40,357 nt of DNA from Eubacteriales bacterium (GTDB lineage: Bacteria > Bacillota > Clostridia > Saccharofermentanales > UBA5734), in assembly GCA_028695145.1 (NCBI GenBank), contig JAQVJP010000009.1, positions 1 to 40,357 on the forward strand, in the 5' to 3' direction. The notes below the pieces were generated by a model. The model did not search any database and had not been told where the DNA came from. It worked only from the letters and a program-made list of their open reading frames with translations. Numbering within the stretch: position 1 is the stretch's first letter; each line of letters begins with the position of its first letter. Positions 1 to 40,357 of the stretch are shown here, piece after piece. The translations under genes and the position numbers were made by a program.

Positions 1-53
1 TTCAAACCAATCGATTTTTCAAACATTTCTACGAAGTTAAATATTGCTTCCAT
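1..53 (-). CDS. 5' end of a gene cut by the window edge
   Basis: On the minus strand an ATG at 53-51 follows a strong GGAGGG site with normal spacing. It opens a frame that stays open to the window edge and reads MEAIFNFVEMFEKSIGL. It lies 43 bases after the stop of the XRE/S24 regulator in the same direction, so it is probably the next gene of that run. An in-frame GTG three codons upstream sits too close to the ribosome site to be preferred. Too little is visible to name a family. Confidence 0.55.
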   Translation of the reverse strand, partial: MEAIFNFVEMFEKSIGL

Positions 54-96
54 TTTGCTCACCCTCCGTTTAGATGAACAAATTATACTCCTTCTT

Positions 97-645
97 TCAC
101 GGAATTAGATAAAGAGCCCTTCTTCTTAGCTCAGTCACAACGCCTTCAATTTGATAATTAAGCAATTTCAAGTCTGGATAATCACTATTCAGAGCATGCA
201 AAACCCAAAGACCATTATAAAATTGTAGTTGTCGGACTACACGATTCCCATTAGCATCTTGAACGACATAAAATTTACCACTTCTTTTCTCATACACACG
301 CTTAACTATCAACAGATCATTAATCAAATATTTTGGCTCCATACTTGAATCTGTCACTCTATATTCAAATTTGCTCAAATTGCCAAGATCTTCGTCAGGA
401 CTACTTGTTTTTCCAAGCAGATAGTCTTTGTCAACATTAAGTATTATGCTCAAACAATGAACCATACTCATACTCGGTTCATGGATGCCATTTTCATATT
501 TAGAAATGCTACCTTTATTTATGTTCATACCAAAACGAGAATTCAACAAATCAGCACAGCTTTGCAATGTCAAGCCAGCGTCTTTACGAGCCTGCCGTAA
601 TCTGATGCCAAATTCATTATCTTCAGTATAATGATATCTCAGCAC
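97..645 (-). CDS. XRE-family helix-turn-helix regulator with S24 (LexA/CI-like) C-terminal domain
   Basis: The 182-residue protein has an N-terminal helix-turn-helix (residues about 10-75, with GSISKYENGIHEPS in the recognition region). Its C-terminal half resembles the S24 peptidase fold of LexA and phage CI repressors. The serine motif appears as DSSMEP. At the place where S24 proteases carry the catalytic lysine (usually in a VKRL-like motif) this protein has VVRQL, so arginine replaces lysine and self-cleavage is doubtful. The start is GTG, with AAGGAG seven bases upstream. It begins 14 bases after the PAP2 stop, so it is probably co-transcribed with it. By family it is a DNA-binding repressor; its targets cannot be told from the sequence, though autoregulation of this gene run is plausible. 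Confidence 0.85.
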   Translation of the reverse strand: MLRYHYTEDNEFGIRLRQARKDAGLTLQSCADLLNSRFGMNINKGSISKYENGIHEPSMSMVHCLSIILNVDKDYLLGKTSSPDEDLGNLSKFEYRVTDSSMEPKYLINDLLIVKRVYEKRSGKFYVVQDANGNRVVRQLQFYNGLWVLHALNSDYPDLKLLNYQIEGVVTELRRRALYLIP

Positions 646-659
646 AAATAATCTCCTTA

Positions 660-1355
660 TCAGGCGTTATCCTCTGTTTTTCGCAGAAGAGCCGCTGCCC
701 AGGCTAATACACTATTCCAATCAGTTGTTTTATAAACCAGCACATACATCGCTAAACACAATGGCAAAGCGAAAAACACATCATCTATTGAATGCTGCTT
801 CAAAAACACAGTTGATAATATAATTGATATCATAAGAATAAATGATACTACACGCAGCCACAAATACTTGCCGGTATTACCGGCTTTTACCAATGCGATA
901 TGCACACCGATTGAATTAAATACATGTATACTGGGGGCTACATTTGTAGGGGTATCAGCAGAATGCAGTCTGCTGATCATTGTGGTAAACAGACCCACAG
1001 CCTCAACTTCTGGTCTTAATCTGTGGCCATTTGGAAACAGCATATAAATAGTTAAGCTAATTGACATACCGATGAAGAGAAACGCACAGAGCTTATAATA
1101 ATCACTCTTAGATGTGAACAAAAACCAGACAACCGCCACAGCCACATAAGCAAACCATAAGGTATAAGGCACAATAAACGCCGGCACGAAGGGAATCAAA
1201 TCATCTAATGGCGAATGCATCCAGTAGCGAGGTACAATATTATGCTCAAGCCACATGAACCACGCCAGATAAACAAAAAAGTAGCTCAATATCCAAGCAT
1301 GTTTGTATCTGTTTATAATTGCCGCAATATTCTCGCCTGATAGATTAATATTCAA
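660..1355 (-). CDS. PAP2-superfamily membrane phosphatase
   Basis: A 231-residue membrane protein with about six hydrophobic segments. Two motifs of the PAP2 acid phosphatase/lipid phosphatase family are present: APSIHVFNS (the PSxH motif) and STVFLKQHSIDD (a form of the SRxxxxxHxxxD motif with the nucleophile histidine and its aspartate partner). The usual arginine of that motif is replaced in STVFLKQHS, as is common in the inositol-phosphorylceramide-synthase-like branch. The likely reaction is dephosphorylation or head-group exchange on a lipid phosphate at the outer face of the membrane. The start codon overlaps the stop of the upstream hydrolase by four bases (ATGA), which indicates translational coupling. 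The substrate is unknown. Confidence 0.85.
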   Translation of the reverse strand: MNINLSGENIAAIINRYKHAWILSYFFVYLAWFMWLEHNIVPRYWMHSPLDDLIPFVPAFIVPYTLWFAYVAVAVVWFLFTSKSDYYKLCAFLFIGMSISLTIYMLFPNGHRLRPEVEAVGLFTTMISRLHSADTPTNVAPSIHVFNSIGVHIALVKAGNTGKYLWLRVVSFILMISIILSTVFLKQHSIDDVFFALPLCLAMYVLVYKTTDWNSVLAWAAALLRKTEDNA

Positions 1356-1906
1356 GAAACATCCTCCGATTTTTTCACTCCCAACTTATCATACATATAC
1401 TTGAGAGCATACTCATGTCCTTGATGATCAAATGACGCCACAAGATCAGGACTGCAGATTAACTTCAATCCGCGGCCAATATTCGCAGCATGATTATACA
1501 AACCAATTGCGTTTTGCAATACACAAATATCAGTTGTTACTCCAGCCAGCTCAATCTGATCATACTGTCGTACAATCCAGTCAATATCCGTATGATCAAG
1601 CATGTAAGAGCCTTTTGTAATAGTTTCGAGTTTGGGTTCAAATTCATTAAGCCTGCCAAACAGCGCCCAGCCCTCAGTGTTCTCAAGGCAATGAACAGCA
1701 AAAGCCTCCCCTTCAGGGTGATCATGCCATTCATCTTCTCTATGTGTATCAAGAGTACATAACACGTCAGCCCCGCGTTCGAGATAACTCTCAGCTCTGC
1801 TAACCAATGCCTGCTCCAGATTCTCTGCCGGTTTACCTGCCGTTAAGCGGCCGTCAGCCGCTACAAAATCTGTCTGATAATCAATAATCAGCAGTAGCTT
1901 GTTCAT
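1352..1906 (-). CDS. Isochorismatase-fold cysteine hydrolase, probable nicotinamidase
   Basis: The chosen ATG (1906) gives 184 residues starting MNKLLLIIDYQTDF and has GGGGGAAA just upstream; the longer open frame upstream lacks a better site. The triad of the family is visible: Asp in IDYQTDF, Lys in ITKGSY and Cys in GVTTDICV, the last with the typical cis-peptide VTT before it. A DTHREDEWHDHPEG stretch matches the metal-binding region of nicotinamidases, and HCLENTEGW matches their substrate-side loop. The expected reaction is nicotinamide to nicotinate plus ammonia in NAD salvage. Other amidases of the fold cannot be excluded. It heads a tightly packed run with the PAP2 phosphatase, the XRE/S24 regulator and the gene at the left edge. 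Confidence 0.85.
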   Translation of the reverse strand: MNKLLLIIDYQTDFVAADGRLTAGKPAENLEQALVSRAESYLERGADVLCTLDTHREDEWHDHPEGEAFAVHCLENTEGWALFGRLNEFEPKLETITKGSYMLDHTDIDWIVRQYDQIELAGVTTDICVLQNAIGLYNHAANIGRGLKLICSPDLVASFDHQGHEYALKYMYDKLGVKKSEDVS

Positions 1907-2015
1907 AACATTTCCCCCAGTCTCTAAACTCCACCAAACGGCAGACAAGACATAATCTTTAACAGAATGATTTTAACATTTTACCTAAATAAATAACAGC
2001 ACAAGGGCAACAAAA

Positions 2016-2861
2016 TTACATTTTTCGTATTCTGCTGTGTTTAACTTTTTGCTCACCTTTATCCACAGGCGCAGGTATTTGATCATTTATCGCTGATACT
2101 TTGCAAACAACAACAGCAACCGAACCTCCAACTTCAGCAAGCATTTCTTCAATTAAATCAGAAACACCGGAAAAAGCTCCCAGCTCGCCAAGTTTTGCCT
2201 CCAGTTCAAATCCGTCTACTTTTTCCGAAAAATTCCTACCGGCAATAATGATAATATCACCAATCTGAAGAGGCATACGATTCAGGTTCTGTGGAATAAT
2301 CCTGCCTTCATGTGCACGATAACCCAAATGAGTATCTTGAGCACTGTTTTCAATTGGACTCGTAATTTTGTAAAGCTTATCAGCTCTAAATAAAAATATA
2401 TCACTATTACCAAGACTGTATGTATATGCTACATCGTCTTCTATGAGCAGCCACGACAAACCTGTTCCTGCACGCAAACCATAGTATGCAGCAAGCTGTT
2501 GACGTACGGCGTGATCAGCGTTTTCACTTATTCTGTCTGCAAGATCGGCAAAATCATAATCATCTCTCGCATACTCACCGATATACTTATTGACATCATA
2601 AAGCACCGACTGCAGTGCGGTCATAGCTGCTATACTACCGGCAGCAGGATTACCAACACCATGAGCCGCGCCATAAATCTGAACAGGCATATCACAGGAT
2701 TTATTAATGATATTCGTTAGATTATTACTTTGAGAAGTCTCGTCCTCCCTGTCAAGACATCCTGAAATATCATCAACAATAAGTGCCGCCGCCTCAGTTA
2801 GTTTATTACTTCTTTGCTTAATAATCGAGGTTGTCAAAATTTTCGCTATCATGAGAGACAT
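2016..2861 (-). CDS. PP2C-like protein lacking metal ligands (pseudophosphatase candidate)
   Basis: The 281-residue protein follows the layout of PP2C serine/threonine phosphatases. A YGAAHGVGNPAAGS stretch (residues 63-76) sits where the family has aDGMGG. TYSLGNSDIFLFRADKLYKIT-like sequence (about 147-167) matches the GDSR-y-L block, and QIGDIIIIAGRN (199-210) matches the GDxLLLxSDG block. In each the acidic metal ligand is changed: DG to HG, GDS to GNS, SDG to GRN, and GGS replaces the final DN. Catalysis is therefore unlikely and a binding or scaffold role more likely. No good Shine-Dalgarno precedes the first ATG, and a TGATAAAAT extended -10-like sequence overlaps it, so the ATG at 2852 is an alternative start. 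It is divergent from the DUF4956 gene. Confidence 0.6.
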   Translation of the reverse strand: MSLMIAKILTTSIIKQRSNKLTEAAALIVDDISGCLDREDETSQSNNLTNIINKSCDMPVQIYGAAHGVGNPAAGSIAAMTALQSVLYDVNKYIGEYARDDYDFADLADRISENADHAVRQQLAAYYGLRAGTGLSWLLIEDDVAYTYSLGNSDIFLFRADKLYKITSPIENSAQDTHLGYRAHEGRIIPQNLNRMPLQIGDIIIIAGRNFSEKVDGFELEAKLGELGAFSGVSDLIEEMLAEVGGSVAVVVCKVSAINDQIPAPVDKGEQKVKHSRIRKM

Positions 2862-3000
2862 TTTATCATATATCTATTTCTTGTTGCCCAATCAAGATAA
2901 AACAATATACAATAAAGACAGATTTTTTACACATTTTCTACTGTTTTAAAATTTACTTTCAAAACATATGTGTATAAACAAATATATGGATCGGGGAATT

Positions 3001-3609
3001 ATGAAGCCAGATGATTTGATAAATCTAATTGTTACACTTACATATGCCTCTATTGCCGGTGGCCTGGTATTTGTTGCCTTCAGGTATTATTATCGTGGAT
3101 TACCAATCAGCTCAGAACTTGATGTATCACTTATACCTGCATCTGTATTATCTGCGTTTCTTTTCACACAGTTTTCAATCTGGCCTGGTCTTTCGATTCT
3201 TCTTGTAGTAATATTCGGAGCAATTCATTTTCGTACAGTTATTAAGGAACCGGCCGATGCCGTTTTTGTTTTCTGGTCAATCATCAGTGGTATCATGACA
3301 GGATCTGGCTATCGCTTCTCTACCATATTATTTAATCTTGCCATTCTTCTTGGCGGAGTTATTGTCTTAATGATCAGACAAGATCTTGGCAGCTATTTAC
3401 TGATTATCAGCTATCACCCAAGTGTTGAAAAAAAACTGATGGACAAAATTTCTCCTTTGCAGGCAACAGTTCAAGAAATGTCTGAAGCAAACTCCAGGCG
3501 CGACATGACACTAAAACTATCAGCCAAAAATATCGATTTAGAGCTTATTGATCAATTGTCAGAAATGGATGGTGTTTATCAAGCTCTGATAATGCATAGT
3601 AATTATTAG
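3001..3609 (+). CDS. DUF4956-family membrane protein
   Basis: The chosen ATG follows GGGGA closely and gives 202 residues; in-frame ATGs at 2968 and 2986 have no ribosome site. Three or four hydrophobic segments occupy the first 130 residues. They contain the family-like block HFRTVIKEPADAVFVFWSI followed by a glycine-rich SGIMTGSGYR stretch. The C-terminal 70 residues are soluble and resemble a small ferredoxin-like regulatory fold. DUF4956 proteins elsewhere often sit beside polyphosphate polymerase (VTC-like) and CotH genes, but neither is present here. The function is unknown. A DUF3048 lipoprotein follows 76 bases downstream behind what looks like its own promoter. Confidence 0.75.
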   Translation: MKPDDLINLIVTLTYASIAGGLVFVAFRYYYRGLPISSELDVSLIPASVLSAFLFTQFSIWPGLSILLVVIFGAIHFRTVIKEPADAVFVFWSIISGIMTGSGYRFSTILFNLAILLGGVIVLMIRQDLGSYLLIISYHPSVEKKLMDKISPLQATVQEMSEANSRRDMTLKLSAKNIDLELIDQLSEMDGVYQALIMHSNY

Positions 3610-3637
3610 TTTAGTAATCATTAGTCTGTGGCAACTA

Positions 3638-3646
3638 TGATATAAT
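3638..3646 (+). promoter_or_regulatory. Extended -10 promoter for the DUF3048 gene
   Basis: TGATATAAT, a perfect extended -10 element, lies 40 bases upstream of the DUF3048 start codon. No convincing -35 is seen at 17 bases, which is usual for extended -10 promoters. Confidence 0.45.
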
Positions 3647-3685
3647 TTTTTCAGCTCATAAATTCAGGGGAAAAAGGGGTTAATT

Positions 3686-4870
3686 ATGAGAAACAAATCA
3701 GACAACACACGTTCAGAACAAAATAGTTATATCTTAAACCATCGCAAAAATCTCTTTATAGTTTTAATTCTGGCTATAATAGTAATAGCGATAGCTTTTT
3801 TCGCGGTCAGTTCTTGTTCAGGCAAATCTAACAAAACGTCAGAGACCACTTTTGAAACAGAAGCTTCAACTACTACGGTAGAAGCTACTACCACTGCTGC
3901 AACAACTACTGAACCGCAGCCAACACCCGAGCCGGAAGGATCTGCTAATAGATTTACCGGACTTCCACTTGAAGATGAGGCCATTAAGGATGATCGACCG
4001 GTAGCCCTAATGATAAACAATGTCAAAGTCGCAAATCCGCATATAGGTGTAGGCCAGGCAGATTTGGTTTTCGAAATGGAAGTAGAAGGTGGTCTAACCA
4101 GAATGATGGCATATTATGCCAGTGCCTCCTTAGTTCCAGAAACCGGTTCAATTCGCAGCTGCCGTCATGATTTTATTGATCTGGCAGGTGGTTTCGATGC
4201 TGTACCGGTACATGTAGGGGGCTCATATGCCGCTAATAATCAGTTTGCAGCCCAAGATACCGAGCATCTTGATGCTGGGGTTCTTCCGAACACATTCTGG
4301 CGAGATCAGGATTGGAAGGTCAATCGTGGTTATGAACATAGTGTCAGAACAGAGGGCAGTCGACTGCTCGAAGCAATGACAAAAATGAATATAAGGATGG
4401 AAATCAAAGAAGACTATGCCAAGCCTTTTGAGTTTAGTGACAGCTATGATGTTACAGCCGCCGGTGATATAGCCGCAGCTGAAGTAGTCATACCTCTAAC
4501 AAGATCAAGTAGAACCACCGTCACATATGATGAAACAGAACAAGCTTACACCAAAACTCAACATGGAGCAGTGCAAGCTGATTTCAAAGACGGCAAACCT
4601 TATCTTTTTACGAACGTCTTGATTCTTCAGGCACCGGTCACAAGCTATACCGGATCTGATATTCTACGAGAAATAGATCTGACCGGTGGAAATGGTTATT
4701 ACATCAGCGGTGGTCAAGCCACAAAAATTAAATGGCAAAAAGGTGCCACCTATGATCGTTTCCAATTTACACGAGAAGATGGATCTTCAATCGAATTCAA
4801 CAAAGGCAAATTTTATATAGCCGTTATATACACTGGAGGAACACCTGAGTTTTCCGCGGAGTTGAACTAA
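3686..4870 (+). CDS. DUF3048 (YerB-type) probable lipoprotein
   Basis: The 394-residue protein starts with a basic cytoplasmic segment, then a hydrophobic stretch (about 23-40) ending in VSSC with Cys44. That fits a lipoprotein signal, although the N-terminal leader is long for one. A Thr/Glu/Pro-rich linker (about 50-85) follows, typical of wall-spanning spacers. The rest is DUF3048: RPVALMINN, a GQADLVFEMEVEGG block, TGSIRSCRHDF and VHVGGS. The family is widespread in Firmicutes; B. subtilis YerB is a member and no reaction is established. AAAGGGG lies six bases before the ATG. It converges on smpB with about 30 bases between them and no visible terminator. Confidence 0.88.
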   Translation: MRNKSDNTRSEQNSYILNHRKNLFIVLILAIIVIAIAFFAVSSCSGKSNKTSETTFETEASTTTVEATTTAATTTEPQPTPEPEGSANRFTGLPLEDEAIKDDRPVALMINNVKVANPHIGVGQADLVFEMEVEGGLTRMMAYYASASLVPETGSIRSCRHDFIDLAGGFDAVPVHVGGSYAANNQFAAQDTEHLDAGVLPNTFWRDQDWKVNRGYEHSVRTEGSRLLEAMTKMNIRMEIKEDYAKPFEFSDSYDVTAAGDIAAAEVVIPLTRSSRTTVTYDETEQAYTKTQHGAVQADFKDGKPYLFTNVLILQAPVTSYTGSDILREIDLTGGNGYYISGGQATKIKWQKGATYDRFQFTREDGSSIEFNKGKFYIAVIYTGGTPEFSAELN

Positions 4871-4901
4871 CCATCACGCCTATATATGACCCAGAATTAT
4901 T

Positions 4902-5381
4902 CTAAGATTCACCTCTTCGGCCGCTGTCTTTGAGACGGCGGTCGATTTCTCTTTTTGCCTGTTTCTGTGCTTCTGATTGACGTTTATCGTATTGCTTTTT
5001 ACCTCTTGCCAGACTAACTTCAATTTTTACTCTGCCATTTTTGAAATATACCTTTGTAGGTACAAGCGTAAGTCCCTGCTGTTTGATTATGCCATATAGT
5101 CTGTTAATCTCTCTTTTATGCATTAACAGACGTCTGCTTCTCAACGGGTCAGCATTGTAACGATTTCCCTGTTCATAATGACTGATATGCATACCATAAA
5201 CAAACAGCTCTCCACTGGTAATACCAGCATAGCTCTCTTTAAGATTCACCTTACCTTGCCTAATAGATTTAACTTCAGTGCCGGTTAGTTCAATTCCTGC
5301 CTCCATGCGTTCTTCTATATGGTAATCATGATAAGCTTTACGATTTTCTGCTACTAATTTAATCCCTTTATCTTGTGCCAT
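4902..5381 (-). CDS. smpB: SsrA-binding protein SmpB
   Basis: 159 residues, the normal length. SmpB binds tmRNA and delivers it to stalled ribosomes for trans-translation. The family blocks are clear: [20 protein letters not shown] near the N-terminus, [20 protein letters not shown] in the core, and the lysine/arginine-rich tail (about 128-159) that becomes helical in the decoding centre. No tmRNA gene is recognisable in the flanks. The ribosome site is weak (GAGAG). It lies downstream of tsaD in the same direction but is separated by a 271-base gap containing DnaA-box-like repeats, so it probably has its own promoter. Confidence 0.97.
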
Positions 5382-5436
5382 AAGTAATTACTCTCTTTCA
5401 ATTTGCCAATCTCATTCTCGCAAAATAATGTTGATA

Positions 5437-5460
5437 AGCCAGATCTATCTACTTCTGGCT
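5437..5460. repeat. 7-bp perfect inverted repeat between smpB and tsaD
   Basis: AGCCAGA (5437-5443) and TCTGGCT (5454-5460) form a perfect inverted repeat around a 10-base loop. No T-run follows on either strand, so it is not a standard intrinsic terminator. It lies next to the first DnaA-box-like sequence. Confidence 0.5.
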
Positions 5461-5466
5461 ATTTGT

Positions 5467-5599
5467 ATATTCACACAGTTATGCACACTATCCACATAGT
5501 TATCCACACACTTTTCACTATTAACATCCTTGTAACACCGATTTTACAAGGATTGTCGTGTTTTGTCGAATTTTGTCCACAATTACTACTTGTGAATAT
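5467..5599. promoter_or_regulatory. Cluster of DnaA-box-like sequences
   Basis: Compared with TTATNCACA, the gap between smpB and tsaD holds two perfect boxes: TTATGCACA (5479-5487) and TTATCCACA (5500-5508). It also has four with one mismatch: ATATTCACA (5467-5475), CTATCCACA (5488-5496), TTGTCCACA (5573-5581) and an inverted TGTGAATAT (5591-5599). The first four run in the same direction with starts 12, 9 and 12 bases apart. Six such sites in 133 bases is far above chance. No dnaA, dnaN or rpmH lies nearby, so a titration or regulatory cluster is more likely than the main origin. Confidence 0.6.
5526..5553. repeat. 10-bp perfect inverted repeat inside the DnaA-box region
   Basis: ATCCTTGTAA (5526-5535) and TTACAAGGAT (5544-5553) are exact reverse complements around an eight-base spacer. 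No T-run follows on either strand. It could be a protein-binding operator or a weak hairpin at the end of the tsaD transcript. Confidence 0.6.
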
Positions 5600-5652
5600 T
5601 CCACAGACAAGCCATGAATATTCATTATTTATGCATGTTAGCCAATGCAAGA

Positions 5653-6687
5653 TTACAACTCAAGGCTCGCAACAGCATTCAGGGACATATCCGATGTCCC
5701 TCTTTTTTTCCATGTATAATAGCCTGCAGAAGCTATCATAGCAGCGTTATCGGTACATAAATTAAGCGGAGGGAATGTCAACATCAACCCTCTGTCAGCC
5801 GATGCCAGCGTCATTGACCGCCGCAGTGCGCTGTTAGCGGAAACACCTCCAGCGAGTACCAATCGTTTAATATTTAGTTGGTCAGCGGCCTCCATTGTAT
5901 GTGATGTAAGAACATCGACAATCGCATGTTGGTAAGTCGCAGCAAAATCCTGCAGAGAAATAATATCCATCCACGATTTCTGTTCACGCTGAGCTTGTTG
6001 CTGTAATTTATTAAGCTGATTAAGAGCTGCCGTTTTCAGTCCGCTAAATGAAAAATCAAGACTATTATCAAAATGCGTTCTCGGTAGAGGAAAAGCATCA
6101 ACCCGCCCACCGATTGCTGCTTTATCCATCAGAGGCCCCCCGGGATAGCCAAGGCCAACAGCTCTCGACAGCTTATCAAAAGCCTCACCAGCCGCGTCAT
6201 CTCTTGTTCTTGCTATTACCTCATACTCATCGTAATCTCGGACAATCACAAGATGACTGTGAGCTCCCGACACTACAAGACATAGAAAAGGTGGTTCAAG
6301 TTCTTGATCAGCAAGATAATTCGCAGCAATATGTCCGGCAATATGCTGTACACCAACAAGCGGTTTACCACTGGCATAAGCCAGACCTTTTGCCGCTGAC
6401 AAGCCAACAAGCAGGGCACCAACAAGGCCTGGTCCATATGTAACAGCTACCGCGTCTATATCCGTTAGTTTAACTTTTGCTTGTTCAAGAGCCTGGTCTA
6501 TAACTGGAAGTATCGCTTCTACATGCATACGCGAGGCAATTTCAGGAACAACGCCGCCAAACTGACGATGAAAATCTGCTTGTGACGCAACTATATCAGA
6601 CAGAATATCTCTGCCGTTTGCAACAACAGCTGCTGCAGTTTCATCACATGATGATTCAATTCCAAGTATCAGTTTTCTGTCAGTCAT
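5653..6687 (-). CDS. tsaD: tRNA N6-adenosine threonylcarbamoyltransferase TsaD
   Basis: 344 residues of the Kae1/Qri7/TsaD family, which transfers threonylcarbamoyl to A37 of ANN-decoding tRNAs together with TsaB and TsaE. Visible landmarks are GIESSCDETAAAVV at the N-terminus, the metal-binding histidines in HIAGHIAAN, the DKLSRAVGLGYPGGP block and LAGGVSANSALR near the C-terminus. GGAG lies seven bases before the ATG. It follows uppP by 73 bases in the same direction. The last codons carry a hairpin plus T-run that would act as a terminator on the opposite strand. Confidence 0.97.
   Translation of the reverse strand: MTDRKLILGIESSCDETAAAVVANGRDILSDIVASQADFHRQFGGVVPEIASRMHVEAILPVIDQALEQAKVKLTDIDAVAVTYGPGLVGALLVGLSAAKGLAYASGKPLVGVQHIAGHIAANYLADQELEPPFLCLVVSGAHSHLVIVRDYDEYEVIARTRDDAAGEAFDKLSRAVGLGYPGGPLMDKAAIGGRVDAFPLPRTHFDNSLDFSFSGLKTAALNQLNKLQQQAQREQKSWMDIISLQDFAATYQHAIVDVLTSHTMEAADQLNIKRLVLAGGVSANSALRRSMTLASADRGLMLTFPPLNLCTDNAAMIASAGYYTWKKRGTSDMSLNAVASLEL
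5681..5709 (+). terminator. Intrinsic terminator on the plus strand, inside the tsaD 3' end
   Basis: AGGGACAT (5681-5688) and ATGTCCCT (5694-5701) make a perfect 8-bp stem with a five-base loop, followed after one C by seven T residues. This is a textbook Rho-independent terminator for plus-strand transcription, yet the only gene here is tsaD on the minus strand. It could end an RNA that starts in the 5382-5652 gap, or block antisense transcription into tsaD. Confidence 0.6.
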
Positions 6688-6760
6688 TTACACACTCCAA
6701 AAAGCATATCATTTTCTAAGTTAATTGATTTTTTACTATTTATTAATTCTCTTTGCCTGA

Positions 6761-7615
6761 TTAGAAAACAAGATGCAACCAATTCTGATCTATAAGTACC
6801 AAAGTTCCAAGAATCATAACATAGACAGCAAAAATCAACATGCCTTTTGCAGTCAGTTTCTTGAGCATGAAGTTCATTGCTAGCCACCCGGAAAGGAAAG
6901 CAGCAGCGATACCGGCAATCAGAACAAAAGTGTTAATCTCTGTTATAGCTGATCCCTCACCTTTGATCATTTTAATAAGATCAAGCAGGAAACCTCCAGC
7001 TATAGCCGGAATTGACATGAGGAAGGCAAATTTAACAGCAGTTTTTCTCTTGATCTTGCAAAAGAGCAACGAAGCTAAGGTCGATCCTGACCTTGAGATG
7101 CCCGGCAGAATTGCTACGGCTTGTCCAATACCGGCTATCAAAGCCTGTTTATAAGTTATAGCTTTGATACCTTCGTTAACAGTATGAGTTTTCGTATCAT
7201 CTAAGTTTCTATCTGTCTGTTCACTTAGTTGCTTTTTATCCTGTTTTATCATCAGCGTACTCAATAAGATCAAACCAGTAAACATGAACTGATATCCAAG
7301 AGTATTACCTTCAAACATTTTGTCAAGAAAATCTCCAAGCAGCACGGCAGCAATAACAGCAGGAATGGTTGCCACTACAAGCATCCAGGTTATTTTGCCA
7401 AATATATCATGAAATATTTCCATTATCTCTTTACGCATAACTATAAAAACTGATAACAACGTACCAACATGAAGCAAAGTTGTAAAAGACAGCATTAAAC
7501 CGCTGTCAATATCAAACACCCTGCCAAATAGTGTTAAATGTCCTGAACTGCTTACTGGAATAAACTCCGTAACACCTTGTATGAGTCCTAATATTATTGA
7601 TTCAATCAAATTCAT
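6761..7615 (-). CDS. uppP: Undecaprenyl-diphosphatase UppP (BacA)
   Basis: 284 residues with about eight membrane segments. UppP dephosphorylates undecaprenyl diphosphate at the membrane so that the lipid carrier for peptidoglycan can be reused. Both signature blocks are present: GVTEFIPVSSSGHL near the N-terminus and ILPGISRSGST in the middle. A charged, non-membrane insert (about residues 125-150, with Lys, Asp and Thr) sits between the halves. The AGGAGG site is 25 bases upstream of the ATG, too far for direct use; a small hairpin and a short coupled reading frame lie between them (see the separate entry). Confidence 0.96.
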   Translation of the reverse strand: MNLIESIILGLIQGVTEFIPVSSSGHLTLFGRVFDIDSGLMLSFTTLLHVGTLLSVFIVMRKEIMEIFHDIFGKITWMLVVATIPAVIAAVLLGDFLDKMFEGNTLGYQFMFTGLILLSTLMIKQDKKQLSEQTDRNLDDTKTHTVNEGIKAITYKQALIAGIGQAVAILPGISRSGSTLASLLFCKIKRKTAVKFAFLMSIPAIAGGFLLDLIKMIKGEGSAITEINTFVLIAGIAAAFLSGWLAMNFMLKKLTAKGMLIFAVYVMILGTLVLIDQNWLHLVF

Positions 7616-7650
7616 AAAATAAATAACGGCAATAGACCGTTCCTCCTCAT
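7612..7650 (-). promoter_or_regulatory. Possible coupled leader ORF and looped-out ribosome site of uppP
   Basis: Reading the minus strand, AGGAGG (7642-7647) precedes a TTG nine bases later. That TTG opens a six-codon frame MPLFIL, and its TGA overlaps the uppP ATG as ATGA. The same frame can also start at an ATG at 7650, giving MRRNGLLPLFIL. Alternatively, AACGG (minus strand, 7637-7641 arm) pairs with CCGTT (7624-7628), and looping out this hairpin would leave about eight bases between AGGAGG and the uppP ATG. Confidence 0.35.
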
Positions 7651-7696
7651 TTAATGATTAGCCGAAACCAATTTTACCACAATATGACCTGTACCG

Positions 7697-7705
7697 TGCT
7701 ATAAT
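7697..7705 (+). promoter_or_regulatory. Extended -10 promoter for the alpha/beta-hydrolase-like gene
   Basis: TGCTATAAT, an extended -10 element, ends 32 bases before the GTG start at 7738. No good -35 is present. Confidence 0.45.
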
Positions 7706-7737
7706 GAAACACGTTTATTACAAAAAAGGAGCAAGAT

Positions 7738-8763
7738 GTGAAATCTAATACAGGTATCATTAAAATACGTGGTGAGAGACATCTGCCGCGCCGAATCAAC
7801 AAACTGGCAATTGTAGCATCGGTGCTGGCTTTTACCATGATTATATTTATTGTTTTAACATTTATTCAAGCAGATAATCTTATGCGCAGAGAAGCAGAAG
7901 CTTTAACCAGTTTTACAAGCAATATCATGCCTGATTATAGACTTGCTTCCTTCCCTTCTCTTGATGAACAAACAAATTTATCCGGTTGGTTTTTCCCTGC
8001 CGTAGGCACACCTTTGAGCACAATAATCCTGGTACATGATAATGCTGGCAACAGGCTTCAATTTGATCTTGACAGTCCAAAACTGTTTGAACTACTTGTT
8101 AACAGCGGCTATAACGTACTGGCTTTTGATCTGAGAAATTCTGGTAAATCTGAAGGCTCACTATCCACATACGGATACGGAGAATGGGCTGATGTTCTTG
8201 CAGCTATCCAATATGCCAGGCAGTACGCCTCAACGGAAGATGTCATTCTCTACGGTTTTGGCAGTGGAGTTTCAGCAGCTCTTATGGCCTGGCAAGAGCT
8301 GTTACCTTCTGACAGTAAACAAGAAGATATCCCATCGGAACTAAAACGGCTCACATACGATCGAGATTATATAAAAGCAGTCATTCTTGACACGCCGGCA
8401 GTTTCACCGGACGAATACATAAGCGCAGATTGTCGTGATGGCAGTCTCTTAGGAGATTATCTTCTACAGCACACAGTCCCTTATGCGATAAGATTATCTG
8501 CTGGTCATAGCGGGAGCGCTAACCTGATAACTATAGTTTCGCAAATGCAGATACCTGTCTTCATCACATGGTCTGAGAGTAATAATTTCCTTGGCACAAA
8601 AACTTCAAACACTTTTTCTAACGAGCGGATTAAGCTCTATCCTGACCTCACACACGTCTACATCTCTGATGCTGAAGGATATCTTCAATCCTGGTTTCAG
8701 GATCAAGAAGATTATGCAACTGAGTTGACATATTTTCTCAAACGCTATGTAAGCAAGTCCTGA
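7738..8763 (+). CDS. Membrane-anchored alpha/beta-hydrolase-like protein without nucleophile Ser
   Basis: The start is GTG, six bases after AAGGAG; the overlapping ATG at 7736 runs straight into TGA. The 341-residue protein has one N-terminal membrane helix (about 22-43) and then an alpha/beta-hydrolase fold of the YqkD/BAAT-like type. Its hallmarks are LVHDNAGNR (oxyanion region), LAFDLRNSGKSEG and the strand-elbow ILYGFGSGVSAA. In a normal GxSxG elbow the third residue is Ser; here it is Gly175 in GFGSG. A candidate catalytic His306 (LTHVYIS) remains, while the acid position near ITWSESN is unclear. The soluble domain would face outside. It may be a binding protein or use Ser176 in a shifted arrangement. 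Confidence 0.75.
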   Translation: MKSNTGIIKIRGERHLPRRINKLAIVASVLAFTMIIFIVLTFIQADNLMRREAEALTSFTSNIMPDYRLASFPSLDEQTNLSGWFFPAVGTPLSTIILVHDNAGNRLQFDLDSPKLFELLVNSGYNVLAFDLRNSGKSEGSLSTYGYGEWADVLAAIQYARQYASTEDVILYGFGSGVSAALMAWQELLPSDSKQEDIPSELKRLTYDRDYIKAVILDTPAVSPDEYISADCRDGSLLGDYLLQHTVPYAIRLSAGHSGSANLITIVSQMQIPVFITWSESNNFLGTKTSNTFSNERIKLYPDLTHVYISDAEGYLQSWFQDQEDYATELTYFLKRYVSKS

Positions 8764-8781
8764 AACCAGGAAATGATACCT

Positions 8782-9759
8782 TCAAAACATATCTCTTCTG
8801 TTGAGAAGCCAAACCGTCAACGCTACAGCTGAAACACATAAGGTTAAAATAATGGCAAAAGGCCACGGATTTGTGGTAAAAGCAGTTCCGTCAAAAGGCA
8901 GAGGTATGTTTTGCCCGAAGAAACTGGTGAAAATATTAGGCACTGATAAAACTATGGTCATAGCAGCCATGAATTTCATAACAACGTTCAGATTATTTGA
9001 AATAATTGAAGCATATGCGTCCATTGTTCCATTGATAATCGAGGCATAAATATTGGCCATTTCCAAAGCCTGCTTATATTCAATAAGTACATCTTCCAGC
9101 AGCTCAGAATCATCTTCATACTGCTTAATAAACCGACTGCGCATTAATTTTTCAAGCACTGCTTCATTTGATTTAAGAGAAGTCGAAAAGTAAATAAGTG
9201 ATTTTCCAAGCTCCATCAACTTAAAAAGTTCTCTATTACTGATAGATTTGCTAAGCTGATGCTCAGCAGAATCAATCGTTTTATCCATGTAACGCAAAAA
9301 TTTCAAATAGTCTTTTGCTCCTGCATACATTATTTGAAAAGTAAATCTTGTTCTAAATCCGGTAACAAAATCTCTTACTCTGTTATTACGAAAAGGATCA
9401 AGAACACTTGCCTCCCGCAAAGACACCGTTATCAGACATTTGGCCGCGATTATAATACCAAGTGGCTGTGTTTCATATTTTGCCTGAACACTCTCTCGAC
9501 GAATATAGGGGAAGTCGGCAATAATCAACTGTGCTTGCGCGTCATCATCAATATCAATACGTGGTCTCTCCTCTTCATCAAGAGCGTAACGTAAAAACTC
9601 AGGCGGTAGATTAAGTTCTGTTTCTACACGCTTGAGTTCATCTTCCGTCGGAGCATATAGATTTACCCAACAATCGTCTTTTATTTCATCTATAGACTGC
9701 AGTTCAAAAACACTCCTGCCATTAGCATTGATTTGATGTGAATAAAAAATTTCGAGCAT
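8782..9759 (-). CDS. corA: CorA-family divalent metal transporter
   Basis: 325 residues: a long cytoplasmic N-terminal domain, a long helix, and two membrane helices at the C-terminus (about 258-280 and 299-320). The pore signature of CorA, normally GMN, reads GQN here (residues 282-284, in SFFGQNIPLPF), so ion choice may differ from classical Mg2+ channels. The basic residues RRD near the very end are typical of the family. AGAGGTG precedes the ATG. It follows dut by 22 bases and is the last gene of the run from the G5/3D protein; it converges on the alpha/beta hydrolase with 18 bases between. Confidence 0.92.
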   Translation of the reverse strand: MLEIFYSHQINANGRSVFELQSIDEIKDDCWVNLYAPTEDELKRVETELNLPPEFLRYALDEEERPRIDIDDDAQAQLIIADFPYIRRESVQAKYETQPLGIIIAAKCLITVSLREASVLDPFRNNRVRDFVTGFRTRFTFQIMYAGAKDYLKFLRYMDKTIDSAEHQLSKSISNRELFKLMELGKSLIYFSTSLKSNEAVLEKLMRSRFIKQYEDDSELLEDVLIEYKQALEMANIYASIINGTMDAYASIISNNLNVVMKFMAAMTIVLSVPNIFTSFFGQNIPLPFDGTAFTTNPWPFAIILTLCVSAVALTVWLLNRRDMF

Positions 9760-9781
9760 GGCACACCTCTTACTTCTATAA

Positions 9782-10450
9782 TTATTTCTCCTGCTTCACT
9801 GATTCATCTATGGCAGATGTTCCGGTAGAACCAAAACCACCACCGCGATTAATACCGATACTCTCAGGATTATCATGTTCAATAAAATTAGCCTGAACAT
9901 GTCTTGATATAATCATCTGAGCGATACGGTCGCCTTTTTGAATATAGAGAGTGCCATAAGGATTGTCATTCTCGTCAATGAAGATAACTGTGTTCATCAG
10001 TGATTGCCAAAGTATTTCATTAGCATGTCCACCAGTTTTACGCAATGGCTGTTTTTCCGCCAGATAATCTTCAAGCGCTACCGGTCGATAATACTTATCA
10101 AGCTGTTCGAGAAGATCAGAATCATACATAATCATCTGCGGCAACAACGATGGATTGAAGCTATTATACATTATTACACCAACATCGTTTCGATAATCAG
10201 CATCGACAGTACCAGGACTATTTGGTAATCTCAGAGACGTTCTCAGCGCTAAGCCACTTCGTGGTCTTATCTGAGCTTCCATTCCTTCAGAGAGAGCCAT
10301 CACAAAATCTAATGGCATAATAATTGTTTCACCTGGTCTTATAACCGCTTCTTTGCTCGCGTAGAGATCACAACCTGCCGCATGAGGTGAAGCATATACC
10401 GGAATTTGGCCATCACCACTTATCTTAATATATACGTCAGCTCTTTCCAT
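9782..10450 (-). CDS. dut: dUTP diphosphatase with a large internal insertion
   Basis: Trimeric-type dUTPase: it converts dUTP to dUMP and PPi and keeps uracil out of DNA. All five motifs can be read: AAGCDLYAS (24-32), RPRSGLALRT (62-71), NSPGTVDADYRNDVGVIMYN (77-96), KGDRIAQMI (172-180) and RGGGFGSTG (202-210). The protein is 222 residues against a usual 140-160. The excess is a segment of about 60-70 residues between motifs 3 and 4 (about 98-167), containing YYRPVALEDYLAE and NEILWQSLMNTVIF. AAGGAG lies eight bases before the ATG. The start lies inside the end of the U32 gene (14-base overlap), so expression is coupled. Confidence 0.93.
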   Translation of the reverse strand: MERADVYIKISGDGQIPVYASPHAAGCDLYASKEAVIRPGETIIMPLDFVMALSEGMEAQIRPRSGLALRTSLRLPNSPGTVDADYRNDVGVIMYNSFNPSLLPQMIMYDSDLLEQLDKYYRPVALEDYLAEKQPLRKTGGHANEILWQSLMNTVIFIDENDNPYGTLYIQKGDRIAQMIISRHVQANFIEHDNPESIGINRGGGFGSTGTSAIDESVKQEK

Positions 10451-13094
10451 AAATATTTCTCCTTCCGGTTTTCAGCTCAGCTTCAACACTATCTGCAATC
10501 GCTGCTGTATGTTTCCTGATTTCTGCCAATAATCTTTTTTGATCTTCCTTTTCAAAAGATTTATTATACGCTCTGATAAGATTAATTAATCTACGTTTCT
10601 CAGTTGACGTTTCAGTCATAAAATAGAGTCTTAGAGAGGTATTAATTCCAACACTGGCAAAAGAACCCTGCCCGACCAGCATAATTTCGTCATAACGCAG
10701 CCAAGAGCTTAACAAATCCATAGTACAAAAACGAGGATGAGTCTGCAAGATATGCCTTTGTTTTTTCCGATCAATGAAATTATACATTTTTGCCTGATCT
10801 GGATAAATATCAGTTTCTCGGAGGTAACACTTCCGGCATTGAGCCTGATTTTGGCCAACCGGACAGAAGGCACTGCTCATTAATCGCTGCCTACCATATA
10901 TCGGCAAAACAATATTGGTAGATTCAAGAGCCTTTTCTAATCCAAAATCAACAATCCCAGAAATTATTTCTCTTATTTGCGAAAAATTCAATTCATCTGA
11001 GCAGGCAATTGCATTAGGACGTAATCTAAGAGCTTCACAATAAGCAGCACTGTTTGTAATATTTGCAGTTGTATCAATCTCAAGATGAGTATCGCAATCT
11101 ATCAGATGTCTGATCCCTGGATGACCACTGGCAACACCATTAATCCCCCAACTATGTAAATTAGACATACTATCTTCGACCCATCCGGCTATTTCATTAA
11201 GCGGAGCTGGTGGTAACCAGACCAATATCATACAATCTTCTTCAATTCTTCTTATGGCATCTACATAATTACCTGCGTTTTCATTAGTCAATCCCCAAAG
11301 TGGCAGGATATAACAATCTGCACCACAAGCAATATCGCTTGGTTCGTCCGGCAATCTTTGATACCAGGCATCTATTCTAACTCTATCGCGGGCTTCTGTT
11401 TGTGCATGACTATTATCTGCCATGCAGGAATTCTCCTTATAATTCGTTTGACATTCTTTTCTAACTGCGGGAGATTTGGCAAATTCGTTTTTTATCAGCT
11501 TAAGAAGATCTCTGCGCAATCCATTTATGTCAGAAATCGCGACAGGCAAATAAGCAGCATCTATTTCGCTCAACTCAGGATTGATACAACCTGACATATT
11601 GACTTCTTTAACAGAAAACCCAGTACCACCTGTTTTTTTTAGCTGTTTCTCAATTCTGTCAAAAGGAACAAGCACCGGCGCCTTATCACACCTTCTATTT
11701 TGGCTAAATGATTTCCCGGCATATATTCCGCTGATAATCTCTGCTTCAAGCAGAAGTTCAATTTTTTCACGTCCTAAGTAAGATACGACCAATTTGAAAG
11801 ATACTTGTGTATCCCGATGCCCCTGCTTTCGTATTTTGTCTAATGAATCATTATCCGACATCAAAAAGACTAAATCACCTGGCCGCATTCGCCGCATAAT
11901 GTCAGGATGAAAGCCTTTAATACCAAGCTGTCGACCATAATGTTGCAATTTTCCTGCAGGAGCGCTGGCAACCTCTGAATTATTTCTGCGAACAGAAATA
12001 ATATCGCCCTTAACAGGCAGCTTGGAATATGCTTCTGACAAGAATATACTCAGTGTTCCACTACTAATATCAATATTCTTGATCTCACCAAGTTTCATAC
12101 CAAAACTGCCAGGATAATCACCCGTTAGAAAATCAGAAGATTTATCATTAAGCAGATATCTACGAGTAAAAGAGCCTCCACGATTGAAGGCCAGCAGCAG
12201 TTTGTTATAATCAGCATCATATGACTGAGAAACCATCAATTTATCAAGTGCTGTTCTATATTCGGAAACTACAAGAGCTACATAATCAGATCCGCGCATA
12301 CGGCCCTCGATTTTAAGTGAAAATACACCGGCAGCAGCGAGCTGCGGCAAATAATCGATTAACGCCTGATCACGAGGGCTTATAAGAGGATGCTCAGTCT
12401 TCGCAGATACATTAGATTTTATAATATTCCCGGAAGCATTCGTGGCACCATACTGCGATACAGAATAGTTTAGTCTGCAAGGTTGTGCGCACTGCCCACG
12501 ATTTGCACTTCTTGAATCGTGCTCCAGCCCGCTCATCAGGCATTGACCAGAATAAGATATACACAAGGCACCGTGAACAAACACTTCAATTTCAATGCCC
12601 GAAGAACGGGCATATTCGGACAATTCTCTAATAGTTTCAAGATGAAGTTCACGAGGCAATACAACTCTTGAGAAGCCAAGTTCGACCGCCCTTATTAATC
12701 CTGCTTTATCGCTAATTGTCATTTGAGTACTTGCGTGAAGCGGCAGGTCTGGATATTTCTTCCTTATCATAGACGCTAAACCGATATCTTGAACAATTAT
12801 CCCATCAATACCCGCGCCATAAGCACTTTCAACTATTGTTAACGCCTGATTCATTTCATTATTAAGCAGTAATATGTTCAGCGCAAGATAAGCTCTTGCC
12901 GAATTCATATGCAGCCAGGTAACTATCTCTGTAATTTGATCAATCTCAATATTCTGAGCATTTGCTCTTGCGTTAAGGTTGCCAACACCAAAATAAACGG
13001 CATCAGCACCTGCGTGCACTGCCGCTTGTATCGCCTCCAAACTCCCTCCCGGAGCAAGAAGCTCAATATTACTGTCTTTGAAATAATTATCCAT
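10437..13094 (-). CDS. U32-family protein with C-terminal DUF3656-like region (RlhA/TrhP-like RNA hydroxylase)
   Basis: 885 residues. The N-terminal 350 residues are the U32 domain, with ELLAPGGSLEAIQAAVHAGA and the complete family signature EVFVHGALCISYSGQCLMS (170-188). Cys178, Cys185, Cys202 and Cys206 match the cysteines thought to hold an iron-sulfur cluster in RlhA and TrhP. Those relatives hydroxylate cytidine in 23S rRNA or uridine in tRNA using prephenate-derived chemistry, so RNA hydroxylation is more likely than the old label of collagenase/peptidase. The long C-terminal part adds another cysteine group (FCPVGQNQAQCRKCYL and FCTMDLL). The gene follows zapA by 41 bases, a pairing common in Clostridia, and overlaps dut. 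Confidence 0.88.
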   Translation of the reverse strand: MDNYFKDSNIELLAPGGSLEAIQAAVHAGADAVYFGVGNLNARANAQNIEIDQITEIVTWLHMNSARAYLALNILLLNNEMNQALTIVESAYGAGIDGIIVQDIGLASMIRKKYPDLPLHASTQMTISDKAGLIRAVELGFSRVVLPRELHLETIRELSEYARSSGIEIEVFVHGALCISYSGQCLMSGLEHDSRSANRGQCAQPCRLNYSVSQYGATNASGNIIKSNVSAKTEHPLISPRDQALIDYLPQLAAAGVFSLKIEGRMRGSDYVALVVSEYRTALDKLMVSQSYDADYNKLLLAFNRGGSFTRRYLLNDKSSDFLTGDYPGSFGMKLGEIKNIDISSGTLSIFLSEAYSKLPVKGDIISVRRNNSEVASAPAGKLQHYGRQLGIKGFHPDIMRRMRPGDLVFLMSDNDSLDKIRKQGHRDTQVSFKLVVSYLGREKIELLLEAEIISGIYAGKSFSQNRRCDKAPVLVPFDRIEKQLKKTGGTGFSVKEVNMSGCINPELSEIDAAYLPVAISDINGLRRDLLKLIKNEFAKSPAVRKECQTNYKENSCMADNSHAQTEARDRVRIDAWYQRLPDEPSDIACGADCYILPLWGLTNENAGNYVDAIRRIEEDCMILVWLPPAPLNEIAGWVEDSMSNLHSWGINGVASGHPGIRHLIDCDTHLEIDTTANITNSAAYCEALRLRPNAIACSDELNFSQIREIISGIVDFGLEKALESTNIVLPIYGRQRLMSSAFCPVGQNQAQCRKCYLRETDIYPDQAKMYNFIDRKKQRHILQTHPRFCTMDLLSSWLRYDEIMLVGQGSFASVGINTSLRLYFMTETSTEKRRLINLIRAYNKSFEKEDQKRLLAEIRKHTAAIADSVEAELKTGRRNIYGKS

Positions 13095-13135
13095 TTGAAT
13101 ATCGCTTCCTGACTACATACTTAATAATAACTCTA

Positions 13136-13648
13136 TCAACTCAATAAGTCGTCAAGCATTGTTTGCTGAAAATGCTCGAGATGCTTGATCTCATTATGAT
13201 CTGTTGATTCGTTTTCTTCAGTTGTTTCAGTTGTTTCAGTTTTGGGACTCACTTCGTCTGCTTCAATCGATGTTGTCTCTTCGAGCAACTCTTCATACTC
13301 GCTGCACATATTCTGATAATGTAGAAGCTCCTTTTTTATTTCCCATGTTTGTTCTCGACAACGCATTAATTCTTCTTTTAGTTCAGATAGCTGATTCATA
13401 GCTTCTTCTTGTTTATGAAGAGCGTCTTCTTGTTCGCGCCTCAATCCATACTGCTCATCTACCGCGTTCACAAGCGCGAGAACTGTTGACATACTTAATG
13501 TCAGATGGGGATTATTCTGCATGACTCTTCTGATCATCTCATCTGCCTGTGCGGCTACTTTGCGAATATATGTCTCATTCTCAGCAGCAAGAAGCTGATA
13601 ATTCATACCGCCAATTTTCACAGTTATTTTACTTACGTTGTCAGACAC
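13136..13648 (-). CDS. zapA: Cell division protein ZapA
   Basis: ZapA binds FtsZ and bundles its filaments at the division ring. The N-terminal 90 residues carry the family fold (VSKITVKIGGMNYQLLA, then AQADEMIRRVMQNNPHLT and ALVNAVDEQYGL), followed by a long coiled coil (about 85-140) and an acidic, Thr-rich tail. At 170 residues it is longer than the usual 85-110. The open frame could begin with GTG at 13657, but that abuts the ribosome site; the GTG at 13648 stands eight bases from GAGGAG and is preferred. It lies directly after rsmA. Confidence 0.9.
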   Translation of the reverse strand: MSDNVSKITVKIGGMNYQLLAAENETYIRKVAAQADEMIRRVMQNNPHLTLSMSTVLALVNAVDEQYGLRREQEDALHKQEEAMNQLSELKEELMRCREQTWEIKKELLHYQNMCSEYEELLEETTSIEADEVSPKTETTETTEENESTDHNEIKHLEHFQQTMLDDLLS

Positions 13649-13653
13649 CGATA

Positions 13654-14526
13654 TCACTCCTCATAAGCACTATTTAACATACAGAAGATTTCAAGCAACA
13701 TATCCGGAGATAATTCTTCTGCTCTAACATTACCATCAGGCCTGCTGACAGACAGAAAAGCTGTTAGACTGCCATCGCTAATTATCTTATCATATTCAGA
13801 GCCTCTCAGTACATTAAGTAATTTCTTACGCCTCTGACTGAAACACAAATCAAGAAATTTCTTGAATCGCTTCCTTTTAGTCAAATTAAATCTATGAAAT
13901 TTTGAGTTTGGGCTATCCAATCTAACAATCCTCAGAACCAAAGATTCAACATTAGGCCTTGGAATATATGCCGCTGCTGGAACTTTTACATATTTTTCTA
14001 CTTGCCCATATAGAGCTGTTAAAACGGAGACAGGACCATAGAGTTTAGTTTTTGGCACAGCTATAAGACGCTCCGCAGCTTCTCTTTGCATCATCAGCAT
14101 CATTACGTCTGCCTGTGCCATATCAATAATCAACTTCTCAACAAGAGGTGTAGTTATATAATATGGCAGATTAGCCGCAATTTTTATTTTTCGCGAATTC
14201 TCGCTAAACAACTCAGAAAAATTCACTTTCAAAGCGTCTTCATGAATAATTTCAATATTTTTTCTATCAAAAAGAGTATCCTTCAATACGGCAACCATCT
14301 TTTTGTCAATTTCTATAGCTTTGACAAAACCGGCGTGATCAGACAGCGCTCGTGTAAGCGAGCCTAATCCTGGACCTATTTCCAGAACATTATCATTTGT
14401 GGAAACATCAGCTCCCATACAGATAAGCTGAACAACCCGGTCATCGATCAGAAAATTCTGACCAAGTGACCGGGTTGGACTTATCTCATATTTATTCATC
14501 AGATCTCTTGTTTCACTTATATTCAT
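13654..14526 (-). CDS. rsmA: 16S rRNA (A1518/A1519-N6,N6)-dimethyltransferase RsmA (KsgA)
   Basis: 290 residues. The enzyme dimethylates two adjacent adenines near the 3' end of 16S rRNA as a late step of small-subunit assembly. SLGQNFLIDDRVV at the N-terminus, the SAM-binding EIGPGLGSLT, the NLPYYITTPLV catalytic motif and the C-terminal LDLCFSQRRKKLLNVL block are all present. It starts nine bases after the G5/3D gene and runs into zapA, whose ribosome site lies in the last codons of rsmA. The ksgA gene next to a YabE-like gene is also the Bacillus arrangement. Confidence 0.97.
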   Translation of the reverse strand: MNISETRDLMNKYEISPTRSLGQNFLIDDRVVQLICMGADVSTNDNVLEIGPGLGSLTRALSDHAGFVKAIEIDKKMVAVLKDTLFDRKNIEIIHEDALKVNFSELFSENSRKIKIAANLPYYITTPLVEKLIIDMAQADVMMLMMQREAAERLIAVPKTKLYGPVSVLTALYGQVEKYVKVPAAAYIPRPNVESLVLRIVRLDSPNSKFHRFNLTKRKRFKKFLDLCFSQRRKKLLNVLRGSEYDKIISDGSLTAFLSVSRPDGNVRAEELSPDMLLEIFCMLNSAYEE

Positions 14527-14535
14527 CCGCTTAAC

Positions 14536-15846
14536 TCAAGGTGTCGATAAAATATAAACAGCTCTGCTTTCCTTACCTACCCTGGCAGTGCCTGCGCGGA
14601 TCTCGCCTGGATCATAGCTCAAATCAAGCAAATTAGGATTTGAGTGAACTCCATGTATATCTCCGACCACAGCAAGCCCATAGCCTTGTATAAACAGTAC
14701 TGTACCTAATGGCAGATTCGAACCGGTATACCTGCCATTACTCTTATAGCCATAAGTAGCAACTATTCCACGTTGTGCCGGTACTCCGCTATAAGTATTA
14801 TGATTTATTGCCGGGGTATGACAACCTTGTTGCATACATACCTCAAGACCATCATACATTGTAACAGTTCTTGTTTGTTTATCCTCATAAGAGTAAGTCT
14901 GTCCATCAATAGTAATGGTACCATCCCCATTATCAGAATAATTTGCATATGTTTGCTGTCCATTATTTGTCAGCTTACTCTTAATGGAATTAAAATTATT
15001 GACAACTGTTGAGTTTGCGTATCTACTCACCGGAGCAATCACGGGCTTCTTTTTCGTACCGTTGGCAATAACTTCCTGAACAGGATTCTCCACAATTTCA
15101 GTACCTACATATACACGACTGACAAAAATCCCATCTTCGTAGGTATCTTCATAAATTGTGGCACGTTGTCCATCCTTACCAGCTGTTGTAATCTTGCTCT
15201 CACCCTCATATATATCAGGGTCATCAACTTCTACTGTAGTATAGGGTATGGACTCAAACTCTCTGTATTCTTTTTTTTCTACATCTACAAATGTGATTTC
15301 TGAGCCGTTTACACTGTTTTCATCTTCACCGGGTTGTTCCATAACAGTACCTGAGTCTGCATCAATTTCCGAAAATCCGGATCTTGACATCAGGTCATCC
15401 ATGGACATTTCTTCCGCTGCAGTGCTTATTGAATAACCGCTCCATGACAGCTTAACACTTGACTGCCTGTTGATTGATAGATCATATTGATGGCCGGGCA
15501 GCAACAGCTGTTCATCCGGCAGGCTGAGCAGATCATTTTCTCCTACCTTGATACCTGCTTCATCTATTGCCTCTATCACTGAATTTTGATATGTCAGGAA
15601 TGTATAAGTTTCATCCTGGTCTACGACTATAATCTCTGCCGGATATCTGGTTTCATCTGCCAGCATTGCTGTCTGACTATTAGCCAGAACTCCGGCTACG
15701 AGGCCGAGGCCAATCATTATTGTCAAGATAAATGATCTCAGGATCAATTTTGCCATCTTAACCTCGTGCATGCGTCTGATGCTCATAAGAGCGGTCTCAA
15801 GCCGTGCAGCAACAGCTTTGATACTTGGTCTATTTATCTTTTTCAT
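14536..15846 (-). CDS. YabE-like cell-wall protein: DUF348, G5 and 3D domains
   Basis: 436 residues from the ATG at 15846. The order is a basic cytoplasmic segment, one membrane helix (about 34-56), a DUF348 domain (about 68-128), an acidic linker, a G5 domain (about 190-272) and a C-terminal 3D domain (about 345-436) ending near LPLGTVLFIQGYGLAVVGD. Relatives are wall-bound lytic transglycosylase-like proteins related to Rpf/YabE. In the 3D domain the Asp of GDIHG and of LLDL remain, but the first of the three aspartates (VDP in relatives) reads YTG. A consensus promoter ends seven bases before the chosen ATG. The alternative ATG at 15756 has GAGG five bases upstream and would drop the first 30 residues. 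Confidence 0.85.
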   Translation of the reverse strand: MKKINRPSIKAVAARLETALMSIRRMHEVKMAKLILRSFILTIMIGLGLVAGVLANSQTAMLADETRYPAEIIVVDQDETYTFLTYQNSVIEAIDEAGIKVGENDLLSLPDEQLLLPGHQYDLSINRQSSVKLSWSGYSISTAAEEMSMDDLMSRSGFSEIDADSGTVMEQPGEDENSVNGSEITFVDVEKKEYREFESIPYTTVEVDDPDIYEGESKITTAGKDGQRATIYEDTYEDGIFVSRVYVGTEIVENPVQEVIANGTKKKPVIAPVSRYANSTVVNNFNSIKSKLTNNGQQTYANYSDNGDGTITIDGQTYSYEDKQTRTVTMYDGLEVCMQQGCHTPAINHNTYSGVPAQRGIVATYGYKSNGRYTGSNLPLGTVLFIQGYGLAVVGDIHGVHSNPNLLDLSYDPGEIRAGTARVGKESRAVYILSTP

Positions 15847-15853
15847 GTCTGCA

Positions 15854-15882
15854 ATTATAATCAGGCCTTGTGCGAGTGTCAA
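15854..15882 (-). promoter_or_regulatory. Consensus sigma-A promoter of the G5/3D-rsmA-zapA run
   Basis: The minus strand reads TTGACA (15882-15877), exactly 17 bases, then TATAAT (15859-15854): a perfect match to the housekeeping consensus. Transcription should start about 7-8 bases further on, at or next to the A of the ATG at 15846. Confidence 0.8.
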
Positions 15883-16012
15883 ACAATCTGTCTAATTTTT
15901 GGACAATCAGCCCTAATTTTAACTATTTTATGCCACTTTTTCCATAATTAGCATCAAATTAAGGGGGTTAAGCTTGTAATAGAACATGTCGAAACTGTAT
16001 CTCAGATTACCT

Positions 16013-17533
16013 TCACGTATCACGAATCACCCGCAATTTTGGTTTAATTCTGCGCTTTTCTTCGTACATTACACTATCAGCTCTGACAATATATTCTTCA
16101 AAATTTTCTCGATCATATGCCTTGATAACAGCAATACCGTGACTGGCAGAAACTATAAATGGGTGCTCCTGTGTTAAATTCATTGCTTCCATGTGCTCCT
16201 TTATTCGCAGCCAAATCAATTCTGCCTGCTCAGCCGGCACACCAGGCAAAACCAGCAAAAATTCATCTCCACCCATCCTTATGACAAAATCATCCCGTCG
16301 TATACTTGTATGAATTGAGCCGGCGGCTATTCTTATAAGTTCATCACCTGAATCATGCCCAAGCACATCATTTACCTGTTTCAAACCATTTATATCTATG
16401 AAACAAATGGAAACATCGCAATTAGCAGGCGCAGACTCAAGCAGTTTTTGCAGTCTGTTTAAACCTGTAAAGCGGTTTAGAGTACCGCTCATTTGATCAT
16501 ATTCAGCCAAATACTTAGAGCGAATTCTGTTGTGCCTGCGCACAGCCAACAGAGCTACACCAATAAGTGCGAATACTGAAAGAATTATAAATGGGGTAAT
16601 TGTTTTTTGCCAAGCAGATTTAACAGTATAGAATAATGACCCTGAGAAAACAGAGAATTCTGAACTTGCGGAATTAATTTCTGTCAGTAAAAAATGTGAA
16701 CCAGGAGACACAAAACCACTCAAAGGGGTGATTCCTGCAGGCATTTCGAATTTCTGCCAGAAGAACATACTTTGAAGGGCTCTCAGACCGCCAGAATCAG
16801 TTTTATCAATCATTTCTCGTATATCGACAGGTGCTTTGATATTGATGATAGTTGGTCTTTCATCAAATGAAATCAGGATTCTTGATGAGCTGTCTGCCAA
16901 CATCAAATGGGAGAGACCACTACCTTGATCCATACCATTCCCGCTAACCAGATTCTCTATTGAAAATATACAAGATATATAACCCGAAGGCAAATAGTCA
17001 TCAATGAAGACAGGAACAAATAGCCGGAAATAATTACCATTGCTCTCATTATGAGCCGGTTGTTTATGCCAAGCCGCATAAACTTTGCCATTATCTTCGA
17101 ACAGTCTCTCCACATTTTGCGGTTCTAATCGCCAAGACTGAAATAACTCGTTAATTTCCGCGTTACTTATGTATTCCCTGCTTCCATAAGAAAAATCGGA
17201 GTAGCCGCGCCTGATCATTGAGTGCACAAGCCAGTCAGGTATAATTTGTGTTATATCATCAACATATTCACGATCGTCAAAAGAATTATTTTCTGAGAGA
17301 TAGTTCGATAAAACTCCCAAATCACTGATCCAGTTTTCAAATATATTCTCCAAAATCAAGGCATTTGAAGCAATCTTATGCTTCTCCTGTTCACTGTAGA
17401 AGGTACGCATGTATCTATTATGCTCAGTGGTATTTACGATCGCGAAGACAAAACTGATCACAAAGGCCAAAACAACGGCAGATATTGACGTTAAAATTAT
17501 ATACCTTTTGAGATGTCTGATGCTCCTGAGCAT
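16013..17533 (-). CDS. Membrane-bound diguanylate cyclase (GGDEF)
   Basis: 506 residues: membrane helix (about 11-33), an extracytoplasmic sensor-like domain of some 275 residues, a second helix (about 311-331) and a cytoplasmic GGDEF domain (about 340-500). The active site is intact: FIDINGLKQVNDVLGHDSGD and RMGGDEFLL (GGDEF at 421-425). The inhibitory I-site RxxD is present five residues before it (R412-D415), so product feedback by c-di-GMP is expected. No EAL, HD-GYP or PilZ gene lies in the window. GGAGG lies five bases before the ATG. It follows the two-pass membrane protein by 56 bases in the same direction, so the two may be co-transcribed. Confidence 0.93.
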   Translation of the reverse strand: MLRSIRHLKRYIILTSISAVVLAFVISFVFAIVNTTEHNRYMRTFYSEQEKHKIASNALILENIFENWISDLGVLSNYLSENNSFDDREYVDDITQIIPDWLVHSMIRRGYSDFSYGSREYISNAEINELFQSWRLEPQNVERLFEDNGKVYAAWHKQPAHNESNGNYFRLFVPVFIDDYLPSGYISCIFSIENLVSGNGMDQGSGLSHLMLADSSSRILISFDERPTIINIKAPVDIREMIDKTDSGGLRALQSMFFWQKFEMPAGITPLSGFVSPGSHFLLTEINSASSEFSVFSGSLFYTVKSAWQKTITPFIILSVFALIGVALLAVRRHNRIRSKYLAEYDQMSGTLNRFTGLNRLQKLLESAPANCDVSICFIDINGLKQVNDVLGHDSGDELIRIAAGSIHTSIRRDDFVIRMGGDEFLLVLPGVPAEQAELIWLRIKEHMEAMNLTQEHPFIVSASHGIAVIKAYDRENFEEYIVRADSVMYEEKRRIKPKLRVIRDT

Positions 17534-17589
17534 TTTTGCCTCCGTTGAACATTAATCAAATTTTGGCTTCTGTTAATGACTTCAGACTA

Positions 17590-18837
17590 TTATTCAGAAA
17601 TATCCCGATCACTATTTGTAATATCAATTTCCTGTTTTTCCGGCGGCGTCTCCGGAAGCTGAAACAGTATCTCCTGTTCCATTCTGCCGCTGTTTTTTGC
17701 ACGTTTGTTTTTTTTGTCAGAGTTTCTCTCCTGCAGCCAATCTCTATCAGGTTGACCATTATAAGTATAACAGTAATTATTCTCTCCATAGTATACATAG
17801 AAATATGCCTCAGGCATAGAACCTTCATTATCTATGAAACAAAAAACAGGGTGTTTAAGCCGCTTTGCAGTCTTAATCATAGTTTTATAATTACTGGCAG
17901 TAACACACCACTCAGGCTCCCAGGCCTTATCACCAATTATCATTAAGCGACCTCTTGCCTGACGCATCATTTTTCTCAGCTGACGATTAAATCCTGGAGT
18001 TTTTCTGCTTCTGGTGGCCACCAAAAAGAAAATGAAAAGCATTAAACCAAGAACAAAAACTACCGGATAAACCCATTCTGGCAGAGAATTAAGTTCTAAT
18101 TGCCATCTCCTGATCTGCCATACAGTATCATCTGTATCAGTAGGATTATTTATATCAACTGCAAAAGTAACATCTGATAACGGTATTTTCAGTCCCGGTC
18201 TCTCTGTCAGCCTTAAAACCTCTGTCGAATTTTTCTTCACTGATATGTCAGTCTGCAAACCAATTTCCAACTGATATACATGGTTATTATCAAGATCGGT
18301 AATACCAGCAAGATAATCTGCCAGTTTAACTTCAGTAGACTGAATTATACTCAAATCGCGGCCATAATAATTCAGATCGATCCGTTCTCCGAGCGGCCGG
18401 GTGTCTTCAGAAATAATTACTGAAGGATTAGATGGGTCAAATTCACGAAAAATCGCAATAAGCTGATAATAACCATTAAATTCCGCTTCATTTTGCGAAC
18501 TTATCTCGTACTTAAAAACCGGCAAAATACTCTCTGTGTATGCGGTAATATATACCAGGTTCATATCTTGAACAGGAATATTATTATATTCATATGGTCT
18601 ATTATGAACCTGGTAGCTTATATCAGAAACTCGCTCATATTGATAAACCGGAGTTGGCAAAGGAATGATTACATCTCTGAAGAGTGTAAATGCGGCCAGT
18701 AAGCTTGTCAGCATTATAACAATAGAGATAAACAGCATGAAAAACCTCGGCAGCCGCCCTAATTCCCGCTTGCCGCCATTGCCTTTTTCAGCAGCAAAAC
18801 CAGCCGCTGGCATTACAGATTTTCTATTCTGCTTCAT
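17590..18837 (-). CDS. Two-pass membrane protein with extracytoplasmic domain, DUF5305-like
   Basis: 415 residues: a basic N-terminus, a membrane helix (about 31-55), an extracytoplasmic domain of about 200 residues with many Tyr and beta-strand-like stretches, a second helix (about 255-277) and a basic cytoplasmic tail rich in Lys, Asp and Glu. The layout and opening (PVYQYERVSDISYQVHNRP) resemble DUF5305, a family of unknown function; this assignment is from memory of the family's look and is uncertain. GGAGG lies four bases before the ATG. It starts 35 bases after purL and is followed by the diguanylate cyclase. Confidence 0.6.
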   Translation of the reverse strand: MKQNRKSVMPAAGFAAEKGNGGKRELGRLPRFFMLFISIVIMLTSLLAAFTLFRDVIIPLPTPVYQYERVSDISYQVHNRPYEYNNIPVQDMNLVYITAYTESILPVFKYEISSQNEAEFNGYYQLIAIFREFDPSNPSVIISEDTRPLGERIDLNYYGRDLSIIQSTEVKLADYLAGITDLDNNHVYQLEIGLQTDISVKKNSTEVLRLTERPGLKIPLSDVTFAVDINNPTDTDDTVWQIRRWQLELNSLPEWVYPVVFVLGLMLFIFFLVATRSRKTPGFNRQLRKMMRQARGRLMIIGDKAWEPEWCVTASNYKTMIKTAKRLKHPVFCFIDNEGSMPEAYFYVYYGENNYCYTYNGQPDRDWLQERNSDKKNKRAKNSGRMEQEILFQLPETPPEKQEIDITNSDRDISE

Positions 18838-18872
18838 AATACCTCCATTAAATTCAGAACAAACTATATCTT

Positions 18873-21800
18873 CTATTCAAACCATTTGACACCAGCCGTG
18901 AATAATTGCTGATCTTTTTTACCAGGAATATTCAGAGCCAGATTATTGCCAACACGTTCACTATGCCCCATTTTACCGAATATTCTTCCATCCGGACTAA
19001 TCAGACCTTCTATCGCAGCAGTTGAACCATTAGGATTATAGTGCGTCTCAGCTGACGGTTTGCCGGAAAAATCAACATATTGTGTTGCTATTTGATCCTG
19101 AGCAACCAGTTTTTTCATAACCTCACTGTTGGCGGAAAATCTTCCTTCACCATGAGATACCGGTATTTGATATAAATCCCCAGGAGTTGTTAGAGACAAC
19201 CACGGAGATCTATTCGTAACAATTTTCGTTGTTACATAACAAGAAACATGTCGTCCTATATGATTGAATGTAAGAGTCGGAGAATGGGAATCAAGCTCAC
19301 AGATATCACCATAGGGCAGCAGACCCAGCTTAATCAATGCCTGGAAGCCATTGCATATACCAAGCATTAAACCGTCACGGTTTTTAAGCAATGTTCTTAT
19401 TTGCTCAGTTACAGCAGGATTACGCAGAGCTGCCGCGATAAATTTACCAGATCCTTCCGGTTCATCTCCGCCACTGAAACCGCCTGGCAGCATAATAATC
19501 TGAGCTTTCGCGATTCTACTTGTCATTTCTGCAAGTGTTTCCTGAATAGCCTGAGAGCTGAGATTACGTACAACAAGCACATCCGTTTCAGCTCCTGCCT
19601 GATGATAAGCCTTCACTGTATCGTACTCACAATTAGTTCCAGGAAAAACTGGAATAAAAACTCTTGGTTTAGCTTTACGTGATGACATCTGAGCCGGAGC
19701 CTTCAGAGGTGTGGTTGTTTCTGCCTTGGTCTCAGGCATAAACTCACTGAACATTTCAACCTCATTATTGCTCTTTGTCGGGAATATTTTTTCAAGTCTT
19801 GACTGCCAGCTTGTAATAAGCACTTCCAGATTAACACGTCTGCCGCCAAAAACAATTTCCGGATCTTCAATACTTCTGCCAATCAGAACAGCTCCGGATT
19901 GACGCAGCAGATTCATACCTTCCACATCAGCAACAGCAAGCAGGACAGCCCCAGGTCTGGCTTGGAAAATATCACTCATGGTCAAAGTTGTATCAAATTC
20001 GAAACCTGTTTTCTCGCCAAAACATTGCCTTGCGATTGCAACAGCTATACCACCAGCATCGACTGTCGCCGCTGCTTCAACAAAACCTCTCTTTTGTAAT
20101 TTTGTTATCAAGCCCAGCTTCTCTCGCCAATCACAAATATCCGGTAGATCAAGTTCATTTCTGCGCATATCCAACAGCCACACAGGCAGACCAGCCTGAC
20201 TTAAAACCGCTGAACAAGCATTTTCAGCTTTACCGGCAGCAACGGCAAAAGATACCAGCGTGGGTGGAACGTGCAGATCATTAAAACTACCTGACATACT
20301 GTCCTTGCCACCAATTGCCGCAACAGAAAAATCAAGCTGAGCCTGATAAGCTCCAAGCAGAGCCATCAAAGGTTTACCCCATTTAGTTTTATCAGTTAAT
20401 CTCTCAAAATATTCTTGAAATGTCAGACGTGCCGCAAAAGGATCAGCACCCATAGCAGCCAGACGTGACAGAGAATGTAAAACTGCGTAGTACGCGCCAT
20501 GAAATGGACTCCAGGTCGATAAATCAGGATCGAAGCCATACGCCATAAAACTGCAAGTATCTGTTTTCCCTTCGAGTACAGGTATCAAAGCCGCCATACC
20601 TTCTTCAGCAGTTAGCTGATGACTACCGCCGAAGGGCATAAGAATCGTACCGGCTCCGATAGTACTGTCAAACATTTCAACAAGCCCCTTGCGAGAACAA
20701 TGCCGTAAGCTTCCGACACGTTGAAGTAATACTTCTTCATAGTCATCTGACGTTAGATTTTTTAAATTTCCAGATTTGAAAAAGCTGTTATTCAGGCTCG
20801 CGGATTCAACAATTATTGAAGTGTGCTGTGGAGCTCCGTTACTATCAATAAACTCACGTGATAGGTCAACAATAGTCTGCCCGCGCCAAACCATTACCAT
20901 ACGCTGTTCCTGTGTTATTTCAGCAACAACAACAGCCTCCAAATTCTCCAAGTCAGCAGCTGAGATAAATTTATGAACATCCTCATCTGCAACTACAACT
21001 GCCATTCTCTCTTGTGATTCGGATATAGCCAGCTCGGTACCATCAAGACCTTCGTATTTCTTCGGCACATGATCGAGATTGATTCTTAATCCGGGAGCGA
21101 GTTCGCCAATCGCCACGGATACACCACCGGCACCAAAATCATTACAGCGCTTAATCATACGAGCTGCTTCAGGATTTCTAAACAAGCGCTGAATTTTTCT
21201 CTCTGTAGGAGGATTTCCCTTCTGCACTTCAGAACCACAGGTAATCAGTGATTCTTCAGTATGTGCTTTTGACGAACCTGTCGCGCCACCGCATCCATCG
21301 CGGCCCGTGCGGCCTCCAAGCAGAATCACCTTATCTCCAGGCTGGGGAACTTCGCGTCTTACTTGTTCAGCCGGAGCCGCAGCTATGACTGCACCGATCT
21401 CCATGCGTTTGGCGACATAACCCGGATGATATATCTCATCAACCTGACCGGTTGCCAAACCTATCTGATTACCGTAAGAACTGTAGCCATGAGCAGCAGT
21501 TCTTGTAATTTTTCTCTGCGGTAATTTCCCTGGGATGGTATCGCTTACCGGAACGGTTGGATCTCCACTGCCCGTAACCCGCATTGCCTGATAAACATAT
21601 GATCTACCTGACAGAGGATCTCTAATTGCACCTCCCAGACAAGTGGCCGCGCCACCAAAAGGTTCTATTTCTGTTGGATGGTTATGTGTCTCATTTTTGA
21701 ACATCAATAGCCAGTCCTGAATCTGGTCATCAACATCCACTTGTATTTTTATACTGCAGGCATTGATTTCCTCAGACTGGTCAAGATCATCAAGAAGACC

Positions 21801-22676
21801 GTCAGCTCGTAATTTTTTCATAGCTATTGTCGCAATATCCATAAGACAAATTGGCTTATGGGGCAGTCTGCTGCCATAGAGCTCACGCCGTCTTTGTTTA
21901 TAGTCCTCAAGAACACTATGAATATGATGACTGAGTTCATCATCATTATTGAAGGTTATGTCATCAATCTGCGTTAAAAAAGTCGTATGACGACAATGAT
22001 CTGACCAATAAGTATCGAGCACTCTCAGCTCGGTCCAGGTTGGATTACGCTTCTCATTACTGAAATACTCTCTGATAAACTTCAAATCTGCTAATGACAT
22101 CGCAAGTCCAGCCTTATTTCTAATCTGTTCAAGCTCGTTGTCATCAGCTCTAATGAGGCCATCTACCTCAACAATCATTTCTGGAGTATCAAGCTGGTCA
22201 TCAAGAGATAGAGGTTTTTCGAGAGATGCTTCTCTGGCCTCGACCGGATTTATTAACCAGGCTCTGATCTGATCTGCCTGCTGTGAATCAATTGAGCCGC
22301 TCATGCAATAAATACGAGCAGTCCTGCAACGTGGTCGCTCTCCCTGAGTTAGGATCTGTATGCATTGAGCAGCAGAATCAGCTCTTTGATCATATTGGCC
22401 TGGTAGGGCTTCAACCGCTATTATCAAATCTCCCAATAATTCTGCCTGTTCAACAAAAACATCGTCTACAGGACTCTCAGAGAATACCTGTTTAATAGCC
22501 AGTTGAAAATCATCTTCATTTATTCCATCAACATCATAGCGATTGAAAATCCTGACTGAATCCAATCCAGCCACCCCAAGATTTTCACGCAAATCAGCAA
22601 CAAGCCCCCTGGCCTCGACATCAAAACCGGGGCGTTTCACAACAAATACTCTTCTGACTTGGCTGTTAATACTCAT
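18873..22676 (-). CDS. purL: Phosphoribosylformylglycinamidine synthase PurL, single-chain form
   Basis: Fourth step of purine synthesis: FGAR plus glutamine and ATP gives FGAM. At about 1267 residues it is the long type that carries its own glutaminase domain instead of separate PurS and PurQ. Landmarks are YWSDHCRHTTF, HNHPTEIEPFGGAATCLGG, the second synthase half, and the C-terminal class I glutaminase (IPVFPGTNCEYDTVKAYH, nucleophile Cys in LGICNGFQ, HGEGRF). The start at 22676 has AAGGA 11 bases upstream and matches where relatives begin (VRRVFVVKRPGFD); GTG at 22706 and ATG at 22688 are alternatives. No other pur gene is in the window and no purine riboswitch was seen upstream. Confidence 0.95.
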   Translation of the reverse strand: MSINSQVRRVFVVKRPGFDVEARGLVADLRENLGVAGLDSVRIFNRYDVDGINEDDFQLAIKQVFSESPVDDVFVEQAELLGDLIIAVEALPGQYDQRADSAAQCIQILTQGERPRCRTARIYCMSGSIDSQQADQIRAWLINPVEAREASLEKPLSLDDQLDTPEMIVEVDGLIRADDNELEQIRNKAGLAMSLADLKFIREYFSNEKRNPTWTELRVLDTYWSDHCRHTTFLTQIDDITFNNDDELSHHIHSVLEDYKQRRRELYGSRLPHKPICLMDIATIAMKKLRADGLLDDLDQSEEINACSIKIQVDVDDQIQDWLLMFKNETHNHPTEIEPFGGAATCLGGAIRDPLSGRSYVYQAMRVTGSGDPTVPVSDTIPGKLPQRKITRTAAHGYSSYGNQIGLATGQVDEIYHPGYVAKRMEIGAVIAAAPAEQVRREVPQPGDKVILLGGRTGRDGCGGATGSSKAHTEESLITCGSEVQKGNPPTERKIQRLFRNPEAARMIKRCNDFGAGGVSVAIGELAPGLRINLDHVPKKYEGLDGTELAISESQERMAVVVADEDVHKFISAADLENLEAVVVAEITQEQRMVMVWRGQTIVDLSREFIDSNGAPQHTSIIVESASLNNSFFKSGNLKNLTSDDYEEVLLQRVGSLRHCSRKGLVEMFDSTIGAGTILMPFGGSHQLTAEEGMAALIPVLEGKTDTCSFMAYGFDPDLSTWSPFHGAYYAVLHSLSRLAAMGADPFAARLTFQEYFERLTDKTKWGKPLMALLGAYQAQLDFSVAAIGGKDSMSGSFNDLHVPPTLVSFAVAAGKAENACSAVLSQAGLPVWLLDMRRNELDLPDICDWREKLGLITKLQKRGFVEAAATVDAGGIAVAIARQCFGEKTGFEFDTTLTMSDIFQARPGAVLLAVADVEGMNLLRQSGAVLIGRSIEDPEIVFGGRRVNLEVLITSWQSRLEKIFPTKSNNEVEMFSEFMPETKAETTTPLKAPAQMSSRKAKPRVFIPVFPGTNCEYDTVKAYHQAGAETDVLVVRNLSSQAIQETLAEMTSRIAKAQIIMLPGGFSGGDEPEGSGKFIAAALRNPAVTEQIRTLLKNRDGLMLGICNGFQALIKLGLLPYGDICELDSHSPTLTFNHIGRHVSCYVTTKIVTNRSPWLSLTTPGDLYQIPVSHGEGRFSANSEVMKKLVAQDQIATQYVDFSGKPSAETHYNPNGSTAAIEGLISPDGRIFGKMGHSERVGNNLALNIPGKKDQQLFTAGVKWFE

Positions 22677-22779
22677 AACCTTTGCCATCCTTATTATTAT
22701 TTTCACCTACGCTCTTCACAGCTAAATCCAAAAGGTGAATAATATTCAAAAATTTATTGTCTTTTATATTAGCATTTGA

Positions 22780-22813
22780 ATGCTCATGCCCGTTTTTTGG
22801 CGGACATGAGCAT
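22780..22813 (-). terminator. Hairpin after htpG, terminator-like but without T-run
   Basis: Two 13-base arms (22780-22792 and 22801-22813) pair with a single mismatch around an eight-base loop holding a T/A run. It sits directly downstream of htpG and upstream of purL. Neither strand has a T-tract after the stem, so termination would be weak; mRNA 3'-end protection is an alternative. Confidence 0.4.
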
Positions 22814-22820
22814 TATAAAA

Positions 22821-24755
22821 TCACTGGTTGGCAAGCTGCTGCAGCAATTCTGAGCTGCGCTTAAGGAACTCAGCCATATCATCTGCAGCCAGAGAACCGT
22901 GACCAAGTCTAGCCAGATCATACACCTGACGAGCGATCTGTTCTGCTTTTTCCTTCTTATCAGACAACTCTCCAAGAGCGTGCAGTTTTGAAACAAGTGG
23001 ATGATCTTCGTTGACAACAAGAGTCTGCTGCAAAGGGAACATGCTGTCAAAATCCATTGCGTTGTCACCTTTGCCCTGCATTTTCTCAAATTGTTTACGC
23101 ATCTCTTGCATTCGGCGATTTTCTTCTGACTCAAGAATCATCGCAGGTAGAGCGTTCTCACCAAGAGCCTGAACCTTGACTTCAAGTTTCTCGTCACCAC
23201 TGGCTTGTCTAAACAGTCCAGTATATGATTCTATCCGATCACTCTCGCTCTCTTTTCCGCCAAGTTCAGCATCAACTCTCTTGAATTTCTTACCACTATT
23301 TTTATACTCAACCATCGACATGAAATGATTATCTAATTCGTGATCCATAACTACAACTTCAAGTCCGCGAGCCTGTGCCATCTGAATATAAGCAACCTGC
23401 TGTTTCGCATCAGGTGTATAGTATATTTCATCCGGCAGCTCAGTTAATGTAAGATACTTGCTGTTTACGGTCTTAAACACAGCGATATCTTTGACTCTAT
23501 CGTAGAATTTTTCATCACGCAGCATTCCGTATTTAACAAAAACACCAATATCCTGCCAATATGATTCATAGGATTCACGCTCGTCTTTAAACAGTTTATT
23601 GAGTTTGTCAGATACCTTACGAATAATGTGACTCGATAGTTTGCTGACATAATCATCATTTTGCAAGAAACTGCGGGAAACATTCAGCGGCAGATCAGGA
23701 CAATCTATACAGCCTTTGAGAAGGAAAAGAAACTCAGGAATTATTTCCTTAATATTATCAGCAACAAAAACCTGATTGTAATAAATCTTAATTCTGCCTT
23801 CAAGTGTTTCGTACATATTATCCGTTTGCGGAAAATAAAGAATACCTTTTAGCTTAAACGGGTAATCCATGTTCAAATGAATCCAGAAGAGCGGCTCCCG
23901 AAAATCACGAAAAGTTGTACGATAGAATTCTTTGTATTCCTCGTCAGTACAATCTGATGGATTCTTCAACCAAAGCGGCGAAACATTGTTGACAGGGGTT
24001 TCGCTATTTTGATTTTCTAAATTTATTTCAGCGGCTTTCTCTTCGTCTTCATTCTTATCAGTTTCTGCAGCGGCTTCCTCTGCCTTCTTCGCGGCCTCTT
24101 CCGCTGCTTTGCGTTCTTCTACAAGATCGCGGAAGTAAATTGGATAAGGCATGAAGTTGCAGTATTTATCAAGAATATCACGAAGAACTGACGCTGTCAG
24201 GAAGGATTTCCCCTCTTCAGACAGTTTCAATGTTATACGAGAACCTCTGCGGTCATAATCGGAACTGTCCATAACATATTCCATGCCATCACTGCTTTGC
24301 CAGCTTGCTGCCTGAGCATCAGGCTGCCAAGAAAGAGTGTCGATTCTCACATCCTCTGAAACCATAAACGCTGAATAGAAGCCAAGACCGAAATGACCAA
24401 TGATACCAGCTTCTTCAGCACCTTTATCCTTATATTTCTCTACAAAATCCATGACACCGGAAAAAGCAATCTGATTGATATACTTACGAATCTCCTCAGT
24501 AGTCATACCAATGCCATTATCCGCTATCACTAACTCACCAGCTTCACTGTCGAAACTGATATCTATTCGGAACTGTTCATCTTCAGGTAGTTTCGCCTCA
24601 CCAAGATCGGCAAGTCTCTTGAGCTTGGAAATGGCATCCGAAGCATTTGAAACGAGCTCCCTCAAGAAAATATCACGATCCGAGTAAAGCCATTTGCGAA
24701 TAATCGGAAAAATATTCTCCGTACTAACTGAAACACGTCCACTTTCTTGATGCAT
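22821..24755 (-). CDS. htpG: Hsp90-family chaperone HtpG
   Basis: 644 residues. The N-terminal GHKL ATPase is complete: ELVSNASDAISKL, ADNGIGM and the GHFGLGFYSAFMV lid region. Next come a linker of about 40 residues very rich in Ala, Glu and Lys (about 213-255), the middle domain with DLPLNVSRSFLQND, and a short C-terminal dimer domain. HtpG usually has little or no charged linker, so this one is notable and recalls the eukaryotic Hsp90 linker. GGAGG lies seven bases before the ATG. Two extended -10 promoter elements lie upstream; there is no complete CIRCE operator. Confidence 0.97.
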   Translation of the reverse strand: MHQESGRVSVSTENIFPIIRKWLYSDRDIFLRELVSNASDAISKLKRLADLGEAKLPEDEQFRIDISFDSEAGELVIADNGIGMTTEEIRKYINQIAFSGVMDFVEKYKDKGAEEAGIIGHFGLGFYSAFMVSEDVRIDTLSWQPDAQAASWQSSDGMEYVMDSSDYDRRGSRITLKLSEEGKSFLTASVLRDILDKYCNFMPYPIYFRDLVEERKAAEEAAKKAEEAAAETDKNEDEEKAAEINLENQNSETPVNNVSPLWLKNPSDCTDEEYKEFYRTTFRDFREPLFWIHLNMDYPFKLKGILYFPQTDNMYETLEGRIKIYYNQVFVADNIKEIIPEFLFLLKGCIDCPDLPLNVSRSFLQNDDYVSKLSSHIIRKVSDKLNKLFKDERESYESYWQDIGVFVKYGMLRDEKFYDRVKDIAVFKTVNSKYLTLTELPDEIYYTPDAKQQVAYIQMAQARGLEVVVMDHELDNHFMSMVEYKNSGKKFKRVDAELGGKESESDRIESYTGLFRQASGDEKLEVKVQALGENALPAMILESEENRRMQEMRKQFEKMQGKGDNAMDFDSMFPLQQTLVVNEDHPLVSKLHALGELSDKKEKAEQIARQVYDLARLGHGSLAADDMAEFLKRSSELLQQLANQ

Positions 24756-24791
24756 TCAAATTCCTCCTTGTTTTTTAAGAAAATAATTATT

Positions 24792-24800
24792 ATTATATCA
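24792..24800 (-). promoter_or_regulatory. Extended -10 promoter of htpG (proximal)
   Basis: The minus strand reads TGATATAAT ending 36 bases before the htpG ATG, giving a leader of about 30 bases. No clear -35 is present. Confidence 0.45.
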
Positions 24801-24848
24801 GCCGCTTTGGCACTCATAAAAATGCCGTCCGCGAGCTTTTGCCAGAAT

Positions 24849-24857
24849 ATTATATCA
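24849..24857 (-). promoter_or_regulatory. Second TGATATAAT element upstream of htpG (distal)
   Basis: An exact copy of the proximal TGATATAAT, 57 bases further upstream, between the aminotransferase stop and htpG. It may be a second tandem promoter. Confidence 0.35.
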
Positions 24858-24874
24858 GTAAAATTAAGGATTAG

Positions 24875-25753
24875 CTAATTCTTATCAGGGCCATAATGTC
24901 TATGATTTTCCAGCCACTCTCTCATGATCATATGATATTTCTGATTGATGGCACAAAACATATCATTATCGGCGGATTTTAATTGATGATCCTCAATTGA
25001 ACTTATTGGCAGTAAATCTATGGGCGAACCGGACAGAAAAGCCGCGTCTATATTGTCATCATTAATCTCATTTTTACTGATCAAGCCAGTTAACATCTCT
25101 GCTCCAGCTTCGGCTATTGCCTGCATAACATATTTTCTTGTAATACCCAGAAGAATTCTCTCATCAGGCGCTGATATCACTTTATTATCTCTAATAAAAA
25201 ACAGATTTGATCTTGATCCTTCAGTCAACAAACCTTTTTGATCAGCCAGCAGCAGCTCAAATGGTCGTCCAAATTTATTATTGCGTGCGAAGCCATCAGC
25301 GACTGCTTCTTTATAGTCAGCTTTGATAATTTTGACGTTAGGATTGTCTCTTTCCCAATCAATAATCAAGGTTGGCACACCTGCGCTCAACTGAGCAAGA
25401 TCAGGATAGTAAGATGGAATCAGATGAATAACATATAGTTCAGGGGTAGCGACAATACGCAGATTCAGCCCCTCAAGGCTGATACCCAGTTCAAGATGAC
25501 GTGAAATCAGATTTCTGCTATGTTTGAGCAGATCTTCAGGTAAAACGAAGCTGCCATTAATAGAATGTTGTAATCTTGCAATATGATCATCCCAGAACAA
25601 AGGAATATTATCTGTTATGCGGATAACCTCATAATACATCAAATGCTCTGTTGGTTGTCTCAGCTTCGTAGATAGATGACTGTCAAAATCATAAAACCGA
25701 CCATCAGCGATTAAATATTTTCCTGCAATGGCATCAATTATTGGATAAGGCAT
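24875..25753 (-). CDS. PLP-dependent class IV aminotransferase
   Basis: 292 residues from the ATG at 25753, which stands seven bases from GAGGAG; the ATG at 25759 is too close. The fold-type IV family includes branched-chain and D-amino-acid aminotransferases and aminodeoxychorismate lyase. Visible features are the PLP-lysine region VKIIKADYKEAVADG and the diagnostic block LLTEGSRSNLFFIRDNKVIS followed by ILLGITR. The substrate cannot be told; the N-terminal part (FDSHLSTKLRQPTEHLMYYE) is not typical of IlvE. It is divergent from argG, with about 240 bases between. htpG follows in the same direction. Confidence 0.85.
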   Translation of the reverse strand: MPYPIIDAIAGKYLIADGRFYDFDSHLSTKLRQPTEHLMYYEVIRITDNIPLFWDDHIARLQHSINGSFVLPEDLLKHSRNLISRHLELGISLEGLNLRIVATPELYVIHLIPSYYPDLAQLSAGVPTLIIDWERDNPNVKIIKADYKEAVADGFARNNKFGRPFELLLADQKGLLTEGSRSNLFFIRDNKVISAPDERILLGITRKYVMQAIAEAGAEMLTGLISKNEINDDNIDAAFLSGSPIDLLPISSIEDHQLKSADNDMFCAINQKYHMIMREWLENHRHYGPDKN

Positions 25754-25834
25754 TGGCATTCTCCTCAACAAATATTTATTTCATATCTATCCAATTATAG
25801 CACGCTGTCATACAAGTTATGAAGAAGCTTTCTT

Positions 25835-25864
25835 TTGACATAGTAAACATGTCAGCAGTATACT
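25835..25864 (+). promoter_or_regulatory. Upstream argG promoter candidate with overlapping inverted repeat
   Basis: TTGACA (25835-25840), 18 bases, TATACT (25859-25864). The spacer carries a perfect inverted repeat TGACAT/ATGTCA (25836-25841 and 25849-25854), placed as a repressor operator would be. Confidence 0.45.
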
Positions 25865-25894
25865 CATAGGAGTTAAGTTGAGCAAAAAGCACAA

Positions 25895-25931
25895 TAGCCA
25901 ATATCAGCTGTTTGATTTATAATTATTCAAA
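25895..25931 (+). promoter_or_regulatory. Proximal argG promoter candidate overlapping an ARG-box-like site
   Basis: TAGCCA (25895-25900), 17 bases, TATAAT (25918-25923). The 18 bases at 25914-25931 agree with the Bacillus ARG box at about 12 positions, best in the right half (ATTCAAA), and overlap the -10. A perfect left half-site TATGCAT lies at 25965-25971. This suggests ArgR control, as expected for arginine synthesis genes. Confidence 0.4.
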
Positions 25932-25995
25932 CAAATAATGTTTTTATGCAATCAATCTACATTTTATGCATATTAATCGCAGGAGGTAATTAATT

Positions 25996-27213
25996 ATGGC
26001 AAAAGAAAAAATTCTGCTGGCTTATTCAGGTGGACTTGATACGTCAATTATCATCCCCTGGCTGCTTGAAAACTATGATTGTGAAGTCATCGCAATGGCT
26101 GGCGAAGTCGGTATCGACCTCGATCATGAAGCTTTGAGGGCAAAAGCACTCAAGTGTGGTGCCAGCAAATGTTACATTGAAGACATTTCAGAAGAGTTCA
26201 TTACAGATTATATTTATCCAACCATGAAAGCAGGCGCCGTTTATGAAGGTAAGTATCTTCTGGGTACTTCGTTCGCACGTCCGATTATCGCTAAGAGAAT
26301 GGTCGAAATAGCGCGCAAAGAAGGTTGCACAACTATCGCGCATGGATGTACCGGCAAGGGCAATGATCAGGTACGTTTTGAACTTACCATCAAGGCACTG
26401 GCTCCTGAAATGAAGATTATCGCCCCCTGGAGAATCTGGGATATCAAATCACGTGATGAAGAAATCGATTACGCTAACGAACGTGGTATCCCTGTCCCGG
26501 TTACAAAAGAGAATAATTATTCAATGGATAAAAATCTCTGGCATCTGAGCCATGAGGGTATGGATCTGGAAGATCCGGCAAATGAACCTCAATATGACAA
26601 GATCCTTGAAATGATGGTTTCACCGGAAATGGCCCCAGACAAGGCAGAATATGTTGAAATAGAATACGAAGCCGGAATACCGGTGCAAGTTAATGGCCAG
26701 GCACTCGCTCCAGTAGATATGCTAAAAGAACTGAATAAAATAGCTGGCAGAAATGGTGTTGGTATAGCTGACATGGTGGAAAATCGTCTTGTCGGTATGA
26801 AATCAAGAGGCGTGTATGAAACACCCGGAGGAACAATAATGTACGCAGCTCACCGTGAGCTCGAGCTGCTCTGTCTTGACAGAGATACTATGCACTATAA
26901 GGATCTTGTTGCTCAGAAGTATGCGGAGCTTGTATATTTCGGACAATGGTTCCATCCTCTGCGCGAGGCTCTTGATGCTTTTGTTAATGAAACTCAAAAA
27001 ACCGTTAGTGGTAAAGTAAAACTTAAATTATACAAAGGCAATGTCATACCGGCTGGCACAACCTCTCCTTTCTCACTTTACGAAGAAGAGTTGTCAACAT
27101 TTGGTGAAGATGTGGTTTATGATCAGGCAGATGCCGGCGGCTTCATTAATTGCTTTGGTTTACCGATGAAAGTTGTAGCTCAAATGAAGAAACGCAACGG
27201 CCTGCTGGATTAA
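25996..27213 (+). CDS. argG: Argininosuccinate synthase
   Basis: 405 residues, the usual length. It joins citrulline and aspartate with ATP to form argininosuccinate. The N-terminal ATP-pyrophosphatase loop [15 protein letters not shown] is intact; [14 protein letters not shown] and the tetramer-region block [18 protein letters not shown] are also present. AGGAGG lies nine bases before the ATG. argH follows after a 40-base gap, so the two form an operon. Confidence 0.98.
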
Positions 27214-27253
27214 GTATACATCCACTGGCACCTGATACAGAGAGGCTATGTTA

Positions 27254-28684
27254 ATGTCGCAGAATAATACAACTATTAATAATTCCAATCTGCAGGAAAC
27301 ACCGGCTCAGAGCTCAAAACTCTGGGCCGGACGTTTCAGCAAAGAAACAGATACAGCAGTCAACGCCTATAATTCCTCAATTTCTTTTGACGCCCGCATG
27401 TACAAGCATGATATACGCGGCAGTCAAGCACATGCTGCTATGCTGGCAGCACAGAGTATTATCAGCAATGATGACGCTGTTGCAATAATCGATGGTCTCG
27501 ACAGCATTTTAAATGACATTGAGACCGGTAAGCTTATGTTTGATCCACAAGCTGAAGATATCCACATGTTTATTGAAGCTGAATTGACAAACAGAATCGG
27601 CGACGCTGGTAGAAGACTGCACACAGGCAGAAGCCGAAATGATCAGGTAGCTCTTGACTTGAGATTATACCTTGCGGACGCCACCGCAGAAATCAGAGAG
27701 CTAATTCTCAATCTGTATTACACACTGCTTGATTTATGCCGCAGCCATACAGAAACAATAATGCCCGGCTATACACATCTTCAACGTGCACAGCCAATCA
27801 CTATGGCTCATCATTTGATGGCTTATGTTGAGATGCTCTCAAGAGATATTGACCGTTTGGATGACTGTACAAGACGTATGGACGTCATGCCGTTAGGTTC
27901 AGGAGCACTTGCCGGTACAACTTACAATCTTGATCGTAATGCGGTTGCTCAGAAGCTTGGTTTCAAAGCGATTTCGCTAAACAGCCTTGATGGAGTATCT
28001 GATCGCGATTACGCGATTGAGCTTGCAAGCGCATTATCCATCTTTATGATGCATCTATCAAGACTAAGTGAAGAAATAATTCTCTGGTCCAGCCAGGAGT
28101 TCGCTTTTGTTGATCTTGATGACGCATACAGCACCGGCAGCAGTATTATGCCCCAGAAGAAAAATCCCGATATAGCTGAGCTGACCAGAGGCAAAACCGG
28201 TCGTGTCTATGGTTCACTAATGACACTTCTGACAATGATGAAGGGACTTCCGCTTGCCTATAACAAGGATATGCAGGAAGATAAGGAAGCTATATTCGAC
28301 GCAGTTGATACGGTTAAAATGTGTCTGCCGGCTTTTACCGGTATGTTATCAACTATGAAAGTGAAATCAGACAGCTGCCGCAGAGCTGCTGCCGGTGGTT
28401 TTACAAACGCTACCGATCTTGCTGATTATCTGGTAAAAAAAGGACTCCCCTTCCGCAATGCGCATGAAGTTTCAGGTAAAATGGTGCGCTATTGTGTTGA
28501 GAAAAAATGTGCTCTTGAAGACCTGAATCTGGAGGAAATGTTAACTTTTTCAAACTTGATTGATGAAGATATTTTTACCGCTATCAGTCTTGATACATGT
28601 GTAAGGCAGCGAAAAATCACGGGAGCTCCAGCGCCTGAAACTGTGGCGGCTGCAATTGAAGCTGCTGCTGCAAGATTTAACTGA
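27254..28684 (+). CDS. argH: Argininosuccinate lyase
   Basis: 476 residues; it splits argininosuccinate into arginine and fumarate. The fumarase/aspartase superfamily signature GSSIMPQKKNPD is complete, with LWAGRFSKETD at the N-terminus and TGRSRNDQVALDLRLY further on. The ATG at 27254 is eight bases from GAGAGG; the ATG at 27248 is too close. It is the last gene of the argGH operon and is followed 29 bases later by an intrinsic terminator. Confidence 0.98.
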   Translation: MSQNNTTINNSNLQETPAQSSKLWAGRFSKETDTAVNAYNSSISFDARMYKHDIRGSQAHAAMLAAQSIISNDDAVAIIDGLDSILNDIETGKLMFDPQAEDIHMFIEAELTNRIGDAGRRLHTGRSRNDQVALDLRLYLADATAEIRELILNLYYTLLDLCRSHTETIMPGYTHLQRAQPITMAHHLMAYVEMLSRDIDRLDDCTRRMDVMPLGSGALAGTTYNLDRNAVAQKLGFKAISLNSLDGVSDRDYAIELASALSIFMMHLSRLSEEIILWSSQEFAFVDLDDAYSTGSSIMPQKKNPDIAELTRGKTGRVYGSLMTLLTMMKGLPLAYNKDMQEDKEAIFDAVDTVKMCLPAFTGMLSTMKVKSDSCRRAAAGGFTNATDLADYLVKKGLPFRNAHEVSGKMVRYCVEKKCALEDLNLEEMLTFSNLIDEDIFTAISLDTCVRQRKITGAPAPETVAAAIEAAAARFN

Positions 28685-28709
28685 TTATATTTAAAATTAC
28701 CTTGGCGAA

Positions 28710-28756
28710 ACAAAACACGGGAGCAGTCATATGACAGCCCCCGTGTTTATGTTTTG
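28710..28756 (+). terminator. Intrinsic terminator after argH, probably bidirectional
   Basis: AAACACGGG (28713-28721) pairs perfectly with CCCGTGTTT (28740-28748), and the loop contains the palindrome GTCATATGAC. T-rich sequence follows on the plus strand and A-rich sequence precedes the stem, so it can also serve the convergent UPF0210 gene. Confidence 0.8.
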
Positions 28757-28781
28757 TCTTCATATTGTCAAAAAGTTACAA

Positions 28782-30140
28782 TCAATTTTTCATACTATGA
28801 ATAGGTGCCGGTATTCTGCCTCCACGATTAATGAAGTCGGCAGGTGATGCTGAATTGACTTTCATAATAGGAGCCGATCCAAGCAGACCACCATAAGAAA
28901 CCGTATCACCAACTGTCTTACCGGGAACAGGTATAATACGCACAGCTGTGGTTTTATTGTTGAAGGTACCGACAGCCATCTCGTCAGCTATTATACCGGA
29001 AATAGTCTCCGCAGGAGTATCTCCCGGAATAGCTACCATATCGATGCCGACAGAACAGACACAGGTCATTGCTTCAAGTTTCTCAAGCGAGAGCGCGCCC
29101 GCATTCACAGCGGCAATCATACCTTCATCTTCGCTAACAGGAATAAACGCTCCACTTAAACCACCGACAAAAGATGATGCCATTGTCCCACCCTTCTTAA
29201 CCGCGTCATTGAGCATTGCCAGAGCAGCCGTAGTCCCCCAGGCGCCACACGTATCGAGCCCAAACTCTTCAAGTATCCTGGCAATGGAGTCACCAACAAC
29301 CGGGGTAGGTGCAAGTGAAAGATCAATAATACCAAACGGCACATCAAGTCTCCTTGATGCCTCACGAGCGACAAGCTGGCCAACTCTGGTTATTTTAAAC
29401 GCCGCTCTCTTGATGGTATCTGCAAGCACGCCAAGATCTTGTCCGCGGGCACTCTCCATAGCATGTTTAACAACACCTGGTCCGCTTACTCCAACGTTAA
29501 TAACACATTCAGGTTCGCCAGGACCGAGAAAAGCTCCGGCCATGAACGGATTATCGTCAGGAGCATTGGCAAACACTACAAGTTTAGCGCAGCCAATCGC
29601 GTCCTGATCAGCAGTCAGTTCAGCTGTCTGCTTGATTATTTTACCCATATCACGAACTGCATCCATATTAATACCCACTCTGGTAGTTGCCAGATTTATG
29701 GATGAGCATACGAGATCAGTTGTAGCAAGAGCTTCTGGAATTGAAGCTATCAAAGCTCTATCACTATCCGAATAGCCTTTTTGAACAAGTGCGGAAAAAC
29801 CACCAATAAAATTTATACCAACCTGAGCGGCAGCTCTGTCAAGCGCGCGTGCGTAACAAGTATAATCTCTGGTATCACCGGAAGCTGCCACAAGCGAAAT
29901 AGGCGTTACGGATATTCTCTTATGAATGATTGGTATACCATATTCCCTGCTTATATCTTCGCCCGTTTTGACAAGATGCTCAGCCTTACGACATATTTTA
30001 TCGTAAATTATCTGGCAGGTTTTCTCACTGTCGCCGGTAGCACAATCCATGAGTGAAATACCCATAGTAATTGTTCGAACATCCAGATGTTGTTCCTGGA
30101 ACATTCTGATAGTTTCCAATATCTCAAATTCATTGAACAT
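28782..30140 (-). CDS. UPF0210 (PFL-like, DUF711) family protein
   Basis: 452 residues, full length for the family. The N-terminus [20 protein letters not shown] and MGISLMDC are typical, and glycine-rich blocks such as [13 protein letters not shown] recall the glycyl-radical/PFL-like barrel the family is named for. No reaction has been established. It lies 21 bases after the ACT-domain gene; the UPF0237-UPF0210 pairing is conserved across Firmicutes and archaea, which implies a joint function. The ribosome site before the ATG is weak, in line with translation coupled to the ACT gene. Confidence 0.9.
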
Positions 30141-30161
30141 AAATTACACAGACCGGTCCCT

Positions 30162-30455
30162 TCATATGCGATGCATAGCATCAAAAATATCAGTATGTTG
30201 AATTCTAATCGATATCTCCAACGATTTGCCAAGAGCTTCCAGCTCGTCAGCCAACAGTTTGATATCTTCCTGTGATTTACTAAGATCAACCATCATAATC
30301 ATCGTAAACACATCTTGAAGGATTGTCTGAGAAATATCGTTGATATTTACGTTTTTATCTGCCAGCAATCTTGACACCGCAGCTATTATACCGACACGGT
30401 CATGTCCGACAACCGTAATAACGGCTGTTTGTTTCTTTGTTTGCGTGTTGTCCAT
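30162..30455 (-). CDS. ACT-domain protein, UPF0237 family
   Basis: 97 residues forming one ACT domain (TAVITVVGHDRVGIIAAVSR, then NVNINDISQTILQDVFTM). ACT domains bind amino acids or other small ligands and regulate partner proteins; this family resembles the GcvR type. Its partner is almost certainly the UPF0210 protein encoded next. AAGGAG lies six bases before the ATG. Confidence 0.92.
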   Translation of the reverse strand: MDNTQTKKQTAVITVVGHDRVGIIAAVSRLLADKNVNINDISQTILQDVFTMIMMVDLSKSQEDIKLLADELEALGKSLEISIRIQHTDIFDAMHRI

Positions 30456-30475
30456 ACCAAACTCCTTAAATCATC

Positions 30476-30504
30476 ATAAACTATCATATTATCTGACAGT
30501 TTAT
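30476..30504. repeat. 7-bp inverted repeat upstream of the ACT-UPF0210 pair
   Basis: ATAAACT (30476-30482) and AGTTTAT (30498-30504) are exact reverse complements around 15 bases, 20 bases before the ACT start codon. The spacing suits a dimeric repressor; a TAATAT -10-like sequence lies inside. Confidence 0.3.
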
Positions 30505-30558
30505 TCTACTGCTTTTGTATTCAGCTTGCCAGTCATATCCAATTGACAAATTGTCGAT

Positions 30559-31290
30559 TCAAACCTTATATTCAGCGAGAAGTTCTGTTAATTCAGTCTC
30601 TGGTCTGATGGCAGAAGCTTCGGCAAGCAGTTCGGCCGGATCTATCAGTGGTAGCATATGCGTGAGCAGCAAGCGTTTCACGCCGCAGCGATTGGCGGTT
30701 TCAGCACATTCAGCCGCAGTTAGATGCATCATAACAGGTTTACGGTGTTTTTCAAGCATGCCGGCATCCATAATTGCCAGGTCAGCATCCTGTAGCAAAT
30801 CATCAAGTGACTCGCACGGGGTAGAATCTGCAGTAAAAGCAAAAACTCTGCCCTCATGTTCAATTCTTAGACCATAGGTCTCGATCGGATGATTCATCCG
30901 ATAAGTTTCAAGATTCGCGCCATAAAGATTCATTTTCATATGCTCTTTTAGTTGCCCTACTATCAGCAAGCCTTCACCTTGCAGACTGTCAGCAGCCATT
31001 TCCGGAGTTGCAGGCGCGAAAACCGGCAGAGGTTCACGATCCAGTCCATATTTACGAGACAGATCAACAGCGTACTTCAAAACATCAACATCACTGATAT
31101 GGTCAGAATGCAAATGTGTAATAATCACAGCGTCCAACTGAGCGATATTTATATACCTGAACATATTCGACAGCACGCCACTGCCACAATCAATAAGTAT
31201 ATAATGTCCTTCTATTTCCAGAAGATACCCTGATGTGGCTCCGCCTGCAGCGGGGAAACCACCTGAGTTACCCAAAACTGTTAGTTTCAT
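30559..31290 (-). CDS. MBL-fold metallo-hydrolase (RNase Z-like branch)
   Basis: 243 residues. The metallo-beta-lactamase motif ITHLHSDHISDVDVL holds His59, His61, Asp63 and His64. Further metal ligands are likely in NHP, TADST and LTHM. The overall layout (LGNSGGFPAAGGATSGYLLE at the start, ADLAIMDAGM later) matches the RNase Z/phosphodiesterase-like branch without a known substrate. AGGAGG lies ten bases before the ATG, and a TGATAAAAT extended -10-like sequence at 31343-31351 may drive it. It follows the cyclo-ligase gene by 77 bases. Confidence 0.88.
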   Translation of the reverse strand: MKLTVLGNSGGFPAAGGATSGYLLEIEGHYILIDCGSGVLSNMFRYINIAQLDAVIITHLHSDHISDVDVLKYAVDLSRKYGLDREPLPVFAPATPEMAADSLQGEGLLIVGQLKEHMKMNLYGANLETYRMNHPIETYGLRIEHEGRVFAFTADSTPCESLDDLLQDADLAIMDAGMLEKHRKPVMMHLTAAECAETANRCGVKRLLLTHMLPLIDPAELLAEASAIRPETELTELLAEYKV

Positions 31291-31367
31291 CTTATCTAAT
31301 CCTCCTGTTCCAGAGATTGTGAAGAAACATTTGTTTAGGTATATTTTATCATAAGAATAATAATGTT

Positions 31368-32018
31368 TCAGAAAACAAGTTCAATCGGTGATTCTATAGT
31401 TTTCTGGACACCTGAGATTGTTAAGATAGCATCAACCGGCTGATCATGCTCCGCAACAGGTACTTGCTCAACAATCTGACCTTCAAGCGCAGCTGCTATT
31501 GTGACACAACTGTGATTCATGCTCGCTAAATATGTGTCATAATAAGCCTTGCCCCAGCCAAGTCTGCCTCCCTGCATATCAAATGCAAGTCCAGGCATAA
31601 TAATTATATCAGGCGTAATTATTGATGCCTTATCATAAGGCGGCTCCATCACACCAAAATGCCCTCTGTTGAACCATTTTTCTTCTATGGGGACAGGCGC
31701 TGATACAAATACCATTTGTCTGCTATTATCGCAATCTTTTTTTAAGACAATGGGAAAAGCAAGGTCCCAGCCTATACTCTGCAATTCACTCCATGCGCAA
31801 GCGAAATCAGCTTCGTGGCGAAATGCATTATAAAGGGCGATTACCGGCCGCTTATTCTGAGTCCGTGCGCGAAACCAATTATCATTCCTGCGCACAAACT
31901 CAATCAGCAAATCACAAAGAATCGCAGATTGTCTCAATACTTCTTCTAATTTAAGTGTTTGCCGCCACACGGACATCTCACCGCGGAGCCTAACTTTTGC
32001 CTGTGTTATATCTTCCAT
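31368..32018 (-). CDS. 5-formyltetrahydrofolate cyclo-ligase
   Basis: 216 residues. It converts 5-formyl-THF with ATP to 5,10-methenyl-THF, rescuing folate into one-carbon metabolism. The C-terminal signature MPGLAFDMQGGRLGWGKAYY is present; the usual GKGYYD reads GKAYYD. The N-terminus KVRLRGEMSVWRQTL matches the family opening. It starts three bases after the stop of the corrinoid activator gene, whose last codons contain its GGAG site, so the two are tightly coupled. Confidence 0.93.
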   Translation of the reverse strand: MEDITQAKVRLRGEMSVWRQTLKLEEVLRQSAILCDLLIEFVRRNDNWFRARTQNKRPVIALYNAFRHEADFACAWSELQSIGWDLAFPIVLKKDCDNSRQMVFVSAPVPIEEKWFNRGHFGVMEPPYDKASIITPDIIIMPGLAFDMQGGRLGWGKAYYDTYLASMNHSCVTIAAALEGQIVEQVPVAEHDQPVDAILTISGVQKTIESPIELVF

Positions 32019-32021
32019 TTT

Positions 32022-33797
32022 CTACTCCGGGAACATCATAGCTTCAATATACAAATCAGTAAATTCCGGATCAGCTGATAACTCATAATAATCCACAGCA
32101 AGTGCTGCCAGTGATGCATCCTGGCGCAGCTGTTCATTTAGCAGACAGGCAGCAGCGCCCATGCCAGATGTATTACCTACAGCACGTGTTTTATCTCTGG
32201 CCCCTTCCGGCAGCAAACCAATGGCATAAGCGTCAGCAACAGCAAGATAATTTCCAAATCCGCCTGCTATCAAAACTTCATCAAGCTCTGAGGCTTCTAT
32301 TCCTGCCTGTTTAAGCAATTTTGCGACACCTGCGGCTACAGCGGCTTTTGCATTTTGCAGTTCGCGTATATCCTTCTGATTTAGAAAAACTTCGCCTCCG
32401 GCCTGATCAAGATAGAATCTGGTGCCATTATCATCCTCAATCAACCTCTCAGCAAGTGTAGAAGGCAACAGTTCAGGCTCATCAGTAAATCTACCTGTTT
32501 CATCAATCACGCCCTGCTCAAGCAAAACCGCTATTATTGAAACAAGCCCGGAACCACATACTCCGGAAATTTTACCTTCACCGATAACAGAACAATTAAA
32601 ATTACCATCGTTGAAATTAACAGCGTCAATGGCGCCATCTGAACCACTCATACCACAGCTGATATTAGCCGCCTCAAAAGCAGGACCGGCAGCCGTTGAA
32701 CATGATAAAATACCACCGGGTACTGATAAAATTATTTCTCCATTTGTACCAAGATCTACCAATAATTGTTTCTTATCACTTGTCGGAAATAATTTGCATG
32801 CCATCATACCCGCTGTCAGATCCGCGCCAACATAAGCTGAAATAGACGGCAGCAGCAGACAAAGCGGGTTGCCAGGCATAATAAAACCAAGTTCCTCTGC
32901 GCGCAAAACTCTTGCGGATAAACTGACCGGTATAAATGGTGAGCGCGCGATATCAGAAGGATTTAGCTCCATTAACAGATGCATCATTGTAGTATTACCG
33001 CTGATGCTTATGCTGCTGATAACTTCATCTTCAAGGGCTGATTCTCTCAGCAGCTGCGCTCCAAGTTGACTGACAGCGTTTTGTATCTGTTTACTCATAG
33101 CCTCAAGATTTTTTATATTACCGTCTACCTGCTCTATGCGGCTGATAACATCAGCACCATAACTACGCTGCGGATTCATCATGGACACAACCGAGAGATT
33201 GTTGCCTGCCTCAAGATCATAAAGCCAGGCAGCAAGCGTTGTAGTGCCAATATCAACGGCCATACCAAGCAGTCTTGCACTTCCCGATTCTGGGAAATAA
33301 GTTATTTCACCTGTATCCCTCCGGAAGAAAAACTCAATATCATTCTGTTGTTTGATCTTGTCATGAAGTCTATTAAGAAGATAAAACGGGATTTTTAAAC
33401 CAGTCTCATCTTCGAAGCGCTGCTCATCAGATCTCTGATCATGGATATCGGCTTTTGTATGATGATACACTCCTCTGTTGAGCAGCGGAGCAAGATCAAG
33501 ATCAGGCAGCAACCCTTCTGTTGATATCTTAGCTTTGCCGGATATGGGAACTCTTACCTGTATCACATCATCTTCATTAAGACCATGATCTTCAAGCCAC
33601 TGCTCACTTATTACGGTCTGGCAAGATAATACGGAACCTACATTATCAATATCCACACGACATTTACCACAGGTGCCCTTGCCACCGCAAGGCGCGTTAA
33701 TCTGTTGATCCAGTTTCTGAAGCACATGTAGTAAATTAAAAGGTTTGTCTTCTGTGTATCGTGTAATACCTGATGTATCGTGTATGTCAATTTTCAT
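32022..33797 (-). CDS. 2Fe-2S/ASKHA-type reductive activator of corrinoid proteins (DUF4445)
   Basis: 591 residues. The N-terminal plant-type ferredoxin domain has Cys37, Cys43, Cys46 and Cys59 (APCGGKGTCGKCRVDI and LSCQT). A middle linker follows, then the actin-like ATPase region with MAVDIGTTTLAAWLYD, ISGNTTMMHLL, LVDLGTNGEI and VLIAGGFGNYL. Such proteins (RACo, RamA) use ATP to push an electron onto inactive cob(II)alamin. In a heterotroph the likely client is B12-dependent methionine synthase or another corrinoid methyltransferase; none is in the window. AAAGGA lies seven bases before the ATG. It heads the run with the folate cyclo-ligase, consistent with a one-carbon role. Confidence 0.9.
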   Translation of the reverse strand: MKIDIHDTSGITRYTEDKPFNLLHVLQKLDQQINAPCGGKGTCGKCRVDIDNVGSVLSCQTVISEQWLEDHGLNEDDVIQVRVPISGKAKISTEGLLPDLDLAPLLNRGVYHHTKADIHDQRSDEQRFEDETGLKIPFYLLNRLHDKIKQQNDIEFFFRRDTGEITYFPESGSARLLGMAVDIGTTTLAAWLYDLEAGNNLSVVSMMNPQRSYGADVISRIEQVDGNIKNLEAMSKQIQNAVSQLGAQLLRESALEDEVISSISISGNTTMMHLLMELNPSDIARSPFIPVSLSARVLRAEELGFIMPGNPLCLLLPSISAYVGADLTAGMMACKLFPTSDKKQLLVDLGTNGEIILSVPGGILSCSTAAGPAFEAANISCGMSGSDGAIDAVNFNDGNFNCSVIGEGKISGVCGSGLVSIIAVLLEQGVIDETGRFTDEPELLPSTLAERLIEDDNGTRFYLDQAGGEVFLNQKDIRELQNAKAAVAAGVAKLLKQAGIEASELDEVLIAGGFGNYLAVADAYAIGLLPEGARDKTRAVGNTSGMGAAACLLNEQLRQDASLAALAVDYYELSADPEFTDLYIEAMMFPE

Positions 33798-33936
33798 AAC
33801 TAATTCCTTTCACCGGTGTTGCCGGTATGTTAAAATCTCATCTATAGCCTATTATAAGCCCTTGGTTAAGATGCAAATCGGAATATTTTGCCATATTTAT
33901 TAAATATTTATTATAATGCAACTTATTTGTTGAATA

Positions 33937-33942
33937 TATAAT
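33937..33942 (+). promoter_or_regulatory. -10 element upstream of the thioesterase gene
   Basis: A perfect TATAAT lies 23 bases before the thioesterase ATG in the divergent gap. No convincing -35 is seen at 17 bases. Confidence 0.3.
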
Positions 33943-33965
33943 GTTTTTACCATCTGGAGGTGCTC

Positions 33966-34520
33966 ATGAGAACGACTCATGTACAAATAGTTATGGCTTC
34001 ACATGTTAATGGAGCCAAACGCCTATTCGGCGGAAAACTAATGGAATGGATAGATGTAACAGCCGCGGTTGAAGCCAGACGCCATGCCTGCTGTGATGTG
34101 ACACTTGCCGCAGTAGATCCGCTGGAATTCATCGCACCTGTGAAGATGAATGATACAGTAGTCTTGGAAGCAGAAGTAACATGGACAGGAAATACTTCCC
34201 TTGAGGTTCGAGTGGATACCTTCGTTGAGCATTTGAATATGCACAAGCAACATGTCAACCGTGCATATCTTGTATTTGTCGCTGTTGATGAAAACAATAT
34301 TCCACAACCGGTAAAAGCCTATATACCACAGACTGCGCTTGAACACAAAGAATACGATAACGCTGCTCTTCGAAGAGCATTCCGTTTAAGACTGCGCAAG
34401 GAAGCGGAGGCACTGCAGGAACTGGCCAGAAAACTTAAGGAACAGGAACTTCCACCGCAGGACAGTGAGGCATTACTTGATATTGCCCGGCAGTCTGACA
34501 ACAAATCGTGTCAAGAATAA
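33966..34520 (+). CDS. Hotdog-fold acyl-CoA thioesterase
   Basis: 184 residues from the ATG five bases after GGAGG (the GTG at 33960 is inside the ribosome site). The single hotdog domain resembles the YciA/BFIT group: NGAKRLFGGKLMEWIDVTAA with the HGG-like loop, VDPLEFIAPVKMNDTVVLEA and NTSLEVRVDTFVEH. It hydrolyses acyl-CoA to free acid plus CoA; chain length is unknown. A charged helical tail of about 50 residues follows the domain. The sortase gene starts 15 bases downstream, so they form a two-gene operon. Confidence 0.88.
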   Translation: MRTTHVQIVMASHVNGAKRLFGGKLMEWIDVTAAVEARRHACCDVTLAAVDPLEFIAPVKMNDTVVLEAEVTWTGNTSLEVRVDTFVEHLNMHKQHVNRAYLVFVAVDENNIPQPVKAYIPQTALEHKEYDNAALRRAFRLRLRKEAEALQELARKLKEQELPPQDSEALLDIARQSDNKSCQE

Positions 34521-34535
34521 TGGAGGCGAATGAGC

Positions 34536-35312
34536 ATGTCAATTTTTAACAGAGAGAAACCGATTGTAAACCCGATAAAAGAGAGACAACCAAAAAAACC
34601 AATAATTTGGGTTCTTGATATAGCAGTCATCTTAATCGCTGTTATAGGGATATATCTTATTGTCAAGCCAATGTATGTACACTGGCAACAGGACAGGTTA
34701 AGTAAACAGCTTCAGGAAGCATTTGAGGAAGGCGAAGGCACAATAACCTTCAACGCTGATGATTGGGTGGTTCCCGGTGAAGAAATCGAAACCTTCGGTG
34801 ATGACAATGGTTATAATTTTGATGAAACTGAAGATCTGGGCGAAACAGAGCAATCAGAAACCGAGCCTGTTGAACCAGAACCAGAAGTAATCACGGTAAA
34901 AGCTATAGGGCGAATGAAAATCGATAAAATCAATGTCGATATGCCAATTGCCGAAGGCTCTACCAAATATAATCTTCGTGTCGCCATCGGGCATTACAGC
35001 TATAGCACACCGGTTGGCGAGCCCGGACTTAGCATTTATCTTGGTCATCGCATGTACGATTACGGCAGGCACTTCAACCGTCTTGGCGAAGTTGTAACAG
35101 GCGATAAGGTTGTGATTGAAAATAAATCTCAGAGATTAACCTATGAAGTAGATCGTATCAGCATAATTGAGCCGCGTGAGCTACCTGAGTATTTCAACGA
35201 GCCCACCGAAGGTGATAGTCGTATACTGCTTGTCACCTGCCATCCCGTTAGAGTAGCATCACATAGACTTCTGGTTCATGGCAAATTAATAAGCACTGAA
35301 AATATCGCCTGA
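34536..35312 (+). CDS. Sortase, class D/E-like
   Basis: 258 residues from the ATG nine bases after GGAGG; the ATG at 34530 is only three bases away. Layout: basic N-terminus, one membrane helix (about 24-46), an acidic Glu/Asp/Thr-rich spacer (about 80-118), then the sortase barrel. The catalytic histidine is in YLGHRMYDYG (His171), cysteine in LVTCHP (Cys235) and arginine in ASHRLLVHGKL (Arg244). The TCHP form with the arginine soon after resembles class E, though class D is also possible. It joins sorted proteins to the cell wall; no substrate with a sorting signal is encoded in the window, so it is probably a housekeeping enzyme. Confidence 0.9.
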   Translation: MSIFNREKPIVNPIKERQPKKPIIWVLDIAVILIAVIGIYLIVKPMYVHWQQDRLSKQLQEAFEEGEGTITFNADDWVVPGEEIETFGDDNGYNFDETEDLGETEQSETEPVEPEPEVITVKAIGRMKIDKINVDMPIAEGSTKYNLRVAIGHYSYSTPVGEPGLSIYLGHRMYDYGRHFNRLGEVVTGDKVVIENKSQRLTYEVDRISIIEPRELPEYFNEPTEGDSRILLVTCHPVRVASHRLLVHGKLISTENIA

Positions 35313-35329
35313 TTACAAGCCCACAATAC

Positions 35330-35371
35330 AAACGGCTGCCTCAAGTATATAACTTGAAACAGCCGTTTTTT
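35330..35371 (+). terminator. Intrinsic terminator after the sortase gene, bidirectional
   Basis: AAACGGCTG (35330-35338) pairs with CAGCCGTTT (35360-35368), and an inner CAAGT/ACTTG stem extends it. A T-run follows on the plus strand; on the minus strand the AAA side gives T residues after the stem, so it also serves the convergent aldolase gene. Confidence 0.88.
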
Positions 35372-35395
35372 CTATGTCTAAAATTAAATTTGAAA

Positions 35396-36331
35396 TCAGA
35401 TCTTACCGTCGCAACCAAGAACACTCTTGATCTTGTGCTCTACCATACCTTTGATAGCAGAACGAGCTGGGCTAAGATACTGACGAGGATCAAAATGACT
35501 GGGGTTCTCAGCAAAATACTTGCGGATAGTACCGGTCATCGCAAGACGCAGGTCAGAGTCAATATTGATCTTACATACTGCCATCTTAGCGGCCTGACGG
35601 AGCATATCCTCAGGAATACCGATAGCATCAGGCATCTCGCCACCGAATTTATTGATCATTTCAACATATTCAGGGATAACCGAGCTTGCTCCATGCAGAA
35701 CAATCGGGAAACCAGGCAGTTTCTTCTCAATTTCTTCAAGAATATCGAAGCGCAGCTGAGGATTCTGACCGGGTTTGAATTTGTAAGCGCCATGGCTTGT
35801 ACCAATAGCGATCGCCAGCGAATCACAGCCTGTGCGTGTTACGAAATCATATACCTGCTCAGGATCTGTATATGAAGCGTCTTCTGATGATACGTTAACA
35901 TCATCTTCAATACCAGCCAAACGGCCGAGCTCTGCTTCAACAACAACACCCTTATCATGAGCGTATTCTACAACTCTCTTGGTCAGCTCTACATTAGCTT
36001 CATAGCCATGATGTGAACCGTCGATCATAACTGAAGTGAATCCACCGTCGATACAGCTCTTACAGAGCTCAAAAGTATCACCATGATCCAGATGCAGTGC
36101 TATTGGCAGATCAGTTTCGATGATAGCAGCCTCTACGAGCTTGGTCAGGTATGTATGATTAGCATACTTCCTGGCACCTGAAGAAACCTGAAGAATCAGA
36201 GGAGCGCGCAGATCTTTTGCGGCTTCTGTAATACCCTGGATGATCTCCATGTTGTTTACGTTGAAAGCACCGATGGCGTAACCGCCCTCATAGGCCTTCT
36301 GAAACATTTCCTTAGTTGTTACGAGTGGCAT
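35396..36331 (-). CDS. fba: Class II fructose-1,6-bisphosphate aldolase
   Basis: 311 residues from the ATG nine bases after AAGGAG (the ATG at 36340 abuts it). The zinc enzyme cleaves fructose-1,6-bisphosphate in glycolysis. Landmarks are GAFNVNNMEIIQG, the metal-binding LHLDHGDTFE, MIDGSHHGYE, VEAELGRLAGIEDDV and the glycine loop VLHGASSV. Its own promoter lies about 100 bases upstream and the gene ends in a shared terminator, so it is probably a single-gene unit. Confidence 0.97.
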   Translation of the reverse strand: MPLVTTKEMFQKAYEGGYAIGAFNVNNMEIIQGITEAAKDLRAPLILQVSSGARKYANHTYLTKLVEAAIIETDLPIALHLDHGDTFELCKSCIDGGFTSVMIDGSHHGYEANVELTKRVVEYAHDKGVVVEAELGRLAGIEDDVNVSSEDASYTDPEQVYDFVTRTGCDSLAIAIGTSHGAYKFKPGQNPQLRFDILEEIEKKLPGFPIVLHGASSVIPEYVEMINKFGGEMPDAIGIPEDMLRQAAKMAVCKINIDSDLRLAMTGTIRKYFAENPSHFDPRQYLSPARSAIKGMVEHKIKSVLGCDGKI

Positions 36332-36434
36332 AATGTTCATCTCCTTTATATTATTAAATGCCGATACACATCACAGCAAGCCTGCCTAAGCAACCAAAAT
36401 CGAAATCAATTCTTGCAGCAGACGAGCCAATATC

Positions 36435-36463
36435 ATTTTATGGGTGTTTTTGCTGAACGTCAA
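36435..36463 (-). promoter_or_regulatory. Promoter of fba
   Basis: The minus strand reads TTGACG (36463-36458), 17 bases, TAAAAT (36440-36435). The start would lie near 36428, leaving a leader of about 100 bases in which no known riboswitch was recognised. Confidence 0.6.
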
Positions 36464-36493
36464 CTCATTTTGTTTATCAGAGTTTTATTCCTC

Positions 36494-37345
36494 TTAAATG
36501 TAAATCATTTTATGAGTCATGCCACCATCTACCGTCAAATTGACACCTGTTATAAATCCGGCATCATCTGAACCAAGATACAGGCAAGCTGCAGCAATAT
36601 CAGCCGGCCTGCCAACACGGCCTGCCGGATGTTGATTATGATCATCTTCAGAGAAATCCAGTGCCGGCGGCATACCCTTCTGCCATTGTTCCGTAGCAAT
36701 CCAGCCAGGACTGACACTATTTACACGCAATTTATATTTCCCAAGCGTAACGGCCATGGCGTGGGTCAAGGCGACTACACCGCCTTTACTGGCGCCATAG
36801 CCCTCGGAATTGGCTTCTGACATATAAGCTCGTGTGGAAGCTATATTAATAATATTACCGCTTGCTTGTCTTAGCCATGGGATCATCAATCTTGACAATA
36901 AGAATGGCGCCCGCAGATTTACAGACAGAACTTTATCAAAATCCTCCGCATCTTCACTCTCAAGATGTGCGGTGTGCGCATTAGCAATAGCCGCATTATT
37001 AATCAAGACACTCACGCCTGATCTATCAAGCGAAGATCGCAAATCAGACACAGCCTGATTAACAGCTTCAGGTTTTGCCAGATCAACAGCCAGCCAGAGT
37101 ATATCGTGCTTGAAATCATGAGTGGTACCAAGCTCGACGGTTTCACGGCAAGCTTCCTGGTCACGATCAAGAATAATCACCTTAGCGCCATTAGCCGCGA
37201 AGCTTAAACTGATACAGCGGCCAATACCTGCGGCTCCACCTGTAACTACGACGAGTTTATCCTGATAATCAAATTTGGTTAGAGGCAACTGTAAATCCGC
37301 TCTGTTCATCAGCTTAATATCATGTTTCGCACTGTCCTGTTTCAT
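36494..37345 (-). CDS. Short-chain dehydrogenase/reductase (SDR)
   Basis: 283 residues of the classical SDR type. The NAD(P)-binding loop TGGAAGIG is at 35-42, INNAA near 116, the catalytic Ser170 in INIASTRAY, and Tyr183-x3-Lys187 in GYGASKGG. VNSVSPGWIATEQ and TGVNLTVDGG close the fold. An acid after the first strand (LDRD) favours NAD over NADP. The substrate is unknown; relatives include FabG and sugar dehydrogenases. It begins two bases after valS, so it is translated from the valS mRNA and shares its T-box control. Confidence 0.9.
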   Translation of the reverse strand: MKQDSAKHDIKLMNRADLQLPLTKFDYQDKLVVVTGGAAGIGRCISLSFAANGAKVIILDRDQEACRETVELGTTHDFKHDILWLAVDLAKPEAVNQAVSDLRSSLDRSGVSVLINNAAIANAHTAHLESEDAEDFDKVLSVNLRAPFLLSRLMIPWLRQASGNIINIASTRAYMSEANSEGYGASKGGVVALTHAMAVTLGKYKLRVNSVSPGWIATEQWQKGMPPALDFSEDDHNQHPAGRVGRPADIAAACLYLGSDDAGFITGVNLTVDGGMTHKMIYI

Positions 37346-37347
37346 TT

Positions 37348-40002
37348 TTATCCCAGCTTCCCTATTCTTTCAACCGTACTCTGATACATCGACTCATATT
37401 TGCTCAATTTTTCGCGTTCAGCCTGTATAACTTTTTCCGGTGCCTTATTGACAAAAGACTCATTCGCAAGCTTACCCCGTACTCTCTTAAGTTCCTGCTC
37501 AAGGTTTTCTTTTTCCTTGGTCAGACGGGCGATTTCTTTCTCAATATCAATCAGATCTTCTAGAGGAATGAACACTTCTCCTCCGGCGAAGAGAGCCGTA
37601 ACAGCAGTTGCCGGTATACCTTCGCTGTTTTGTCTTGTTTCAAGGCCTTCAACACCTGCGAGACGCTGCATAAACGCAAGACTCTCAGCAAACATATTTC
37701 TTATCTCAGGCTTGTCTGAAACTACAAGCAGGTTGATTTTCCGGCTAAATGGCACCTGCATATCTGTTCTGATATTTCTGATCCCCCGGATCGCGTCCAT
37801 AAGAACGGTCATGCGTTCAGACTCTTCATTGAATATTAGAGAAGCATCTGCCTGAGGCCAGCTGCTGACCATAATTGAATCACCATCAGTAATAAGATGT
37901 CCGTAGATCTCCTCAGTAACAAACGGCATAAACGGATGCAGTAACTGCATAGCTTTTGCCAGTGTGTAATTCAAGACAGATTGAGCAACAGTTCTTCCTC
38001 TGCTACCTTTGTCATTCAATCTGGCCTTGGACATTTCGATGTACCAGTCACAGAATTCCTCCCAGAGGAAGCTGTAAATTTTTGCCAAGGCAACACCAAG
38101 TTCATATTTATCAAGATTATGACTAACTTCTTCAATCAGCTGCTGCAATCTGGTTAAAATCCATTTATCTTCAAGTGTAAGGTCATCGATATTGATGCGC
38201 AAACTATCAACACTGATCTCATCATCGAAGTTCATAACCACAAAGCGGAAAGCATTCCATATTTTATTGATGAAGTTGCGGCCGGCTTCTATTTTCTCAG
38301 CCTGGAAACGCTGGTCGTTGCCTGGTGCATTACCTGTTACAAGGGCATAACGCAGAGCGTCCGCACCATAATCATCAATGATTTCCAGAGGATCAATACC
38401 ATTTCCAAGAGATTTTGACATCTTACGACCTTCACTGTCACGCACTATGCCATGTATAAATACAGTATGGAATGGCGTCTTGCCTGTATGCTCAAGACCG
38501 GAAAAAATCATTCTTGCTACCCAGAAGAAAATAATGTCATATCCGGTTACAAGCACACTTGTAGGATAAAAATAGTTAAAATCCTCTGTATTTTCTGGCC
38601 AGCCCAGTGTTGAAAACGGCCACAGGGCTGATGAGAACCAAGTATCAAGAGTATCCTCATCCTGTCGGAAAGACGTCGAGCCACAATCCGGGCAAACATC
38701 AGGCATCTCACGACCAACCATAATTTTACCGCAGGAGTTACAATAGTATGCCGGTATCCTGTGTCCCCACCATAATTGACGTGAGATACACCAGTCACGA
38801 ATATTGTCCATCCAGTTGAAGTATGTTTTCTCAAAACGCTCCGGGACAAACTTCGTATCATTATTTTTAACTGCTTCAATGGCAGGTTCTGCAAGCGGCT
38901 GCATTTTAACAAACCACTGGAAGGAAACTCTCGGTTCAACTGTAGTGCCACACCTGTAGCAGGCGCCGACATTATGCTGATGAGGTTCTGTTTTCTCAAG
39001 ATACCCGCCATCTTCCAGATCAGAGACAATTCGCTTACGAGCTTCTTCTCTTGTAAGACCGCTGTAAACTCCTCCTTCTTCGTTTATATGAGCATCATCA
39101 GTCATAACATTTATGACAGGCAGCTGATGTCTTAAACCAACCTCAAAATCATTTGGATCATGTGCCGGCGTAATTTTTACAACACCTGTACCAAATTCCA
39201 TATCAACATAATCATCCGCTATCACAGGAATCTCGCGATTCACAAGCGGCAAAACAACATTTTTGCCAATCAAATGACTGTATCTCTCATCAGCTGGATT
39301 AACCGCCACAGCGGTATCGCCGAGCAGAGTTTCCGGTCTGGTCGTTGCCAAACTTAAATATCCACTGCCATCTGCCAACGGATAACGTAGATGCCAGAAG
39401 CTTCCCTGCTTGTCCTGATATTCAACTTCAGCATCGGAAATGGATGTAAGACAATGAGGACACCAGTTGATAATTCTCTCGCCTCGATAAATCAAACCCT
39501 TATTAAAAAGTCTGATAAACACTTCCTGAACAGCCTCTGACAAGCCATCGTCCATTGTGAAGCGTTCGCGGCTCCAATCACATGATGATCCCAATCGCTT
39601 GAGTTGTTCAATAATACGTCCACCATACTCGTGCTTCCATTCCCAGGCACGCTTGAGAAAATCATCTCTGCCGATATCTTCTTTGCTGATACCTTCCTGA
39701 CGCATCCTCTCTACAATTTTTGCTTCAGTGGCAATTGATGCGTGATCAGTACCGGGCAGCCACAAAGCAGCATAACCCTGCATTCTTTTAAATCTGATCA
39801 GAATATCCTGAAGCGTATTATCAAGCGCATGCCCCATATGAAGCTGACCGGTAATATTAGGTGGCGGGATAACAATAGTATATGGCTCTTTATCTGGGTC
39901 AGGCACAGGAGTAAACCTTCGATCGTCCTGCCATTGCTGATATATTCTGTTCTCAGCTTCCTGTGGTTCAAACGCTTTACTTATGGCATCAATTCTGGCC
40001 AT
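37348..40002 (-). CDS. valS: Valyl-tRNA synthetase
   Basis: 884 residues, the normal length. The class I signatures are PPNITGQLHMGHAL and GRKMSKSLGN. A zinc-type cysteine group (YCNSCGKIMVG and VCPDCGS) sits in the middle, and the C-terminal coiled-coil arm (about 815-884) is present. GGAGG lies eight bases before the ATG. The leader is a complete T-box riboswitch whose specifier codon is GUC, so expression rises when uncharged tRNA-Val accumulates. The SDR gene follows on the same transcript. Confidence 0.98.
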   Translation of the reverse strand: MARIDAISKAFEPQEAENRIYQQWQDDRRFTPVPDPDKEPYTIVIPPPNITGQLHMGHALDNTLQDILIRFKRMQGYAALWLPGTDHASIATEAKIVERMRQEGISKEDIGRDDFLKRAWEWKHEYGGRIIEQLKRLGSSCDWSRERFTMDDGLSEAVQEVFIRLFNKGLIYRGERIINWCPHCLTSISDAEVEYQDKQGSFWHLRYPLADGSGYLSLATTRPETLLGDTAVAVNPADERYSHLIGKNVVLPLVNREIPVIADDYVDMEFGTGVVKITPAHDPNDFEVGLRHQLPVINVMTDDAHINEEGGVYSGLTREEARKRIVSDLEDGGYLEKTEPHQHNVGACYRCGTTVEPRVSFQWFVKMQPLAEPAIEAVKNNDTKFVPERFEKTYFNWMDNIRDWCISRQLWWGHRIPAYYCNSCGKIMVGREMPDVCPDCGSTSFRQDEDTLDTWFSSALWPFSTLGWPENTEDFNYFYPTSVLVTGYDIIFFWVARMIFSGLEHTGKTPFHTVFIHGIVRDSEGRKMSKSLGNGIDPLEIIDDYGADALRYALVTGNAPGNDQRFQAEKIEAGRNFINKIWNAFRFVVMNFDDEISVDSLRINIDDLTLEDKWILTRLQQLIEEVSHNLDKYELGVALAKIYSFLWEEFCDWYIEMSKARLNDKGSRGRTVAQSVLNYTLAKAMQLLHPFMPFVTEEIYGHLITDGDSIMVSSWPQADASLIFNEESERMTVLMDAIRGIRNIRTDMQVPFSRKINLLVVSDKPEIRNMFAESLAFMQRLAGVEGLETRQNSEGIPATAVTALFAGGEVFIPLEDLIDIEKEIARLTKEKENLEQELKRVRGKLANESFVNKAPEKVIQAEREKLSKYESMYQSTVERIGKLG

Positions 40003-40050
40003 TTTTCATTCCTCCTGCATTAGAAATCAATTTTGTTACAGTAAACAAAT

Positions 40051-40103
40051 AAAAAAGCTCTCCTCCGGCAATGTTGAAATACACAACATAACTGGACGAA
40101 AGC
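40051..40103 (-). terminator. T-box-controlled terminator of valS
   Basis: Arms at 40103-40084 and 40076-40057 pair at 17 of 20 positions around a seven-base loop, then six T residues (minus strand) follow at 40056-40051. Antiterminator formation with uncharged tRNA-Val would prevent this hairpin. Confidence 0.88.
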
Positions 40104-40291
40104 GATTCTTCCGTGGTACCACCAGTTTTTCTGCTCCCCGGTTTAAGGGTTACAGACACTCTTGTGCCATGTATTACGCATGGCCTCGTCTGCTCCAGAG
40201 CGACATTCGTCCCAGCTTCATCCTGAAGTCTCGCAGCCATTGGACTTCATTCTCTGTCGGCTTGTGTCTGGGATTACTCTTCTCTTTCAGC
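40051..40291 (-). promoter_or_regulatory. T-box riboswitch (valine) in the valS leader
   Basis: On the minus strand the k-turn strands GCUGAAAGAGAAGAG and CUCUGGAGC close stem I. Above them the AGUA and GAA loop-E halves frame the specifier loop, with the codon GUC (Val) at 40204-40202. UCCCAG/CUGGGA forms the next stem, and the distal part shows an AUGGCUGCGAGA loop. The T-box GGUGGUACCACGG is at 40123-40111; its UGGU can pair with the ACCA end of tRNA-Val. A terminator follows at once. All hallmarks of a transcription-attenuating T-box are therefore visible. Confidence 0.93.
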
Positions 40292-40313
40292 ACAGTAAAT
40301 ATACTTATCGATT

Positions 40314-40342
40314 ATTCTACACATTATTCCACTATCTGGCAA
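40314..40342 (-). promoter_or_regulatory. Promoter of valS
   Basis: The minus strand reads TTGCCA (40342-40337), 17 bases, TAGAAT (40319-40314). The start near 40307 lies just upstream of T-box stem I. Confidence 0.6.
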
Positions 40343-40357
40343 GCAGAGCTTAACTTC

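Follow-up and report, generated by a model that had tools for sequence, protein, structure and literature searches.

The gap behind tsaD in the window (the whole stretch of 40,357 nucleotides analysed here) contains an array of DnaA boxes with a conserved geometry, and of the genomes sampled in the phylum, about 30-55% have a comparable array at this position. We think that it is probably an extra-oriC DnaA-binding cluster of the Bacillus subtilis kind, located in the same place as the gcp/ydiF cluster of that organism, which would hold DnaA as a polar oligomer and restrain initiation of replication.

The DnaA-box array in the tsaD-smpB gap

The array is contained in an intergenic gap of 271 bp and 34% GC (5382..5652), to which no strand is assigned. 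It lies between tsaD (gcp; tRNA threonylcarbamoyladenosine transferase; 5653..6687, minus strand; Pfam TsaD, 1.3e-93), the gene to which the array is linked, and smpB (4902..5381, minus strand; Pfam SmpB, 1e-61), the downstream neighbour of tsaD in the window's order of bacteria, where relatives keep this arrangement. Counting matches to the DnaA consensus TTATNCACA with at most one mismatch, six boxes are found at 5467-5599, two of them perfect and four with one mismatch, just as the initial annotation had described them. It had also read four boxes as head-to-tail, and the steps of 12, 9 and 12 bp between them were confirmed. All four are on the plus strand: core box d (TTATCCACA, 5500..5508), which is perfect and near-invariant over 48 loci; core box e (CTATCCACA, 5488..5496), with one mismatch and 12 bp from d; core box f (TTATGCACA, 5479..5487), perfect and abutting e at a 9-bp step; and a fourth box (ATATTCACA, 5467..5475), whose +33 position is occupied in only 3 of the 48 core loci. 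The boxes at 5500, 5488 and 5479 thus form a 0/+12/+21 core arrangement. An outlying box on the plus strand (TTGTCCACA, 5573..5581) is 73 bp off box d, about seven helical turns away, and a box on the minus strand (ATATTCACA, 5591..5599) is not conserved. A seventh box (TTATCAACA, 5429..5437, minus strand, one mismatch) had been overlooked at first reading.

The gap also contains the perfect 10-bp inverted repeat that had been reported (5526-5535 / 5544-5553), with an 8-bp loop and a weak terminator-like character. It is present in the window only and absent from all aligned relatives, and was rejected as part of the element for that reason. Within the 3' end of tsaD, the plus strand contains a strong terminator-like hairpin with a T-run (5681-5701); antisense transcripts would be its target. 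The tsaD-smpB gap gave no Rfam match as an RNA element.

Clusters were scored by giving 2 to a perfect box and 1 to a box with one mismatch, counted within 150 bp. The gap scores 8, while 20,000 base shuffles gave at most 5. Since the number of boxes with at most one mismatch in the whole window is only mildly enriched (62 against 51.5 expected), it is their clustering that is unusual. Chance was ruled out by these shuffles together with the background windows described below, and an artefact of AT-richness by the presence of the array in 12 of 18 loci of 45-50% GC.

Boxes are not abundant in the source genome either, a draft of 2.77 Mb in 223 contigs, because it contains 104 perfect boxes against 89 matches to the reversed pattern. 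The genome-wide cluster scan proposed in the initial annotation found pairs of perfect boxes at most 20 bp apart at three places only: the tsaD-smpB gap, C169:12979-13008 and C219:217-245. On contig C169 (G000; L007, 12979-13008), three perfect TTATCCACA boxes lie head-to-tail at steps of 9 and 12 bp, two of them abutting and the third 3 bp away. This second extra-oriC cluster of the source genome is placed between a proA-like and a nucleotidyltransferase-like gene. The C219 pair belongs to a group of eight DnaA boxes (L006, 165-281) that occupies the end of the contig, with boxes on both strands and three perfect ones among them, about 10 kb from dnaA and past parB. This group may be another cluster, or else a second portion of the origin.

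Occurrence of the array across the phylum

Most members of the window's family have a gap of about 170-390 bp between tsaD and smpB, in which boxes occupy the 0, +12 and +21 bp positions, each of them on the opposite strand to tsaD. The outlying box is 42-74 bp closer to tsaD than the core, recurring in relatives at 42-44, 52-55, 63 or 73-74 bp. The alignment of the smpB-tsaD gap that had been recommended gave 94% identity for the core boxes vs 39% for the non-box columns of the window row, and the three core boxes were the sole well-conserved stretch of the gap in the family alignment. Family f2 keeps tsaD-smpB with a gap of 5-61 bp and no boxes. Thus, the absence of the boxes under the same gene order, which the initial annotation had named as evidence against its reading, is observed in family f2, whereas most of the window's family has kept the array. 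One draft (G018) contains two copies of the tsaD array on different contigs, C198 and C13 (L039 and L049), a duplicate that is likely due to assembly redundancy or a mixed strain.

Further information was obtained from tsaD loci drawn from samples chosen regardless of the array, which was called when a score of at least 5 was reached within 600 bp downstream of tsaD. It is present in 14/48 relatives, in 20/68 genomes of the window's class and in 33/59 of the phylum. As controls, a score of at least 5 was reached in 0/175 cases by the last 600 bp of the tsaD body, in 1/171 by the region 700-1300 bp beyond the gene on its downstream side, and never by shuffles. In ten stretches of 20 kb analysed with a crude ORF caller, 8/9 recognised tsaD-adjacent gaps scored at least 5, against 1/85 other gaps; in the tenth stretch (L246, G134) the caller recognised no tsaD gap, and direct scoring of its tsaD array gave 8. 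In a second phylum, reached through a Legionella genome, the array was found in 0/30 genomes and no score exceeded 3. The position next to tsaD, proposed as conserved on the strength of B. subtilis, is therefore occupied far more widely than had been suggested, across the phylum. Nevertheless, the array is dispensable, because 48/68 genomes of the same class score below 5, some of them with the same gene order. At two loci (L216 and L217) the distance from tsaD to a downstream cluster exceeds 700 bp, as though an inserted gene had displaced the cluster.

The location of the array in the chromosome was analysed in 37 complete or near-complete genomes, for some of which the genome lengths are rounded. 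The distance from tsaD to dnaA is at most 25% of genome length in 20/24 genomes with the array vs 8/13 without it, a trend that is not significant in these 37 genomes (p = 0.07 and 0.23). In G092, the array is opposite the origin. The position counts fit an origin-proximal element, short of showing one.

Geometry of the array

Over 68 array loci, the boxes favour one strand with respect to tsaD by 366 to 62, and distances between boxes of the same strand peak at 9, 12, 21, 32, 43, 53, 64-65 and 74 bp, with the periodicity statistic maximal at 10.5-11 bp; these orientation and spacing counts are not independent events, because shared descent inflates them. The 0/+12/+21 three-box core was found in 48 loci, with TTATCCACA nearly always as the first box, and a second arrangement, 0/+9/+21, in 30 loci, mostly from the phylum-wide sample. 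The core boxes match the DnaA consensus TTATNCACA. Judged from the sequences, this conserved geometry argues that the complex itself may have been selected, beyond the number of boxes.

Likely function of the array

Gcp is TsaD, and B. subtilis ydiF is presumably of the ABC-F class. The DnaA-box cluster between both genes was reportedly described by Okumura et al. 2012. The array shares with this cluster the presence of many DnaA boxes immediately 3' of tsaD/gcp, a likeness of place and published description; as in B. subtilis, the neighbour in G110 is convergent, and it encodes an ABC-F-like ATPase. It differs in that the next gene in the window is the codirectional smpB, and in that 10 sites have been mapped in B. 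subtilis, compared to the seven boxes with at most one mismatch read from sequence alone in the tsaD-smpB gap. The initial annotation had mentioned a cluster by gcp, and it does exist: region 4 of the strongest in vitro DnaA-binding regions is listed as 'downstream of gcp; downstream of ydiF', with 10 sites and a Kd of 0.15 uM for ATP-DnaA (PMC4447404 Table 1). It is among the most ATP-DnaA-selective regions, 16-fold more DNA being recovered with ATP-DnaA than with ADP-DnaA at 55 nM (PMC4447404). Moreover, deleting six B. subtilis clusters together results in early initiation (PMC5295017; PMC13220808). The clusters at sda, ywlC, ywcI, yydA and trmE are likewise DnaA-box clusters in gaps, and are bound by DnaA (PMC4447404); in contrast to the array, none of them adjoins tsaD, and several regulate their own promoters. 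E. coli datA, DARS1 and DARS2 are also non-coding DnaA-box clusters outside oriC, which affect initiation (PMC13220808) and differ from the tsaD array in place.

By analogy with B. subtilis, we infer DnaA binding and an effect on initiation in the source organism. DnaA, preferably ATP-DnaA, would bind the head-to-tail boxes cooperatively. As these boxes point the same way and lie a whole number of helical turns apart, the protein would assemble along a single face of the DNA into one polar oligomer. The array would in this way keep DnaA from oriC and, when origin-proximal, would be duplicated soon after initiation. Holding DnaA and being duplicated early, it could leave less free DnaA for oriC and delay the next initiation.

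The initial annotation had also suggested that the array might link smpB expression to replication. With the array as operator, smpB, or the read-through from tsaD into it, would be repressed or activated by DnaA bound upstream, tying trans-translation to replication. In the window's order the array indeed sits between tsaD and the smpB start, and some B. subtilis clusters are sites at which DnaA regulates transcription (PMC4447404). However, we consider such an operator unlikely, as the array stays behind tsaD irrespective of the gene that comes after. According to Pfam, the genes next to tsaD encode, apart from SmpB, a CBS protein, IspD, a 2-hydroxyacid dehydrogenase, Lgt or 5-FTHF cyclo-ligase, and convergent neighbours encode an ABC-F-like ATPase, an SLT transglycosylase or a TsaB-like protein; MurC-like and radical-SAM-like proteins were recognised by eye. 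The array remains with tsaD before the CBS gene, ispD, lgt, murC and the genes for the dehydrogenase and the cyclo-ligase, and also before the convergent ABC-F, SLT and TsaB genes, where the gap should lack a promoter of the neighbour. Since the following genes vary, the array tracks tsaD and not smpB, and transcription of the neighbour is unlikely as its conserved function; the proposed link to smpB expression is not supported in that role, control of smpB being unlikely to be what has been conserved. Besides, smpB holds its place without boxes in family f2, and promoter-like sites in the gap are no commoner than in shuffles. An origin of replication, or part of one, is hardly credible, although the density of boxes resembles that of oriC and DnaA boxes matching the same consensus are found in the dnaA-dnaN gap of the source genome. 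dnaA (C219:9940-11286) shares a different contig with dnaN, recF, gyrB, parA and parB (names read from the sequences, with dnaA confirmed), so the array is separate from oriC. The initial annotation had thus rightly placed a cluster of several boxes in an intergenic gap outside oriC, with no origin-linked gene nearby. The array is beside neither dnaA nor its usual neighbours, and GC skew shows no change of sign at the site; a second origin was rejected on these grounds. Furthermore, no shared unwinding element is seen, because the family alignment conserves the boxes alone.

Binding of some other protein, or mere chance, is very improbable: the shuffles and background windows exclude chance, the core boxes follow the consensus for DnaA, and in B. 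subtilis it is DnaA that binds at this location (PMC4447404). A different question is whether the complex does more than hold DnaA. Were it an analogue in function of E. coli datA or DARS, at which DNA stimulates a change in the nucleotide state of DnaA with IHF or Fis, it would alter this state as well, by ATP hydrolysis or ADP release. The orientation and helical phasing maintained over the phylum hint at a specific oligomer and not a bare box count, and the ATP-DnaA selectivity of the B. subtilis gcp region would suit such an activity (PMC4447404). B. subtilis is without the datA and DARS loci, and no system of that type is known there, a question stated to be open (PMC13220808). Helical phasing would, however, serve plain cooperative binding equally well, and we regard the analogue as doubtful. 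It is tempting to go further and propose that the phylum has in the tsaD array an ancient element which assembles DnaA into a defined, helically phased oligomer and influences the nucleotide or oligomer state of the protein, in which case the array would be the missing Gram-positive counterpart of datA/DARS and not a sink alone; drawn from sequence comparison, this is a speculation with a small chance of being right.

We favour instead the cluster that holds DnaA and restrains initiation. Because the array recurs behind tsaD whatever gene follows, it looks like an old replication-control element and not like a switch for a neighbour. Both this kind of extra-oriC cluster and its place at gcp are already known in B. 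subtilis. Its phylum-wide occurrence, its independence of the neighbour and its helical architecture are new within the literature searched (DnaA with tsaD, gcp clusters in other Firmicutes), which contained no report of them and whose reach did not extend to Okumura 2012 and Ishikawa 2007. Hitherto, the six B. subtilis clusters looked local to one model organism. That many families keep one of them beside the same gene, in a constant orientation and at helical spacing, points to very long selection and to a geometry that matters, and what appeared to be a minor titration effect becomes a candidate general control site. From this, one can predict which genomes carry the array and which boxes should matter, and changes of spacing by half a helical turn are expected to destroy its function.

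Similar clusters elsewhere

The core triad was also searched genome-wide in 196 genomes, allowing up to three mismatches and using the reversed pattern as a control. Matches were found in 97/196 genomes, with few for the reversed control, and many of the strong ones lie directly behind tsaD. A core-triad match also recurs directly downstream of a gene for a dnaB-like replicative helicase, named by eye (L155, L158 and genomes of families f21 and f23). Finally, box clusters are present downstream of spo0A-like genes, again named by eye, at L150 1448-1553 and L152 1438-1574; spo0A is the master regulator of sporulation.
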